In this document: one piece after another, positions 1-64,000 of the stretch | Layout of the letters: each line of letters starts with the position of its first letter | Numbering within the stretch: the first letter of the stretch is position 1 | Origin: Caulobacter sp. 17J80-11 | GTDB lineage: Bacteria; Pseudomonadota; Alphaproteobacteria; Caulobacterales; Caulobacteraceae | Length of the DNA: 64,000 bases | Reading direction: 5' to 3' | Assembly: GCF_014349105.1 (NCBI RefSeq) | Contig: NZ_JACSJI010000019.1 | Coordinates: 1-64,000, forward strand | Made by a program: the position numbers and the translations under genes | The notes under the pieces: generated by a model | Database searches by the model: none | Told to the model about the DNA's origin: nothing | What the model saw: the letters and a program-made list of their open reading frames with translations, nothing else

Positions 1-422
1 GCCTCTTCCTGGGCGCGCTGGGCGGCCTCGGCGGCGCCGCGTTCGGCGTCGCGGCGATCCTGTTCGGCGCGGGCGCCTTCGATGGCGCGGCGGCGGGCTT
101 CCATCTCGCCCGCCGACAGGCCGCCGGCGGCGGCCGAAGCAGCGGCGGACGGCTTGGCCTCGCGCGCTTCCGGCGCGGGCGTCTCCGGACGCGGGCGCGG
201 CTTCACCTCGAAGGCTTGCTGCGCCGGCTTCTCCGCGGGGCCGCCTTCCACACGACGGCGCTTGGTCTCGACCACCACGGTCTTGGACCGGCCGTGGCTG
301 AAGCTCTGGCGCACCGTACCCGTGCTCACCGATCCGGCCGCGCGCGGCTTCAGGGTGAGGGGCGGACGTCCGCCCGAGGCTGGCTTGTTGCCGCCGTCGT
401 TGTTGTCGTTCGCGTCGCTCAT
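1..422 (-). CDS. infB: Translation initiation factor IF-2, N-terminal part (runs off the window)
   Basis: IF-2 is the GTPase that delivers initiator tRNA to the ribosome. Only about 140 N-terminal residues are present; the GTPase domains lie beyond base 1. The ATG at 422 opens a short polar leader. A segment follows with LTLKPRAAGS and VRQSFSHGRSKTVVVETKRR, the conserved N-terminal box of alphaproteobacterial IF-2. After that comes a long Ala/Glu/Arg-rich low-complexity linker, also usual for the family. It is the fourth gene of rimP-nusA-ylxR-infB, a standard order. The gene is partial because the window ends, not because it is broken. Confidence 0.93.
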   Translation of the reverse strand, partial: MSDANDNNDGGNKPASGGRPPLTLKPRAAGSVSTGTVRQSFSHGRSKTVVVETKRRRVEGGPAEKPAQQAFEVKPRPRPETPAPEAREAKPSAAASAAAGGLSAGEMEARRRAIEGARAEQDRRDAERGAAEAAQRAQEE

Positions 423-498
423 TCGCTCGCTTTACTCGATCCCGGAGCCCAGGCTCCGGCCTTCGCTCGTCGTTCCAAAAACAAATCCGGCCGAGGCG

Positions 499-1197
499 TC
501 AGCCGCCCCGCCCGTTTCGAGCTTCCTCGCGCCAACTCGGTGGTAGGAGCGGGCGAAACCCGGCCAGTTTGCGGACCTCTTCGGTCCAGCGGTCGGCCCG
601 TCGCCCCGCAAGGAGGACGACGTGTATCACATTTTCCAGCCCTAAGGCCAAACCCAATTCTTCTGCGGAAAACGCGCCAACAACCGGAACCGGCGGGGTC
701 TGGCGTGCGGCCGCCGCGAGAAGCTTGTTGCGCCCGTCCGGGCTGCCGTCCGAAGCTTCGATCAGCCAGGCGACCTTTCCCGACTTGAGGGCCATGTGGG
801 CCTTCTCGAAGCCGTTGACAAGGACCCCCTCGCGACGGGCGAGGCCCAGTTGCTCCAGAACGCGCTTCGCAAGCAGTCGCTGGACCAGGTCGGCGAGGTC
901 CGGCTGGGCGGTCAGTTTCGCCTTCGCCGAGCGGGAGAACAGGTTCTTCTTCGCGGCGGTCTCGACCGCCTCGCGGCTGGCTTCAACCCACATGCCGCGG
1001 CCCGGCAGCTTGCGCGCCAGGTCCGGGACGACCGCGCCGTCAGGCCCGGCCACGAAGCGGATCAGCCGCTCCTCGGGCATGACCTCGCCGCTCGCCAGGT
1101 CCTTGCGGTCCCGGTCGTTTGCAGAAACGGAAGGGGATGAGGGCTCGGCCCTCATCCCCTGTTCGTTTTCCGGAGACGGGTCGTCTCGATCGGCCAA
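499..1197 (-). CDS. ylxR: YlxR/DUF448 RNA-binding protein with C-terminal L7Ae-like domain
   Basis: This 232-residue protein sits between nusA and infB, the usual place for YlxR. Residues about 30-105 carry the YlxR signature, including PEERLIRFV and the basic loop KLPGRGMWVEA. The second half (about 110-215) has the length and alternating pattern of the L7Ae/ribosomal-protein-like domain that is fused to YlxR in many alphaproteobacteria (AHMALKSGKVAWLIEASDGS). YlxR proteins bind RNA, and roles in ribosome or RNase P function have been proposed for the family. The gene starts 6 bases after the nusA stop, so it is cotranscribed. The N-terminal 30 residues are acidic and poorly conserved, so the exact start is open. 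Confidence 0.85.
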   Translation of the reverse strand: MADRDDPSPENEQGMRAEPSSPSVSANDRDRKDLASGEVMPEERLIRFVAGPDGAVVPDLARKLPGRGMWVEASREAVETAAKKNLFSRSAKAKLTAQPDLADLVQRLLAKRVLEQLGLARREGVLVNGFEKAHMALKSGKVAWLIEASDGSPDGRNKLLAAAARQTPPVPVVGAFSAEELGLALGLENVIHVVLLAGRRADRWTEEVRKLAGFRPLLPPSWREEARNGRGG

Positions 1198-1203
1198 GCC
1201 TGG

Positions 1204-2841
1204 TTACGCCTCTTCAGACTCGCCTTCGGCGAACTCGCCCTCGGCTTCTTCCGCTTCCGCGGGAACTTCCAGCTCCGAGGCGTCGATCCAGCCGGCCGCC
1301 ACGCGGGCGCGCAGGATCAGGCTTTCGGCCTGCTCGACGGTCAGGTTGAAGCTCTCCAGCACGCCCGGAACCCGGGTGCGCTCGCCGGCGCGGATCTCGT
1401 AGCCGCCGCGGATTTCGTCGGTGGCCAGGTCGGCCAGGTCCTCGACCGTCTTCACGCCGCCTTCGCCCAGGGCCACGGCCATCGGCAGGGTGACGCCCTC
1501 GACGCCGAGCACGCCGTCCTCGACGCCCAGCTCCTTGCGCTTGGCGTCCAGGGCCGCGGCTTCTCGCTCGAGGAATTCGCGGGCGCGGGTCTGCAGCTCC
1601 TGGGCGGTGTCCTCGTCGAAGCCCTCGATCGTGGCGATCTCGTGCTCGTCGACGAAGGCGATCTCGTCGAGCGAGGAGAAGCCTTCGGTGGCCAGCAGCT
1701 GGGCGATGACCTCGTCGACGTCCAGGGCTTCCTGGAACAACTGGGTGCGCTCGGTGAACTCGCGCTGACGGCGCTCGCTGTCCTGGCTCTCGGTGATGAT
1801 GTCGATCTGCCAGCCGGTCAGCTGCGAGGCCAGGCGGACGTTCTGGCCGCGCCGGCCGATCGCCAGCGACAGCTGCTCGTCCGGCACCACCACCTCGACG
1901 CGCTCGTCCTCTTCGTCCAGCACCACCTTCGACACTTCGGCCGGAGCCAGGCCGTTGACGATGAAGGTCGGCTCGTCCGGCGACCACTGGATGATGTCGA
2001 TCTTCTCGCCCTGCAGCTCGGCCACGACCGCCTGCACGCGCGAGCCGCGCATGCCCACGCACGCGCCGACCGGATCGATCGAGCCGTCGTTGGACAGCAC
2101 CGCCATCTTGGCGCGCGAGCCCGGGTCGCGGGCCACCGCGCGGATCTCGATGACGCCGTCGTACACTTCCGGCACTTCCTGGGCGAACAGCTTGGCCATG
2201 AAGCCCGGGTGGGCGCGGCTCAGCATGATCTGCGGGCCCTTGGTCTCGCGCCGGACGTCGTAGATGTAGGCGCGGATCCGGTCGCCGATGTTGAACATCT
2301 CGCGCGGGATCGACTGGTCGCGGCGCATCACGCCTTCGCCGCGGCCCAGGTCGACGATCACGTTGCCGTATTCGACGCGCTTGACGGTGCCGTTGACGAT
2401 CTCGCCGGCGCGGTCCTTGTACTCTTCGTACTGCTTCTCGCGCTCGGCCTCGCGGACCTTATGGGTCACGACCTGGCGGGCCATCTGGGTCTGCACCCGG
2501 CCGAACTCGAACGGCGGCAGGGTTTCGACGTACTCCTTGCCGACGAAGGCTTCCTTGTCGCGCTTCAGCGCGTCCTTGAGGCGCAGGAAGGCGTAGTCGT
2601 TCTCAATGTCCAGCTCGTCCTCGACCACGGTGACCACGCGGGTCAGGGCCAGTTCGCCGGTCTTGTGGTCGATCGCGGCGCGGATGTCGTGCTCGGCGCC
2701 GTAGCGGGCGCGGGCCGCCTTCTGGATCGCTTCCTCGATCGCGCTGATCACGATCTCTTTTTCGATCAGCTTCTCGCGGGCCACCGCGTCGGCGATCTGC
2801 AGGAGCTCCAGCCGGTTGGCGCTGATTCCGGTGACGGCCAT
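1204..2841 (-). CDS. nusA: Transcription termination/antitermination factor NusA
   Basis: NusA binds RNA polymerase and nascent RNA and modulates pausing, termination and antitermination. The 545-residue product has the N-terminal polymerase-binding domain ([20 protein letters not shown] onward), an S1 domain ([20 protein letters not shown]), two KH domains ([32 protein letters not shown]) and C-terminal helix-hairpin-helix-like acidic repeats ending in a Glu-rich tail. The frame is open upstream to 3225, but those codons are antisense-like sequence inside rimP. The ATG at 2841 shares its A with the rimP stop (TGATG), giving tight translational coupling. The extended C-terminal repeats are normal for proteobacteria. 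Confidence 0.97.
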
Positions 2842-3392
2842 CAGGCTTCGTCCTCTTCTTCGTCGGTTTGACTGGTCAAACGCGCCGCGCGTTCCGCGGC
2901 GCCTTTTTTCATCAGCTCGTCGTTCAGCACGAGCTTGGCCTCGGAGATCCAGGCGAACGGCACCATCGCCGTCTCGTCCTCGCCCTCCAGGTCGACGGCG
3001 ACGTTTTCGCCCTCGACCCCGGCCAGGGTTCCCTTGAAGCGCTTGCGGTTCTCGACCAGGCGGTCGAGCTCGATACGCGCCTCGTAGCCTTCCCAGATCT
3101 CGAAATCCTTCAGCCGGGTCAGCGGCCGGTCGATGCCCGGCGAGGAGACCTCCAGCATGTATTCGCCGGCGATCGGGTCGGCGGCGTCCAGCACCTCGGA
3201 GACGGCCCGCGACAGGCGCGTGCACTCGTCGATGCTGATCTCATTGTCGGCCGGACGCTCGGCCATGATCTGCAGCCGGCGGCGCTGGGTGCCGCCCATC
3301 AGGCGGACCCGGACGATCTCCAGCCCCTGGCTCTCGGCCACGGGGTCCAGCAGCTCCAGGATGGCGCGGTCCTCGGCGGTCTTGGCGCGCAA
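2841..3392 (-). CDS. rimP: Ribosome maturation factor RimP
   Basis: RimP is needed for maturation of the 30S ribosomal subunit. The 183-residue product has the two expected domains: an N-terminal alpha/beta domain with the family motif [11 protein letters not shown] around residue 100, and a C-terminal Sm-like beta domain ([15 protein letters not shown]). The tail is acidic (DEEEDEA). The best start is a TTG at 3392 with an AGAGGA-type ribosome site about 8 bases upstream; no ATG is suitably placed. It is first in rimP-nusA-ylxR-infB and is preceded by a short leader with two hairpins, the second ending in a T run. Confidence 0.94.
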
Positions 3393-3413
3393 CTCGGCGG
3401 TCCTCTGGTCAAC

Positions 3414-3442
3414 AAAAAAGCGGCGGGCCTTCCGGCCGCCGC
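3414..3442 (-). terminator. Premature (attenuator-like) terminator in the rimP leader
   Basis: On the minus strand a perfect 7-bp GC stem (GCGGCGG / CCGCCGC) is followed at once by six T residues. It ends about 20 bases before the TTG start of rimP, inside the leader of the operon rather than after a gene. A smaller hairpin (AGCGTC-TTCC-GACGCT, 3447-3462) precedes it. A terminator here would let the operon control its own expression, which would be fitting because it encodes NusA. The structure is seen directly; the regulatory role is inferred. Confidence 0.75.
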
Positions 3443-3481
3443 TCGAAGCGTCGGAAGACGCTGCGATAGCGATGTCAGGTG

Positions 3482-3489
3482 GATATAGC
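3482..3489 (-). promoter_or_regulatory. Probable -10 element of the rimP operon
   Basis: On the minus strand the octamer GCTATATC matches the Caulobacter housekeeping -10 consensus GCTANAWC at every position. It lies about 90 bases before the rimP start, so transcription would begin just before the two leader hairpins. I do not see a convincing -35 element at the expected spacing. Confidence 0.55.
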
Positions 3490-3591
3490 GCGGGCGCGCA
3501 CCGCGCGCCAGCCCCTCGGTCAGCGCGGCCGAGCGCGTCCCAATAGCTTCGTCGCCCTCGGGCTCGTCCCGCGGGCGACGGCTGTGGGAGC

Positions 3592-3841
3592 TCAGGCCGT
3601 CAAGTCCTTCACCCGGCCCGGCCGACCGCCGTCAGCGGCGGAGGTCTTCGCCTCCTCCTGGATCAGCTGCTGCAGCGGCTGCTCGATCGCCTCGCGCTCC
3701 TCCGGGGGCGATCTTGTCGAACTCGGCGCGCACGCCCGATGTCTCGGTCGAGCCTGCGCGCGAAGCCGACGCGGTCTGGTCCAGCGCCGAGCCGCGAAAG
3801 GCCGGCGGCACGCCGTTGTTGTGGAGCTTGGGAAAGTCCAT
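3592..3841 (-). pseudogene. Small hypothetical gene interrupted by a one-base frameshift
   Basis: An ATG at 3841 opens a plausible protein (MDFPKLHNNGVPPAFRGSAL...) that reads well to ...AEFDKIAP at about 3706, then turns into antisense-like sequence. Dropping one C from a run of five (the GGGGG on the plus strand near 3705-3709) restores a sensible reading, ...IAPEEREAIEQPLQQLIQEE..., to a TGA at 3592. The repaired product would be about 82 residues, charged and helical near its end. Either the gene is really disrupted or the homopolymer was miscounted in sequencing. I do not recognise the family. Confidence 0.5.
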
Positions 3842-3964
3842 GCGAGGCCTCGCTGCGATTTGAGGGTGAAGGACGCCTTTTGCGTCGGCGCCCCGCGCCC
3901 GCGAGGCCACATCCTGGTTGCCCGGGCAGGGTAACAGCGTCAGAATTTCGGAGAAGGTGCGTGT

Positions 3965-3990
3965 ACGGCACGACAGCTGTGCCGTTTTGT
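3965..3990 (+). promoter_or_regulatory. Inverted repeat upstream of the LysR-type gene
   Basis: Perfect 7-bp arms ACGGCAC / GTGCCGT surround a 7-base centre and are followed by TTTTGT. The repeat ends about 20 bases before the GTG start at 4007. It could be the binding site through which the LysR-type regulator controls its own gene, or a weak terminator isolating it from upstream reads. The sequence alone does not decide. Confidence 0.45.
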
Positions 3991-4006
3991 CAAAGATCGG
4001 GTCGGC

Positions 4007-4894
4007 GTGGACAAGACCGCGGGGTTGGTTCAGTTCGTCCGGGCGGTTGAGACCGGCTCGTTCAGCGCCGCCGCGCGGCTGATCGGGACCACGCCCTCGG
4101 CGGTGTCCAAGAGCATCGACCGGCTGGAGCGGCGGCTGGGCGCCAAGCTGTTCCTGCGCTCCACCCGCACCCTGACCCTGACCGACGACGGCGCGGCCTA
4201 TTTCGAGCGGGTCGGGCCGTTGCTGCGCGCGCTGGAGGACGCCGAGGACGCCCTGCACGCCGACACAGGCGGGCGCGGGCGGCTGCGGGTCAGCCTGCCC
4301 AACGTGCTGGCCCCGGGCCTGCTCGACGCCCTGACCGGCGAGTTCCTGGCCCGTCACCCGCAGATCAAGCTGGAGCTCAGCGTCACCGACCGGCACGTCG
4401 ACGTCATCCGCGAAGGCTACGACGTGAGCCTCCGCGCCGGACCGGTCGGCGACACCGAGCTGGTGGCGCGTCCGCTGGGCCGGTTGCCCATGGTGCTGGC
4501 CGCCTCGCCCGCCTACCTGGCGCGCGCCGGGCGGCCGCGGACGGCGGAGGACCTGCCGGCGGCCGCGCACCTGCGCTACCTGCTGGGCGGCCGCCCGATC
4601 GGGATCGATTTCGCCGACGGCGAGGCGTTTTCGCCCGAGGGCGTGCTCGACGCGGATTCCGGCCTGGCCCTGCGCCATGCGGCCCTGAACGGCCTGGGGA
4701 TCGCCTGCCTGCTGAAGATGTGGGTCGAGGACGACCTCCAGTCCGGGCGCCTGGAGATCGTCCTGCCGGAGCGGCCGCTCAGGGGCGTGCCGCTGCAGGC
4801 GCTGCACGCCTTCGGCCGCTTTCAGCCCCTGCGCGTGCGCCTGTTGCTGGACTTCGTGGCCGAGCGGATGCGGCCGCTGACGCTGGAGCCCTGA
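4007..4894 (+). CDS. LysR-family transcriptional regulator
   Basis: The product is 295 residues, typical for LysR-type regulators. An N-terminal winged helix-turn-helix (about residues 3-62) contains the family pattern FVRAVETGSFSAAARLIGTT and PSAVSKSIDRLERRLGAKLF. The remainder is the effector-binding domain (about 90-290) with two Rossmann-like lobes. The start is a GTG at 4007. It lies tail-to-tail with the NmrA-like oxidoreductase: the stop codons abut, forming TGATCA. Because these genes are convergent rather than divergent, the neighbour is not automatically the target. The effector is unknown. Confidence 0.92.
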   Translation: MDKTAGLVQFVRAVETGSFSAAARLIGTTPSAVSKSIDRLERRLGAKLFLRSTRTLTLTDDGAAYFERVGPLLRALEDAEDALHADTGGRGRLRVSLPNVLAPGLLDALTGEFLARHPQIKLELSVTDRHVDVIREGYDVSLRAGPVGDTELVARPLGRLPMVLAASPAYLARAGRPRTAEDLPAAAHLRYLLGGRPIGIDFADGEAFSPEGVLDADSGLALRHAALNGLGIACLLKMWVEDDLQSGRLEIVLPERPLRGVPLQALHAFGRFQPLRVRLLLDFVAERMRPLTLEP

Positions 4895-5656
4895 TCAGCG
4901 CGGGTGGGCGACGTCCTGGCGCAGCCACTCGGCGTAGGTGACCTTGCCCAGCCGCGGATGGTCGGTCTCCGGCCGCAGGGCCGTGTCGTCCAGCTTGGCG
5001 CCGAAGTACTTGGCCTCCGGGTCGGGGGTGACGGTCCGCTTGTCGCCGTGGGCGTCCAGATAGGCGCGGGCGAAGGCGTCCATGCGGATGGGCTCGGGCC
5101 CGGCGATCTCCATCGTGCCCAGGGCGGGCGGAGCCAGGGCGGCGTCGGCCACCGCGGCGGCCACGTCGTCGGCGGCGATCGGCTGCATCATGCCGGTCGA
5201 CAGGCGGATCTCGCCGCCCTTGGTCGCGTCGTCGATGATGCCGCGCGCGAACTGGAAGAACTGGGTCGAGCGGACGATGGTCCAGGGCACGCCCGAGGCC
5301 TTGATCAAGCCTTCCTGGGCCAGCTTGGCGCGGAAGTAGCCGTTGGTCGGCAGCCGCTCCAGGCCGACGATCGACAAGGCCACGTGGTGGCGCACGCCGG
5401 CCGCCTTCTCGGCCTCCAGCAGGTTGCCGGTCGAGGTCTTGAAGAATCTCATCACCGCCTCGTCTTCGAAGGAGGGCGAGTTGACCAGCTCGACGACCAC
5501 CTCGGCCCCGGCCAGCGCCTCGGCCAGCCCGGCGCCGGTCAGGGTGTCGACGCCGGAGGCGGGCGAGGCGGCGATCACCTCGTGGCCCCTCTGGCGCAGG
5601 ATGGTCACGACTTTCGAGCCGATCAGGCCGGTGGCGCCGACGACGACGATCTTCAT
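4895..5656 (-). CDS. NmrA/SDR-like NAD(P)-binding protein
   Basis: The 253-residue product is an atypical short-chain dehydrogenase fold. The N-terminus has the nucleotide-binding pattern MKIVVVGATGLIGSKVV, with the Gly motif GATGLIG at residues about 7-13. Later segments (YFRAKLAQEGLIKASGVPWT and VRSTQFFQF) are typical of NmrA-like and NAD(P)H-quinone-sensing family members that recognise a dinucleotide or reduce small substrates. It lacks a clear YxxxK catalytic pair. The ATG at 5656 is followed immediately by the fold. It ends tail-to-tail with the LysR gene. The substrate cannot be named. Confidence 0.85.
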   Translation of the reverse strand: MKIVVVGATGLIGSKVVTILRQRGHEVIAASPASGVDTLTGAGLAEALAGAEVVVELVNSPSFEDEAVMRFFKTSTGNLLEAEKAAGVRHHVALSIVGLERLPTNGYFRAKLAQEGLIKASGVPWTIVRSTQFFQFARGIIDDATKGGEIRLSTGMMQPIAADDVAAAVADAALAPPALGTMEIAGPEPIRMDAFARAYLDAHGDKRTVTPDPEAKYFGAKLDDTALRPETDHPRLGKVTYAEWLRQDVAHPR

Positions 5657-5943
5657 AGGTGGATCTCCAGGGTTGCGCCGCCCGAGAGCCGCGTCGCGGC
5701 GACGAACCGGGATCGGGCGGGAAAGTTCGAGCCCCTAGATAGATTGTCGGAATCCGGCCGTTAGCCGGGCGTCGGGCACACGACCTGTTCCCGCGCGGCA
5801 CAGGCGGCGGACGCTGAACGCGGGCCTGGTACGGCCCTTGCGATCAAGGCCGACGCGGATGCGACAGGGATCGTCAGCGCTGCGGGTCGGCTGGGCGAGG
5901 CTCGGCGGGCCCGCCGCGGCGGGCGCTGAAACGGAGTCCTGAC
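5657..5943. other. Intergenic gap without a clear gene
   Basis: About 290 bases separate the start of the NmrA-like gene (minus) from the start of the small repeat protein (plus), so the gap must hold both promoters. I see no match good enough to call a promoter. A ribosome site (GGAG in aacggagtcc) occurs just before the ATG at 5944. Confidence 0.4.
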
Positions 5944-6162
5944 ATGCAGATCGACGACCCGTACCTGCCCGGCGCCTCAGCCGATCGGCGGATCATCGTG
6001 TACTCGACCACCAGCCTGGCCGGCGTTCCGGAGCCGGTCGAAGCCGCCGCCGACCGGCGGATCATCGTCTATACGACCACCAGCCTGACCGACCACGACC
6101 AGTCGGCAGCTCTTCACGAGCCGTCCGCGACCGTTCACGTGGGCGACGACTGGATGTTCTGA
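5944..6162 (+). CDS. Small hypothetical protein with an internal tandem repeat
   Basis: A 72-residue frame follows a good ribosome site (GGAG, 8 bases before the ATG). The protein contains two near-identical copies of ADRRIIVY(S/T)TTSL, at residues about 13-25 and 36-48, with the DNA repeated at about 5979-6021 and 6048-6090. Third-position changes between the copies are mostly silent, which argues that the frame is translated. The rest is acidic and polar (DDPYLPG at the start, VGDDWMF at the end). No signal peptide or membrane segment is visible. I do not recognise the family. Confidence 0.6.
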   Translation: MQIDDPYLPGASADRRIIVYSTTSLAGVPEPVEAAADRRIIVYTTTSLTDHDQSAALHEPSATVHVGDDWMF

Positions 6163-6204
6163 GTAAGGGCGTCGCTCCGGGCGCCGCCCGGAGCGACGGC
6201 TCCT

Positions 6205-6405
6205 TCAGCCGGCCGGCCAGACGACGGCTTGCGCGACGACGACCTTCTGTCCGTCGAACGCCGCCGCCGGCGAGCCGTGCAGGCGATAGCCGATCGCCAG
6301 CATGTCGCTCACCCGCCGACAAAACTGCGCGTCGTCCGGGCCGGTCAGCAGCCGATACCTCGGCGCGCCGTTCGGGGGACCGCTCGTCTCGTGGCCGTCG
6401 CTCAT
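6205..6405 (-). CDS. DUF1737-type small protein
   Basis: The 66-residue product contains the core of the DUF1737 domain: RYRLLTGPDDAQFCRRVSDM, then LAIGYRLHGSPAAAFDGQKV and a closing VVAQAVVWP. Family members are short, soluble and uncharacterised. The ATG at 6405 leaves a short polar lead-in before the domain. It stands alone between the small repeat protein and trmB on the same strand as trmB. Confidence 0.8.
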   Translation of the reverse strand: MSDGHETSGPPNGAPRYRLLTGPDDAQFCRRVSDMLAIGYRLHGSPAAAFDGQKVVVAQAVVWPAG

Positions 6406-6518
6406 CGGTGTCGAAGCTCCCCTGTGACCCAGCCCTTCATGGGGCTGTCCGCGTTCCGTCGCGCGCGGTTTGGGACGAACCCGCCTCCGACAGCGACGAA
6501 GACCCGGCGGGACGCGGC

Positions 6519-7208
6519 TCAGACCCGCTCGAACTCCAGGTAGATCGGCTGGGTGTCGCCCAGCAGCTTCTCCTGATAGCGCGTGGTCACGTGGTCGGCC
6601 GGGGCCACCTTCCAGTGGTCGGCCTTTTCAGCCGGCCAGCGGAAGGCGGGCTCCTTCAGGGCGCGCTCCAGCGTCCAGGCGGCGTAGTCCTTCCAGTCGG
6701 TGACGAAGCGGAAGCGGCCGCCCGGCTTCAGCACGCGGGCCAGTTCCGTCAGGGTCTCCTGTTGGATGACGCGGCGCTTGTGGTGGCGCGCTTTCGGCCA
6801 CGGATCGGGGAACAGCACGAACACCCGCTCCAGCGAGGCGTCCGGGAAAGCCGCCAACACGTCGCGGGCGTCGCCCATGTGCAGGCGCACGTTGGTCAGC
6901 TCGCGCTCCTCGACGTGGCGCAGCGCGCTGCCCACCCCGTTCTGGAACGGCTCGCAGCCGACGATCAGCACGTCGGGGTGGCGCGCGGCCTGCTCGGCCA
7001 TGTGCTCGCCGCCGCCGAACCCGACCTCGAACCAGACCGCCTTCGCGTCGGGCATGAGCGCGCGCGGGTCGATCGGGCCTGCGGCCGGATCGGGCACGGC
7101 GATCTGCGGCAGGAGGGTCTCCATCAGGGCGGCCTGACGGGGCTTCAGCGTGCGCGACTTGATCCGCCCGAACGAACGCAGCGGACCCCAGGTGGGAGGC
7201 GTGGACAT
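6519..7208 (-). CDS. trmB: tRNA (guanine-N7-)-methyltransferase
   Basis: TrmB methylates G46 in the variable loop of tRNAs using S-adenosylmethionine. The 229-residue product has the SAM-binding segment WFEVGFGGGEHMAEQAARHP, the acidic end of strand 2 (IVGCEPF) and the family hallmark LFPDPWPKARHHKRRVIQ. The C-terminal DHVTTRYQEKLLGDTQPIY is also diagnostic. The ATG at 7208 gives a normal length. It lies downstream of metK on the same strand, so the enzyme that makes SAM and a user of SAM are neighbours; this order is common in Caulobacterales. Confidence 0.96.
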   Translation of the reverse strand: MSTPPTWGPLRSFGRIKSRTLKPRQAALMETLLPQIAVPDPAAGPIDPRALMPDAKAVWFEVGFGGGEHMAEQAARHPDVLIVGCEPFQNGVGSALRHVEERELTNVRLHMGDARDVLAAFPDASLERVFVLFPDPWPKARHHKRRVIQQETLTELARVLKPGGRFRFVTDWKDYAAWTLERALKEPAFRWPAEKADHWKVAPADHVTTRYQEKLLGDTQPIYLEFERV

Positions 7209-7275
7209 GGGCGGGGGCTATAGACGCTCACGCCCGCGGCGGAAACCGTGTCGAAAGCCGAGGCCCGGAAACGAC

Positions 7276-7308
7276 AGCGGCGCCGGCTCTTGCGAGCGCG
7301 GCGCCGCT
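7276..7308 (-). terminator. Strong hairpin between metK and trmB, possible terminator
   Basis: Nine-base perfect arms (AGCGGCGCC / GGCGCCGCT) enclose a second stem, GCTC-TTGC-GAGC. It sits 36 bases after the metK stop and 68 bases before trmB. There is no T run on either side, so an intrinsic terminator is uncertain; it may instead stabilise the metK mRNA 3' end. Confidence 0.4.
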
Positions 7309-7344
7309 TGCATTCGTCCGGCGCCGGCGCGCCCGAGGCTCAGA

Positions 7345-8538
7345 TCACTCCGCCGGGGCCAGGACCTTGGCGCCGAAGAGGCTGCGCAACTCCTCGACCA
7401 GGTCGGTCTTCTCCCAGGAGAAGCCGCCCTCCTTGTCGGGCGTGCGGCCGAAGTGGCCGTAGGCCGCGGTGCGGGCGTAGATCGGCCGGTTCAGCTTCAG
7501 GTGCTCGCGGATGCCGCGCGGGGTCAGGCCGCCGATCAGGTCGGGCAGGACCTTCTCCAGCCGGGCCTCGTCGACCTGGCCGGTGCCGTGCAGGTCGACG
7601 TAGAAGCTGAGCGGCTTCGACACGCCGATGGCGTAGCTGACCTGCAGGGTGCACTTCGACGCCAGGCCGGCGGCCACGACGTTCTTGGCCAGGTACCGGC
7701 AGGCATAGGCCGCCGAACGGTCGACCTTGGTCGGATCCTTGCCGGAGAACGCGCCGCCGCCGTGCGGGGCGGCGCCGCCGTAGGTGTCGACGATGATCTT
7801 GCGGCCGGTGATGCCGGCGTCGCCGTCCGGGCCGCCGATCACGAAGGCGCCGGTCGGATTGACCATCCACTCGGTCTCCGGCGTGATCAGGCCTTCGGGG
7901 AAGACCGACAGCACGTAGGGCCGGATCAGCGCCTCGACGTCGCGGGAGGACAGGCCCTCCTTGTGCTGGGTCGAGACCACGATCTTCAGCGCACGGGTCG
8001 GGCGGCCGTTCTCGTAGAGGAGGGTCACCTGGCTCTTGGCGTCGGGCTCCAGCTCCGGACGCTCGCCAGAGTGGCGCACCTCGGACAGGCGCTTGAGGAT
8101 GTTGTGGGAGTACTGCAGCGTCGCGGGCATCAACTCCGGGGTCTCGTCGACCGCGTAGCCGAACATGATGCCCTGGTCGCCGGCGCCCTCGTCCTTGCCC
8201 TCGGCGGCGTCGACGCCCTGGGCGATGTGGGCGGACTGTTCGTGCAGGTGGCAGGCGTAGTCGGCTTTGGCCCAGTGGAAGCCTTCCTGGGCGTAGCCGA
8301 TGTCCCTGACCGCGGCCCGGACCTTGTCCTCGAGGCCGTCGATCACCGAGCGGGGTCCGCGGACCTCGCCGGCCAGGACGATGCGATTGGTGGTCACCAG
8401 CGTCTCGCAGGCCACGCGGGCCTCGGGTTCCGCCGCCAGATAGGCGTCAACCACAGTGTCGGAGATCCTGTCAGCCACCTTGTCCGGATGGCCTTCGGAA
8501 ACGCTTTCGCTGGTGAAGATGTAGGAGGGTCGGATCAC
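7345..8538 (-). CDS. metK: S-adenosylmethionine synthetase
   Basis: MetK makes SAM from methionine and ATP. Family motifs are all present: [20 protein letters not shown] at the N-terminus, [37 protein letters not shown] and [19 protein letters not shown] (the glycine-rich P-loop-like motif). The frame is open to an ATG at 8574, but that codon lies within a near-palindromic AT-rich element. A GTG at 8538 (reading [16 protein letters not shown]) gives a typical 397-residue enzyme, and I prefer it. Upstream is an XRE regulator on the same strand that may control it. Confidence 0.95.
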
Positions 8539-8572
8539 GGTTTGTCGCCCCGCTGAGCTGAGGCCCGCGAAC

Positions 8573-8592
8573 ATATAAAGATATGTTTATAT
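8573..8592. promoter_or_regulatory. AT-rich near-perfect palindrome upstream of metK
   Basis: ATATAAAGATATGTTTATAT matches its own reverse complement at 18 of 20 positions. It lies in the 84-base gap between the XRE regulator and metK, in very GC-rich surroundings. A 5-bp hairpin (GACCC-GGTCA-GGGTC) lies just before it in the direction of transcription. It could be an operator for the neighbouring XRE protein or a 5' UTR element of metK. Confidence 0.5.
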
Positions 8593-8622
8593 CCGCAAGT
8601 GACCCTGACCGGGTCGCGACGC

Positions 8623-9045
8623 TCAGCTCTCCGCGTCGTCGCCCTCGGCCATGGTCCGAACCAACTCCAAAACCCGGCGCCGATAACGGGGCGGCAGTTT
8701 CGGGAACAGGGAGGCCAGCTCGATACCTTCGGGGGTCATCAGAAAACCGTGAACGAACTGCTCAGGTTGGCTTTCCGAGAAGCCCTCCATCGCGGTCTGT
8801 TCCGAGAGGCCTTCAAAGAAGTAGGCCACCGGCGCCTGCAGGTAACGTGCGATCTCAAACAGTTTGGATGCACTGATGCGGTTGGCGCCGCGCTCGTATT
8901 TCTGAACTTGCTGAAAAGTCAGACCTAGCGCGTCGGCCAGCTTTTCCTGGCTGACACCCAAGAACTTACGTCGCATCCGCACCCGCGCACCGACGTGAAG
9001 GTCGATGGGATTGGGGCCGCGCTCGAAGTCGCCTTTGTCGTCCAT
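8623..9045 (-). CDS. XRE-family helix-turn-helix regulator
   Basis: The 140-residue protein has an N-terminal cro/CI-type helix-turn-helix (about residues 18-73): VGARVRMRRKFLGVSQEKLA, then ADALGLTFQQVQKYERGANR, then ISASKLFEIARYLQAPVAYF. The C-terminal half is a short alpha-helical tail (PPRYRRRVLELVRTMA). Proteins of this form are very common in alphaproteobacteria. It lies directly upstream of metK with a palindrome between them, and downstream of lnt. A role in metK control is an inference from position only. Confidence 0.88.
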   Translation of the reverse strand: MDDKGDFERGPNPIDLHVGARVRMRRKFLGVSQEKLADALGLTFQQVQKYERGANRISASKLFEIARYLQAPVAYFFEGLSEQTAMEGFSESQPEQFVHGFLMTPEGIELASLFPKLPPRYRRRVLELVRTMAEGDDAES

Positions 9046-9101
9046 TTACGCTGTCGTCCCCAAAAGGGTGAAACTACGCCGCAACGGGGGACCCATTTAA
9101 T

Positions 9102-10682
9102 TCAAATGGGCGTTCTGTCACTCAATTTAAGGCCGTTAAAGCGCGACCAGAACGCGAAAATTAGCGCAGACAGGGTTAAAACCCAAAACGGCAGGTCGCC
9201 GAAACGCGAATACAAGGTCGGTTCGAGCGCCGCCGGCAGGGGCGCGTCGATCACGCCGCTCTCGCCGGAGTCCAGCCGCGCCCCGTCCACAACCCGCCCG
9301 TAAGGGCCGATCACGGCCGACACGCCGGTCGGGGTGGCGCGGATGATCGGCAGACCCTGCTCGATGGCCCGATAGCTGGCCAGGTTGAGGTGCTGCTTCG
9401 GGCCGGAAGTCTGGCCGAACCAGGCGTCGTTGGAGACGTTGACGATCCAGGACGCGCGGCCGTGCTTCTGTGTCGGCAGGCTCGGGAACAGGCTCTCATA
9501 GCAGATCAGCGGCTGCACGCTGGTCCCGTTCAATCGGATCGGGGCCGGACGCGGACCCGGCGAGAAGCCGTCGCCGACATGGACCAGCTCCTTCAGGCCG
9601 ATCTTTTCGGCCAGCGGCTCCAGCGGCAGGAATTCGCCGAACGGCACCAGGCGGTGCTTGTCGTAAATCCCGGTCACCTGCAGGGCGTCGCCGGTGTCGC
9701 GCAGGGCGATCAGGCTGTTGTACCAGTTCGCCCCGCCGTCGGGGGCGGGCTCGCCGCGGTAGGTGCCCATCAGCAGGGTCTGGCCGGGCTGCAGGGCGCG
9801 CTGGATGCCCTCGGCCGCTTCCGAGCCGGGAGCCAGGAGTTCGTTGGCTGAGGCCGGCAGGGCGCCTTCGGGCCACACCACGTAGTCGGGCGTGCGCTTG
9901 CCCGGGCGGGACGTCAGGTTGAGGTAGCGCTGGACGATGTTGCGCTGCTGCTCAGGGCTCCACTTGGCTTCCTGCGGCACGTCGGCCTGGACCACGCGCA
10001 CGATTTCGTGAGTGGCCTGGACCCGGCCCGCCCCGGCCAGCCGCACCGACCCGGCGATCCACAGGCCGGCCAGGACGGCGACGCCGGTCAGGGCCACGCC
10101 CACGCGCCGGCGCATGGGGCCCGGGTGGAACAGGGGCTCGAAGCAGACCACCGCCAGAACGGTCAGGAAGGTCAGGCCGTAGGCGCCGATCCAAGCGGCC
10201 ACCTGCGACGGCGGCGAGCCCGCGGTCCAGGTCTCGCCGGCCAGGTTCCAGGGGAAGCCGGTCAGGACGTGGCCGCGGATCCATTCGAACAGGGCGAACA
10301 CGCCGGCGAAGGCGATGACCCGGGTCAGGTCCGGGCGGGCGATCTTGCGGTAGAGGGCGCAGGCCCCGCCCCAGAACAGGCCCATGCCGGCCGGCAGCAG
10401 GGCGGCGGCGAACGGAGCCATCCAGGCCTGGCGAGCGTCGACCAGGAAGGCTTCAGCCACCCACCAGCAGCCGACGAAGAAGTAGCCGAAGCCGGCCAGC
10501 CAGCCCAGGCCGAAGGCCTTCCAGCCGCTCCGCTCGTCGTCGGTGCGGTCGACCAGCCACATCAAGAGCGCGTAGCCCGCCAGGCCCGGCCAGAAGCCGA
10601 ACGGCGGATGCGCGAACCCTGCGGCCAAGCCGGCACCCAGCGCAGCCAGGATCACCGCGGCCTTCGCCCCCCGTGCGTTCAC
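9102..10682 (-). CDS. lnt: Apolipoprotein N-acyltransferase
   Basis: Lnt adds the third acyl chain to lipoproteins at the periplasmic face of the inner membrane. The 526-residue product begins with about six hydrophobic membrane segments (residues 8-210), then a nitrilase-like domain. The catalytic triad is visible as Glu in VVWPEGALP, Lys in IYDKHRLVPFGEFLP and Cys in PLICYESLFP. A final hydrophobic segment near 500-515 closes the protein. The GTG start at 10682 overlaps the corC stop by four bases (GTGA). A CCCATTT/AAATGGG hairpin (9092-9110) straddles the stop codon but has no T run. Confidence 0.95.
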   Translation of the reverse strand: MNARGAKAAVILAALGAGLAAGFAHPPFGFWPGLAGYALLMWLVDRTDDERSGWKAFGLGWLAGFGYFFVGCWWVAEAFLVDARQAWMAPFAAALLPAGMGLFWGGACALYRKIARPDLTRVIAFAGVFALFEWIRGHVLTGFPWNLAGETWTAGSPPSQVAAWIGAYGLTFLTVLAVVCFEPLFHPGPMRRRVGVALTGVAVLAGLWIAGSVRLAGAGRVQATHEIVRVVQADVPQEAKWSPEQQRNIVQRYLNLTSRPGKRTPDYVVWPEGALPASANELLAPGSEAAEGIQRALQPGQTLLMGTYRGEPAPDGGANWYNSLIALRDTGDALQVTGIYDKHRLVPFGEFLPLEPLAEKIGLKELVHVGDGFSPGPRPAPIRLNGTSVQPLICYESLFPSLPTQKHGRASWIVNVSNDAWFGQTSGPKQHLNLASYRAIEQGLPIIRATPTGVSAVIGPYGRVVDGARLDSGESGVIDAPLPAALEPTLYSRFGDLPFWVLTLSALIFAFWSRFNGLKLSDRTPI

Positions 10683-11554
10683 GCCCCCTCCGTCGCCGGC
10701 GCCGGTTCGGCGCGTTCCACCCGCCGCACGCGCAGCCGCTTCACGCGGCGCGGATCGGCGTCGATCACCTCGAAATCGAACCCGGCCGGGTGCGGGATCA
10801 CCTCGCCGCGCTGGGGCACGCGCCCCGCCAGCACGGTGACCAGCCCGCCCAGGGTGTCGACCTCTTCTTCCTGGTCCGGCGGCGTCAGTTCGCCCCCCAG
10901 CATGGATTCCAGCTCCTCGAGCGGGGCGCGGGCGTCGGCCTCGATCACGCCGCCCGGACGCTGCACCACGGAGGCGGCCGCCTCGACGTCGTGCTCGTCC
11001 TCGATCTCGCCGACCACCGCCTCGACCAGGTCTTCCAGGGTCAGCAGGCCGTCGGTGCCGCCGAACTCGTCGATCACCAGCGCCATGTGGGCGCGGGCGG
11101 TCTGCATTTTCAGCATCAGGTCCTGGGCGCGCATGGAGGCGGGCACGTAAAGCACCTCGCGCTTCAGGCGGTGCAGGACCGGCTCGTTCCAGTTTGGCCC
11201 CGCCTTGCCCTCCGCCGGGGCCAGCAGCTTGACCACGTCCTTGATGTGCACGACGCCGACGGGATCGTCGAGCGTCTCGCGGAAGATCGGCATGCGCGAG
11301 TGCTCGGCCTCGACGAAGGCCTTCACCACCTCGGCCAGGGTCGTGGAGATCTCCACCGCGACGATGTCGGCGCGGGGCGTCATGACGTCGGCGACGCGCA
11401 GGCTCTGGAAGGCCTCGGCCTGGTCGACGAGGTCGACGCCGCCGTCCGGCGTCGGCGCTTCGACGCGCGGTTCGCTGCGTCCGAGCCGGGAGAAAATGCC
11501 CAGCAAGGGCTTGAGCGGAGAGTTCGGACTACTCGGGCCGTCGGGGTTAGACAT
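10679..11554 (-). CDS. corC: CorC/HlyC-type CBS-domain protein
   Basis: This 291-residue protein has two CBS domains (about residues 55-175; MTPRADIVAVEISTTLAEVV, MPIFRETLDDPVGVVHIKDV) followed by the CorC_HlyC domain with GGTDGLLTLEDLVEAVVGEI. It lacks the DUF21 membrane domain, so it is the soluble, CorC-like form, linked to magnesium/cobalt efflux or membrane integrity in other bacteria. The frame is open further upstream, but the ATG at 11554 fits: it overlaps the ybeY stop by eight bases. Its end overlaps lnt by four. ybeY-corC-lnt is a common order in proteobacteria. Confidence 0.93.
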   Translation of the reverse strand: MSNPDGPSSPNSPLKPLLGIFSRLGRSEPRVEAPTPDGGVDLVDQAEAFQSLRVADVMTPRADIVAVEISTTLAEVVKAFVEAEHSRMPIFRETLDDPVGVVHIKDVVKLLAPAEGKAGPNWNEPVLHRLKREVLYVPASMRAQDLMLKMQTARAHMALVIDEFGGTDGLLTLEDLVEAVVGEIEDEHDVEAAASVVQRPGGVIEADARAPLEELESMLGGELTPPDQEEEVDTLGGLVTVLAGRVPQRGEVIPHPAGFDFEVIDADPRRVKRLRVRRVERAEPAPATEGA

Positions 11555-12020
11555 CTGTCTCGTTTTGCGCCGCGTAGGGATCCGGAACGCCGAGCTTGGC
11601 AAGAACAGCGCGTTCCAGGGCTTCCATCTCCTCGGCCTCGGTGTCGTTTTGATGGTCCCATCCTAGCAGATGCAGGACCCCGTGCACGACGAGATGGCTG
11701 AGGTGGTTCGCCAAAGGCTTGCCCTGGGCCTGCGCTTCGGCCGCGCAGACGCCGTAGGCCAGGGAGATGTCGCCCAGGTGCGGGAGGGCGAATTCCGGCG
11801 AGGGGAAGGACAGGACGTTGGTCGACTTGTCCTTGCCGCGGTGCTCGGCGTTCAGCGCCCGCTGCTCGGCGTCGTCGGTGAACAGCAGGGTCACCTCGGC
11901 CTCGCCTTCGTGGCCCCCGGCCTCCAGGGCGGCCTCGGCGGCGAGGCGCGCGCGGGCCTCCGCGTCCGGCACGGCGCGCAGCCAGGCCTCGTCCTCGACT
12001 TCGGTTTCGACGGTGATCAT
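11547..12020 (-). CDS. ybeY: Endoribonuclease YbeY
   Basis: YbeY is a metal-dependent RNase in 16S rRNA 3' maturation and ribosome quality control. The 157-residue product carries the zinc motif HLVVHGVLHLLGWDH (H-x3-H-x5-H) near residue 115, with the preceding strand LGDISLAYGVCAAEA. The ATG at 12020 overlaps the phoH stop by four bases (ATGA). miaB-phoH-ybeY-corC-lnt forms one tightly packed unit. Confidence 0.96.
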   Translation of the reverse strand: MITVETEVEDEAWLRAVPDAEARARLAAEAALEAGGHEGEAEVTLLFTDDAEQRALNAEHRGKDKSTNVLSFPSPEFALPHLGDISLAYGVCAAEAQAQGKPLANHLSHLVVHGVLHLLGWDHQNDTEAEEMEALERAVLAKLGVPDPYAAQNETDV

Positions 12021-12969
12021 TCCGGTTTCGCTTTCGCGGCCAGGTCGGCGTCGTAGGCCCGCACGATCCGCTCCACCAGCTTGTGGCGGACCACGTCGGC
12101 GGCCTCGAAGCGCGCCACGGCCACGCCCTTCACGTTCGTCAGTATGCCGACCGCGTGCGACAGGCCGCTGTCGCGCGGATTGACCAGGTCGACCTGGCTG
12201 GGGTCGCCGGTCACCACCATGCGCGCGCCTTCGCCAAGACGGGTCAGCACCATCTTCATCTGCAGACGCGACAGGTTCTGCGCCTCGTCGACGATGACGA
12301 AGGAGTGGCTCAGCGTGCGGCCGCGCATGAAGGCGACCGGGGCCACCTCGATCTCGCCCTTGTCGCGCCGGCGGCGGACCGCCTCGGCGCCCAGGATCTC
12401 GTCCAGCGCCGCCCAGATCGGGATCAGGTAGGGATCGACCTTCTCGGTCAGGTCGCCGGGCAGGAAGCCCAGCCGCTCGCCGGCCTCGACCGCCGGGCGG
12501 GTGATGACCAGCCGGTCGACCGCGCCCTTGAGCAGCAGGGTCGCGCCGTAGGCGGCGGCCAGGAAGGTCTTGCCGGTGCCGGCCGGACCGATGCCGAAGG
12601 TCAGCTCGTGCTGCTCCAGCATCTCCAGATAGCGAGCCTGGGCCGAGGTCTTGGGCACGATCGGGCCGCGGCGGCCGACCGGCAGCACGCCGTGGGCGAC
12701 GCTTTCGCCGGCCCGGGCTGCGGCGGCGGAGGCGCGCACGTCGGCCTCGGTCACCTCGGCGCCGGCCTCGGCCCGCTGGGCCAAGGTCTCGATCGCCCGC
12801 TTCACGCCGGCGCGGGCCCGCGCGTCGCCCTTGATGGTGACGCCGCCGCCGGGGGTTTCGATCAGCACGTGGAAGGCGTCTTCCAGCAGGGCAGCGTGAC
12901 GGCTGTTGGGCCCGGACACGGCGCGGACCGCGACGTCGGACAGCGGCACGAAATCTTCAGAGCGTGAAC

Positions 12970-12973
<4 letters not shown>
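12017..12973 (-). CDS. phoH: PhoH-like ATPase (PhoL)
   Basis: This is a 318-residue P-loop ATPase of the PhoH family, likely RNA-related and cytoplasmic. Walker A is [17 protein letters not shown] (near residue 137), Walker B is [11 protein letters not shown], and the family-specific [20 protein letters not shown] precedes the P loop. Upstream lies a small KH-like region ([20 protein letters not shown]). The GTG at 12973 overlaps the miaB stop (GTGA), and the end overlaps ybeY. PhoH and YbeY are often encoded together and are thought to act in RNA processing. Confidence 0.94.
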
Positions 12974-14331
<1,358 letters not shown>

Positions 14332-14392
14332 GGAACCGTTATGCGGGAAAGGGCAGGAGCGGCGCAAGTTCGCGGGCGCCGCAGCTTTCCCC

Positions 14393-14806
14393 TCACTTCT
14401 TCTCTTCCAGCGGCACGCCGTAGAGCTCGAGCTTGTGGCCGATCAGCCGGTAGCCCAGCCGCTCGGCGATGGCTTCCTTCAGCTTCTCAATCTCTTCGTC
14501 GAAGAACTCGATGACCTTGCCCGTGCGGGTGTCGATCAGGTGGTCGTGGTGGTCCTCGGTCGCTTCCTCGTAGCGGGAGCGGCCGTCGCCGAAGTCGTGC
14601 TTCTCAACGACGCCGGCCTCTTCGAACAGGCGCACGGTGCGATAGACCGTGGCGATCGAGATGTGCGGGTCCACCGCCGAGGCGCGGCGGTACAGCTCCT
14701 CGACGTCCGGATGGTCGTGGGACTGGGCCAGCACGCGCGCGACCACGCGGCGCTGGTCCGTCATGCGCATGCCTTTTTCGACGCAGAGCTGTTCGATGCG
14801 ATCCAT
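14393..14806 (-). CDS. fur: Ferric uptake regulator Fur
   Basis: Fur represses iron-uptake genes when loaded with ferrous iron. The 137-residue product has the winged-helix DNA-binding domain ([39 protein letters not shown]) and the dimerisation domain with metal ligands [20 protein letters not shown]. The CxxC structural zinc site found in many Fur proteins is absent, as in other alphaproteobacterial Fur proteins. The open frame continues upstream through a non-coding-looking stretch; the ATG at 14806 ([20 protein letters not shown]) matches known starts. It lies between rimI and miaB. Confidence 0.93.
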
Positions 14807-14828
14807 GGCGCGGAAGATAGGCGGGAGA

Positions 14829-15284
14829 TCAGCCGGTGTTAAGCTCGCGTCGCAACACCAGCGCATCGACCGGCGCGCCTTCGCGGCGGCGATAGTAACC
14901 CCGCCGCCGCCCGGCCTCGGTGAAACCGGTTTTCCGATACAATTCAATGGCCGGGGCGTTGTCGACCGCGACCTCCAGGAACATGGCCTCGGCCCCGGTG
15001 ACCCGTGCGAGCTTCTGGGCCGCCTCGACCAGGGCGAGGCCTACCCCCTTCCGACGGGCGGAAGGCGTGGTCGCGACGGTGAGAATCTCCGCTTCGCCGG
15101 CGACGCTGCGGCACAGGATGAAGCCCGCGACAGCCCCGTCGAGCTCGACCAGCAGGCCGAAGGCGCCCGGTCCCAGCAGCAGCTTTTCCAGCTCGGGCGC
15201 CGGCCAGGCCGGGGCGAAACCGGCCTCGGCGTGCACCCGCGCCAGGGCGTCGAGGTCGAAGGGAGTGGCGGGGCGCAGGTTCAC
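14829..15284 (-). CDS. rimI: GNAT acetyltransferase, ribosomal protein S18 alanine N-acetyltransferase-like
   Basis: The 151-residue product has the GNAT fold: acetyl-CoA-binding motif A reads ILTVATTPSARRKGVGLALV near residues 70-90, followed by LEVAVDNAPAIELYRKTGF, the RimI-type signature. RimI acetylates the N-terminal Ala of S18. The GTG start at 15284 overlaps the tsaB stop (GTGA). tsaB-rimI adjacency is conserved widely and supports the assignment over a generic GNAT. Confidence 0.9.
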   Translation of the reverse strand: MNLRPATPFDLDALARVHAEAGFAPAWPAPELEKLLLGPGAFGLLVELDGAVAGFILCRSVAGEAEILTVATTPSARRKGVGLALVEAAQKLARVTGAEAMFLEVAVDNAPAIELYRKTGFTEAGRRRGYYRRREGAPVDALVLRRELNTG

Positions 15285-15919
15285 GCCGGCAGCTTGGCGT
15301 CGGGCGCGCGCAGATAGATCGGGCGCGGCGGCTCGAGCGGCTCGGCCGCGGCCGCGACGAGGCCGGCGAGGGCGACCGGATCCGCGCCGGCGCGATCGTC
15401 CGCCACGGCGTTCGGGAAGGCCTCGGCCAGAAGCTTCGCGCCGGAGCCGACCAGGCGGGTCGGTCCCTCGGGATCAACGTCGATCAACAACTGGACGGCG
15501 TCGGCCACGGTCAGGGCGCTGGGCACTGTCGCGGCGGCGCCGTCGCGGAAGCCCTGGACGTAGACCTGCTCGCGCCGGGCGTCGATCACGCAGGCGGTGA
15601 AGCCGTCGGTCCGGTCGGCGGCCATGGCCTCCAGCGTGCCGACCGCGACCACCGGCTTGTCGAGGGTCAGGCCCAGACCCTTGGCGAAGGCCAGGCCGAC
15701 GCGCAGGCCGGTGAAGGAGCCCGGACCGGCGGTGACGCCGATCCGGTCCAGGTCGGCGAAGGCCAGTCCGGCCTCGGCCATCAGGCGCTCGACCAGAGGC
15801 GCCAGGCGCTCCTGGTGGCCGCGGGCCATCGGCTCGGAGCGGGCGGCGCGCACGCGTCCGTCCTCGACCACCGCGGCCGAGCAGGCTTCCAGCGAGGTGT
15901 CCAGCGCCAGAACGATCAC
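15281..15919 (-). CDS. tsaB: tRNA t6A biosynthesis protein TsaB
   Basis: TsaB partners with TsaD and TsaE to make N6-threonylcarbamoyladenosine at A37 of ANN-decoding tRNAs. The 212-residue product starts with the ASKHA-fold strand VLALDTSLEACSAAVVEDGR and contains GVTAGPGSFTGLRVGLAFAK, the family hallmark. The frame is open to 16117, but that stretch is the antisense-like shadow of the next gene; the GTG at 15919 overlaps the upstream stop by four bases and puts the first strand at the N-terminus as in relatives. Confidence 0.94.
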   Translation of the reverse strand: MIVLALDTSLEACSAAVVEDGRVRAARSEPMARGHQERLAPLVERLMAEAGLAFADLDRIGVTAGPGSFTGLRVGLAFAKGLGLTLDKPVVAVGTLEAMAADRTDGFTACVIDARREQVYVQGFRDGAAATVPSALTVADAVQLLIDVDPEGPTRLVGSGAKLLAEAFPNAVADDRAGADPVALAGLVAAAAEPLEPPRPIYLRAPDAKLPA

Positions 15920-16521
15920 GGGCGGGTCCAGACGAATTCGTTCAGCTGCGCCTTGGCGGCCAACACGTCCGCCGGCGGCATGTCGACGGAGGTCCAGCCC
16001 GGCACGCCGAACACGTACTCGATCGGATCGGTCGGCGCGCGCTTGCAGACCACGGCGTTGACCTGGCGGCCTTCGCCCATGCGGCAGTCGGCGGGGGTGA
16101 ACTTCGCGTCCGGCCATTTCTGCAGCAGGGTCTCGCCTTGCGGGCCGTGGAAGCCGCCGCCCTGAACCAGGATGCGCGAGACCTTGCCGTCAGGCCCGCC
16201 CTGCAGCTCCAGCGCCGTGGTCCCGTCCATGAAGGCGGTGATGATCGGCACGGGCGCGCCGCCCGCGTGCAGGAAGGCCTTCTCGATCTTGGCGTCCGGG
16301 AAGGCCGCCTGAACCGCCTCGACGGTGAAGGGGGTGTGGGCGCCCAGGGCCCCGACGCCGCGCGACCACACCGCCTTGGGGTCGGCCTTGCCGGCCGTGG
16401 CCGCCGACGCAGCGGCAGGCGTCGCCGTCGGTTCGGCCGGGGCGGCGGGGGTTTCGGTCGAGCGCTGGCAGGCGGCCAGCAGGGCGGCGGTCGCGAACAG
16501 GGGAAGGGCGGCGCGGATCAT
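15916..16521 (-). CDS. Putative lipoprotein of unknown function
   Basis: The 201-residue product has a lipoprotein signal: a short basic start, hydrophobic PLFATAALLAAC, with LAAC as the lipobox and Cys at residue 18. An Ala/Pro/Thr-rich linker follows (to about residue 45). The mature domain has paired cysteines (DCRMG and VVCKR). The pattern of GG-rich turns and the GxVSRILVQGGG segment are reminiscent of DUF1131 lipoproteins, but I am not certain. It overlaps tsaB by four bases, so it is likely cotranscribed, although no functional link is obvious. Confidence 0.75.
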   Translation of the reverse strand: MIRAALPLFATAALLAACQRSTETPAAPAEPTATPAAASAATAGKADPKAVWSRGVGALGAHTPFTVEAVQAAFPDAKIEKAFLHAGGAPVPIITAFMDGTTALELQGGPDGKVSRILVQGGGFHGPQGETLLQKWPDAKFTPADCRMGEGRQVNAVVCKRAPTDPIEYVFGVPGWTSVDMPPADVLAAKAQLNEFVWTRP

Positions 16522-16579
16522 GCGGTCCTCGAAAAGGTCTGGGTTCCGACGAAAACGCGGAGCTCGGCCGAGGGCTGCC

Positions 16580-17152
16580 TCAGAGGGTCTGTTCGACCCG
16601 GGTGACCTCGGGAACGTAGTGGCGCAGCGTGTTCTCCACCCCGGCCCGCAGGGTGGCCGAAGACGACGGGCAGCCCGAGCAGGCCCCGCGCATGCGCAGA
16701 TAGACCACGCCGGTGTCGGGCTCGTAGCGGTCGAACAGGATGTCGCCGCCGTCCTGGGCCACCGCCGGACGGATGCGGGTGTCCAGCAGGTCCTTGATCT
16801 CGGCCACGATCTGGGCGGCTTCGCCCTCGTAGACGTCGGCGCCGTGGCTGACGCCCGCCGCGCCGTCGCGGAACAGCGGCTGGCCGGAGGTGAAGTGATC
16901 CATCACCGCCGCCAGGATCGGCGCCTTCATCTGCGACCAGCTCAGGCCGCCGTCGGCTTTCGACACGCTGACGAAGTCGGGCCCGAAATAGACCCGCTCG
17001 ACGCCCTCCACCTGGAACAGGGCCTCTGCCAGGGGCGAGGCCTGCGCCTCTTCGATGGAGGCGAACTCGTGCGCCCCATCTTCGGCCAGGGCGCGGCCCG
17101 GCAGGAACTTCAGGGTGTTCGGGTTGGGGGTCGGTTCGGTCTGGATGAACAT
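16580..17152 (-). CDS. nfuA: NfuA-type iron-sulfur cluster carrier
   Basis: The 190-residue protein has an N-terminal Nfu_N domain (MFIQTEPTPNPNTLKFLPGR, the family opening) and a C-terminal NifU-like domain with VAQDGGDILFDRYEPDTGVV and the cluster-binding CSGCPSS (CxxC near residue 160). Such proteins carry Fe-S clusters to client enzymes. It lies upstream of the lipoprotein and tsaB on the same strand. MiaB, two genes further on, is an Fe-S client in principle, but that link is only positional. Confidence 0.95.
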   Translation of the reverse strand: MFIQTEPTPNPNTLKFLPGRALAEDGAHEFASIEEAQASPLAEALFQVEGVERVYFGPDFVSVSKADGGLSWSQMKAPILAAVMDHFTSGQPLFRDGAAGVSHGADVYEGEAAQIVAEIKDLLDTRIRPAVAQDGGDILFDRYEPDTGVVYLRMRGACSGCPSSSATLRAGVENTLRHYVPEVTRVEQTL

Positions 17153-17204
17153 GCGGCTCAGATGGCCTCGAACGGCGGGACGGGCAAGCCCTGACCGCGG
17201 CGGC

Positions 17205-17675
17205 TCACGCCAGCTCGGCGATCTCGTCGTCGGTCAGGTCGCCAGGCACGACAGTGACCGGGATCTTGCGGCGGCCGCCAAAGCCGGCGCCCTCCTTGGC
17301 GATGGAGGAGACCAGCGGGCCCGGGCCGCGGCCGCCGACGGCGGCGGCCAGAACCAGGATCTTGATCTCCTCGTCGTCGAGCAGGGCCTGGCGGATGGCG
17401 GCCTTGGTGTCGCCTTCCTTGATCAGGAATTCGGGGGCCACGCCGGAGCGTTCGGCGACCCCGACCGCCAGGCGCTGCAGCAGGGCCTCGGCCTCGGCCC
17501 GCTGCTCGCGCTCGATCTCCTCACGCACGCCGGCCCAGTGCTCGAAGGCCGGCGGCGGCAGAACGCGCAACATGGTCACGCGTCCGCCGGTGGTCCAGGC
17601 GCGGCGGCACGCGTAGTGCAACGCCGCTCCGAACTCGAGGCTGTCGTCGACCACCACGAGGAACTTGCGGGTCAT
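17205..17675 (-). CDS. Universal stress protein (UspA family)
   Basis: The 156-residue product begins MTRKFLVVVDDSLEFGAALH, the first strand and Asp of the UspA fold, and ends with a Gly-rich stretch (GPGPLVSSIAKEGAGFGG) and IPVTVVPGDL. The canonical ATP-binding G2xG9G(S/T) pattern is not clean, so nucleotide binding is uncertain. The frame is open further upstream into gdh-shadow sequence; the ATG at 17675 is the sensible start. It lies 26 bases downstream of the glutamate dehydrogenase gene and is probably read with it. Confidence 0.88.
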   Translation of the reverse strand: MTRKFLVVVDDSLEFGAALHYACRRAWTTGGRVTMLRVLPPPAFEHWAGVREEIEREQRAEAEALLQRLAVGVAERSGVAPEFLIKEGDTKAAIRQALLDDEEIKILVLAAAVGGRGPGPLVSSIAKEGAGFGGRRKIPVTVVPGDLTDDEIAELA

Positions 17676-17701
17676 CGCGGCGGCCGCGCGCGTCGACGGC
17701 C

Positions 17702-20700
17702 TCAGGCCGCCGACGCCAGCTCCCGGATGGCGGCGTTGGCGATGGTGAGCTTGGCGAAGCTCCACCCCGCGCCGGCCTGTTCGATCTCCTCGATCGTCTT
17801 GCGGGCGTGGTCCACCGTCGCGGACCGGGCGCGCACCCACTCCTGGATGGCCTGGCGGGCCGCCTCGCCGTTGCCGACCGAGGCCGGGCTGGCCGCCTTG
17901 CCGATCGCCAGGGTCAGGGCCGCCTGCTCGGACAGCAGGTCCTCGATCAGCCGGCGCACGGCCAGCCGCTCGAAATGGTCGGCCGGGGCCAGCGAACCGG
18001 CCGCCGAGCGCAGCCGATCGAAGGCGAAGGCCGCGCCGACCTGGTGGTAGAGCCGCGCGGTGGCGGCCACCGGCCAGTGCATGCGGCCGGCCAGCTCGGC
18101 CATGTCGCTCGTGGCGGTCAGCGGACGCAGCACCGCGATCGAGGCGGCGAGGTCGGCGGGCGCGCCGGCCGCGACCAGGCTTTCGACCCGGTGGCGCATG
18201 GCCGCCTGGTCGAAGTCGGACAGCAAGCTCGCGCCCTCGGCCCGCACGGCGTCGACGGCCGGGCGGTAGACGTCGATCAACTGTTGCACCGTCGCGCCGC
18301 CGCGGGCGGCCCGGCGGGCCAGCCAGAAGGCCAGGCGGCGCAGGGCGCCGGCGGCCTCACGGTAGAGCGCGGTCTGGGCTTCGGCCGGAATCTTCAGATC
18401 CAGGCTGGAGATCACCGACCAGGCCTCGTCCAGGCGCAGGGCCTGGCGGGCGGCCTCGAAGGCGACCACCAGCTCGCGGGCGTCGCAGCCGGCGGTGGCC
18501 CGCACCCGCGAGGGGAAGGTCGCCCCGGTCATGTTGACCATCTCGTTCGAGATCACCGTGGCGATGATCTCGCGCCGCAGACGGTGCTGGTCCATCTCGT
18601 CCTGATACCGGCGCAGCGGCGTCGGGAAGTAATCCTTCAGCGTGGTCTCGAAGAAGGCGTCGTCCGGCGCGGCCGAAGCGACGACCTCGTCGAACAGCTC
18701 GATCTTGGCGTAGGCGGTCAGCACGGCCAGCTCCGGCCGGGTCAGGCCGCGGCGGGTGTTCTGCAGCTCGACCATGGCGGCGGTGGAGGGCAAGCCCTCG
18801 ACCTTGCGGTCCAACTTTCCAGCTTGTTCAAGGCGGCGCATGAAGCGCTCGTGCGCGCCGGCGTCGGCCGCGGCCGAGGCCTCCTGCAGGGTCAGGGCCA
18901 GGGTCTGGTCGTAGTTGTGCTGCAGCACGTGCTGGGCGACCTCGTCGGTCATGCTCGCCAGCAGCGCGTTGCGGGCCTCCCGCTCCAGCTCGCCCTTACG
19001 CTCCAGGCCGCCGGTCAGGATCTTGATGTTGACCTCGTGGTCCGAGGTGTCGACGCCGGCGGAGTTGTCGATGGCGTCGGTGTTGATGCGCCCGCCGTTC
19101 TGAGCGAAGGCGATGCGGCCCGCCTGGGTGACGCCCAGGTTGGCGCCTTCGCCGACCACGTCGACGCGCAGCTCGTTGCCGTCGACCCGGATCGCGTCGT
19201 TGGCCTTGTCGCCGACCTGCAGGTCGGACTCGCTCGGCGCCTTCACGTAGGTGCCGATGCCGCCGAAGTAGAGCAGCTCGGCCTCGGCCTTCAGGATGGC
19301 GCGCATCAGGTCGGTCGGCGACAGGCTGTCTTCCGACACGCCCAGCACCGCCTTCACCTCAGGCGTCAGCGGGATCGATTTCAGCGAGCGCGAGAACACG
19401 CCGCCGCCGGCCGAGATCAGGCTCTTGTCGTAGTCCTGCCAGGACGAGCGCGGCAGGTCGAACAGGCGCTTGCGCTCGTTCCACGACACCGCCGGATCCG
19501 GGTTCGGATCGAGGAAAATGTCGCGGTGATCGAAGGCGGCGACCAGCTTGATCGCCTTGGACAGCAGCATGCCGTTGCCGAACACGTCGCCGGACATGTC
19601 GCCCACGCCCACCACGGTGAAGGGCTGGGTCTGGATGTCCTTGCCCATCTCGCGGAAGTGCCGCTTCACCGCCTCCCAGGCGCCGCGGGCGGTGATGCCC
19701 ATGGCCTTGTGGTCGTAGCCGACCGAACCGCCCGAGGCGAAAGCGTCGCCCAGCCAGAAGCCGTAGTCGGCCGAGACGCCGTTGGCGATGTCGGAGAAGG
19801 TGGCCGTGCCCTTGTCGGCGGCGACCACCAGGTACGGGTCGTCGCCTTCCCAGGCGATGACGTTGGCCGGACGGATCACCGCGTTCTTCGCGTCGATGTT
19901 GTCGGTGATGTCCAGCAGGCCCGACAGGAAGGTCTTGTAGGCCCGCACGCCCTCGGCGCGGATCGCGTCCGGCGCGCCGCCGCGGGGCAGCTGCTTGGGA
20001 TAGAAGCCGCCCTTCGAGCCGACCGGCACGATCACGGCGTTCTTCACCTGCTGCGCCTTCACCAGGCCCAGCACTTCGGTGCGGAAGTCGTCGCGACGAT
20101 CGGACCAGCGCAGGCCGCCGCGGGCGACCGGGCCGAAGCGCAGGTGCACGCCCTCGACGTGCGGCGACCACACGAAGATCTCGCGATAGGGCTTGGGCAG
20201 CGGCAGGTCGGCCAGCTCGCGCGACGCGATCTTGAACGAGATGTACGGCTTCGGGCCGCCGTCCGGACCGACCTGGTAGTAGTTGGTCCGCTTCACCGCG
20301 CCGACCAGCAGGGCGATGCGGCGCAGGGCGCGGTCGTGGTCGAGGCTGGCCACCGCCTGCAGGGCGGTCAGGATTTCGCTGGTCAGGGCTTCGACCGCCT
20401 GGGCGCGCGCGGCCGCGTCGCCGGCATGGGCCGGATCGAACTTGGCGGCGAACAGCTTCAGGATCAGCCGGCCGACAGCCGGGTTCTCGATCAGCGCGGC
20501 TTCCTGGGTGGCCTGGCTCGGGTCGAGGCCCGACTGCTGTCGATAGCGGGCCAGCGCGCGGATCAGCGCCGCTTCACGCCAGGAGATGCTGAGCTCCAGC
20601 ACCAGGCGGTTGAAGCCGTCGCTCTCGGTCCGGCCGGTCCAGACGGCCGCAAAGGCCTCCTCGAACGGCTTCTTGATGTCGCGGAACACCAGGTCGGCGC

Positions 20701-22570
20701 CGCGCGGATCTTCCAGCAGGAACTCGTGGACCCAGACCGGCTCGGTCGCGCCAGCCGGACGCACCGGGTTGCCGTACTCCTCGAGCGCCTTCAGGCCCAT
20801 GTCCTCGAGGATCGGCAACACGTCGGCCAGCGGCACGGCTTCGCCGTGGCGGTAGAGCTTGAAGCGGAACTGCAGGGAGGAGTCGGTGGGCGCGCGGAAG
20901 GCGCGCACGGCGATCTCGCCGTCGCCCAGCCGATCGACCTCGGCCATGTCGACCAGGGCCTCGGCCACGTCATAGCGGTCGCGGTAGGCGACCGGGAAGC
21001 CTTCGGCCCAGCGGCTGGTGACCGCGCCGACCTCGGCGTCGGCGATGCCGGACTCGCGCACGGCCTGCTCGAAGCGGTCCGGCCAGGCGCGGCTGACCTC
21101 GACCACGCGGGCCTCGACTTCGGCCGGATCCGGCTCGGGGTGCGCGCCCGGCTGCACGCCGATGATGTAGTGGATGCGCACCAGCGGCGCGTCGGACAGC
21201 TGCGGGTACCAGGCCGACACCCGGCCGCCCCAGGCCTTCGCCATGACCTCGCCGGCGCGCTCGCGCACGCCCGGATCATAACGCTCGCGCGGGACGTACA
21301 TCAGCACCGAGACGAAGCGGTCCAGCGGATCGCGGCGGGTGAACAGACGGATGCGCGGGCGGTCGAACAGGTGCAGGACGCCCAGCGCGATGCGCAGCAG
21401 GTCGTCCTCGGTCATCTGGAAGAGTTCGTCGCGCGGGTAGTTCTCGACGATGTTGCGGAGCCGCTTTTCGTTGTGGCTGCCCGGCGCCTTGGCGGCGCGC
21501 GCCATGACGTTGGCGACCTTGCGACGGATCAGCGGCACCTGGCTGGCGGTCAGGTCGTAGGCCTCGGCCGTGAACAGGCCGACGAAGCGGACCTCGCCGG
21601 TCGGCTTGCCGTCCGGGCCGAAGCGCTTGATGCCGATGAAATCCATGTAGCCGCGGCGGTGCACGCGCGAGCGCAGGTTGGCCTTGGCCACCGTCACCGG
21701 CTCGCCGAGGTTCAGCTGCTGCTTCATCTGCCGGGTCAGCACCGCCGGCTCGTTGGCGCGGCGCAGGACCGGACGGTTCGGATCGCGCAACAGGCCCAGG
21801 CCCTGCTGCGGCTGGCTGAGCGGCGCTTCCGCCTCATAGCCGCCGTCGGCGGTGCGCGGATAGTCGTAGACGCGCGCGCCGAGGAAGACGAAGTGGTCGG
21901 CGTTCAACCACTTCAGGAAGGCGGCCTGCTCGGCCACCAGGGCCGGGTCGACGCCCGCGACGCCCTTCTCCAGCTCGGCCACGGTGCGGCCCAGCAGCTC
22001 CTGCATCGGGGTGAAGTCGGCCACGGCGGCGCGCACGTCGGCCAGGGCCACCTGCAGGCCTTCGATCAGGCCCGCGCGGCGGTCTTCCGCGACCGGATCG
22101 ATCACCACCAGGATGGTGGACTCGCGCTGGGTGTCGCCGTGGGCGCGGCGCAGGCCCTGGCCGAAGCGCTCCAGGGTCAGCACCGGGTGGAACATGGCGC
22201 GCACCGACACGCCGTGGTCGGCCAGCTCGCCCATCACGCTGTCGACCAGGAAGGGCGCGTCGTCCTGGACGATCTCCAGCACGTCGTAGGCCATCGGCCG
22301 GCCTTCGGCGCCGGTGGCGCGGCGCAGGCGGATCATCGGACCGGCGCCGCCTTCGCGGACTTCGCCGAACTTCCAGAAGTCGGCCAGCACGGCCGCGAAG
22401 TCCTCGGGGCTCAGCTGCGGAGTCTCGTCGGCGACGTAGTCCTCCAGCGCCTGCTCCAGGAAGGAGTGCTCCAGGCGGTCGAGCTCCGTCGCACCAGGGC
22501 GGCCCAAGGCCTTCGCAAACGCCTTCTTCAAAGCGTCGATGGTGAGGGTGGGCACGCCGGCGCCGTCCAT
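17702..22570 (-). CDS. gdhZ: NAD-specific glutamate dehydrogenase, 180-kDa class
   Basis: This 1622-residue enzyme oxidises glutamate to 2-oxoglutarate with NAD. It is the large (about 1600-residue) class, with a long N-terminal regulatory half (ACT-like segments; IVQDDAPFLVDSVMGELADH), a central catalytic part (GGLRWSDRRDDFRTEVLGLV, then VKNAVIVPVGSKGGF near residues 815-850) and a helical C-terminal region. In Caulobacter crescentus this enzyme, GdhZ, also stimulates FtsZ GTPase activity and ties nutrition to division; whether that holds here is inference. The ATG at 22570 gives the normal length. The plus strand opposite is open for 1606 codons, a composition shadow. Confidence 0.96.
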   Translation of the reverse strand: MDGAGVPTLTIDALKKAFAKALGRPGATELDRLEHSFLEQALEDYVADETPQLSPEDFAAVLADFWKFGEVREGGAGPMIRLRRATGAEGRPMAYDVLEIVQDDAPFLVDSVMGELADHGVSVRAMFHPVLTLERFGQGLRRAHGDTQRESTILVVIDPVAEDRRAGLIEGLQVALADVRAAVADFTPMQELLGRTVAELEKGVAGVDPALVAEQAAFLKWLNADHFVFLGARVYDYPRTADGGYEAEAPLSQPQQGLGLLRDPNRPVLRRANEPAVLTRQMKQQLNLGEPVTVAKANLRSRVHRRGYMDFIGIKRFGPDGKPTGEVRFVGLFTAEAYDLTASQVPLIRRKVANVMARAAKAPGSHNEKRLRNIVENYPRDELFQMTEDDLLRIALGVLHLFDRPRIRLFTRRDPLDRFVSVLMYVPRERYDPGVRERAGEVMAKAWGGRVSAWYPQLSDAPLVRIHYIIGVQPGAHPEPDPAEVEARVVEVSRAWPDRFEQAVRESGIADAEVGAVTSRWAEGFPVAYRDRYDVAEALVDMAEVDRLGDGEIAVRAFRAPTDSSLQFRFKLYRHGEAVPLADVLPILEDMGLKALEEYGNPVRPAGATEPVWVHEFLLEDPRGADLVFRDIKKPFEEAFAAVWTGRTESDGFNRLVLELSISWREAALIRALARYRQQSGLDPSQATQEAALIENPAVGRLILKLFAAKFDPAHAGDAAARAQAVEALTSEILTALQAVASLDHDRALRRIALLVGAVKRTNYYQVGPDGGPKPYISFKIASRELADLPLPKPYREIFVWSPHVEGVHLRFGPVARGGLRWSDRRDDFRTEVLGLVKAQQVKNAVIVPVGSKGGFYPKQLPRGGAPDAIRAEGVRAYKTFLSGLLDITDNIDAKNAVIRPANVIAWEGDDPYLVVAADKGTATFSDIANGVSADYGFWLGDAFASGGSVGYDHKAMGITARGAWEAVKRHFREMGKDIQTQPFTVVGVGDMSGDVFGNGMLLSKAIKLVAAFDHRDIFLDPNPDPAVSWNERKRLFDLPRSSWQDYDKSLISAGGGVFSRSLKSIPLTPEVKAVLGVSEDSLSPTDLMRAILKAEAELLYFGGIGTYVKAPSESDLQVGDKANDAIRVDGNELRVDVVGEGANLGVTQAGRIAFAQNGGRINTDAIDNSAGVDTSDHEVNIKILTGGLERKGELEREARNALLASMTDEVAQHVLQHNYDQTLALTLQEASAAADAGAHERFMRRLEQAGKLDRKVEGLPSTAAMVELQNTRRGLTRPELAVLTAYAKIELFDEVVASAAPDDAFFETTLKDYFPTPLRRYQDEMDQHRLRREIIATVISNEMVNMTGATFPSRVRATAGCDARELVVAFEAARQALRLDEAWSVISSLDLKIPAEAQTALYREAAGALRRLAFWLARRAARGGATVQQLIDVYRPAVDAVRAEGASLLSDFDQAAMRHRVESLVAAGAPADLAASIAVLRPLTATSDMAELAGRMHWPVAATARLYHQVGAAFAFDRLRSAAGSLAPADHFERLAVRRLIEDLLSEQAALTLAIGKAASPASVGNGEAARQAIQEWVRARSATVDHARKTIEEIEQAGAGWSFAKLTIANAAIRELASAA

Positions 22571-22810
22571 GGGGGATCCTCGCAGCTTCGGCCGGAGCCT
22601 AACCCGCTCCCGTCGCCGATCAACTAACGAGCCCTGTGCTAGGCCATACGGCGCGAAAACGAAAGCCGGACCCAGAACGGGAGCCGAAAAAGAATGCCCT
22701 GAAAGAGAAAGGTCGCGGGACGTTTTCGCGTTCGCCGCGATTTTGGCGAATGAAAGACGCTTTCCCGCCGCAACATTCGAAGACCCGCGTTCGCCGGCGC
22801 CGGGGCCCGC
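22571..22810. other. Gap between gdhZ start and the AI-2E terminator
   Basis: This stretch should hold the gdhZ promoter (minus strand). It has several GAAAACG/CGAAAA-type words but I see no gene, no clear -10/-35 pair and no strong repeat. Confidence 0.3.
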
Positions 22811-22848
22811 AAACGAAAAGCCGCCGGATGCTTTCGCATCCGACGGCT
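22811..22848 (-). terminator. Rho-independent terminator
   Basis: On the minus strand arms of AGCCG + CGGATGC pair across a four-base loop with one mismatch, and the hairpin is followed by TTTTCGTTT. It lies about 200 bases beyond the stop of the AI-2E transporter gene and would end its transcript before gdhZ. Confidence 0.75.
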
Positions 22849-23046
22849 GCGTCCCTCCGAGGGGGGGAGAACGAAGGGACGTTTTCGTTCGGCGACGCCG
22901 TTTCTAGGGGGACGGGGAGGGCGGCGCCGCCTGTCCGGGTATCGAGGGGAGGATGTCCGGACAGGACAGAGATAGGAATGCGCTGGGGGATTTGTAGTGG
23001 CGCCCGATCACGCCCCTGTGAACAATTCCCAAGGCAAAACCTAAGG

Positions 23047-24114
23047 TTAAGCCGTCTCCGCCTTTCGCGCTCGCTCTTCCTCCGTACGCGGATAGGGTTC
23101 GCCGTCGCCCGACAGCAGGACGGCGATCCAGCGGGTGCCGTCGAACTCCGCCAGGATCGCGATGGCCATCACCGTCAGCGGGGTCGACAGGAACATGCCG
23201 GTCACGCCCCAGAGCGCGCCCCAGAAGGCCAGCGACAGCAGGATCACCACCGGGTCGATGTTCTGGTTCTCGCCCTGCATGCGCGGGTAGATGAAGTTGC
23301 CGATCACGAACAGGATGACCTGCAGGCCGATCAGCAGCACCAGGGCGGGGGTGTAGGTCTCGAACTGGACCAGGGCGAACAGCGGCGGCGCCAGGCCCGC
23401 CACCGCGCCGCCGATCACCGGGATGTAGCAGACCAGGAAGACGACGAAGGCCCAGAAGCCGGGGTTTTCGAGGCCGACCACCATCATCAGCACCCAGGCG
23501 GACACCGCGATCATCACCCCCGTGACGGTCTGCACCCACAGATAGCCCTCGACCCCGCCGCGGATGCGCTCGAACACCGCGGCCGCCTCGGCCCGGTCCT
23601 CGTCGCGGGGGAACAGGCTGTCGGCCTTCTGCTTGAAGCCGGTGCGCGAGGCGATCAGGAAGCCGAGATAGACCAGCACGAAGAAGGCGTCCGAGGCGAA
23701 GCCCTGCAGGCCCTTGGCGGCGACGCCGACATAGCGTTCGAACTCAAAGCGCTGCACCAGCTCGTGGGCGGTGGGCGCGACGCTCAGGTGCAGCATGCCG
23801 GCGACGTCGGCGATCACCATGTCGAGCCGGGCGCTCAGGTTGTTGGCCTTGGTGAAGAAGCCGGCGGCGCCGTCGATGATCACCCACACCGAGCCGATGA
23901 AGGCCAGGGTGATCAAAAGGATGGCGGCCGGCAGGGCGACCTTCTCCGAAACCCGGGCGTGCCGGACGAGGCCGCGGGCGAGGCCGTCGGTCATCAATAG
24001 CAGGAAGATGGCCAGGGCCAGAGGGGTGAGAATTTCGCTCAGCCAGTAGACCGCCGCGCCGCCGATCACGACAGCGATCAGCACGAGCGCGTTGCGCGAG
24101 GTGGAAGAGGTCAT
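23047..24114 (-). CDS. AI-2E (PerM/YdiK) family transporter
   Basis: The 355-residue membrane protein has about eight hydrophobic segments (for example [17 protein letters not shown] at residues 9-25, [51 protein letters not shown] and [19 protein letters not shown]). The pattern [18 protein letters not shown] and the closing [20 protein letters not shown] are hallmarks of the AI-2E transporter/permease family. Some members export the quorum signal AI-2, others act as Na+/H+ exchangers; the substrate here is unknown. It stands alone and ends with its own terminator. Confidence 0.9.
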
Positions 24115-24228
24115 GGCCGGTCCCCGGGTTCGACTCAGGACTGTCTTTCGCCGCGCGCGTCCGCGTCAATCCAACGCGACCTCTGCCTGACCCTCGGCTA
24201 TGGTCCTTCGTCGCAAAGGAGAACCCGC

Positions 24229-25671
24229 ATGGACGCGCCCCGGGGTGAGGTGCTGCTCGGCCTGTCGGACCGGCCGGTGAGCTTGCGGCTGGACCGGGTC
24301 AACCGGCACGGGATCGTCGCGGGGGCCACCGGCACGGGCAAGACCGTCACCCTGCAAGTGCTGGCCCAGGCCTTCTCCGACGCCGGCGTGCCGGTGTTCG
24401 CCGCCGACGTGAAGGGCGACCTGTCCGGCGTCGCCGAGCCGGGCAGGCCTGACGACAAGATGCAAGCGCGCGCGCGCGACATGGGCCTGACGCTGACGCC
24501 GGAAGGCGCGCCGACGATCTTCTGGGACCTGTTCGGCGAGAAGGGCCATCCGATCCGCGCCACCGTGTCGGAGATGGGTCCGGTGCTGCTGGCGCGGCTG
24601 TTCGAGCTGAACGACGTACAGGAGGGCGTGCTGACCATCGCCTTCAAGGTGGCCGACGCCGAAGGCCTGCTGCTGCTCGACCTCGACGACCTGCGCGCCG
24701 TTCTGGCCCACCTGGCCGAGAACGCGGCGGAGATCGGCCGCACCTACGGGGCGGTCGCGCCGGCCACGGTCGCGGCGATCCAGCGCAAGCTGCTGACCCT
24801 GGAGAGCCAGGGCGGCGACAGGTTCTTCGGCGAGCCGGCGCTGAAGCTTTCCGACCTGATGCGCACCGACGCGCAGGGGCGCGGCTATGTCAGCGTGCTG
24901 GCCGCCGACCGGCTGATGCAGACGCCCCGGCTCTACGCCACCTTCCTGCTGTGGCTGATGGCCGAGCTGTTCGAGGAGCTGCCCGAGGTCGGCGATCCGG
25001 AAAAGCCGCGCCTGGTGTTCTTCTTCGACGAGGCCCACCTGCTGTTCCGCGACGCGCCCAAGGCCCTGCTGGAGAAGGTCGAGCAGGTGGTGCGCCTGAT
25101 CCGCTCCAAGGGGGTGGGGGTCTGGTTCGTCACCCAGAACCCGGCCGATGTGCCCGACGTGGTGCTTGGCCAGCTCGGCAATCGCATCCAGCACGCGCTT
25201 CGCGCCTATACTCCGGCCGACCAGAAGGGCCTGCGCGCCGCGGCCCAGTCGTTCCGGCTCAACCCGGCCTTCGACACCGCCGAGGCGATCCAGCAGCTGG
25301 GCGTCGGCGAGGCCCTCGTCTCGGTGCTGGACGAGCACGGGGCGCCCACGGTGGTCGAGCGCACCCGCATCCGCCCGCCAGCCTCGCGCCTGGGTCCGGT
25401 CCAGCCGGCCGAACGGAGCGCGCTCCTGGCCGCCGACCCGGTGGCCGGGACCTACGACACCCCGCTGGACCGCACGTCCGCCCAGGAGGTGCTGGCCGCC
25501 CGGACCGAAACCCCGCGCGCCGCCGAACCGAGGCCAAAAGCCGCGCCCCGCGCCCCGGCCCGCGCGCGCCAGACCCCGACCGAGGCCTTCGCCAAGTCGA
25601 TGCTGCGCAGCCTGGGGAGCCAGATCGGCCGCGAGCTCATCCGCGGCGTTCTGGGGTCGTTGCGGCGGTAG
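24229..25671 (+). CDS. HerA-like P-loop ATPase (DUF853/YjgR family)
   Basis: The 480-residue product carries Walker [15 protein letters not shown] (near residue 32), Walker [14 protein letters not shown] (near 265) and an arginine-rich sensor region (SFRLNPAFD). It matches the DUF853/YjgR branch of HerA/FtsK-type ATPases, which are stand-alone and of unknown role. The C-terminal 100 residues are Pro/Ala/Arg-rich linker plus a short helix ([20 protein letters not shown]) typical of the family. The ATG at 24229 has an AAGGAG ribosome site. It ends tail-to-tail with the 2TM protein. Confidence 0.9.
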
Positions 25672-25673
25672 AG

Positions 25674-25955
25674 CTAGCCCCGCCGCGCCCGGAGCCGCTT
25701 CAGCTCCTTCTCGATCTGGCGTTCGCGCATGTCGCCGGTCTCGACGAAGGTGGCGAAGCCATGGGCGAACAGGCCGATGCCCCAGCCGAGCATCGGCCAG
25801 ACCACCCACCATTCGCCCGGCGAGGTCAGGTAGTTGATCGCAGCCAGGCCGGCGTTGACCATCACATAGGTCAGCAGGTGCGTGCGGAAGGCGATCTTCG
25901 CGTCGGCGCGCCGCTCCGCCCGTCGGCGCAGCGAGAACTCTTCCTCGTCGGTCAT
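25674..25955 (-). CDS. 2TM-domain membrane protein
   Basis: The 93-residue protein has a charged N-terminus (DEEEFSLRRRAERRADAK), two membrane helices (about residues 24-44 THLLTYVMVNAGLAAINYL; and 50-70 WVVWPMLGWGIGLFAHGF) and a basic C-terminal helix (RQIEKELKRLRARRG). This is the 2TM domain pattern, otherwise seen at the N-terminus of some histidine kinases and as stand-alone proteins. Its stop lies two bases from the stop of the HerA-like gene. Confidence 0.85.
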   Translation of the reverse strand: MTDEEEFSLRRRAERRADAKIAFRTHLLTYVMVNAGLAAINYLTSPGEWWVVWPMLGWGIGLFAHGFATFVETGDMRERQIEKELKRLRARRG

Positions 25956-26017
25956 GGTCCCGTCCCCTCGGCGCCCTCAACGGCGGCGCTTCAAAGAACA
26001 GGGGTCTGCGGACGAAA

Positions 26018-27055
26018 TCAACCGACCGGAGTCAGCCGCCACATGCGCAGAGGGTGCTTCACCCGGCCGGCCTCGGCCCCGGCGGCGGCGCCGCGGCCCA
26101 TGTAGAGGTCGGCGCGGACCGGGCCCCGGATCGCCCCGCCGGTGTCCAGCGCCACCACCAGGCGGCGATAGTCGCGCGCCGCGCCCTGCAGGGTCGGGTT
26201 GTCGGCGTCGATCCAGAACAGCTCGCCATAGCTGTGCTTGCCGGGGTCCACCGCGATCGACCGGCCGGCCGGCAGGGGCACGCCCGCCGCGCCCGGCGGA
26301 TCGCCGTGGTCGTCGGGCAGCAGGTTGAAGAAGACATAGCGCGGGTTGGCGTTCATCACGCCCTGGGCGCTAGGGCCGCGGTTGGCGGCCAGCCAGTCGC
26401 GGATGACGTCGCCGGAGGTCTGGTTGGGAGCCAGCAGGCCGCGCTCGACCATGACCCTGGCCACGCCGACGAACTGGCGGCCGTTGTCGGCGGCGTAGCC
26501 GGCCCGCTGGCGGCGGCCGTCCGGGAAGGTCAGATAGCCCGAGCCCTGGATCTGCAGGAAGAACAGGTCCTCCGGGCGCATCCAGGCGAGCGCTCCGTTC
26601 GGCGGGCTGGCTTCGATGGCGGACCGCTCCAGATAGGCCTGGCCCTTGACCAGGTCGGCCGGGCGGCCGCGCACGGGGGCCGAGAATTCCGCGTCGGGCT
26701 GGGCCTTCGCCGGATACTCCGGCGCGAAATAGGCGGTCAGCAGGCCCGTGCCCTCGACCGGCGAGGCGACGAACCGGGTCTCGAAGAAATGTCGCGCGGT
26801 CTGGGGATCGGCGGCGCGCATGGCGCGGGCGGCGGCGCAGGTCCGCTTGCCGGGCTCGGTCCGGTCGGCGCCGCAGCCGGCCTGGTAGGCCTTCAGCGCC
26901 GCGAGATGGTCTTCCTGGGCCCAGCCGGCCAGCCCCATGGGACGCGTGGCCTGGGCCGGCGGATAGTTGGGAACGGGTCCGCCGGTCGGCGCGGTGGCGC
27001 AGGCCGCCAGCAGCGAAAGCCCTGCGAACGCCCCCAGCCTTCCCGCGAAACTCAC
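26018..27055 (-). CDS. mltA: Membrane-bound lytic murein transglycosylase A
   Basis: MltA cleaves peptidoglycan between MurNAc and GlcNAc in the periplasm. The 345-residue product has a lipoprotein signal (RLGAFAGLSLLAACATA; Cys after LAA), the MltA domain (GTGLLTAYFAPEYPA; AWMRPEDLFFLQIQGSGYLT) and the 3D domain with three conserved Asp residues (LVVALDTGGAIRGPVRADLY). The GTG at 27055 overlaps the tim44 stop by four bases (GTGA); the upstream in-frame extension is not coding. tim44-mltA adjacency is conserved in Caulobacterales and Rhizobiales. Confidence 0.95.
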   Translation of the reverse strand: MSFAGRLGAFAGLSLLAACATAPTGGPVPNYPPAQATRPMGLAGWAQEDHLAALKAYQAGCGADRTEPGKRTCAAARAMRAADPQTARHFFETRFVASPVEGTGLLTAYFAPEYPAKAQPDAEFSAPVRGRPADLVKGQAYLERSAIEASPPNGALAWMRPEDLFFLQIQGSGYLTFPDGRRQRAGYAADNGRQFVGVARVMVERGLLAPNQTSGDVIRDWLAANRGPSAQGVMNANPRYVFFNLLPDDHGDPPGAAGVPLPAGRSIAVDPGKHSYGELFWIDADNPTLQGAARDYRRLVVALDTGGAIRGPVRADLYMGRGAAAGAEAGRVKHPLRMWRLTPVG

Positions 27056-27669
27056 GCCTGGGCCGCCTCTACCCGGGCCAGGGTCCAGTTCGGATCCGAC
27101 CCGCCGACCAGGCGCTCGAAGCTCCACAGCTCCGCCGTACGCCGGTCATCCACCGCCTCGCCCTCCGGGCCCTTCGAACGGGTCCGCAGTTCGGCCAGGA
27201 AGCGCACCCGCACGCGGGCGGTGTCGCCGTCCAGCTCGGCCTGGTCCAGGTCGGCGCGGGGGGCGTGCAGGAACTCGGTCTGTTCGGAGCGGCCTTCGGC
27301 CTCGCGGGCGGCGATGGCCGCGTCGAAGCTGGCGTAGACCGCCGGCGTCAGCAGCGGACGCAGCGCCTCGCGGTCGCCAGCGGCGAAGGCGCGCACGATC
27401 CGCTCGTAGGCGATGCGCGCGCCGTCCAGGAATTTGCCGGTGTCGAAGCCGCCGTCGCGGGCCTTCAGGGCCGGGAGGCCGGGCACCGTGGCGTCGGTCG
27501 GCGAGGGTTCGATCCGTTCCGGCGCGGGCTTGCGCGCCGAGCGTCCGGGTTCGGCGACCGCCTCTTCCGGCTGACGGCCCACGCGGCGGCCCAGCACGTT
27601 GTAAAGCTGGAACAACACCACCGCGGCGATCACGGCGAAGATTACGATCTGTACGATTTGTCCGGGCAC
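27052..27669 (-). CDS. Tim44/TimA-like domain protein, membrane anchored
   Basis: The 205-residue protein starts with a membrane helix (VQIVIFAVIAAVVLFQLYNV, residues about 5-24), a charged Pro-rich linker, then a Tim44-like domain (FDTGKFLDGARIAYERIVRAF; FLAELRTRSKG). In mitochondria Tim44 tethers Hsp70 to the import channel; the bacterial homologues are inner-membrane proteins of less certain role. The frame is open to 28071, but the GTG at 27669, with GGAGGGG just upstream, is the real start. It is divergent from secB, so two export-related genes share a 170-base promoter region. Confidence 0.9.
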   Translation of the reverse strand: MPGQIVQIVIFAVIAAVVLFQLYNVLGRRVGRQPEEAVAEPGRSARKPAPERIEPSPTDATVPGLPALKARDGGFDTGKFLDGARIAYERIVRAFAAGDREALRPLLTPAVYASFDAAIAAREAEGRSEQTEFLHAPRADLDQAELDGDTARVRVRFLAELRTRSKGPEGEAVDDRRTAELWSFERLVGGSDPNWTLARVEAAQA

Positions 27670-27841
27670 TCGCCCCTCCGTTTGGTCACGTCGGGCCAGC
27701 CACCCATATAGGCGGCCTGGACGCAGGCGGCAGGCCCGACCCCGGGCCTTACGGCTCGCGTTGCGCCATATCGTCCCGCGTGTTAGCAGCGCGGCTTGCT
27801 TGTAGGAAGGCCGCTCGAGGCCTTCGGGGGAGAGAACGTCC

Positions 27842-28330
27842 ATGACCGACGTGACCGCGCCGAACGCCGGGAGCGAACTGCAGACCGGCCCGCAGATGCG
27901 GGTCCTGACCCAGTTCGTCCGCGACCTGTCGTTCGAAAACCCCCGCGCGCCGGAATCGCTCCGCATGGAGGGCAAGCCGGAAATCGACATGGGCGTCGAG
28001 ATGAACGCCCGCGGCCGGGCCGACGGCCTGTTCGAAGTCGACCTGCGCCTGTCGGTGAAGGCCTCGTCCAACGACGGCGCCCTGTTCCAGGTCGAGCTGG
28101 TCTACGGCGGCGTGTTCCAGGTGGCCAACGTCACCGACGAGACCCTCGAGCCGCTGCTGCTGATCGAGTGCCCGCGCTACCTGTTCCCGTTCGCGCGCCA
28201 GATCATCGCCGCCTGCACCGCCGACGGCGGCTTCTATCCGCCGTTCCTGCTGGAGCCGCTGGACTTCGCCGCGGTCTACGCCGCGCGCAAGGCCCAGGAA
28301 GGCGGCGTCGGCGCCGCCGGCAACGCGTAA
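27842..28330 (+). CDS. secB: Protein-export chaperone SecB
   Basis: SecB keeps preproteins unfolded and hands them to SecA. The 162-residue product has the family core: [26 protein letters not shown]-type strands, [11 protein letters not shown] and the C-terminal [20 protein letters not shown] followed by [14 protein letters not shown]. The ATG at 27842 follows a strong GGGGGAGAG ribosome site. It is followed by a clear terminator and is thus a single-gene unit, divergent from tim44. Confidence 0.97.
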
Positions 28331-28374
28331 TCCACGCGTCCGCCTCGGGTCCGGCCCGAAACCTGAGATTTCAG

Positions 28375-28409
28375 CAGCCCCGGTCGTCACGGCCGGGGCT
28401 GTTTTTATT
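28375..28409 (+). terminator. Rho-independent terminator of secB
   Basis: Nine-base perfect arms CAGCCCCGG / CCGGGGCTG with a nine-base loop are followed by TTTTT. It lies 45 bases beyond the secB stop. Confidence 0.9.
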
Positions 28410-28501
28410 TCCGCCGGGGCCCTTGTCGGCACGCGGGCGGTTGGATCGTCCTACGCCAGGTCGCCGGGGACGCCGGCGCGCAACCAGAGGAGAGGGACAC
28501 G

Positions 28502-28834
28502 ATGGCGAAGTTTATGGCGGTCTTCACCGGCAAGCCGGGCGCGGGTCGCCCCGATCTCGACGACTCCACCATCGCCAAAGGCATCCAGGCCTGGGGCGCG
28601 TGGATGGCCCAGAACGCCGACCGCATCGTCGAAACCGGCGGGCCGCTGGGCAAGACCAAGAAGGTCTCCTCGGCCGGGATCGCCGACATCCAGAACAACC
28701 TGACGGGCTTTGTCGTGCTTGAGGCCGACGACCACGAGGCGGCGGCGCGCCTGTTCGAGGGCCATCCCCATTTCACCATCTTCCCCGGCGACGGGGTCGA
28801 GGTGATGCCGGTCCTGCCGATCCCGGGGCGGTAA
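28502..28834 (+). CDS. YCII-related domain protein
   Basis: The 110-residue product has the ferredoxin-like pattern of YCII/DGPF proteins: KFMAVFTGKPG at the start, then WGAWMAQNADRIVETGGPLG (the conserved G-x-P-L segment), GFVVLEADDHEAAARLFEGH and PHFTIFPGDGVEVMPV. These small dimeric proteins have a putative active site but mostly unknown reactions. The ATG at 28502 follows GAGGAGAGGG. It is convergent with dnaQ. Confidence 0.87.
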   Translation: MAKFMAVFTGKPGAGRPDLDDSTIAKGIQAWGAWMAQNADRIVETGGPLGKTKKVSSAGIADIQNNLTGFVVLEADDHEAAARLFEGHPHFTIFPGDGVEVMPVLPIPGR

Positions 28835-28853
28835 GGGGCGCAGGGCCGGCGGC

Positions 28854-29573
28854 TTACGCCGGCTCGCTCTCGTCGCTCTTGGCGAACTGGGCCCAGATCG
28901 CCTTGTCCTTCAGCACGGCGCTGACGAAAGCCGCATGGGCCGCCCGTTCGTCGTCAGTGACGCGCGAGGTCAGCGGGCGGGGGCGGGGGCCGTAGCCGCC
29001 GGACTTCACCGTGGTGATCGCCGCCGCCACGCCGACCGGGGTCAGGTCCAGGCCGCGCTCCTTGCCGCCCTTCAGCTCCAGATAGACCGCCGCCAGCAGT
29101 TGGGCGTCGATCAAGGCGCCGTGCTTCTCACGCTCGGCCAGCGAGATCTTGAAGCGACGGCACAGCGCGTCGAGCGAGTTGGGCATGCCCGGAAATCGCT
29201 TCTGGGCGAGCTGCAGGGTGTCGATCCAGCCCGGCGCCGGGATCACACGGCGGCCGATGCGCTCCAGCTCCATGTTCACGAAGCCGCGGTCGAAGCCCGC
29301 ATTGTGAGCGACGATCGGGGAGTCGCCGACGAATTCCAGGAACTCGTCGCAGATCTCGATGAACTTCGGCTTGTCGGCCACGAAGGCGTTGGAGATGCCG
29401 TGGACCCGCTCGGCCTCGGCCTCGATCTCGCGCTCCGGGTTGCAGTAGCGGTGCAGCGACTTGCCGGTCGGCAGCAGGTCGACGATCTCGACGCAGGCGA
29501 TTTCCAGCAGACGGTGGCCCGCCTTCGGGTCGATGCCGGTGGTTTCGGTGTCGAGGACGATCTCGCGGGCCAT
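28854..29573 (-). CDS. dnaQ: DNA polymerase III epsilon subunit (proofreading exonuclease)
   Basis: DnaQ is the 3'-5' exonuclease of the replicase. The 239-residue product has Exo I (VLDTETTGIDP), Exo II (VAHNAGFDRGFVNMEL) and Exo III-epsilon (HGALIDAQLLAAVY, with the His-x4-Asp spacing). The C-terminal region contains a polymerase-binding tail. It is the last gene of ppsR-maf-aroE-coaE-dnaQ, starting 6 bases after coaE stops, next to the origin as in Caulobacter crescentus. Confidence 0.96.
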   Translation of the reverse strand: MAREIVLDTETTGIDPKAGHRLLEIACVEIVDLLPTGKSLHRYCNPEREIEAEAERVHGISNAFVADKPKFIEICDEFLEFVGDSPIVAHNAGFDRGFVNMELERIGRRVIPAPGWIDTLQLAQKRFPGMPNSLDALCRRFKISLAEREKHGALIDAQLLAAVYLELKGGKERGLDLTPVGVAAAITTVKSGGYGPRPRPLTSRVTDDERAAHAAFVSAVLKDKAIWAQFAKSDESEPA

Positions 29574-29579
29574 GGCCTC

Positions 29580-30224
29580 TTACTGAAGCGCTTCGCCCTT
29601 GCCGTGAAGAGCGCCGCGTCGCCGCGGGGTCCATCCTGGCGCGCCCACGGTGTCCAGGACCTCGTCGACCGCGTGGCGGGCGTGATCTAGCCCGAATGAC
29701 GTGTCGATCACGAAATCCGCGCGGGCCACCTTGTGCGCGTCAGGGGTCTGGCGCTCGAGCAGGGCGGCGAATTTGGCTTCGTCCATGTCCGGCCGGGCCA
29801 GCACGCGCCGACGCTGGACGTAGTCCGGAGCGGTGACAACCACCACGGCGTCGACCAGGTCGGCGGCGCCGGTTTCGAACAGCAGGGGAATATCGAGCAC
29901 CACGACCGGCTCTTCCGCAGCCTCAGCCTGCGTGAGAAACGCGTGGCGGTCGGCCTGAACCAGCGGGTGGACGATCGCCTCCAGCCGGCGAAAGCCCTCG
30001 GGCTCCGCGCGCAGACGGGCGGAGAGGGCGGGGCGGTCCACTCCGCCGTCCTTCACCACGCCCGGGAAGGCCGCCTCGACCGGCGCGACCGCGGCGCCGC
30101 CGGGGGCGTAGAGCCTGTGGACCGTGGCGTCGGCGTCCCATACCGGCGCGCCGGCGTCGCGGAACATGGCCGCGGTCGTCGACTTGCCCATGCCGATCGA
30201 GCCGGTCAGGCCCAGCACGATCAC
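29580..30224 (-). CDS. coaE: Dephospho-CoA kinase
   Basis: CoaE performs the last step of coenzyme A synthesis, phosphorylating the ribose 3'-OH of dephospho-CoA. The 214-residue product opens with strand 1 and the P loop ([20 protein letters not shown]), has [16 protein letters not shown] and the lid/CoA region [20 protein letters not shown]. The GTG at 30224 overlaps the aroE stop by four bases. Confidence 0.96.
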
Positions 30225-31054
30225 TTGAGCGCCTCCAGCGCCACGGCGCGCACGTCGATGTCCGGCGGGGCCTGGCCGAACAAGGCTTCGAACGACGGCT
30301 TCGCCTGGTTGATCAACATCGACAGGCCGTCGACCGTGGGCAGGCCGCGGGCTTCCGCGGCCTGGAGCAGGGCGGTCTTCAGCGGCCGGTAGGTCATGTC
30401 CATCACCGCCGCGCCCTCGGGCAGGTGGTCCAGGGCCAGCACCGGTCCGGCCGCCGCGGCGTTGACCAGCACGCCAGCATAGTCCAGCGCCCGTTCGGCG
30501 TCGGCCAGGGCGAAGGCGCGTGTGCGCTCCCCGAAGGCGAATACCAGTTCCTCGGCCCGAGCGATGGTGCGGTTGACCACCCGCACTTCCGGGCTGCCGG
30601 CGTCGAGCAGGGCCGCGACCGCCGCCTTGGCCGCGCCGCCGGCCCCCAGCACCACGGCCGGCCGGGCCGTCAGGTCGACCTCGGGCGCCTGTTCGGCGAA
30701 GGCGGCGATCATGCCGAAGCCGTCGGTGCTGCGCGCCTCGACGTGGCCGTCCTCATGGAACAGCAGCAGATTGGCCGAGCCGGCCCGGATGGCGACCGGG
30801 TCCGCTTCGTCGGACAGGGCCAGGGCCCGCTCCTTGAACGGGGCGGTGACGTTGAGCCCCGCGACCACGCCGCCACGGAAGCCCCGCACCAGCCGTTCGA
30901 AGGCCGGCTCGTCCTGGGGCGAGAAGGGCGCATACAGCGCGTCCAGGCCCGCGGCCTCGATCCAGGCGCCGTGGATCACCGGGCTCAAAGAGTGGGCGAT
31001 CGGCCGCCCGACCACGCCGGCGACCCGGGCCGCCCCCGTCGCACGCACGCTCAT
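30221..31054 (-). CDS. aroE: Shikimate dehydrogenase
   Basis: AroE reduces 3-dehydroshikimate with NADPH in aromatic amino-acid synthesis. The 277-residue product has the substrate site ([29 protein letters not shown] with the catalytic Lys; STDGFGM with the Asp) and the NADPH P loop [13 protein letters not shown] with [10 protein letters not shown]. The usual NxTxxGM motif after strand 5 reads NAAAAGPVL, a local variant. The C-terminal [15 protein letters not shown] is normal. The ATG at 31054 overlaps the maf stop (ATGA); upstream in-frame codons to 31234 are maf shadow. Confidence 0.95.
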
Positions 31055-31644
31055 GCCTGCACCAGTCCGCGTTCGCGCAGGAAGCCCAGCAACGCAACCA
31101 TCGGCAGGCCCAGGATGGTGAAGTAGTCGCCCTCGATCCGGTCGAACAGTTGCACGCCCTCCCCTTCCAGCTGGTAGCAGCCGACCGAGGACAGGATGGT
31201 CTGGCCCTGGCGGGCCAGGTAACCGTCCAGCCAAGCGTCGGAGAAGTCGCGCACGGACAGGGTCGCGGTCTCCACCGTCGACCAGACCACCCTCCCCTCC
31301 TCCGCCACGGCGACGCCGGAGTGCAGGTGATGGACCCGACCGCGCATGTCCTTCAGGCGAGCACGGGCCTCCTCGACGCTTTCGGCCTTGTCGACGGTGA
31401 CGCCGCCGAGGTCGAGCGTCTGGTCGGCGCCGATCACGAGACCGGACCGCCGCTCCGACACCGCCAGCGCCTTCAGCGCCGACAGGCCGACGGCGACCTC
31501 CTTGGGCCCCTCCCCTCTCGCCAGGGCTTCGACTTTAAAGGCGTCCTCGTCGACGCCGGCGCCGGTGGTCTCGAAACTCAGGCCCGCGCCCGTGAGGAGG
31601 GCGATGCGGGCGGCGCTCTTCGACGCCAGGATCAACTCGGTCAC
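31051..31644 (-). CDS. maf: Maf-family nucleoside triphosphate pyrophosphatase
   Basis: Maf proteins hydrolyse non-canonical or selected nucleoside triphosphates to monophosphates. The 197-residue product has the N-terminal SxR motif (LILASKSAARIALLTGAG), the catalytic LVIGADQTLDLGG and the C-terminal YFTILGLPMVALLGFL. The SKSAARIALL opening resembles the alphaproteobacterial Maf paralogue near the origin rather than the E. coli dTTPase form, so specificity is open. The GTG start at 31644 overlaps the ppsR stop. Confidence 0.93.
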   Translation of the reverse strand: MTELILASKSAARIALLTGAGLSFETTGAGVDEDAFKVEALARGEGPKEVAVGLSALKALAVSERRSGLVIGADQTLDLGGVTVDKAESVEEARARLKDMRGRVHHLHSGVAVAEEGRVVWSTVETATLSVRDFSDAWLDGYLARQGQTILSSVGCYQLEGEGVQLFDRIEGDYFTILGLPMVALLGFLRERGLVQA

Positions 31645-32498
31645 GCCAGCAGCCCCACCTTGCCGGTGCGCTGGGCGGTCAGCAGGTTCAGCACCGCCGC
31701 GGCGGTTTCTTCCACCGAGCGACGGCTGACGTCGATCACCGGCCAGCCATAGCGTTCGAACATGCGCCGGGCGCGCACGGTCTCCTCGCGCACCGCCTCC
31801 ATGTCGACATAGGCGCTCTCGCGGCCCTCGTTCAGGCTGAGCAGGCGGTTCTTGCGGATCTGCACCAGCCGGTCGGGCGAGACGGTCAGGCCGACGATCA
31901 GCGGCCGCTTCAGCTGGAACAGCACCGCCGGCGGCTCAGCCCCGGGGACCAGCGGCACGTTGGCGGCGCGGATGCCGCGATGGGCCAGGTAGATGCTGGT
32001 CGGCGTCTTGGAGGTGCGGCTGACGCCGACCAGGACCACGTCGGCCTCCTCCAGCTCGGCGGCCGACTGACCGTCGTCGTGGCTGATGGCGTAGTCCAGC
32101 GCCTTCATGCGGTTGAAGTACTCGTGGTCCAGCGCGTGCTGGGCCCCGACCCGGCTGGACAGCGACGCCCCCAGATAGCGCGACAGGGCGGCCACCAGCG
32201 GATCCAGCGCCGCGATGGTCGGCATCTCCATCTCGCGGCAGCCGTGCTCCAGCGCCATGCGCAGTTCCTTGTCGACGATGGTGTGCAGCACCACGCCGGG
32301 GGCGGCCTCGATCTCCTGCAGGACGCGGTCCAGCTGCTTGCGCGACCGCACCAGGGCGTAGATGTGCTCAATCGGGATCACCCCGTCGAACCGGGCGATC
32401 ACCGCCTTCGCCATCGCGTTCAGCGTCTCGCCCGTGGAGTCCGAGACGAGATGGACGTGGAAGTAGGTCGCGAATTTCTGCGCTGAAACTGTGGGCAA
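31641..32498 (-). CDS. ppsR: Bifunctional kinase/pyrophosphorylase PPSR (DUF299), origin-adjacent
   Basis: PPSR proteins phosphorylate and dephosphorylate phosphoenolpyruvate synthase, or PPDK, using ADP. The product carries the family opening FHVHLVSDSTGETLNAMAKA and the P-loop-like VGVSRTSKTPTSIYLAHRGI. The frame stays open to 32612, but the family starts just before FHVHLVSDSTG. The TTG at 32498, with AAAGGTCC upstream, gives 285 residues and leaves the DnaA-box-like sequences at 32525-32543 outside the gene. This is the gene beside Cori in Caulobacter crescentus (CC_0001/RP001). It heads a five-gene overlapping operon. Confidence 0.92.
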   Translation of the reverse strand: MPTVSAQKFATYFHVHLVSDSTGETLNAMAKAVIARFDGVIPIEHIYALVRSRKQLDRVLQEIEAAPGVVLHTIVDKELRMALEHGCREMEMPTIAALDPLVAALSRYLGASLSSRVGAQHALDHEYFNRMKALDYAISHDDGQSAAELEEADVVLVGVSRTSKTPTSIYLAHRGIRAANVPLVPGAEPPAVLFQLKRPLIVGLTVSPDRLVQIRKNRLLSLNEGRESAYVDMEAVREETVRARRMFERYGWPVIDVSRRSVEETAAAVLNLLTAQRTGKVGLLA

Positions 32499-32659
32499 GT
32501 GCTGAGGACCTTTCGGCCTTCGTCTGTGGAGCGCTGTGGAGAAAACCCGACCGCGAGGCGGGCGCCAAGGCGCCGTGGTGGAAAGCGGGCGCCAGGGGAC
32601 GGAATCCTCCACCCCTTCTTAGCGACCGCCGATCATCCACGGCCAGCCTGTGGACATGG

Positions 32660-32674
32660 TTAAGTCTTCGTAAA
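32660..32674 (+). promoter_or_regulatory. CtrA-box-like site 1
   Basis: TTAA-GTCTTCG-TAAA matches the CtrA consensus TTAA-N7-TTAA at 7 of 8 fixed positions. It is adjacent to a DnaA-box-like sequence. In Caulobacter, CtrA binds such sites to block initiation in swarmer cells. Confidence 0.6.
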
Positions 32675-32725
32675 CGACCCCCAGGCCGTGCCAAGGGTCG
32701 ACAAGGGCCCGACCCCTTCCAATTC

Positions 32726-32740
32726 CTAACGAAACGTTAA
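32726..32740 (+). promoter_or_regulatory. CtrA-box-like site 2
   Basis: CTAA-CGAAACG-TTAA matches TTAA-N7-TTAA at 7 of 8 fixed positions. It lies 66 bases from site 1, in the middle of the origin gap and upstream of hemE. Confidence 0.6.
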
Positions 32741-32946
32741 TTGTCCCCAGAGTCCACAGGGCGCCGCGGTGACATGCGCGCGCCGTGAATGACTCCCGTT
32801 CGATGGTCGGAAGGCTTCGGGACAGCCGAGGTTTTCCCCACGACCCCCCGCCCAACCTCTTCTTTCAATCTTCAAGATTCTTTTCTTATGAAGGAGAAGA
32901 GAGGGAGGCTTGAGCCGTGAAGCCTTCGGGGGTTTAAGGGCCTGCG

Positions 32947-33981
32947 ATGAGCCAAGCCCCCCTCCTCCTTCGGGTTCTCTCCGGCGAGACGACCCAACGT
33001 CCGCCCGTCTGGTTCATGCGCCAGGCCGGCCGCCACCTGCCCGAATATCGGGCTCTGCGGGCGAAGGCCCCGGACTTCGTGTCGTTCTGCCTGAACCCGG
33101 AGATGGCCGCGGAAGCCACGCTGCAGCCGATGCGTCGCTATCCGTTCGACGCCTCCATCGTGTTCGCCGACATCCTGCTGATCCCGAAGGCCCTCGGCCA
33201 GGACGTGCGCTTCGAAACCGGCGAGGGTCCGCGCCTGGGCGCCCTGCCCTCGATCGAGAGCATGCGGGAACGTACGGCCGACGCCGGCGCGGCGCTTGCG
33301 GTGGTCGGAGAGACGCTTGCGCGGGTGCGCGAGGCCCTGGAGCCGGAACGGGCCCTGATCGGCTTCTGCGGGGCTCCCTGGACCGTGGCGACCTACATGC
33401 TGGACGGCGAAGGCCGCGAGGACCGCGCCTCGGCCCGCCGGTTCGCCTATGAGCGCCCGGAGCAGGTCGACGCCTTGCTCGACGTGCTGGTCGAGGCCAG
33501 CGCCCACTACCTGGCCATGCAGGCCCGCTCCGGCGCCCAGGCGCTGAAGATCTTCGAGAGCTGGGCGGAAGGTCTGCCGGATCAGCTTTTCGAGCGGCTG
33601 GTGATCAGGCCGCACGCCAAGCTGGTCGCCCGGCTGCGCGAACTGGGCGTGGAGACGCCGCTGATCGGCTTCCCGCGGGGCGCGGCCGCCTCGGCCGAAA
33701 AGTACGCCGCCGCCGTGCCGGTTCAGGCCGTCGCTCTGGATACCGCCTGCCCGCTCGAGGTCGGCAAGCGCGTGCAGGCCAAGGTCGCCATCCAGGGCGC
33801 GCTGGATCCCCTGCTGCTGCGCGCCGGCGGTCCTGAGCTGGACGCCCGGGTCGAAGAGCTGATCGAAGCCTGGGGTAAGGGCCCCTACGTCTTCAACCTC
33901 GGCCACGGCATCCTGCCCGACACCCCGATCCCCCACGTGGAACAGGTACTGAAGCGGATCACCGGAGCGGGCTCGCGATGA
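32947..33981 (+). CDS. hemE: Uroporphyrinogen decarboxylase
   Basis: HemE decarboxylates uroporphyrinogen III to coproporphyrinogen III. The 344-residue product has the N-terminal signature RPPVWFMRQAGRHLPEYR and the second motif GFCGAPWTVATYMLDGEG, plus active-site FDASIVFADIL. The ATG at 32947 follows the origin gap directly, so its promoter must overlap the origin, as known for hemE at Cori. It overlaps hemH by four bases (ATGA), starting the hemE-hemH-hemJ operon. Confidence 0.97.
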   Translation: MSQAPLLLRVLSGETTQRPPVWFMRQAGRHLPEYRALRAKAPDFVSFCLNPEMAAEATLQPMRRYPFDASIVFADILLIPKALGQDVRFETGEGPRLGALPSIESMRERTADAGAALAVVGETLARVREALEPERALIGFCGAPWTVATYMLDGEGREDRASARRFAYERPEQVDALLDVLVEASAHYLAMQARSGAQALKIFESWAEGLPDQLFERLVIRPHAKLVARLRELGVETPLIGFPRGAAASAEKYAAAVPVQAVALDTACPLEVGKRVQAKVAIQGALDPLLLRAGGPELDARVEELIEAWGKGPYVFNLGHGILPDTPIPHVEQVLKRITGAGSR

Positions 33982-35024
33982 GCGGCGGGCGACGCATCGC
34001 CGTCGTCCTGTTCAACCTCGGCGGCCCTGACGGGCCCGAGGCCGTCCGACCGTTCCTGTTCAATCTGTTCAACGACCCGGCGATCATCGCCCTGCCCGGC
34101 TTCGTCCGCACGCCGCTGGCCAGGTTGATCGCCAGCCGGCGCGAGCAGGCGGCCCAGGCCAACTACGCCATCATGGGCGGGCGCTCGCCTCTGCTTCCCG
34201 AGACCGAGGCTCAGGCCCGTGCACTAGAAGCGTCGCTCGGGGCCGCCCTCCCCCGCGACGAGGTCCGCGCCTTCATCGCCATGCGCTACTGGAAGCCGTT
34301 CACCGAAGAGGCCGCCCGCGCGGTCGAGGCCTTCGATCCGGACGAGGTGGTGCTGCTGCCGCTCTATCCGCAGTTCTCCACGACCACGACAGCTTCGTCG
34401 CTGAAGGCCTGGACCGCCGCCTATCGCGGGGCCGGCCGGGTGCGGACGGTCTGCTGCTATCCCGACGCCGCCGGCCTGGTCGAGGCCCACGCCGAGCTGA
34501 TCCAGGCGACCTGGGAGACGGCCGGCCGGCCTGAACCGGTGCGCCTGCTGTTCTCGGCCCACGGCCTGCCGGAGAAGGTCATCGCCGCCGGCGATCCCTA
34601 CCAGGCCCAGGTCGAGCGAACGGCCGCGGCCGTGGCCGAGCGGCTGGGCGGATCGTGGGACTGGCAGGTCTGCTACCAGAGCCGAGTCGGGCCGCTGAAG
34701 TGGATCGGGCCGTCCACGGTCGAAGCCATCGGCCAGGCCGCGCGCGACGGCGTCGGCGTGCTGATCAGCCCCATCGCCTTCGTTTCCGAACACGTCGAGA
34801 CCCTGGTCGAGCTTGACCATGAATACGCCGAGCTGGCCCGCACGGCTGGCGTCGACGTCTATCTGCGCGCGCCAGCGCTGGGCGTCGCGGCGCCCTTCAT
34901 CGAGGCGCTGTCGCACGTGACGCTGTCGGCGCTCTGCCTGAGCGAGGGCGCGCAGACCGCGGCCGGCGGACGCTGGTGCGGGTCGCAATTGTGCAAATGT
35001 CCGGCGGGGGAGAAGGCCGCATGA
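33978..35024 (+). CDS. hemH: Ferrochelatase with C-terminal Fe-S cysteines
   Basis: HemH inserts ferrous iron into protoporphyrin IX. The 348-residue product has the catalytic His in LLFSAHGLPEKVIAAGDPY and the Glu motif SPIAFVSEHVETLVELDHEY. The last 18 residues contain Cys334, Cys339 and Cys341 (WCGSQLCKC). Caulobacter crescentus ferrochelatase is known to hold a [2Fe-2S] cluster, and these cysteines are the expected ligands with one more from the body of the protein. It is flanked by four-base overlaps with hemE and hemJ. Confidence 0.96.
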   Translation: MSGGRRIAVVLFNLGGPDGPEAVRPFLFNLFNDPAIIALPGFVRTPLARLIASRREQAAQANYAIMGGRSPLLPETEAQARALEASLGAALPRDEVRAFIAMRYWKPFTEEAARAVEAFDPDEVVLLPLYPQFSTTTTASSLKAWTAAYRGAGRVRTVCCYPDAAGLVEAHAELIQATWETAGRPEPVRLLFSAHGLPEKVIAAGDPYQAQVERTAAAVAERLGGSWDWQVCYQSRVGPLKWIGPSTVEAIGQAARDGVGVLISPIAFVSEHVETLVELDHEYAELARTAGVDVYLRAPALGVAAPFIEALSHVTLSALCLSEGAQTAAGGRWCGSQLCKCPAGEKAA

Positions 35025-35467
35025 ATTGGTACGATCTGCTCAGAGCCCTGCACATCCTGGCTGTGATCGCCTGGATGGCCGGCCTGCTCTACCTGCCGCG
35101 GCTGTTCGCCTATCACACCCGCGCCACGCCCGGCTCGGAGATGGATCTGACCTTCCAGACCATGGAAGCCAAGCTTCTCAAGATCATCATGAACCCGGCC
35201 ATGATCGCGGCCTGGATCTTCGGCCTGTCGCTGGCCTGGATCCGCATCAGCGGCGATCCGTCGCTCTGGCACGCGCCCTGGCTGATCACCAAGTTCGCCG
35301 GCGTGCTGTTCCTGACCGGCTGGCACCACTATCTGGCCAAGGCCCGCAAGCGCTTCGCCGCCGGCGAGAACACCAAGTCGGAAAAGTACTGGCGCATGGT
35401 CAACGAGCTGCCGTTCCTGGCGGCGATCGTGATGGTGCTGGCCGTGACGCTCGAGTTCGGGCGCTGA
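35021..35467 (+). CDS. hemJ: Protoporphyrinogen IX oxidase HemJ
   Basis: HemJ oxidises protoporphyrinogen IX, the step before ferrochelatase, in bacteria lacking HemG/HemY. The 148-residue membrane protein has four hydrophobic helices and the conserved early His (RALHILAVIAWMAGLLYLPR), with the later Lys-bearing segment LITKFAGVLFLTGWHHYLAK. The ATG at 35021 follows GGGGGAGAAGG and overlaps the hemH stop by four bases; an in-frame start at 34976 is inside hemH and unlikely. The operon thus covers three late heme steps. Confidence 0.93.
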   Translation: MNWYDLLRALHILAVIAWMAGLLYLPRLFAYHTRATPGSEMDLTFQTMEAKLLKIIMNPAMIAAWIFGLSLAWIRISGDPSLWHAPWLITKFAGVLFLTGWHHYLAKARKRFAAGENTKSEKYWRMVNELPFLAAIVMVLAVTLEFGR

Positions 35468-35478
35468 CGGCAGACACG

Positions 35479-35563
35479 CCCTCGCCCTTCGACAGGCTCA
35501 GGGTGAGGGCTAATGCGGGTCCGGTAGAAATCCTCATCCTGAGCGTGTCGAAGGACGAGGATT
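35479..35563. repeat. REP-like inverted repeat pair, copy A
   Basis: Two imperfect palindromes of about 30 bases, CCTCGCCCTTCGACAGGCTC... (35479-35509) and its inverted partner CCTCATCCTGAGCGTGTCGA... (35532-35561), lie head to head 22 bases apart between hemJ and rho. The same unit recurs at 37160-37242 and 39820-39903. There is no coding frame of note. Confidence 0.85.
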
Positions 35564-35765
35564 TCGGCCCCGCCCAAAGGCCCGCTTGACGCAGACCGCG
35601 CTGCGTGGTTTCGCTGATGCTGAGGCGTAGGCCCGTCCTGCGCTGCCCTCCTCTTCAGACCCGTGTCGCGCGTTCGACCAGGTCGACCTCTCCCCTCCCG
35701 CGCCGCAAGGCGTTCGTTCTACCGGCTGGGCCCGGCGCCCGGCTACCCAAGGCCCGAGTGACCCC

Positions 35766-37085
35766 ATGACCGACGAATCCGTCCTCGACTCCGAGGTGGA
35801 GTCCGCCGCCCTCCAGACGCCGCAGCGCATGTCGCTGCAGGAGCTGAAGGAGAAATCCCCCACCGACCTGCTCGCCTTCGCTGAAGCGCTCGACATCGAG
35901 AACGCCAGCTCCATGCGCAAGCAGGACATGATGTTCTCGATCCTGAAGACCCTCGCCGACGAAGGCGCGGAGATCTCGGGCTCGGGCGTTCTGGAAGTGC
36001 TGCAGGACGGCTTCGGCTTCCTGCGCAGCCCGGAAGCCAACTACCTGCCGGGCCCGGACGACATCTATGTCAGCCCCTCGCAGATCCGCCGCTTCGGCCT
36101 GCGCACCGGCGACACGGTCGACGGCGTGGTCCGCAGCCCGCGCGAGGGCGAACGCTACTTCGCCCTGGTCAAGGTCGACGCGATCAACTTCGAGGACCCC
36201 GAGCACGTCCGCCACAAGGTCCACTTCGACAACCTGACCCCGCTCTATCCGGACGAGCGGCTGAACATGGAAATCCAGGACCCGACCCTGAAAGACCGGT
36301 CGGGCCGGGTGATCGACATCGTCTCGCCGCTGGGCAAGGGCCAGCGCTGCCTCATCGTGGCGCCGCCGCGGGTCGGCAAGACGGTGATGCTGCAGAACAT
36401 CGCCAAGTCGATCGAGACCAACCACCCCGAGGCCTATCTGATCGTCCTGCTGATCGACGAGCGCCCGGAAGAAGTCACCGACATGCAGCGCACGGTGAAG
36501 GGCGAGGTGATCTCCTCGACCTTCGACGAGCCGGCGACCCGTCACGTGCAGGTGGCCGAGATGGTCATCGAGAAGGCCAAGCGCCTGGTCGAGCACAAGC
36601 GCGACGTGATCATCCTGCTGGACTCGGTCACGCGCCTGGGCCGCGCCTACAACACGACCGTCCCCTCCTCCGGCAAGGTGCTGACCGGCGGCGTCGACGC
36701 CAACGCCCTGCAGCGCCCGAAGCGCTTCTTCGGCGCCGCGCGCAACGTCGAACAAGGCGGCTCGCTGACCATCATCGCCACCGCGCTGATCGACACCGGC
36801 TCGCGCATGGACGAAGTGATCTTCGAAGAGTTCAAGGGCACCGGTAACTCGGAAATCGTCCTGGACCGCAAGGTCGCCGACAAGCGCATCTTCCCGGCGA
36901 TCGACGTGCTCAAGTCCGGCACCCGCAAGGAAGAGCTCATCACCCCGCGCGACCAGCTGCAGAAGACCTACGTCCTGCGCCGGATCCTCAACCCGATGGG
37001 TCCGCAGGACGCCATCGAGTTCTTGCTCGACAAGCTGCGGCAGACGAAGAACAACGGCGAGTTCTTCCAGTCGATGAACACCTGA
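35766..37085 (+). CDS. rho: Transcription termination factor Rho
   Basis: Rho is the hexameric RNA helicase that ends transcription. The 439-residue product has the N-terminal helix bundle ([20 protein letters not shown]), the RNA-binding cold-shock domain ([20 protein letters not shown]), Walker A in [19 protein letters not shown] and the Q/R loops in [20 protein letters not shown]. The ATG at 35766 is preceded by a long leader that may be regulated (Rho is often autogenously controlled), but I see no specific element apart from the repeat. Confidence 0.98.
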
Positions 37086-37108
37086 CCGACGGGCCAGGCG
37101 GAAACAGA

Positions 37109-37142
37109 AAAGGCGGCTCCTTCGCGGGGACCGCCTTTTTTC
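37109..37142 (+). terminator. Rho-independent terminator of rho
   Basis: Arms AAGGCGG / CCGCCTT with a 14-base loop are followed by TTTT. It starts about 24 bases after the rho stop. Confidence 0.85.
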
Positions 37143-37159
37143 GTTTGCCGGGCCGAACG

Positions 37160-37242
37160 CCTCGCCCTGCAACGAGCCCAGGGTGAGGCGGTCTATTCGG
37201 TCCGCACTAGCCCTCATCCTGAGCCTGTCGAAGGACGAGGGC
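37160..37242. repeat. REP-like inverted repeat pair, copy B
   Basis: A degenerate first unit (37160-37188, CCTCGCCCTGCAACGAGC...) and a good second unit (37211-37241, CCCTCATCCTGAGCCTGTCG...) lie between the rho terminator and parS site 1. Layout and spacing match copies A and C. Confidence 0.8.
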
Positions 37243-37348
37243 GGGGCCGCTCCGTCCAGTCATACCGGCCCTACCCACCCAAATCCCGCCGCAAAGCCCG
37301 AGTTTTCAACAGACTGGGGACAATTCGGTGGATCGATCGCAGCGTCAC

Positions 37349-37364
37349 TGTTTCACGTGAAACA
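37349..37364. other. parS: parS centromere site 1
   Basis: TGTTTCACGTGAAACA is a perfect match to the 16-base bacterial parS consensus, a full palindrome. ParB, encoded 6 kb away in this window, loads here and spreads. It lies in the non-coding gap before the dienelactone hydrolase gene, about 4.5 kb from the proposed origin. Confidence 0.95.
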
Positions 37365-37387
37365 CCGACGGTCGGACCGGGCGCTAC

Positions 37388-38089
37388 TCACTTCAGGTGC
37401 TTGGCCAAGAAGTCCGCGGTCCGGCCGTTGGCGACCGCCGCGTCCTCGGCGTGGAAGTTCTGGCCGCCGGTGCGGGTGAAGGCGTGGTCGCGGCCGGGAT
37501 AGCTGAAGATGGTCACGCAGGGATGGTTCTTGAGCGCGCCGATGATCCGCGCCTGGGCGTCCTTGGGGACGAAGCCGTCTTCCTCAGCGATGTGCATCAG
37601 CAGCGGATGGGCCAGCTTCTCGGCCTCCCCCAGGTGGTTCTCGATCCCCACGCCGTAGTAGGCGACCGTGGCGTCGCTGTCGGTGCGCGCCGCGGTCAGG
37701 AAGGCGAGCAGGCCGCCCAGGCAGTAGCCGACCGCGCCCACCTTCCCGTTGCAGTCCGGCAGGGCGCGAACCTGGGCGATGGTCGCGGCGATGTCCTCCA
37801 CGCCCTTGTCGACGTCGAAGGCGTTGTAGAGGGCGAAGGCCTTCTTCCACTCCGCTTCGGAGTGGTCGGTGATGTCGATCCCGGGCTCGATCCGCCAGAA
37901 CAGGTCCGGACAGACGGCCAGATAGCCCTGCGAGGCGAGGCGCTCGCACACCCCGCGCATGACGGCGTTGACGCCGAAGATTTCCTGGATCACCACCACG
38001 GCGGGCCAGGGCCCCTGCCCGTCCGGGCGGGCCACGTAGGCGGAGAAGGATCCGTCGGGCGTGGTCAGGGTCATGCGGTCGGCGGCCAT
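37388..38089 (-). CDS. Dienelactone hydrolase family protein
   Basis: The 233-residue alpha/beta hydrolase has the nucleophile Cys in VGAVGYCLGGLLAFLTAA (GxCxGG), Asp in HIAEEDGFVPKDA and His in FSYPGRDHAFTRTG, the dienelactone hydrolase triad. The early Glu segment VVVIQEIFGVNAVMR is also typical. Family members cleave dienelactones in aromatic degradation, but many are of unknown substrate. The ATG at 38089 has AAAGGA upstream; the frame upstream of it is shadow. It is the only minus-strand gene between hemE and parB. Confidence 0.9.
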   Translation of the reverse strand: MAADRMTLTTPDGSFSAYVARPDGQGPWPAVVVIQEIFGVNAVMRGVCERLASQGYLAVCPDLFWRIEPGIDITDHSEAEWKKAFALYNAFDVDKGVEDIAATIAQVRALPDCNGKVGAVGYCLGGLLAFLTAARTDSDATVAYYGVGIENHLGEAEKLAHPLLMHIAEEDGFVPKDAQARIIGALKNHPCVTIFSYPGRDHAFTRTGGQNFHAEDAAVANGRTADFLAKHLK

Positions 38090-38177
38090 GCGTCGTCCTT
38101 TCGGCGTATGCTGGGGAGGATCGGCGTCGGGCGGGAGAGCGCCCGAACACGGGTCGGTAATGGACGAGGCGGGACGG

Positions 38178-38420
38178 ATGAAAGTCAAGATCGAGATCGA
38201 CTGCTCGCCCGAGGAGGCCCGGGCCTTCCTGGGCCTGCCGGACGTGGCTCCGCTAAACGAGTACCTGGTGGCCGAGATGCAGCGCCGCATGGACGAGAAC
38301 ATGCACCGGCTGCAGCCCGAGGAGCTGATGAAGACCTGGACCAGCTACGGCCTGCAGGCGCAGGAGCAGTTCCGCAGGATGATGACCGCCGCCGCCACGG
38401 GCTCCACCGACAAGCTGTGA
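38178..38420 (+). CDS. DUF6489-like small protein upstream of mnmE
   Basis: The ATG at 38178, with GAGGCGGGA upstream, gives an 80-residue protein opening [20 protein letters not shown], then [20 protein letters not shown] and [20 protein letters not shown]. This matches the DUF6489 type common in Caulobacterales and related orders, of unknown function. An in-frame ATG six codons earlier is possible. It ends 10 bases before mnmE, so the two are cotranscribed. Confidence 0.75.
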
Positions 38421-38430
38421 CCGACCACCA

Positions 38431-39774
38431 GTGACCGACACCGTTTTCGCCCTCGCCACCGCCCCGGGTCGGGCGGCGGTCGCCGTCGTGCGCCTGTCCG
38501 GCCCGGCCACCGATCGCGCCCTGAAGGTGCTGGCCGGCGCCCTGCCCGCCCCGCGCCGCGCTTCGCTGCGCACGCTTCGAGGCCCCGACGGCGCGCGCCT
38601 CGACGACGCCCTGGTGCTCTGGTTCCCGGGGCCGGGCAGCTACACCGGGGAAGATTCCGCCGAGCTGCACCTGCACGGTGGGCGCGCCGTGGTCGAGGCG
38701 GTGTCGCACGTGCTGGGGACGCTGGGCGTGCGTCCGGCCGAGGCTGGCGAGTTCACCCGGCGCGCCTTCCAGAACGGCAAGCTGGACCTGACCCAGGCCG
38801 AGGCCGTCGCCGACCTGGTCGACGCCGAGACCGAGGCCCAGCGCCGCCAGGCGCTCGACCAGCTCGACGGGGCCTTGGGCCGGCGCTACGAGGCGTGGCG
38901 GCTGTCCATCGTGGAAACCCTGGCCCTGCTCGAGGCCGAGATCGACTTCCCGGACGAGGACCTGCCCGGCGGCCTCGCCTCGCGCACCGTCCCCCGCATC
39001 GACGCTCTGATCCGCGAGCTCGACGCCGCCCTGGCCGACGCCGCCCGCGGCGAGCGCGTGCGCGACGGCTACCGCATCGCCCTGATCGGCGCGCCGAATG
39101 CCGGTAAATCCAGCCTTTTCAATCGGTTGGTCCGGCGCGAAGCGGCCATCGTCACCCCCATCGCCGGCACCACGCGCGACGTGCTGGAGGCCGGCTTCGA
39201 CCTGGCCGGCTTCAAGACCCTGCTCGCCGACACCGCCGGCGTGCGCGCGACCGAGGACCTGGTCGAGTTCGAGGGTGTACGCCGGGCCCGGGCCTGGGCC
39301 GATACCGCGGCGCTTCGTTTGTGGGTGATCGACCCGGCCGCCCCGGGCGAGCTGTGGCGCGAGGGCGCCGAGCTGATCCGCGACGGCGACCTGGCCCTGC
39401 TGTCCAAGGCCGACCTCGGCGGCGTGCCGGATCCGGGCGTGCTCGCGGCGATCGCCGAGCGCGGGGCGGAGCTGTTGCACGTGAGCGCCGACACCGGCGA
39501 GGGCCTGGACGCGCTCGAGGCCGCGCTGGCCGCCCGCGTCGCCGACGCCTTGTCGGGGGCCGATTTCCCGGCCGTCACCCGTGAACGCCACCGCGCGCGC
39601 CTGACCGAGGCACGCACCCATCTGGACCGCGCGCGCCTGGCGCTGGGCCTCGGGCCGGAGCTGGCCGCTGAGGACGTGCGCCTCGCCGCCCGAGCGCTCG
39701 CCCGCGTCGCCGGCCGGGTCGACGCGGAAGACGTGCTCGACGTGGTGTTCGCCAGCTTCTGCATCGGCAAGTGA
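38431..39774 (+). CDS. mnmE: tRNA modification GTPase MnmE
   Basis: MnmE with MnmG installs carboxymethylaminomethyl groups on wobble uridines. The 447-residue product has the N-terminal folate-binding domain ([20 protein letters not shown]), a central G domain ([25 protein letters not shown]) and the C-terminal ending FCIGK with the conserved Cys. The start is a GTG at 38431. MnmG is the next gene, separated by a 290-base gap holding a REP pair and parS site 2. Confidence 0.96.
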
Positions 39775-39819
39775 GGCCCCTCCCCCGTTCAGCTGCGCTT
39801 CACAGGGAGGAGAGAGCCG

Positions 39820-39903
39820 CCCTCGTCCTTCGACAGGCTCAGGATGAGGGCTACTGCGCGGCTCACCCGAAATCCTCACCCTGAGCCTGTCGAAGGGCGA
39901 GGA
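39820..39903. repeat. REP-like inverted repeat pair, copy C
   Basis: Units at 39820-39850 and 39873-39903 (CCTCGTCCTTCGACAGGCTC... and CCTCACCCTGAGCCTGTCGA...) lie head to head between mnmE and parS site 2. They are the best-preserved pair of the three. Confidence 0.85.
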
Positions 39904-39923
39904 TTTCGCCTCTCTCACGGCCG

Positions 39924-39939
39924 TGTTTCACGTGAAACA
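39924..39939. other. parS: parS centromere site 2
   Basis: A second perfect TGTTTCACGTGAAACA lies in the mnmE-mnmG gap, 2.6 kb from the first and 20 bases from a REP-like repeat. It is about 7 kb from the proposed origin and 2.6 kb from parA. Confidence 0.95.
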
Positions 39940-39994
39940 GCCCCGCTGCGTCCCTCTTAACCACCCCCGCGGGTGGCCGGACCCGCGCCGCCTT

Positions 39995-40002
39995 GCTATA
40001 TA
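39995..40002 (+). promoter_or_regulatory. Probable -10 element of mnmG
   Basis: GCTATATA matches the Caulobacter -10 consensus GCTANAWC at 7 of 8 positions. It is 64 bases before the mnmG start and directly upstream of the leader hairpin. Confidence 0.5.
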
Positions 40003-40025
40003 GAGACCCAAGAGAGCCTGAAGCC

Positions 40026-40050
40026 CGCCCCCGCCCGTCGGGGGCGTTTT
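40026..40050 (+). terminator. Attenuator-like hairpin in the mnmG leader
   Basis: Perfect arms CGCCCCC / GGGGGCG around a 7-base loop are followed by TTTTCG. It lies between the -10 element and the TTG start (16 bases downstream), so it would act on mnmG itself, not on an upstream gene. The T run is only four long, so efficiency is uncertain. Confidence 0.6.
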
Positions 40051-40065
40051 CGTCCGGAGCGTGAG

Positions 40066-41940
40066 TTGGCGTCGTCCTGGGATGTGATCGTGATCGGCGG
40101 CGGCCACGCCGGCTGCGAGGCGGCCGCGGCGGCGGCGCGCACGGGCGCGCGCACCCTGCTGCTGACCCACAAGATCGAGACCCTGGGCGAGATGTCGTGC
40201 AACCCGGCCATCGGGGGCCTCGGCAAGGGCCACCTGGTGCGCGAGATCGACGCCCTGGACGGCCTGATGGGCCGGCTGGCCGACGTCTCCGGCATCCAGT
40301 TCCGCCTGCTGAACCGTTCCAAGGGCCCGGCCGTGCGCGGCCCGCGCGCCCAGATCGACCGCCGGCTCTATCGCGAGGCCATGCAGGCCGAGATCCTCGA
40401 CTATCCCGGCCTGGAGGTCCGCGCCGAGGCGGTGGAGGACCTGCTGGTCGAGGGCGGCGTGGTGGCCGGCGCCGTGGGCGCCGCGGGCGACGTCTACCGC
40501 GCCCCTCGGGTCGTGCTGACCACGGGCACCTTCCTGAAGGGCGTCATCCACCGCGGCGAAGAGCGCATCGCGGCCGGCCGCGTGGGCGACCAGCCGTCGA
40601 TCGGCCTGTCCGACCGGCTCTATGCCCTGGGCCTGCAGATGGGCCGGCTCAAGACCGGCACGCCGGCGCGCCTGATCGGCTCGACCATCGCCTGGGACCG
40701 GCTGGAGATGCAGGACGCCGACGCCGAGCCGGTGCCCTTCTCCTTCCTGACCGACGCCATCCGCGTGCCGCAGATCGCCTGCGGCATCACCTACACCACC
40801 GAAGAGACGCACCGGATCATCGCCGAGCGCCTGGGCGAGAGCGCCGTCTACGGCGGCAAGCTGTCGGGCCGCGGCCCGCGCTACTGCCCCTCGATCGAGG
40901 ACAAGGTGGTGCGCTTCGCCGACAAGACCTCGCACCAGATCTTCCTGGAGCCCGAGGGCCTGGACGACGACACCGTCTATCCGAACGGCATCTCCACCTC
41001 GGTCTCGGCCGAGACCCAGGACGCCTTCCTGCGCACCATCCCGGGCCTCGAACAGGTCCAGGTGCGCCGCTACGGCTACGCCATCGAATACGACTACGTC
41101 GACCCGCGCGAACTGGACCCGACCCTGCAGGTCAAGCGCCTGCCGGGCCTGTACCTGGCCGGCCAGATCAATGGCACGACCGGCTACGAGGAGGCCGGGG
41201 CGCAAGGCCTGGTCGCCGGCATGAACGCGGCCCTCGCCGCCGCCGGCTCCGAGCCCGCCACCTTCGCCCGCGACGAGGCCTATCTCGGGGTGATGATCGA
41301 CGACCTGGTCACACGTGGTGTGACCGAGCCATACCGCATGTTCACCAGCCGGGCCGAGTTCCGGCTGAGCCTGCGCGCCGACAACGCTGATCAACGGTTG
41401 ACCGCCCGCGGCGTCGAGCTCGGCGTGGTCAAGTCGGCGCGCGCGCAAGCCTATGCCCAGAAGGCGAAAGCGCTGATCGAGGCCCGCCAGCAGGCCCGGA
41501 CCTGGATGTTGACGCCCAAGGAAGCCGCCGGCGTCGGCCTCAACGTCAACGCCGACGGCCAGCGTCGCAGCTTGCTTCAGCTGCTCGCCTATCCCGGCGC
41601 CTCGCTTGAGCGCTTCGCGGCCGTCTGGCCGGAGATTTCGGGCTGGTCGCGCGAGGTGGCCGAGCAGGTGGAGATCGACGCCGCCTACGCCGGCTATCTC
41701 GACCGCCAGGCCGCCGACGCCGAAGCCTTCCGCAAGGAAGAAGAGCTGCGCCTGCCGGCCGACCTCGACTACCGCGCCGTCGGCGGCCTCTCGCACGAGT
41801 GCCGCGAGAAGCTCCACGCCGTGCGTCCCCTCACCCTCGGCCAGGCCGCGCGCATCGAGGGCGTCACGCCCGGCGCCCTGACCGCCCTTCTCGCTCACGT
41901 CCGCAAGCATGACCGCAAGTCCGGCGACGCCGCGGCCTGA
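40066..41940 (+). CDS. mnmG: tRNA uridine modification enzyme MnmG (GidA)
   Basis: MnmG is the FAD-dependent partner of MnmE. The 624-residue product opens with the FAD fold [20 protein letters not shown], has [31 protein letters not shown] and [20 protein letters not shown], all diagnostic. The C-terminal domain ends in the helical GidA-associated region. I place the start at a TTG at 40066 with GGAG seven bases upstream; an ORF start at 39973 would include the leader hairpin and is unlikely. It overlaps rsmG by 32 bases. Confidence 0.95.
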
Positions 41941-42571
41941 GCCGGCGCCCCTCACCCTGGAAGACTTCGCGCGGGCCGTGGGGCCACGTGCGACGCCCGC
42001 GCGCCTGGCCGATCTCGACCGCTTTCGCATGATGGTGACCGAGAAGAACGAGGTGATGAACCTGGTCGGCCCGGCCACCGTCGCGCACTTCTGGTCCCGC
42101 CACGCGCTGGACTCCGCTCAGCTGCTGGCCCTGGCCCCCGACGCGCGCGTGTGGGCCGATCTCGGGGCCGGCGCGGGCTTCCCCGGCGTGGTGCTGGCCA
42201 TCCTGCTCAAGGGCGAGCCCGGCGCGCGCGTGCATCTTGTGGACAGTTTGGCCAAGCGCTGCCGCTTCCTCGACGAGGTGGTGGAGGCCCTGGGCCTTCC
42301 GGCCACGGTGCACTGCGCCCGCGCCGAAGCCTTGAATCTCAAGGCCGACGTGGTCACCGCCCGGGCCATGGCCCCGATGGCCAAGCTGCTCGGCTTCGCC
42401 CTTCCCTACTTCCGAAACGGCGCCCAGGGCCTGTTTTTGAAGGGGGAAAACGTGGCCGCCGAATTGAACGAAGCCAGGAAATCGTGGAGCTTCGACGACG
42501 AGCTCCTTTCCTCCCTCAGCGATCCACGCGGCCGCGTGGTCCGCATCCGGAGACTGTCCCGTGCGAAATGA
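41909..42571 (+). CDS. rsmG: 16S rRNA (guanine527-N7)-methyltransferase RsmG (GidB)
   Basis: RsmG methylates G527 of 16S rRNA; loss gives low-level streptomycin resistance elsewhere. The 220-residue product has the SAM site [20 protein letters not shown] and the helical N-terminus with [19 protein letters not shown]. The ATG at 41909 overlaps mnmG. parA starts inside its last codons. The order mnmG-rsmG-parA-parB is classic for origin-proximal regions. Confidence 0.95.
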
Positions 42572-43394
42572 GACCCGCGCCGCGCCGCGCGTCCTGTCCG
42601 TCTCCAACCAGAAGGGCGGCGTCGGCAAGACCACGACCGCCATCAACCTCGGCACCGCCCTGGCCGCGGTCGGCGAGCGCGTGCTCATCGTCGACATGGA
42701 CCCGCAGGGCAACGCCTCGACGGGCCTGGGCGTGCCCAAGACCGCCCGGCGCACCACCATCTACGACGTGGTGGTCGACGGCGCCCCGATCGCCGAGACC
42801 GCGATCGAGACCTCGGTGCCGGGCCTGTCGATCATCCCGTCGGACGCCGACCTGTCGGGCATCGAGATCGAGCTCAGCCAGGCCGACCGCCGCAGCTTCC
42901 GCCTGCGCGACGCCCTGGAGCAGGTCCGGGAAGACCGGTCACACCCGGGTTTTACCTATGTGTTGATTGATTGCCCGCCGTCGCTCAACCTGTTGACTGT
43001 CAACGCCATGACCGCCGCCGACGCGGTGCTGGTGCCGCTGCAGTGCGAGTTTTTCGCCCTGGAAGGCCTCTCCCAGCTGATGCGCACGGTCGAACTGGTC
43101 CGCGGCAGCCTCAATCCGCGCCTGGAGATCCAGGGCGTGGTGCTGACCATGTATGACCGCCGCAACTCCCTGTCCGCCCAGGTCGCAGCCGACGTCCGGG
43201 CCCACTTCGGGGACAAGGTGTATGACTCGGTCATACCGCGGAACGTGCGGGTCTCGGAGGCGCCGTCCTTCGGCAAGCCGGCCCTGATCTACGACCTGAA
43301 GTGCGCCGGCTCGCAGGCCTACCTGAAGCTGGCCAAGGAGGTGGTCACGCGCGAGCGCAAGCGCCGCGCCGCCGCCGCCCAATCGGCCGCCTGA
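42561..43394 (+). CDS. parA: Chromosome partitioning ATPase ParA
   Basis: ParA forms a DNA-bound gradient that pulls ParB-parS complexes apart. The 277-residue product has the deviant Walker A QKGGVGKTTTAINLG (Lys18 and Lys23), Walker A' (VLIVDMDPQGNASTGLG) and Walker B (YVLIDCPPSLNLL). The GTG at 42561 overlaps the rsmG end by 11 bases. It is followed by parB after 70 bases, and two parS sites lie upstream in the window, so the complete segregation system is here. Confidence 0.97.
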   Translation: MRNETRAAPRVLSVSNQKGGVGKTTTAINLGTALAAVGERVLIVDMDPQGNASTGLGVPKTARRTTIYDVVVDGAPIAETAIETSVPGLSIIPSDADLSGIEIELSQADRRSFRLRDALEQVREDRSHPGFTYVLIDCPPSLNLLTVNAMTAADAVLVPLQCEFFALEGLSQLMRTVELVRGSLNPRLEIQGVVLTMYDRRNSLSAQVAADVRAHFGDKVYDSVIPRNVRVSEAPSFGKPALIYDLKCAGSQAYLKLAKEVVTRERKRRAAAAQSAA

Positions 43395-43464
43395 GTTGGC
43401 CGCCGCCTGATTACGTTTGAGCGCCAGCCGCGCTCTGAGACCAAGAAGACCACCGGAGTACGCC

Positions 43465-44379
43465 ATGTCGGAACGTCAACGAGGCCTGGGCCGCGGCCTG
43501 TCGGCCCTGCTGGGCGAGCAGGCCGCCGAAGCCGTCATGACCGCCGACGAGGCCGCCCAGGCCGCCGCTCCGGCCCGCCCGGGCTCGACCAGCGAGTTCC
43601 CGATCGAGCTGCTGCACCCCAATCCGGACCAGCCGCGCAAGATCTTCACCGAGGCCGAGCTGGAAGAGCTGGGCGCCTCGATCCGCGAAAAGGGCGTGCT
43701 GCAGCCGATCCTGGTGCGCCCCTCCCCGGCCACGCCCGGCGAATACCAGATCGTCGCCGGCGAGCGGCGCTGGCGCGCCTCTTACAAAGCCGGGCTGAAG
43801 ACCGTGCCGGTCATCGTGCGCGACCTCGACGACCTCGAGGTGCTGGAGATCGGCATCGTCGAGAACGTCCAGCGCGCCGACCTCAACCCGATGGAAGAGG
43901 CGCTGTCCTACAAGGCCCTGATGGAGCGGTTCGGCCGCACCCAGGACGCCGTCGCCCAGGTGGTCGGCAAGAGCCGCAGCCACGTCGCCAACACCATGCG
44001 CCTGCTGGCCCTGCCCGAGGCCGTGCGCGACCACGTGCTGGCCGGCCGGCTCTCGGCTGGCCACGCCCGCGCCATCGCCACCGCCCCGGACCCGGCCGCG
44101 CTGGCCGAACGCGTCATCCAGGACGGCCTCTCCGTCCGCCAGGCCGAGGCCCTGTCGCGCGAAGCCGCCGAGCGCCCCCGCCGCGAACCCCGCCCGGGCT
44201 CCAACCCGGCCGCCAAGAGCGCCGACACCGCAGCCCTCGAGAGCGACCTGGCCGACGCGCTGGGCCTCGACGTCGTGCTGGACGACCGCAACGGCAAGGG
44301 CGAGCTGAAGATCCGCTACACCACGCTGGAGCAGCTGGACGACCTGTGCCGCCGGCTGATGCGCGGCGGCGGCGCGTAA
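43465..44379 (+). CDS. parB: Chromosome partitioning CTPase ParB
   Basis: ParB binds parS, uses CTP to slide as a clamp and spreads along the chromosome. The 304-residue product has the ParA-stimulating N-terminus (RGLGRGLSALLGEQ), the CTP-binding domain (HPNPDQPRKIF; VAGERRWRASYKAG, the GERRxRA box; EIGIVENVQRADLNP) and a helix-turn-helix for parS (TQDAVAQVVGKSRSHVANTM). The C-terminal dimer domain ends at 44379. The ATG at 43465 has GGAG eight bases upstream; codons from 43417 are leader. Confidence 0.97.
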   Translation: MSERQRGLGRGLSALLGEQAAEAVMTADEAAQAAAPARPGSTSEFPIELLHPNPDQPRKIFTEAELEELGASIREKGVLQPILVRPSPATPGEYQIVAGERRWRASYKAGLKTVPVIVRDLDDLEVLEIGIVENVQRADLNPMEEALSYKALMERFGRTQDAVAQVVGKSRSHVANTMRLLALPEAVRDHVLAGRLSAGHARAIATAPDPAALAERVIQDGLSVRQAEALSREAAERPRREPRPGSNPAAKSADTAALESDLADALGLDVVLDDRNGKGELKIRYTTLEQLDDLCRRLMRGGGA

Positions 44380-44380
44380 A

Positions 44381-44413
44381 GAACCTCCCGGCCCGCGGCC
44401 CGTTTTCCTGACG
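44381..44413 (+). repeat. Repeated leader segment, copy 1
   Basis: The 33 bases starting GAACCTCCCGGCCCGCGG and ending CTGACGG recur, with changes, at 44601-44634 (GAACCTCCCCGCCCCTGCG ... CTGACGC). Each copy precedes a tiny ORF with a ribosome site. Copy 1 runs into a perfect GACGGC-GAAA-GCCGTC hairpin (44410-44425). Confidence 0.55.
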
Positions 44414-44438
44414 GCGAAAGCCGTCGGAGACCCGTCTG

Positions 44439-44588
44439 GTGAAGCCCGAACGCGACGCCATCAAGCGCGCCGGCCCGGTCGACAAGTCCGGCCAGCCCCG
44501 GCCGCTCCCGCCGCCCATGATGATCTGGGTGATCGTGGCGCTGGGCCTGCTCATGCTGGCCGCCGTCGCCTGGATGGTGTTCGGCTGA
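44439..44588 (+). CDS. Small single-pass membrane protein
   Basis: A GTG at 44439 opens a 49-residue frame: a basic polar N-terminus (KPERDAIKRAGPVDKSGQPR) and one membrane helix (MIWVIVALGLLMLAAVAWMV) ending FG-stop. The upstream GGAG is 11 bases from the GTG, somewhat far. The arrangement is that of a small inner-membrane protein with its N-terminus inside. It follows parB by 59 bases. I do not recognise the family. Confidence 0.55.
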   Translation: MKPERDAIKRAGPVDKSGQPRPLPPPMMIWVIVALGLLMLAAVAWMVFG

Positions 44589-44660
44589 GGCCGCGCCCGC
44601 GAACCTCCCCGCCCCTGCGCCGTTTCTTCTGACGCGCGTCCCGCGCCAGAGGAGCGGCCC

Positions 44661-44840
44661 ATGGACATGGAAGACAAGGTTCGCGACGCGATCCTCTACG
44701 ACCTCACCCGCCAGGCCGAACTGCCCGACGCCCGCCTGAAGGTCGAAAAACGCCCCGAAGGCCACCTCGTGATCAGCGGCGACGTCGACCTGGAGGAGCT
44801 CGCCATGGCCGTGGTCGGCGCGGTGGCCGGGGGGCCGTGA
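44661..44840 (+). CDS. Small soluble hypothetical protein
   Basis: The ATG at 44661 follows GAGGAG (ideal spacing) and gives 59 residues with a helix-strand pattern: MDMEDKVRDAILYDLTRQAE, then LPDARLKVEKRPEGHLVISG and a final helix. There are no Cys residues or membrane segments. It is preceded by the second copy of the repeated leader and ends 18 bases from the stop of the convergent ATPase gene. I do not recognise it. Confidence 0.6.
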   Translation: MDMEDKVRDAILYDLTRQAELPDARLKVEKRPEGHLVISGDVDLEELAMAVVGAVAGGP

Positions 44841-44857
44841 GGGGGCCCGAGGGCCCG

Positions 44858-47329
44858 CTATCCCGCTGTTTTTTCTTTGGTCTTTTTCTTGAAGGAGAAT
44901 GTGCTGCCACCGCACAGGCAGAGCATGTGCTCCTTGCTGCCTCGGTGGGGGCTCACTTCGAGTAGGTCGCCGCAGAGCTGGCAGGTGAACTCCCGAACAA
45001 GCGCTTCGAAGGAATCGACGAGAGGGAGGAAGTCGTTTTTGTGGAAATTGGACCACGCGTTAAAGTGAATAGCTGGGTTTACCTGCCACTGTTCGATCGA
45101 AGTAGCCGCCGCAGCTTCTGTAAGTGCAGCTGTGCGTTGGCGAATAGCATCCGCACGTACCGTATCCCCCCAGCTCTCTGCAGCTGCTAGCGACTCCAGA
45201 AGCAGCTTTTTCATTTGCCCAATAGCCGGTGCCAAAAGGTCGCCTAGGTCGTGGCGTCCGTCCGCGCGGTATTCGACGCGCACCCGTAGCGACTGGCAGT
45301 ACTCACCCGCTAGATGCTCAAGGTAGTGGCGCAACAAGGCCGCAGCGCCGCGGACATCGTCCAACGTCGCGTACTCACGGATTTCGGCCCAGATGTCTCC
45401 CCCTGTCCATGCAGAAGGGCCCTCGTCGACCGTCCATTTCCGGAAATGGACCGCCTGCTTCGGTTCAACGAGTCCGGCCGTCCCCATATGCTTCAGCCAC
45501 GTCTTATCGTGCGTCGTCAGTACGAACTGTGTGTTCGGAAACTCCGCTTTCAGCATTCTGGAAACTTCCCGGCGATGTCCGGCGTCGACAGACATGAGCA
45601 CGTCGTCCAGGACCGCGAACGTGAAGGCATCGCCGAGTAAATGCCGCATGAGGGCTAGGTAGAGACATAGCCCCATGCTGTCCTGGTGGCCTTCGCTGTG
45701 ATAAGCACCCGGCGGAAAGAAACCTCGCGTGTAAAAGTCGACATTGAAGCCAAGTTTCCCCATCGAGGGCATAAGCTTGGCTTCAAATGTGCTTTCGTCG
45801 TCAGCGTTTATGTGCCGATACAGTTCGGCAAAATGTCCCTCTACGTCTTGGTAGACCTTCTCAAGAGCGAGCCTCGACGCTTCTGCGTATACATCGAGCA
45901 CCTTTCGCGCCCGCTGCGCGCGCGCAGCAGCCGATCGCGCAGCGGCGTTGTCGGACCGCAACGCTTCGAAGCGCAGGTCCGCAACTGTTAGGAAGTCGCG
46001 GGCGGCCTCCTGTTCTGAGGGCTCGGGTAAGACGGCGATTGCGTGGTCCAGTCGGTCAAATACCTCGTTGAGGCCGTCGTCTCGAAGAATGGCCTCCAGT
46101 GCAGCAAGCGTCGCGTCGAGCGGAACGAACGCTGCGAGCTGGTCGCTCAGGGCCTTAAGGCCAGCGCCGCGATTGGTGAGCGCCTTCAGCGCTGCGTCGT
46201 CCAACAGGCGCTTGGTAAGGGGAAATACCGTTCGTAAAGCCTGTGTCTCCGCTTCCAGGGCCTCAATTAGCGGAGCAATCAGGGTCTCTGCAGCCGTTCT
46301 GAGACGGTGGACCTCAGCTAGCTTGGCTCGTTTAGCCTCAATAATAGCGGCAAAGACCTCTGGAGCTTTCGGGGTCTCGCAAGCCGGACAAGCTTCGCCA
46401 TCATACAAGTCAAGCGCGGTTCGCAAAAAATCGTCGCGCACAACCGCGTCGAGCAGGCTGGCGTCAGCTTGGAGTCCCGTCACCGCTTGACTGGCCGCTG
46501 CTACCTTGGCGACAAATTCCTCGGCCCCTAGCCGTTTTGCTACAGACCTAGCAGCCTCGACGTCAGCTTTTGCAGCCGCCTTCACGAGCCTGTGGCCCGC
46601 TTCGCCTTCAGGAGCGCTAGCCAGTCCATCTTTCAGAGAGACTTCAGCGCTCAGCACGGTAAGCGGTTCAAGGCCGAGGACCGCTCGAAAGTGGTTCACT
46701 ACCGTAAGAACTTCCGTCGAAGACAGTGTCGCTAGTCCGAGCGCGCGAAGAAGGGCGTTCTTCGAGGCTTCTTTCACGCGATCTGCGTTTGCCGACGAAG
46801 TTTGTTCCGCATTCGCAATACGCTGGAACTTCGTCCGCAGGTCTTCAAGCTGATCCAGCTTTAATAAGGCTTGGACGTCCTTCGATCGCTTCCCAGGCTC
46901 CGCGAGCACGTAGCGGATAATCTCGCGACGAGAGAGTGCAATTTCGGGATGCTCTTCGACGCTCTTGAAGAGCGCTCTCGCTTCCTTTGTATCAGGGATG
47001 ACACTTAATGTTTTCGGGCTCTTAACAGTCCTACGAATTGTAAATGTCTTCTTGTTCGCAGGTGTCGACACCACCGCTTCGACGTACGCTTTGTCCGGCG
47101 AGAACCGGCTGTCTACGTGAGGCGCATGGTCCTTTATTGACAAGTCGCCTCGTCCTTGACCGGTCAGGCGCGAGATTGTCCCGGTCAGAACAAACTCTAG
47201 GGCGTCGACGATTCCACTTTTGCCGGTCCCGTTGGGACCACAGACGGCGAAATTCTTACCCTTCAGATCCAGCTGAAGGCGCCGGACGCCTCGGAACTCA
47301 TGAATTGTCAAACGCTGAATGTGGATCAC
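44858..47329 (-). CDS. SMC/RecF-like AAA ATPase with Cys motifs, probably acquired
   Basis: The 823-residue protein has Walker A GPNGTGKSGIVDALEF (31-46), an ABC-type signature region SEGHQDSMGLCLYLALM (545-561), Walker B FAVLDDVLMSVD (571-582, DD in place of DE) and an H-loop VLTTHD (603-608). The middle is helical with a CPAC pair (314-317), placed like a zinc hook, and the C-terminus has a ribbon (CQLC 783-786, CLC 804-806). This is the RecF/Rad50-type plan of many defence ATPases. Its base composition is less GC-rich than its neighbours and it opposes the local gene direction. The GTG start overlaps the upstream gene (GTGA). Exact function is not known. Confidence 0.85.
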   Translation of the reverse strand: MIHIQRLTIHEFRGVRRLQLDLKGKNFAVCGPNGTGKSGIVDALEFVLTGTISRLTGQGRGDLSIKDHAPHVDSRFSPDKAYVEAVVSTPANKKTFTIRRTVKSPKTLSVIPDTKEARALFKSVEEHPEIALSRREIIRYVLAEPGKRSKDVQALLKLDQLEDLRTKFQRIANAEQTSSANADRVKEASKNALLRALGLATLSSTEVLTVVNHFRAVLGLEPLTVLSAEVSLKDGLASAPEGEAGHRLVKAAAKADVEAARSVAKRLGAEEFVAKVAAASQAVTGLQADASLLDAVVRDDFLRTALDLYDGEACPACETPKAPEVFAAIIEAKRAKLAEVHRLRTAAETLIAPLIEALEAETQALRTVFPLTKRLLDDAALKALTNRGAGLKALSDQLAAFVPLDATLAALEAILRDDGLNEVFDRLDHAIAVLPEPSEQEAARDFLTVADLRFEALRSDNAAARSAAARAQRARKVLDVYAEASRLALEKVYQDVEGHFAELYRHINADDESTFEAKLMPSMGKLGFNVDFYTRGFFPPGAYHSEGHQDSMGLCLYLALMRHLLGDAFTFAVLDDVLMSVDAGHRREVSRMLKAEFPNTQFVLTTHDKTWLKHMGTAGLVEPKQAVHFRKWTVDEGPSAWTGGDIWAEIREYATLDDVRGAAALLRHYLEHLAGEYCQSLRVRVEYRADGRHDLGDLLAPAIGQMKKLLLESLAAAESWGDTVRADAIRQRTAALTEAAAATSIEQWQVNPAIHFNAWSNFHKNDFLPLVDSFEALVREFTCQLCGDLLEVSPHRGSKEHMLCLCGGSTFSFKKKTKEKTAG

Positions 47330-47589
47330 GGGGTATCGCTTTCAAACAGCGCCGACCGGATAGCCGCTTCTGATCGTTCCTCATTATCGATCAGCGCATC
47401 GCGCAAGCGGGCCGCAACCTCAGCAAGGTCTGCTTCCTGAGCGAGCGTATCGATAAAATCGGCAAGTACGCGGCCCACAAGTGAGCCGCCGCCCGCAACG
47501 GGACCGTTGTCCTCATCGTTGAGGGTATCCATGCACGTCGCCCCAAGCTGTGGAGGCAGACCGTACAACCAGGCGATGTCACCCGTCAT
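47326..47589 (-). CDS. Small partner protein of the SMC-like ATPase
   Basis: This 87-residue acidic protein (MTGDIAWLYGLPPQLGATCM, then a helical LADFIDTLAQEADLAEVAAR and ERSEAAIRSALFESDTP) overlaps the ATPase by four bases and shares its composition. Two-gene units of a small helical protein and an SMC-like ATPase occur in several defence families (for example the middle component of three-component ABC systems), but no third gene is present. The ATG at 47589 has no obvious ribosome site; an internal ATG at 47532 is an alternative. Unrecognised. Confidence 0.7.
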   Translation of the reverse strand: MTGDIAWLYGLPPQLGATCMDTLNDEDNGPVAGGGSLVGRVLADFIDTLAQEADLAEVAARLRDALIDNEERSEAAIRSALFESDTP

Positions 47590-47760
47590 CTGTTACAGCG
47601 CGCACCAAGACCCCCAATTGACACCCCCGCCTAACGGCGTTCTCCTCTAGTCGCCGGCGTAGGGGGCTCGCCGGTGCGGCTCGTCGAGCCGGCTGGTGTT
47701 CGTCGCCGGTAGTGGCCCGGCGGTCGGCTCCCGCGTTCGCGTCTGCGTCCGGGGGGGAGC
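47590..47760. other. Divergent promoter region
   Basis: This 171-base gap separates the minus-strand ATPase unit from the plus-strand giant genes, so it should contain both promoters. I see a GC-rich stretch and a GGGGGGGAG ribosome site just before the ATG at 47761, but no clear promoter pair or direct repeats that would mark an insertion. Confidence 0.4.
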
Positions 47761-50700
47761 ATGGCCGACGAACACGACGCCCGAGAACCGACTTCGGTCT
47801 CCGAAGCCCTGCGCCTGTTGCGGCTGAACCGCAGGCGTGTGCTGACCATCCTGGCCGCCGGCGCGGCGACCTCGGCGGCGGCGCAGAACCGCACGCCCTC
47901 GCGCACGCCCCCGGGCGGCGGCGGGCGGCGGCCGTCTCCCATTCCCGGCGGGCGCGGGCCGCAGGTCACCATCGACCTCAGCAATCTCGGCCGCCGGCGC
48001 GACGACAGGCCCAAGCTGCCCGACCGGATGTTCGTGGTCCGCCCCGACGACATGGTCGTGCTGGAGGTGGAGCCGGTCGGCCTGAAGCGCTCGGCCGGGC
48101 GGCTGGTGCGCTCCGGCGGCGACGCGCTGCTGATCGTCGACCACCCGGCCCAGGCCATAGCCGAGCAGGCCTACTGGAAGACCTCCGGCCAGGCCTCCAA
48201 CACCGCGGTCGACAAGACCGGCGCGCCCTACGCCTCCCCCGGCGACGAGACCCCGCTCCCGACCACGCCCGCCCCCTCGCGCCTGGCCGGGCGCTCGCGC
48301 GTGGTGGTGCGCATGCCGACGGGGCAGATCGACCTGCCCTGCACGCTGGAGGGGATACTGGAGGCCTGCCGGACCTGGCCGCTGGTGCTGGATCCGGCCG
48401 CCCGCCCGGCCCCGCCGGAGGCGGTGCGCGCCGGCCGCTTCACCGTGCCGCTGGACGCGGCCACCGCCGTGCTGGCGGGCTCGCTGCCGGTGGGGGCGCG
48501 CGACAAGCTCAAGCCCGCGCTGGAGACCGCCAGCACCAAAGTGGCCGCGGGCATTCTGGCGGGCGCGCGCGGCGGCAAGCCGCTGGACGACGCGGCGATC
48601 GACGCCCTGATCGCGCGCGAGGTCGACGCCGCCACCAAGACCTCCGGCGGGACCGGCGTGCGGGCAAAGCTGACGCCGGAGCAGACCGCCTCGGTACGCG
48701 GGCTGGTCGAGGCCTCGGCCATGACCACGGTCGGCGACCAGGCCTTCGCCTTCATCGACCAGAAGCCGCACAAGCCGGCCGAGAAGACCACCCAGATCGA
48801 GCTGCCCTGGCGGCTGGTGCAGTCGCCCCTGCCGGGCGCGGGCTTCGACCACCAGACCCTGCCGGTGAACAGGGGCGGGCGCATCGAGCTGTGGCACTCG
48901 CGCCTGGGCGCGCGGCGCGACAGCCCCCTGCCCGGCCAGCATGTCGTCGACGACCGGGCGGCCCAGCCGGTGCGCGCCCTGTGGTCGCCCGACTACGACA
49001 AGCCGCTGGACGACATCAATTCGGTCTGGGCCCTGACCGGCCAGGACCGCCGGATGCTGGTCCTCAACATGGCCGACTACACGGCCAAGACGCTGGACGG
49101 GAAGAAGTTCACCCCCCGCCCGTCGCGCGCCAAGCGGCTGATGCTGTCGGCGCTGGGCGGCTGGCTGGACGCGGAGGGCGCCTGGCAGGTCCGGCCCAAG
49201 GGCAGCGACATCGAGGCCTGGAAGCACAAGACCGCCCAGGCGCGCGACTACTACGTGCGGGTGGTCTACGCCGGCTTCCTGTTCCCGACCGGCCACGCCG
49301 CCTCCCTGGTCAAGGAGACCGAGCGGGTCTTCGAGACCCAGAGCGACGGCGGGCGGGTGGCGATGCTGCGCCAGCGCAGCTTCATCATCGTGCGCGAGAA
49401 GACCCGCACCTATCCGGGGGCCAACCAGGCGTTCGGCGGCTACGACCTGCCGTTCAAGCAGATCGACGTGCTGACCGAGGTCACCCCCGACCTGAACCAG
49501 CCGGGCAAGCCGACGGGCGCCTCGCCCAACGCGCTGGACGTCAGCTTCTACGGCAGCCCCGACCTGGTGCGTCAGGCCTTCTGGCCGACCACGGCCGACG
49601 GCGACATGGCCTTCAAGATCTCGGCGGTGGACGCGGCCGGGCGGCGGATCGGCTTCGACCTGCCGATGATGTTCGTCTCCGACCAGCTGAACGCCGAGGC
49701 GGCCAAGGTCGCGGCGATCGCCGGCTTCTACAACGCGGGAAACCAGCTGACCCGCCGCAAGCGCACCCTGGGCGGCCAGACCGTGCAGATGGCGCCGGGC
49801 GAGGCCGGGGCCGAGGACGTGCACATGCCGGCCTCCAGCGTCACCTTCCGCGGCGCGGGGGCGACCTCCACCGAGGGCATGTCGGCGACCGCGCCGCTGT
49901 TCTATCCGGGCCTGGAAGGGGCCGAGGTGAAGCTGCGGGCGGTCGAGGCCATGACCGGCGCGGTCGGGGCGCGCGCGGTCAGCTTCAACCCGACCTATCT
50001 GCGCGAACAGTTCGGCGGGTCGAACGCCGGCCAGGTGTTCCTGGACCTGGTGGCCAAGGCGGGCGCGGGCTCCAGCGAGCAGCTGGGCGGTCTGATCTCG
50101 CCCAACTTCGCGCCCAGCGCCCTGTCGCGGAAATACGGCGCGGTCGGCGGCAAGAGCGATCCCGGTAGCGGCGGCGCCGACGCGGTCGGCTCGGCCGCCC
50201 AGTTCCTGAAGGGCGAGTTCAACCCGGCCGACTTCATCCCCGACGACGTCATGCTGCTGGGCGCCTTCCCGCTCAGCAAGGTGCTGAAGCTGGTGGCCCT
50301 GGCGGCGGAGGTGACCGGCACGGAGATCCCGCGCCTGTCGCAGGTGCAGTTCCCCGACCGAATCGAAGCCAAGTTCGAGTTCGAGCAGAAGGACCTCGAC
50401 CCGCCCGCGCCGATCGACGAGATCTTCAAGCCGATCAAGGGCAAGAACGTCTTCAGCCTGAGCTCCAGCTCCAAGATCTGGCTGAACGGCAAGCCGGCCG
50501 AGACGCGGGTCGACGGGGCGCTGACCCACTTCCGGATCAACCTGTTCGGCTGCCTGATCGTCCACTTCGTCAACCTGGCCTTCTCGGCCGAGCCGGGCCG
50601 CAAGCCCAGGGTCGACGTGGACCTCGACCCGGATCACGGCGTCGAGTTCGGCGGGCCGCTCAGCTTCGTCAACAAGCTGCGCGAGATGATCCCCTCGGAC

Positions 50701-51363
50701 GGCTTCGCCGATCCGGTCGGCCTGTCGGTGACCCCGGCCGGCATCAACGCCGGCTACAGCCTGACCCTGCCGCCGATCGCCATCGGCGTTCTGACCCTGC
50801 AGAACGTGATGATCGGGGCGGCCTTCAACCTGCCGTTCATGGGCGGCAAGCCCAACGCCCGCTTCAACTTCGCCGAGCGGGAGAGCCCGTTCAACCTGAC
50901 CGTCTCGCTGTTCGGCGGCGGCGGCTTCGTGGCGCTGGGGGTGGACACCGGCGGCGTGCGCGAGGTCGAGGCGGCGCTGGAGTTCGGGGCGCAGATCTCG
51001 GTCGACCTGGGCGTCGCCTCGGGCGGGGTCTACGTCAAGGGCGGCTTCTACTTCCACTGGGTGGACGAGAGCGGCAAGGAGCGGGTCGAGCTCGAGGCCT
51101 ATGTCGAGATGGGCGGGCACCTGTCGGTGCTGGGCCTGATCACCGTGTCGCTGACCTTCCACCTGGGCCTTTGCTACGAGAAGGCCGGCGACGAGGCGCG
51201 GCTGTTCGGCCAGGCCACCCTGACGGTCGAGATCGAGATCCTGTTCTTCTCCATCTCCGTCGACGTGACGGTCGAGAAGCAGTTCGCCGGCTCCAAGGAC
51301 CCGCTGATCACCGACCTGACCACCGCGGACGACTACGCCCGCTATTGCGCCGCCTTCGCGTAA
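47761..51363 (+). CDS. Giant secreted protein of unknown function (1200 residues)
   Basis: The 1200-residue product has a Tat-like signal: RLNRRRVLTILAAGAATSAA (residues 21-40), an Arg-Arg pair, hydrophobic core and AAAQ cleavage-like end, then a Pro/Arg/Gly-rich linker. The middle is mixed, with an extended beta-like pattern. Residues about 990-1180 are striking: alternating hydrophobic strands with Gly turns (GYSLTLPPIAIGVLTLQNV; NLTVSLFGGGGFVALGVDTG; GGHLSVLGLITVSLTFHLGL), like a beta-barrel or beta-helix. I recognise no named domain. Base composition fits the host. It is followed after 12 bases by the 1405-residue gene. Confidence 0.85.
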   Translation: MADEHDAREPTSVSEALRLLRLNRRRVLTILAAGAATSAAAQNRTPSRTPPGGGGRRPSPIPGGRGPQVTIDLSNLGRRRDDRPKLPDRMFVVRPDDMVVLEVEPVGLKRSAGRLVRSGGDALLIVDHPAQAIAEQAYWKTSGQASNTAVDKTGAPYASPGDETPLPTTPAPSRLAGRSRVVVRMPTGQIDLPCTLEGILEACRTWPLVLDPAARPAPPEAVRAGRFTVPLDAATAVLAGSLPVGARDKLKPALETASTKVAAGILAGARGGKPLDDAAIDALIAREVDAATKTSGGTGVRAKLTPEQTASVRGLVEASAMTTVGDQAFAFIDQKPHKPAEKTTQIELPWRLVQSPLPGAGFDHQTLPVNRGGRIELWHSRLGARRDSPLPGQHVVDDRAAQPVRALWSPDYDKPLDDINSVWALTGQDRRMLVLNMADYTAKTLDGKKFTPRPSRAKRLMLSALGGWLDAEGAWQVRPKGSDIEAWKHKTAQARDYYVRVVYAGFLFPTGHAASLVKETERVFETQSDGGRVAMLRQRSFIIVREKTRTYPGANQAFGGYDLPFKQIDVLTEVTPDLNQPGKPTGASPNALDVSFYGSPDLVRQAFWPTTADGDMAFKISAVDAAGRRIGFDLPMMFVSDQLNAEAAKVAAIAGFYNAGNQLTRRKRTLGGQTVQMAPGEAGAEDVHMPASSVTFRGAGATSTEGMSATAPLFYPGLEGAEVKLRAVEAMTGAVGARAVSFNPTYLREQFGGSNAGQVFLDLVAKAGAGSSEQLGGLISPNFAPSALSRKYGAVGGKSDPGSGGADAVGSAAQFLKGEFNPADFIPDDVMLLGAFPLSKVLKLVALAAEVTGTEIPRLSQVQFPDRIEAKFEFEQKDLDPPAPIDEIFKPIKGKNVFSLSSSSKIWLNGKPAETRVDGALTHFRINLFGCLIVHFVNLAFSAEPGRKPRVDVDLDPDHGVEFGGPLSFVNKLREMIPSDGFADPVGLSVTPAGINAGYSLTLPPIAIGVLTLQNVMIGAAFNLPFMGGKPNARFNFAERESPFNLTVSLFGGGGFVALGVDTGGVREVEAALEFGAQISVDLGVASGGVYVKGGFYFHWVDESGKERVELEAYVEMGGHLSVLGLITVSLTFHLGLCYEKAGDEARLFGQATLTVEIEILFFSISVDVTVEKQFAGSKDPLITDLTTADDYARYCAAFA

Positions 51364-51375
51364 GGAGCCTAGACG

Positions 51376-54300
51376 ATGGTCACCTACTCCTCCGAAGCGG
51401 TCTGGACGGTCCTGCCGAACGGGCTGGGCGAGGCGAAGCAGCTGAAGGCCTCGATCCTGGTGTCGCCCCGCCTGTGGTCGGACGCGAGCGACCCGTCGCT
51501 GGGCGGCCACGACGGCTGGAAGGTCTGGCGAAACTGGGCGACCGCCATGGGCGGGGCCGGCTTCCTGCTGAAGGCCGAGGGCCTGTCGGCGCCGGTGAAG
51601 GCCACGGTCGTCTCCAAGACCGACAAGGCGGTGTTCGAGGCGCTGTTCGGCGATACGACGCCGGTGAACCCCTTCGTCTTCTCCGACTGGTCGAAGAAGA
51701 AGGTGCTGAGCTATCCGCTGGCCGATCTGGCCACGGCGCTGGACGAGACCTACGGCGGCTGGGCGCTCAACGCGGGCGAGCTGCCCAAGCGCGGCGACTT
51801 CGGCGCCCAGTTCAGCCGGGACTTCAATCCCAAGCGCCGTACCCGGCCCGAGGACGTGCTGCGCATGGTGGCCGAGGGCCAGGGCTTCGGCCGCACGCTC
51901 GGCCAGAACGGACAGGGCGCCTCGACCGCCCAGCTGGCCCAGGCGCTGGACCTGCTGGCCACCTACCACCGGCCGCTGAACAAGCAGGAGCTGGCGGTCT
52001 GGACGCCGCCGCCGGGCGACGAGGTCCACGAGCCGGCCCGCTATCGCAAGGGCTCGCGCCCGCCCCTGCCGAGCAAGGCGGACCTGGCCCGCAAGGTCGA
52101 CTTCCACCAGATCGCCGCCGCCCTGATCCAGTATCCGGATCTGGCGCGGGCCTGCGGCTTCGTCATCGACGTCGAGATCGACCCCGCCGCCTTGGCCGCC
52201 GCCGGCGCGAACCTGAAGCTGAGCGTGGCCGAGGTGGTGCTGGACGGCTTCGCGCCGCCGGCGCCGATCAGCCCGGTGTCCATGACCCGCAACACCGACA
52301 CCGGCTTCTTCCTGCAGGGCGCGCCCTTGCCGGCCGGCCAGGTCTCGCCCTTCGTCGACCGCTGGCTGCGGCTGGACGCGTCCGGCCCCTACCGGCTGGT
52401 GCAGATGGACGTCGACGGCGCGGGGCTGAAGTTCAGCCAGTTCGCGGAATCGATGCTGCGCGACGTGCCGGCCGACTTCGACGACGACATCCTGCCCGGC
52501 GATCCGCAGGCCGAGCCGCAGGCGGGCGCGCCGTCGATCCGCACCGGCGGCCTGACCCTGGCGCATCGCCGGCGGGACCTGTCGCTGCAGGCCGCCTTCG
52601 TGCAGGCCAAGACCCTGAACGTGGCCGCCCTGGCCCACGCCGCGGCGCCGTCCGATCCGTCCAAGCCGCCGGCGACCGTCTTCGCCGGCGACGCCGTGCG
52701 CGGCTACCGGATCGACGTGCTGGACGAGACCAAGGGCCAGTGGCGCAGCCTGTGCGCCCGCCACGGCGCCTACACCTTCACCAAGGGCGGTCACGACCCC
52801 ATCCCGTTCGGTTCTCCTGACGCGCCGGCGCCGGGCAAGCCGTCCGACGAGGGCATGGTGCGCGCGGCGGCCGGCTCGTCCACCGACGGCTCCAATCCCA
52901 ACCTGGTGAAGGTGCACGAGGGCCTGTTCAGCTGGCGCGGCTGGAGCCTGTGCGCGCCCGAGCCCGGCAAGTGGGTGAAGTCGGACAACAGCTTCTCGGG
53001 CGCCGCCGACCCGCTGCCCTCGGGCCTGCCGCTGGACGTCGCCTTCGCCGCCCAGCCGGGCACCCTGCCCTCGCTGCGGTTCGGGCGCAGCTACCGGGTG
53101 CGCGTGCGCCTGGTCGACCTGGCCGGCAACTCGCTGGCCGCCGACGCGGCCGCGCCGGCCGGGGCGGTGTCGGACCCGCAGACCTACCTGCGCTACGAGC
53201 CGGTCGAGCCGCCGAGCCTGGCCCTCATCGGAGAGAAGACCTCCGAACTGCAGGTCCCCGGCGACGGCGAGTCCATGGGCCGCCTGGCGATCCGCACGAT
53301 GGACGCAGGCCTGGCCGAGCCCAAGCGCGCCCGCCGCCATGTCGTGCCGCCGCGCGTCGGGGCCCGCTTCGCCGAGCAGCACGGCGTGCTGGACGGCCCG
53401 GACGGGCGCATCGACGCCGGCAAGTGGTCGACATTGATCAACCAGGACTCGCCGCTGATCGACCTGGAGGTCGACGGCCAGCGCTGGCCCTGCGCGCGCG
53501 AGCGGTTCGTCCTGCCCTTCCTGCCCGATCCGATGGCGGTGGCGGTGGCCGTCCGCGTGCTGGGCGTCGACGGGATCGACCCGAAGGTCGTCCACCACGT
53601 GCCGCTGTACGGCGACACCGTGCCGGTCACCGCCGCGGCGGCCAAGGACTGGCCTAAGGCCAAACCGTTCGAGATCGAGCTGGTCGACGGCGGGCCGGGC
53701 GCCGGTTTCACCATCGAGGGGACTGGCCGGCGGGTGTTCCGCGTGCGCCTGATCAAGGCCCAGCGCGCGCGCCTGCGCGTCTCCTGCGTGCTGCCGGCCA
53801 GCGCCAAGTCGATGATGAAGTGGCGCGCCCGGGTGGCCTCGGCCGGCCTCCCCGCCGCCCAGCAGCACGCCCTGGACGCCCTGGTGGAGGGCGGCGGCCA
53901 CTGGATGTTGACGCCCTGGCGAACGGTCGAGCTGGTGCACGCCGTGCAGCGGCCGCTGGTCAAGCCGGTCATCCAGAACCTCGACACCGCCCAGCGCGGC
54001 TTCGGCGAGCTGGACGCGCGGCTGTTCTTCGACACGCCGCTGGACGCCGAGAGCACCGGCCGGCTGGACCTCTACGGCGAGTGGAACGAGGTCGAGGACA
54101 CGCCCGGCGAGCCCCGTCCCAAGGGCAAGCGGGCGACCGCCGACGCCTGGGGCCGCACCATCACCCGCAAGGAAACCCCGCAGACCTTCCGGGCCGAGGC
54201 GCGCAAGGCCCCGCCGGAGCACAAGTTCGCCGACACCCGCTATCGCCGGGTGAGCTACCGGCTGGACGCCACCACCCGTCACCGCGAGTTCATGCCCGCC

Positions 54301-55593
54301 GGCCTGCGCGACAAGCCGGACGAGCTGAAGGTCAGCTCCGAACCGAAGCAGGTCTGGGTGCCCAACGCCGCGCCGCCGGCGCCGCCCTCGGTGCTGTACG
54401 TCGTGCCGACCTTCGGCTGGAGCCGCACCCAGTCGGGCGGCGAAAAGCGGTCGATGCGTTTCGGCGGCGGCCTGCGGGTCTATCTGGACCGGCCGTGGTT
54501 CAGCTCCGGCTACGGCGAGATGCTGGGGGTGGTGCTGGCGACCGAGGGCACGCCGTCCGGCGAGCTGAACGGACGGCTGAAGTCGCTGGTGACCCAGTGG
54601 GGCCGCGACCCGCTGTGGCCGCAGGCGCCGCTGACCCAGTTCGCACCGGCGAAGTCGGCCTTCCCGCTGGCCCGCTACCAGGCCCCGATCGCCTTCGACG
54701 GCCTGCCCGAGCTGCCGGCCGAGGAGGGCTCGGCCCTGCCGCCGGGGCCGTTCCGGCAGGGGCTGTCGCACCGGGCGCTGGAGGGCTCGTCGCTGAAGCT
54801 GGACGTGGCCCCGCACGCGGTCGGCTGGGACGACGAGCGCAAGCTCTGGTACGCCGACATCGTCGTGAACCTGCCGTCCACGGCCTATCTGCCGTTCATC
54901 CGCCTGGCGCTGGGCCGGTATCATCCGGTGTCGGTCGACGGGGCGCACCTGTCCGACATCATGCTGGCCGAGTTCCAGCAGCTCACCCCCGACCGGCTGG
55001 CGGTGGTCACCGAGGCGCTGGGCGCGCCCAAGACCGTGCCGCCGACCCAGGCCTTCAAGGTGCAGGTCTATGGCGTGCTGCCCAAGCCGAAGGAGCACTC
55101 CGCCTGGCAGGAGGCCGGCAAGATCGACGTGCGCGTGCAGGTGCTGCCGCCGGACGGCTGCCCGGACCTGGACTGGGTCGACTGGGTGATGCCGGAGGGC
55201 TCCAAGTCGCTGGCCCCCTCCATCCCCGGCGGGGTCGGCCTGCCACTCAGCGGCGGTTCCGACGGCGTGAAGCTGGACGGCGCCGCCGTGCTGGGCGCGC
55301 TGGTCTCCGGCGCCGCGGCCCAGTCGGCCCGCGCTCAGGCCGACAAGCTGGCGGCCCAAGGCCGGTTCGACGACATCGTCGGCAACCCGGCGCTGATCGC
55401 CGCCCTGATCCCGCCGCTGATCGAGGAGGTGACGGTCGCCGCGCCCTTGCCCCAGCCGGGCGTGCGCCGGCGGCTCCTGATCACCGAGTCCGAGGTCTAT
55501 CGCACCACGCCGGACGACCCGCCGACGATCTCGGCGCCGAAATCCTCGGAGATCGCCGAGCGGATCGTGTTCGTGGAGACGGTGGAGATCTAG
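51376..55593 (+). CDS. Giant protein of unknown function (1405 residues), partner of the upstream gene
   Basis: The 1405-residue product begins directly with a folded-looking segment (TYSSEAVWTVLPNGLGEAKQ; LKASILVSPRLWSD) and has no signal peptide. Several regions look like beta-sandwich repeats (GRSYRVRVRLVDLAGNSLAA near residue 570; RLDLYGEWNEVED). There are no visible catalytic motifs, Walker boxes or transmembrane helices. The ATG at 51376 follows AAGGAGCC. It is cotranscribed with the first giant. Together they could form an envelope or extracellular assembly, but nothing here proves it. Long frames on the opposite strand are shadows. Confidence 0.85.
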   Translation: MVTYSSEAVWTVLPNGLGEAKQLKASILVSPRLWSDASDPSLGGHDGWKVWRNWATAMGGAGFLLKAEGLSAPVKATVVSKTDKAVFEALFGDTTPVNPFVFSDWSKKKVLSYPLADLATALDETYGGWALNAGELPKRGDFGAQFSRDFNPKRRTRPEDVLRMVAEGQGFGRTLGQNGQGASTAQLAQALDLLATYHRPLNKQELAVWTPPPGDEVHEPARYRKGSRPPLPSKADLARKVDFHQIAAALIQYPDLARACGFVIDVEIDPAALAAAGANLKLSVAEVVLDGFAPPAPISPVSMTRNTDTGFFLQGAPLPAGQVSPFVDRWLRLDASGPYRLVQMDVDGAGLKFSQFAESMLRDVPADFDDDILPGDPQAEPQAGAPSIRTGGLTLAHRRRDLSLQAAFVQAKTLNVAALAHAAAPSDPSKPPATVFAGDAVRGYRIDVLDETKGQWRSLCARHGAYTFTKGGHDPIPFGSPDAPAPGKPSDEGMVRAAAGSSTDGSNPNLVKVHEGLFSWRGWSLCAPEPGKWVKSDNSFSGAADPLPSGLPLDVAFAAQPGTLPSLRFGRSYRVRVRLVDLAGNSLAADAAAPAGAVSDPQTYLRYEPVEPPSLALIGEKTSELQVPGDGESMGRLAIRTMDAGLAEPKRARRHVVPPRVGARFAEQHGVLDGPDGRIDAGKWSTLINQDSPLIDLEVDGQRWPCARERFVLPFLPDPMAVAVAVRVLGVDGIDPKVVHHVPLYGDTVPVTAAAAKDWPKAKPFEIELVDGGPGAGFTIEGTGRRVFRVRLIKAQRARLRVSCVLPASAKSMMKWRARVASAGLPAAQQHALDALVEGGGHWMLTPWRTVELVHAVQRPLVKPVIQNLDTAQRGFGELDARLFFDTPLDAESTGRLDLYGEWNEVEDTPGEPRPKGKRATADAWGRTITRKETPQTFRAEARKAPPEHKFADTRYRRVSYRLDATTRHREFMPAGLRDKPDELKVSSEPKQVWVPNAAPPAPPSVLYVVPTFGWSRTQSGGEKRSMRFGGGLRVYLDRPWFSSGYGEMLGVVLATEGTPSGELNGRLKSLVTQWGRDPLWPQAPLTQFAPAKSAFPLARYQAPIAFDGLPELPAEEGSALPPGPFRQGLSHRALEGSSLKLDVAPHAVGWDDERKLWYADIVVNLPSTAYLPFIRLALGRYHPVSVDGAHLSDIMLAEFQQLTPDRLAVVTEALGAPKTVPPTQAFKVQVYGVLPKPKEHSAWQEAGKIDVRVQVLPPDGCPDLDWVDWVMPEGSKSLAPSIPGGVGLPLSGGSDGVKLDGAAVLGALVSGAAAQSARAQADKLAAQGRFDDIVGNPALIAALIPPLIEEVTVAAPLPQPGVRRRLLITESEVYRTTPDDPPTISAPKSSEIAERIVFVETVEI

Positions 55594-55641
55594 CCCCCAG
55601 GGGACGCGGCTTGACAGGCGCGTCCACATGCCGCATCGGTG

Positions 55642-55665
55642 TACTAGTCAACTAGTTCACTAGCT
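55642..55665. promoter_or_regulatory. Operator-like ACTAGT repeats before the GntR gene
   Basis: ACTAGT-CA-ACTAGT followed by TTCACTAG makes three spaced CTAG words in 22 bases, about 20 bases before the TTG start at 55678; a TTGACA hexamer lies upstream at 55611. GntR regulators of the YtrA type bind such palindromes and repress their own ABC operons. The motif is seen; the binding is inferred. Confidence 0.6.
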
Positions 55666-55677
55666 CGGACCCGACCT

Positions 55678-56070
55678 TTGCGGATCTCCATCAACCCGGC
55701 CGACGCCCGGCCGATCTATGTCCAGATCATGGACGAGGTGCGACGCGCCCTGGTGGTGGGCGCGCTGCGGCCCGAGGACCCGCTGCCGTCCGTGCGCCAG
55801 CTCGCTTCGGACCTGCGGCTCAATCCCAACACCGTCGCCCAAGCGTATCGCGAGCTCGAACGTGAAGGCGTGGTCTACGTCCGCCGGGGCCAGGGCACCT
55901 TCGTGGGCGAGCGCGGCGCGGCGGGGGCCGAGCGTCAGCGTCTGGCCCGCGCCGTGGCCGAGCGCGCCCTGCTCGACGCCCACCGGCACGGCCTCAGCGC
56001 CGAGGACCTGGTCGAGGCGGTGCGCACGCTCGCGGCCGGCCAGGCCCAGCCCTCGACGGCGGACGCCTGA
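55678..56070 (+). CDS. GntR/YtrA-family transcriptional regulator
   Basis: The 130-residue product has the GntR winged helix (PIYVQIMDEVRRALVVGALR, then LPSVRQLASDLRLNPNTVAQ, AYRELEREGVVYVRRGQGTF) and only a short helical tail, which is the YtrA subfamily layout. Such regulators control adjacent ABC transporter genes, and here the ABC ATPase starts next. The start is a TTG at 55678. The TGA overlaps an ATG at 56070. Confidence 0.92.
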   Translation: MRISINPADARPIYVQIMDEVRRALVVGALRPEDPLPSVRQLASDLRLNPNTVAQAYRELEREGVVYVRRGQGTFVGERGAAGAERQRLARAVAERALLDAHRHGLSAEDLVEAVRTLAAGQAQPSTADA

Positions 56071-56105
56071 TGATCGTCGCCCCCATTCTTTCTCGGAGAC
56101 AGAGC

Positions 56106-57026
56106 ATGCTCCCCACCTCGCTGGGCGAGGGTCCCTTCGCGGTCGCCACCCAAGGCCTGACTAAGCGCTACGCCCGCGAGCCGGCGCTGAACGGCGTCGA
56201 TCTGCAGATCCCGGAAGGCGCGGTCTACGTGCTGGCCGGTCCGAACGGGGCCGGCAAGAGCACGCTGATCCGCAGCCTGCTCGGCCTGGCGCGGCCCGAC
56301 GCGGGGCGGGCCACGGTCCTGGGCCTGGACCCGCGCACGTCCGGTCCGGAGGTGCGGGCGCGGACGGGCTACGTGCCGGAAGGGGCGGGGGGCGCCTACG
56401 GCTGGATGCGGGTCGGTCGCCTGCTCCAGCATCACGCGGCCTATTACGCGACCTGGGACCGCGACTACGCCGGGCGGCTGTCGCGAGCGCTGGACGTGCG
56501 GCCCGAGCGGCGCGTCGGCGCTCTGTCCAAGGGTCAGGTCCGACGGCTGCAGCTGGTGCTGGCCCTCGCCCACCGGCCGTCGCTGCTGCTGCTGGACGAG
56601 CCCACCGACGGCCTGGACCCGGCGGCGCGCGACGAGGCCCTGGGCCTCTTGTCCGAACACTTGGCCGACACCGGCGGCAGCGTCCTGATCTCCACTCACC
56701 TGCCGCACGAGGTCGACGGCCTGGCCGACCATCTCGGCGTGCTGCGCGGCGGCCGGCTGGTCGCCCAGGCCCCGCGCGAACGCCTGGAACGCATGCTGCG
56801 TGTCTATCGCGCCGAGGGACCCGACGGCTGGGTGGGCCCCGAGGACCTGTCCGGCGTGATCGACCGGCGCGCCGGCGTCGGTCGCGAGCTCCGCTGGACC
56901 GTCTGGGGCGAGGAGGGCGAGGTTGTCGCCCGGATCGCCGCGTCGGGCGGCGCCGTGCGCGACGTCGCCCGCTTGCCCTTTGAAGACTCCGTTCTCGCCC
57001 TGCTGCGCGCCAAGGAGGCGTCATGA
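56106..57026 (+). CDS. ABC transporter ATP-binding protein
   Basis: This 306-residue ATPase has Walker A AGPNGAGKSTLIRSLLG, signature ALSKGQVRRLQLVLALAH (LSKGQ), Walker B LLLLDEPTDGLDPAARD and the H-loop LISTHLPHE. It is the CcmA/YtrB type that pairs with a membrane permease for export. The frame is open from an ATG at 56070 overlapping the GntR stop, but the ATG at 56106 follows CGGAGA and is preferred. It overlaps the permease gene by four bases (ATGA). Confidence 0.93.
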   Translation: MLPTSLGEGPFAVATQGLTKRYAREPALNGVDLQIPEGAVYVLAGPNGAGKSTLIRSLLGLARPDAGRATVLGLDPRTSGPEVRARTGYVPEGAGGAYGWMRVGRLLQHHAAYYATWDRDYAGRLSRALDVRPERRVGALSKGQVRRLQLVLALAHRPSLLLLDEPTDGLDPAARDEALGLLSEHLADTGGSVLISTHLPHEVDGLADHLGVLRGGRLVAQAPRERLERMLRVYRAEGPDGWVGPEDLSGVIDRRAGVGRELRWTVWGEEGEVVARIAASGGAVRDVARLPFEDSVLALLRAKEAS

Positions 57027-57769
57027 GCCGTCCCCGTCCCACGCCGCTCGTCGCGGTCCTTTCCGAACAGGTGCGCGCCGTCGGCCTGTCCTTGCGGCCG
57101 GGCGCCGCCCTGCTGGCCGCCGTGCTCGCGCTCGTCACCGGCGTCGGCGCCTCCACTGCTCTGGGCGCCGGCCAGCCCCTCGATTTTCCGGACGAGGCGC
57201 GCCTGCTGATCGGCGCCCTCGGCTTCCTGCTGCCGTTCGCGGTCTGGCGCGGCGAGAAGCTGTTCGCCGGCGCATGGCTGTGGACCCTGCCGGTCGAACG
57301 CCGCACCCACGTGCTGGCCAAGGTCGCCGCCGGCTGGGTCTGGCTGATGCTGGCCGTGGGGCTCGTGGTCGCCTGGCTGGCGGGCCTGGCGCTCGGGACC
57401 GGCGGAGAGCTCGTCGCGACCGCCACGGGCACGATCGCCGACGCGCACGGGCGCATCACGGCCGTGCGCTGGACCGAGCCGGCCTGGGGCTTGGCCGCGC
57501 CCTTCACCATCGCGACGATCGGCTATCTCGTCGTCTCCGCCCTGGTGGTCGGATTGAAGCGACCGCTGTGGTGGATCGCCGGCGGGTTCCTGGCCGCCTG
57601 CGTCCTGATCGAGGTCCTGGACGCCGACCTGCCGCCCGCCCGGGTGCTGCTCGCCCCGTTCGGCTTCGTCCTGCCGAACCTGGCCTGGTGGGCGGCCGCG
57701 ACCGCGGCCTGGACGAGCCTGGGCCTGCTAGCCGTCTGGCTCGCGGCCTCGCGGCACCGCGAAGGTTAG
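57023..57769 (+). CDS. ABC transporter permease-like membrane protein
   Basis: The 248-residue protein has about six hydrophobic segments (GAALLAAVLALVTGVGASTA; LLIGALGFLLPFAVWRG; VAAGWVWLMLAVGLVVAWLA; ALVVGLKRPLWWIAGGFLAA; VLPNLAWWAAATAAWTSLGL). It is encoded directly after the ABC ATPase and completes a GntR-ATPase-permease operon. The substrate is unknown. Its last 42 bases overlap the convergent GNAT gene. Confidence 0.87.
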   Translation: MSRPRPTPLVAVLSEQVRAVGLSLRPGAALLAAVLALVTGVGASTALGAGQPLDFPDEARLLIGALGFLLPFAVWRGEKLFAGAWLWTLPVERRTHVLAKVAAGWVWLMLAVGLVVAWLAGLALGTGGELVATATGTIADAHGRITAVRWTEPAWGLAAPFTIATIGYLVVSALVVGLKRPLWWIAGGFLAACVLIEVLDADLPPARVLLAPFGFVLPNLAWWAAATAAWTSLGLLAVWLAASRHREG

Positions 57770-58474
57770 GCGCGGGGCCGTCCGAGGCCTCGCCCGCGTC
57801 AGGCGGGTCATCAGCACCTCGCGGCGCAGGGTGAAGCCCAGGGTCTCGTACAGCGCGATCGCGCCGGTGTTACTCGCGTAGGCGTGCAGGAACGGCGTCT
57901 CGCCACGCGCGAGGATCTTTCCCGCCACCAGCCGCATCAGCGCGCCGGCGTAGCCGCGCCCGCGGTGGTCGGGATGGGTGCAGACCCCGCTCACCTCGGT
58001 GAAGCCGTCCGGCTTCATCCGCTCCCCGGCCATGGCCACCAGCCGGCCGTCCAGCCGCACGCCGAAGAAGTCGCCCAGTTGGTGGGTCCGCTCGAAGAAC
58101 GGGCCCGGCTGGGTGAGCGTCGCGAGCGCCAGCATTTCGGCCGCGTCCGTGTCGCCGAGCGGGATCATCTCGAAGTCCACGGCCGGCCCCTCGGTCAGCC
58201 GTTCGGACGTCATCTGCACCCCCAACTCCTGGGAAGCCACGGCCACGCCCGGCGCCTGCGGCGGCGCTTCGGGCTGCAGCAGGGCAACGTCGCCGTTGGC
58301 CGCCACCAGCGCGCCCAGCGCGGCCAGGCTGGCGTCGGAGGCGTCGCCCAGGGCCGCGAACACGCCGTAGGCGGGGTCGTAGCGGCGCGCGCCGCCTTCG
58401 ACGACGGCGAGGTGGGCGTGGCGCCCGGTCAGGGCGGACCAGGCGCAGCGGTCGAGCGGATGGGCGGCGGTCAT
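57728..58474 (-). CDS. GNAT-family N-acetyltransferase
   Basis: The 248-residue product has the acetyl-CoA-binding motif of GNAT enzymes in VSGVCTHPDHRGRGYAGALM and then RLVAGKILARGETPFLHAYA, NTGAIALYETLGFTLRREVL. The N-terminal half is a degenerate domain seen in FR47-like members (GVFAALGDASDASLAALGAL). Substrate unknown. It is convergent with the ABC permease, overlapping by 42 bases, and is followed by the S41 peptidase gene on its upstream side. Confidence 0.88.
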   Translation of the reverse strand: MTAAHPLDRCAWSALTGRHAHLAVVEGGARRYDPAYGVFAALGDASDASLAALGALVAANGDVALLQPEAPPQAPGVAVASQELGVQMTSERLTEGPAVDFEMIPLGDTDAAEMLALATLTQPGPFFERTHQLGDFFGVRLDGRLVAMAGERMKPDGFTEVSGVCTHPDHRGRGYAGALMRLVAGKILARGETPFLHAYASNTGAIALYETLGFTLRREVLMTRLTRARPRTAPRLTFAVPRGREPDG

Positions 58475-59850
58475 GCGCCGGAGATAGGCGCTCGCGGCCC
58501 TCCCGTCACGCTTGCGGTTCGCTTCAGCAGGACATCGACCGCGGCGCGCTGATCGAGCGGGTCGTCGGCGATCGGCAGGTCGGGCTCGACGTAGGCGGGC
58601 CTGGCCGCGCCCGAGGGCCGGTCGAGCACGAAGCGGGGATAGAACAGCACCAGGCCGGTCTTGGACAGGCGCAGGCTCTGGACCGCGCCGGACTGGCGGG
58701 TGCGGACCGCGCCGCCGACCCCGGCCACCCGGCCGAAGCCGTAGTCCTGCACCACGTTGCTGAACAGCACGGCGGACGAATAGGTCTGCGGCCCGACCAG
58801 CACGTAGACCTGCCCCTTGAAGCGCAGCGCCTCGGCCGGCTGCGGCGGCGTCTCGGACTCGATCTCGCCCGAGACCAACTGGCCGGCGACCTCGCCCGGC
58901 GCGCGGGGCTGCAGCACCCGCTTGATATAGTGCGAGCCGTGCCGGTAGGGCCGGCCGGCGATGTATAGGAGCAAGCCCTCACGCCAGTAGTCGTCGTCCC
59001 CGCCCCCGTTGCGGCGGAGGTCGACGACCAGCCGGTCCGCGCCCGCGGCGGCGATCCGCGCGAAGCAGTCCTGGGTGAAGGCCAGATACCGCGCCTTGTC
59101 GGGCCAGGCGAACGAACCGGCGGTCAGGACGGCGCCCCGCGGGCCCACTTCGCAACGAAAGGTGCGCTCGAAGCTGGCCTCGTCCTGCAGCAGGGCGGGC
59201 CTCTCGCGGCTGGCGGCGACGCGCAGGTGGCCGCCGCCGGCCAGGTCCAACTCGAACGCGGCCGGCGCGCCGTACAGCTTCGCGTAATAGAGCCACCAGC
59301 GCTGGGCCAGCAGGGCGGACCGGAAGGCCGGGGTATCGCCGTGCACGCGCGCTGACAAGGTCCGCACCACCTGGCCGGCGTCGCGTCCGTCGATGCGCCG
59401 GATGCGCCGGCCCGCGTACGGCGTCGGGCCGCCGCCCAGGGCCGAAGCGATCCGCACGGCGCCGTGAGCGTCGATGCTGACCTCGAACGGGAAGAAGGCG
59501 CCCCCTTCGGCGAGGGTACGTGCGCTTTCCTGGCGCCAGTCGGGCAGGCCGATGAAGAGATGCCCGCCCGCCAGCACGGGGTTGAGCTGCGCCAGGGCGG
59601 ACCAGGCTTCCGTTCGGGTCATCGGACGGTCCAGCTGGCGCTCGATCCGCCGCGCGGCGCGCTCCAGCTCGGCCTTGCTGACGGAATGGGCCAGGTCCGG
59701 ATGGTTCTGCTCGATGGTCTCGACCGCCAGCCGCAGGTCGGCCCGCAGGTCGGCGGGCGAGATCGGCGCCTCCTCCGCTGCGGCAGCGCTGCCGGCGAGG
59801 GCCGCGGCCAAGAGCGCCAAACCCAGTCGTTTGAAGAGATGCGCCTGCAA
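58471..59850 (-). CDS. S41-family peptidase-like protein, secreted
   Basis: The product has a signal peptide (FKRLGLALLAAALAGSAAAA, cleaved before EEAPIS) and an S41 domain: DRLVVDLRRNGGGDDDYWRE and VYVLVGPQTYSSAVLFSNVV, where the second Ser after TY fits the nucleophile, then the VGGAVRTRQSGAVQSLRLSK region. The N-terminal half is a helical S41-associated domain. The frame is open past the divergent regulator's operator, so I take the TTG at 59850, giving 459 residues; a later start is possible. It overlaps the GNAT gene start by four bases and is divergent from the ArsR-like gene. Confidence 0.82.
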   Translation of the reverse strand: MQAHLFKRLGLALLAAALAGSAAAAEEAPISPADLRADLRLAVETIEQNHPDLAHSVSKAELERAARRIERQLDRPMTRTEAWSALAQLNPVLAGGHLFIGLPDWRQESARTLAEGGAFFPFEVSIDAHGAVRIASALGGGPTPYAGRRIRRIDGRDAGQVVRTLSARVHGDTPAFRSALLAQRWWLYYAKLYGAPAAFELDLAGGGHLRVAASRERPALLQDEASFERTFRCEVGPRGAVLTAGSFAWPDKARYLAFTQDCFARIAAAGADRLVVDLRRNGGGDDDYWREGLLLYIAGRPYRHGSHYIKRVLQPRAPGEVAGQLVSGEIESETPPQPAEALRFKGQVYVLVGPQTYSSAVLFSNVVQDYGFGRVAGVGGAVRTRQSGAVQSLRLSKTGLVLFYPRFVLDRPSGAARPAYVEPDLPIADDPLDQRAAVDVLLKRTASVTGGPRAPISGA

Positions 59851-59897
59851 GATCGCCCCACGGCTCCGAGCGCGACGAGATTGCCAGCGCAGCGGCT

Positions 59898-59926
59898 TGT
59901 TGAAATAATAGGCATCAGTTTCAACA
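59898..59926. promoter_or_regulatory. Inverted repeat operator between S41 peptidase and ArsR-like genes
   Basis: TGTTGAAA and TTTCAACA are perfect 8-bp arms 13 bases apart, located 10 bases before the ATG of the ArsR-like gene and upstream of the peptidase. The spacing suits a dimeric winged-helix regulator acting on both divergent genes. Confidence 0.7.
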
Positions 59927-59935
59927 GGAGTCCAC

Positions 59936-60529
59936 ATGGCCGAGCCCTTCGTCAGGCGCGCCCTCCGCGATCCGGCGCAGATCCGGCTGCTGAGCTCGGC
60001 CGTGCGGCAGGAGATCGTGGACACCCTGGCGGCCCTGGGCGGCGAGGCGAGCGTCGCGGCCATGGCCGAGCATCTCGGTCGTCCGGCCGACGGCCTCTAC
60101 TACCACCTGCGCGCCCTCCTGGACGGCGGGCTGGTGGAGGAGGTCCCCGCCGGCGACGAGGAGCGTCGTTACCGGCTGGCCGGCGAGGGCGACGGGCCGA
60201 TCCGGTTGGCCTACGACCTCGGACCCCAGGGCAATCGGCGCGAGCTGGGCGCGTTCGCCCGCGCGCTCCTGCAGATCGCCGCCGAGGACTTCGAGGCGGC
60301 GCTGGCGGCGCCGGAGTCCGTGACCGAGGGACCGGCGCGCGAGCTCTGGGTTTCGCGCAACAAGGGCTGGCTCAGCAATGACGACCTGGAGGAAGCCTCG
60401 CGCCTGCTGGAACGGCTCAGCGAGCTGAGCAGCCAGCCGAAGGGACCCGGCCGCGAACGGCTGATGAGCTTCGCCTTCGCGCTGGCGCCGCTCAGCCCGC
60501 GTCCCCGGCGCCGCGGCAGGGCTGGATGA
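59936..60529 (+). CDS. ArsR/HTH_20-type winged-helix regulator
   Basis: The 197-residue protein has a winged helix at residues about 15-85: IRLLSSAVRQEIVDTLAALG, VAAMAEHLGRPADGLYYHLR, ALLDGGLVEEVPAGDEERRY. The rest is a helical domain of unknown ligand (LLQIAAEDFEAALAAPESVT; SRLLERLSELSSQPK) and a basic tail. No Cys pair for metal sensing is present, so it is not a classic metal sensor. The ATG follows AGGAG. It probably controls the divergent S41 peptidase gene through the inverted repeat. Confidence 0.88.
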   Translation: MAEPFVRRALRDPAQIRLLSSAVRQEIVDTLAALGGEASVAAMAEHLGRPADGLYYHLRALLDGGLVEEVPAGDEERRYRLAGEGDGPIRLAYDLGPQGNRRELGAFARALLQIAAEDFEAALAAPESVTEGPARELWVSRNKGWLSNDDLEEASRLLERLSELSSQPKGPGRERLMSFAFALAPLSPRPRRRGRAG

Positions 60530-60638
60530 GGCGGCGCCTCCGGCCGCGGCCCGCCGCCGGACTTCGACCTCGCCAGGCGCCCGGCTCATCCTGGAGTTTC
60601 CGCTGAAGGCAGAGTGAGGCCGTCCGGATTGATCGCCG

Positions 60639-60664
60639 TCCGGGCGGGATTTATCGCGCCCGGA
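60639..60664. other. Perfect inverted repeat in the ArsR-CPBP gap
   Basis: TCCGGGCG and CGCCCGGA pair around a 10-base AT-richer loop within the 254-base gap between the regulator and the CPBP gene. There is no T run. It may be a weak terminator; I see no other gene in the gap. Confidence 0.35.
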
Positions 60665-60783
60665 TTGAACCGCCGCACGGCGGCGCTTGAGCTCGACGGG
60701 CCTACCTGACCCCGTGGTCGGAGTTTCCGGCCTGGGCCGACGGCCCGGCCCGGGGCACGGCGCGCACCTGAAGGATCGAAGTG

Positions 60784-61629
60784 ATGTCCGTCGTGCTCCT
60801 GTTTCTCGCCCTGATGGCCGGTTCGACCGCCCTGATGCATTGGGTGATCGTCAGTTTCGGCTTCACCGGCATGACGGCGGTGCTGCTCATGTGGTCGGTC
60901 GGCCTGAGCGCGATGCTGGCGCTCAAGCTCATGCGCCAGGACCTCTCGAGCCTAGGCTGGAACTGGGGCCGCTCGCGCTACCACCTGATCGCCTTCGCCC
61001 TGCCGGTCGTTTACGGCGCCGTGACCTGTTTCAGCGCCGACCTGGCCGGCCTCGCGAGCTTCCCTAAGTTCGAAATGCTGGGCGAGATCGCCAGACAGCA
61101 GGGCTTCGGCCCGCTCGGCCCGACGCTGTCCGTCGTCGCGGTCATCCTGCTGGCGATGACCGCCGGCATGGTGAACAACATGGCCGCCGCGCTCGGCGAA
61201 GAGATCGGCTGGCGCGGGTTCCTGACGCCGCGGCTGACGACGATGCTCGGCTTCTTCGGCGCGACCCTGGTCACCGGCCTGCTTTGGGCGTCCTGGCACC
61301 TGCCGATCCTGATCTTCAGCGACTATAACGGCGGCGGCGAGAAGGCCTACGAGGTCGCCTCGTTCATGGTGATGATCACGGCGATGAGCGGAGCCGCCGC
61401 CTGGCTGCGCCTGCAATCCGGCAGCCTGTGGCCGGCGGTCACCTTCCACGCCTCGCACAACCTGTTCTTGCAGATGATCTTCGGCCCGATGACCACGCGC
61501 GGCGACAGCCCCGTCACCATGGTCGGCGAGTTCGGCGTCGTCACGGCGATCGTGTGCGTGATCGTCTGCCTGCCGTTCTGGGTGGCGGGCATACGGCGGC
61601 CGTGGCCGCCGAGGTGGTCGCCGGCCTAG
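60784..61629 (+). CDS. CPBP-family intramembrane protease
   Basis: The 281-residue membrane protein has the CPBP (Abi/Rce1) motifs: LGEEIGWRGFLTPRL with the EExxxR pattern, LLWASWHLPILIF with the His and the final HASHNLF. About eight hydrophobic segments surround them, starting MSVVLLFLALMAGSTALMHW. Such proteins are intramembrane glutamate proteases; some process prenylated or bacteriocin-related substrates. The ATG at 60784 (or a GTG one codon before) has AAGGA upstream. The substrate is unknown. Confidence 0.9.
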   Translation: MSVVLLFLALMAGSTALMHWVIVSFGFTGMTAVLLMWSVGLSAMLALKLMRQDLSSLGWNWGRSRYHLIAFALPVVYGAVTCFSADLAGLASFPKFEMLGEIARQQGFGPLGPTLSVVAVILLAMTAGMVNNMAAALGEEIGWRGFLTPRLTTMLGFFGATLVTGLLWASWHLPILIFSDYNGGGEKAYEVASFMVMITAMSGAAAWLRLQSGSLWPAVTFHASHNLFLQMIFGPMTTRGDSPVTMVGEFGVVTAIVCVIVCLPFWVAGIRRPWPPRWSPA

Positions 61630-61686
61630 GCGCTCGCAGCTGACGGCCGGACGCGTCGATCCCGGGCGGACGGGCTAACCGCCGCC

Positions 61687-62739
61687 CTACAGCCCCAGTC
61701 GCCGCGCCCGCCCGGCCACCGACAACAGCAGGCGTTCGACCAGCAGGCCGTCGGGCGAGCCGGCGGTCTTGCACTGGCGGTCGGCGTCCAGAACGTCGGG
61801 CTGCAGCAGATCGAGGTCGCCTGAGGTCCAGCTCTTGGCCTGGCGGAGGAACTCGCGCTCCTGCTTCCAAAACACGCCGCAGGCCTTGGCGGCCTCCTTG
61901 GCGTCCGCGCCGGCGGCGATCAGCACGTTAAAGCGGCGCAGCTTGTTCAGGTGGAGGCTGACCGCGCGCACGGCCATGACCGCGCTCTCGCCTTCCGCCA
62001 GGGCGCGGCGCAGGTGGGCCTGGGCGGGGCCCGGGCGTGCGCCGAAGGCGTCGAAGGCGGCGTCGAACAGGCTGGCTTCGGGCTCGACGCCCAGGTGCTG
62101 GGCCAGGTCGGCGGTGGTGGCGGTGCGGCCCGAGCCGGGGCCGAGGAACAGGGCCAGGCGCTCGATCTCCTGGCGGGCGACGCCCCGCTCCCGCGGCAGG
62201 CGGGCGACGAAGGTCTCCAGCGCGTCGGAGGCCAGGCTCAGCTGGTCGCGGGCCAGGGCCTCGCGGACCATGCGCGCCACGTCCCCGGTCTCGTCGTCGT
62301 AGACGGGGATGCAGGCGGCGGTCTTGGCGGACTCCGCCGCCTTGCGCAGCGCCGATGTGCGGTCCAGCGCCCCGGCCTCGACCAGGAAGAAGGCGTCCGG
62401 GTTGAGCGCGCCGTCGGCGTGGGCCTTCAGGGCCTCGGCGGCGGCCTTGTCGGGGGCGGACTTGTCGCCGGTCAGGCGCAGGCGAACCAGCCGCCGCCCG
62501 CCCATCAGCGACAGCGCTGTCAGCTCGCCTTCCAGCCGGCCGGGCTCGGAGTCGACGTCGGCCTCCGTCAGGACGGCGACGTCGAAGGGGTCGTTGGGGT
62601 CCTTGACCAGTTTCTTGGCGAGGCTGTCGGCGCGCTCGCGCACGCCGCCGCGGTCCTTGCCGTAGATCACGCAGGCGCGGAACTCGGGGCCGGGGCCGGC
62701 CAGGAAGCGGTCGACGTCCGGACGCTTGGACAGAATCAT
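61687..62739 (-). CDS. holA: DNA polymerase III delta subunit
   Basis: HolA opens the beta clamp within the clamp loader. The 350-residue product has the delta pattern: PEFRACVIYGKDRGGVRERA at the start, DPFDVAVLTEADVDSEPGRL, MGGRRLVRLRLTGD and the C-terminal RRALAEGESAVMAVRAVSLH-type helices. The ATG at 62739 is immediate. It lies downstream of lptE and leuS in a leuS-lptE-holA order common in proteobacteria. Confidence 0.95.
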   Translation of the reverse strand: MILSKRPDVDRFLAGPGPEFRACVIYGKDRGGVRERADSLAKKLVKDPNDPFDVAVLTEADVDSEPGRLEGELTALSLMGGRRLVRLRLTGDKSAPDKAAAEALKAHADGALNPDAFFLVEAGALDRTSALRKAAESAKTAACIPVYDDETGDVARMVREALARDQLSLASDALETFVARLPRERGVARQEIERLALFLGPGSGRTATTADLAQHLGVEPEASLFDAAFDAFGARPGPAQAHLRRALAEGESAVMAVRAVSLHLNKLRRFNVLIAAGADAKEAAKACGVFWKQEREFLRQAKSWTSGDLDLLQPDVLDADRQCKTAGSPDGLLVERLLLSVAGRARRLGL

Positions 62740-62766
62740 TGGGACAGGATCATCGGGCCAAGATCG

Positions 62767-63276
62767 TCACTGCTGGCCGGCGAAGAAGGTCGCGACGTCC
62801 GTCTTGATGAGCTGGGCCGCCTGCTGGGCGGCGCGGTTCTGGCTGTCTTCCTGGGCGATGATGCCGGCGTAGGGCTGGTTGGTCGCCGCGTAGGTGACGG
62901 TCACCGGCGTGTACTTCTGCATCAGCACCGCGCCGGTCTTCAGGTCGACCAGGGTGTAGTTCACGTCCACGTCCAGCTCGTAGCTGGTGGCGGTGTCGTT
63001 CAGGCGCAGGCCCCGCGGGTAGCGATGCTCGGCGAAGGTGATGGCCAGCCGGTACTGGGGCGCCTCCTGGCGGTCGCGGGCCAGCGCGTCTTCCAGGCTC
63101 TGGCGCATCAGGAAGGCCAGGCGCCCGTCGGCGACGTCGATCTGCGTGTGGCCGAGTTTCTCGACCACGCCCTTTTCCGCGTAAAGCGGCGTGAAGCCGG
63201 CGCAGCCGCCGGCCCCCGCCGTCAGCAGCGCCAGGGCCGCCGTCAAAGCCAAACCCCGACCGGTCATGCTGCTCAC
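62767..63276 (-). CDS. lptE: LPS assembly lipoprotein LptE
   Basis: LptE plugs the outer-membrane LPS translocon LptD. The 169-residue product has a lipoprotein signal (LALTAALALLTAGAGGC, Cys in the lipobox-like GGC) followed by GFTPLYAEKGVVEKLGHTQI, which is the typical LptE start. Sequence conservation in the rest is low. The GTG at 63276 overlaps the leuS stop; an ATG three codons later is an alternative. The position between leuS and holA supports the call. Confidence 0.9.
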   Translation of the reverse strand: MSSMTGRGLALTAALALLTAGAGGCAGFTPLYAEKGVVEKLGHTQIDVADGRLAFLMRQSLEDALARDRQEAPQYRLAITFAEHRYPRGLRLNDTATSYELDVDVNYTLVDLKTGAVLMQKYTPVTVTYAATNQPYAGIIAQEDSQNRAAQQAAQLIKTDVATFFAGQQ

Positions 63277-64000
63277 CCCGCCACGATGTTGACGATGCGG
63301 TCCTTGACCACGATCACCTTGCGGACCGTCTGACCCTCAAGGTGCCGCTTAACGGCCTCGTCGGAAAGAGCGATCTGCTCGACCTCGGCTTCGGGCAGGC
63401 CCGGGCGGACCCGAACCTCGGCCCGGCGCTTGCCGTTGATCTGCACCGGCAGCACCAGTTCCTGGTCGGCGGCCAGCTCCGGATCGAACTCCGGCCAGGG
63501 CGCGTCGACCGCCATGCCGCGCTCGCCCAGGCGGGCCCAGGCCTCTTCGGCCAGGTGCGGGACGATCGGGGCGACCAGACGGGCCAGCGCCGAGAGCGCC
63601 TCGCGGCGGGCGGCCGAGCCGGTCTGTTCGACCGGGGCGGACTTCACCGTGTTGACGAACTCGTAGAGCCGCGCGATCGCCGAGTTGAAGCGGAAGCCCT
63701 CGAAGCCTTCGGTGACCGCCTTGATCGCCTTGTGGGTGGCGCGGCGCAAATTCTGCGCGGCCTCCGGATCGGCGGGAGCGATCTCCTGCTCCCCAAGGGC
63801 GTCGAACTCGGCCCAGACGCGGTTGACGAAGCGCCAGGCGCCCTCGACCCCGCCGGAGGTCCACTGCACGTCCCGTTCGGGGGGGCTGTCGGACAGCACG
63901 AACAGACGGCCGGCGTCCACGCCGTAGGCGTCGAGGATTTCCTCGGGCGCGACCACGTTCTTCTTGGACTTCGACATCTTCTCGATGTCGCCGATCACCA
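63273..64000 (-). CDS. leuS: Leucyl-tRNA synthetase, C-terminal part (runs off the window)
   Basis: The last 242 residues of LeuRS are present. They start at the catalytic KMSKS loop (DIEKMSKSKKNVVAPEEILD), followed by the anticodon-binding domain (PPERDVQWTSGGVEGAWRFV; LARLVAPIVPHLAEEAWARL) and the C-terminal domain (VQINGKRRAEVRVRPG; RKVIVVKDRIVNIVAG). The N-terminal catalytic and editing domains lie past base 64000. It overlaps lptE by four bases. Confidence 0.97.
   Translation of the reverse strand, partial: VIGDIEKMSKSKKNVVAPEEILDAYGVDAGRLFVLSDSPPERDVQWTSGGVEGAWRFVNRVWAEFDALGEQEIAPADPEAAQNLRRATHKAIKAVTEGFEGFRFNSAIARLYEFVNTVKSAPVEQTGSAARREALSALARLVAPIVPHLAEEAWARLGERGMAVDAPWPEFDPELAADQELVLPVQINGKRRAEVRVRPGLPEAEVEQIALSDEAVKRHLEGQTVRKVIVVKDRIVNIVAG

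Follow-up and report, generated by a model that had tools for sequence, protein, structure and literature searches.

The 64,000-nt stretch of Caulobacter sp. 17J80-11 DNA analyzed here (the window) carries a pair of minus-strand genes that share the nucleotides GTGA, namely a gene for an 823-aa ATPase with a GTG start codon (44858-47329) and a small ORF of 87 aa (47326-47589). The true start of the small gene is probably an internal ATG at 47532, because most relatives are 57-71 aa long and begin there, which would give a small acidic helical protein of 68 aa (47326-47532, minus strand) whose gene overlaps the ATPase start by 4 nt. Since parA, parB, and the downstream genes lie on the plus strand and the GC content of the pair (0.55-0.61, ~58%) falls below that on both sides (0.67-0.77, mostly 70-75%), the opposed direction, GTGA overlap, and lower GC content described in the earlier note were all confirmed. 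The position of the insert behind parB also held, with the correction that two tiny ORFs (~44439-44588 and ~44661-44840) intervene. Neither a sigma-70-like promoter nor an Rfam element was detected at the insert site, and the window contains no tRNA genes.

Comparison with one other genome of the genus (G003) placed the cargo edges at 44855/44856 and 47610/47611. ParB is 99% identical in that genome and the 1200-aa gene on the far side of the insert 96% identical, and between these flanks G003 holds a different low-GC insert of 1.75 kb with a single 532-aa gene. The parB-downstream site is therefore a slot with exchangeable cargo, and the segment at 44856-47610 is established as acquired cargo of this variable slot. 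The product of the G003 slot gene (L110:2572-4170, G003:C315) matched nothing in Pfam or PADLOC; by eye, its N-terminus (GWDYVVDW...CYAQVKTHW) resembles DUF4365/Mrr-type PD-(D/E)XK nucleases. Beyond the insert, two giant genes without a Pfam match (1200 and 1405 aa) stand side by side at 47761-55593, and among 31 genomes searched the 1200-aa gene was found at full length in the same genus only, with partial matches in one further genome.

The distribution of the ATPase was sporadic. Within the family, full-length relatives occurred in 3 of 198 other genomes, and a wider draw from the phylum yielded relatives in 2 of 397 other genomes, one of them divergent; the relatives within genome contigs were recovered with an alignment query, a single-protein query of the same contigs having given none. 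Across plasmids and genomes, relatives were found in Alphaproteobacteria, Bacteroidota, Actinomycetota, Chloroflexi, Myxococcota, Verrucomicrobia, Nitrospirota, Methanophagales, and haloarchaea. Phage records contained no relative of the ATPase, and the IMG/VR contigs contained one at full length (L078). Copies in Methylobacterium bullatum (L021) and Devosia sp. (L022) were broken into several reading frames and have apparently decayed. The earlier note had regarded presence at this site in all relatives with host-like composition, or a housekeeping role for the ATPase, as evidence against a defence unit; the pair was missing from the G003 slot and from most relatives, and no housekeeping assignment emerged. 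Such an identity was rejected, as all NCBIfam equivalogs scored below cut-off.

The small ORF lay directly upstream of the ATPase gene in every one of the 37 intact sequences, among them that of the window, with a 4-nt overlap at the junction in 29, a longer overlap in 7, and a short gap in 1. Full-length, always-paired relatives across many phyla indicate that the pairing is not due to chance, and the two-gene unit can be regarded as established. Pairwise identities of the small proteins and of the ATPases were correlated (Spearman 0.58, for pairs that are not independent). The small proteins gave no convincing Pfam call and matched no PADLOC model, LmuC included. One 928-aa relative (L007:286-3072, G193) carries an apparent copy of the small protein at its N-terminus, which an Ala/Pro-rich linker connects with the ATPase-HEPN portion. 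Further relatives of L007 and of another divergent homologue, L153, were sought and none was found, so the fusion is a single sequence; judged by eye, it suggests that the small protein touches the ATPase directly.

This arrangement raises the question of whether the pair is a toxin-antitoxin stabilization module, in which the small protein would be the antitoxin and the ATPase-HEPN protein the toxin, serving plasmid addiction instead of phage sensing. The antitoxin-first gene order with translational coupling, the mostly acidic nature of the small proteins (pI 4-5), and the presence of copies on many plasmids are in keeping with such a module. A large hook ATPase, however, far exceeds the needs of known small toxins, several copies adjoin defence systems, and the small protein matched no known antitoxin or DNA-binding family, which makes this explanation unlikely.

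The gene neighbourhoods of the relatives revealed no third gene: among 349 neighbouring ORFs at 36 loci, the widest family was present in 4 loci. Relatives were often plasmid-borne or adjoined defence genes, as seen at individual loci. The neighbours included AbiE and an abortive-infection protein, Shango-like TerB/ATPase/helicase genes, DarT, RES, and TIR proteins, DUF499/DUF1156 genes, and a type IIG restriction-modification system, PD-Lambda-5, and UzuA; some relatives sit among ordinary plasmid genes. On the Halorhabdus tiamatea plasmid pHTIA (L031:6805-9469), the pair lies between pglX and pglZ in a BREX-5 locus. The earlier proposal of a candidate defence unit is partly supported: the exchanged cargo, sporadic occurrence, low GC content, and defence or plasmid neighbourhoods of the relatives speak for a laterally acquired unit of defence type.

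The AlphaFold model of the ATPase (mean pLDDT 80) predicted a Rad50/SMC head, short coiled coils, a CPxC hook at 314, a C-terminal helical domain (643-780), and a four-Cys ribbon. In this predicted model, the head matched the Rad50 structure 4ncj_A (Z 24.0, rmsd 4.3 A, 286 aligned), and the protein matched Pfam SMC_N at 3.6e-19. The hallmarks of SMC/Rad50-type proteins were all found, including an H-loop and a coiled coil with a hook, and their motifs are conserved. On the minus strand, Walker A (GPNGTGKS, residues 31-38) maps to 47216-47239, the CPAC hook at the coiled-coil apex (C314-C317) to 46379-46390, the ABC signature (SEGHQD, residues 545-550) to 45680-45697, Walker B (FAVLDD), ending in D575 and D576, to 45602-45619, and the C-terminal zinc ribbon (C783-x2-C786 ... 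C804-x-C806) to 44912-44983. The Rad50-like ATPase, CPAC pair, Cys ribbon, and DD-type Walker B recognized in the earlier note are thus all present, and the hook Cys, ribbon Cys, and Walker B Asp residues are invariant in the 37 sequences. The search of defence-family models that the same note had proposed returned mad3 (4.6e-20) and LmuB (1.5e-15) as the best PADLOC models for the head, both as partial matches; the two were also among the best PADLOC matches of divergent members, and LmuB matched residues 1-642 of a haloarchaeal relative (L036) at 6.4e-32.

A Rad50-type head with a hook would also suit a system that attacks incoming DNA or plasmids directly, in the manner of Rad50 or Wadjet. 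The HEPN-like bundle and the ribbon would in that case bind nucleic acid, and plasmid residence might then reflect inter-plasmid competition. Against this very unlikely alternative, no nuclease partner gene recurred across the 36 neighbourhoods, and Pfam recognized no DNase domain in the ATPase.

The C-terminal helical domain (residues 643-780; 44990-45403, minus strand) contains two motifs that resemble those of HEPN RNases. Motif 1, R667-x3-E671 (RHYLE; 45317-45331), and motif 2, N751-x3-H755 (NPAIH; 45065-45079), have R667, E671, and H755 constant in 37/37 sequences and N751 in 36/37, and R667, E671, and H755 fit the R-x3-E ... H pattern of the RloC/PrrC catalytic triad. In RloC of G. kaustophilus, this triad consists of R692-x3-E696 and H737, every residue of which is required for activity (PMC2610378). 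In profile comparisons with RloC, motif 1 scored 24.4 (shuffles 8.7, sd 1.6; 0/150 reached it), and motifs 1 and 2 scored 20.1 and 18.0 against DUF4145, in the same order (shuffles ~8.5; 0/150 each), the shuffles being an optimistic null where segments are helical. DUF4145, whose GNxAVH aligns with motif 2, is a recognized HEPN family (PMC3710099). Against RloC alone, motif 2 was not significant in hhalign and the resemblance is by pattern only; hhalign probabilities for comparisons of the C-terminal domain were low (13-17%). The divergent homologues L153, L005, L007, and L006 align with R-x3-E followed by IGNKGSHD, VENFGSHF, NFLSHW, and NAFAHS, respectively. The domain thus displays the HEPN-superfamily pattern, a helical bundle in which N-x3-H is accompanied by another conserved polar motif; the R that normally precedes N-x3-H is replaced in the ATPase family, as it is in the RloC sequences fetched.

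Because a structure search with the whole model covered only the head, the C-terminal domain was folded alone (pLDDT 82), with the loop carrying H755 poorly modelled. The best VIA match of the isolated domain was the HEPN protein 2hsb (Z 5.7, 105 aligned, 3.2 A), which is at noise level for helical bundles, and Foldseek against the PDB gave nothing at E<=0.001. No RloC or PrrC structure was among the structure matches listed, which excludes nothing, and Pfam made no convincing call for the domain. Taken together, the motifs, profiles, divergent homologues, and 2hsb match make a HEPN RNase domain at the ATPase C-terminus likely, and the conservation of its signature is established. The earlier note saw neither a nuclease nor a third effector; no third gene recurs, as noted above, but the note overlooked the RNase signature of HEPN type within the ATPase itself.

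These residues also bear on the possibility that the pair is a derivative of Lamassu/ABC-3C, consisting of an LmuB-like ATPase and a tiny LmuC-like part, with the effector located elsewhere or lost and the C-terminal domain purely structural. The recurrence of LmuB and mad3 among the best PADLOC matches agrees with such an origin, and Lamassu itself includes a small middle component, LmuC (PMC10586767). This reading is nonetheless quite unlikely, given that an LmuA-like gene recurs in none of the 36 loci, that R, E, and H are strictly kept in the built-in domain, and that the small proteins lack a PADLOC match.

We consider it probable that the pair is a mobile two-gene defence cassette acting as a compact abortive-infection switch, with the ATPase as the sensor, a built-in HEPN RNase, and the small partner as the regulator. 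The short coiled coils and the zinc hook would allow the ATPase to dimerize. Rad50 and Lamassu LmuB sense DNA ends or replication intermediates, and by analogy the head and hook may sense foreign DNA, probably in these same forms. An ATP-driven rearrangement of the heads could then release the protein's own HEPN RNase (R667, E671, N751, H755). PrrC and RloC are anticodon nucleases that cleave tRNA, and the released RNase would similarly cut RNA of the host or the phage, with tRNA as the most likely target, so that infection would be aborted. The zinc ribbon probably aids the grip on nucleic acid, and the translationally coupled acidic protein may bind the ATPase and either restrain it or link sensing to activation. 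A bolder reading, which we hold tentatively as possible, is that the pair represents an uncatalogued immune family found in both bacteria and archaea. Its DNA sensor, of Lamassu type, would bear its own HEPN RNase under an obligate gate of 60-70 aa, and the family would bridge the gap from Lamassu to RloC. If the proposed sensor-effector switch is right, DNA sensing and RNA killing would be combined in one polypeptide with a dedicated mini-regulator, and SMC-type Lamassu and the anticodon nucleases, which have been studied apart, would become linked. A family now annotated as "AAA family ATPase plus hypothetical protein" would gain a definable two-gene signature, and the parB-downstream slot of the genus would be a swap site for accessory genes.

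A literature search returned no description of the pair, although an earlier mention may exist. The pair shares with RloC/PrrC an N-terminal ABC ATPase followed by a putative C-terminal HEPN RNase with R-x3-E and, as is common around the catalytic H in the RloC-type sequences fetched, N-x3-H; with RloC it also shares the zinc hook and a Walker B ending in DD, which many RloC-type sequences have (IDDPxSSLD). An HMM built from 23 RloC-type sequences matched the window ATPase at E 0.0089. Unlike RloC/PrrC, the ATPase did not match PF13166 (AAA_13) at E<=1 (its own genome was unmatched at 1e-20) and possesses an extra C-terminal zinc ribbon and a dedicated small partner, and its R-to-H spacing is 88 residues versus 45 in G. 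kaustophilus RloC. Lamassu has a similar SMC/Rad50-like head, a CPxC hook with short coiled coils, and a small protein component, whereas here a separate LmuA is missing from the 36 loci, the putative effector is fused to the ATPase, and the small protein of ~60-70 aa has no LmuC match. Of the PADLOC models, that of the MADS ATPase mad3 fits the head best, but it covers 374 aa and lacks the putative C-terminal effector, and the loci here have no recurrent third gene. The APECO1_4465 and ERFG_01251 types likewise combine an ABC ATPase with a C-terminal HEPN domain, some of them in mobile islands (PMC3710099); the pair may be set apart from them by its obligate small partner. Judged from sequence, with no PF13166 match and no LmuA, the pair belongs to neither RloC nor Lamassu and is a putative variant of ABC-HEPN immunity.
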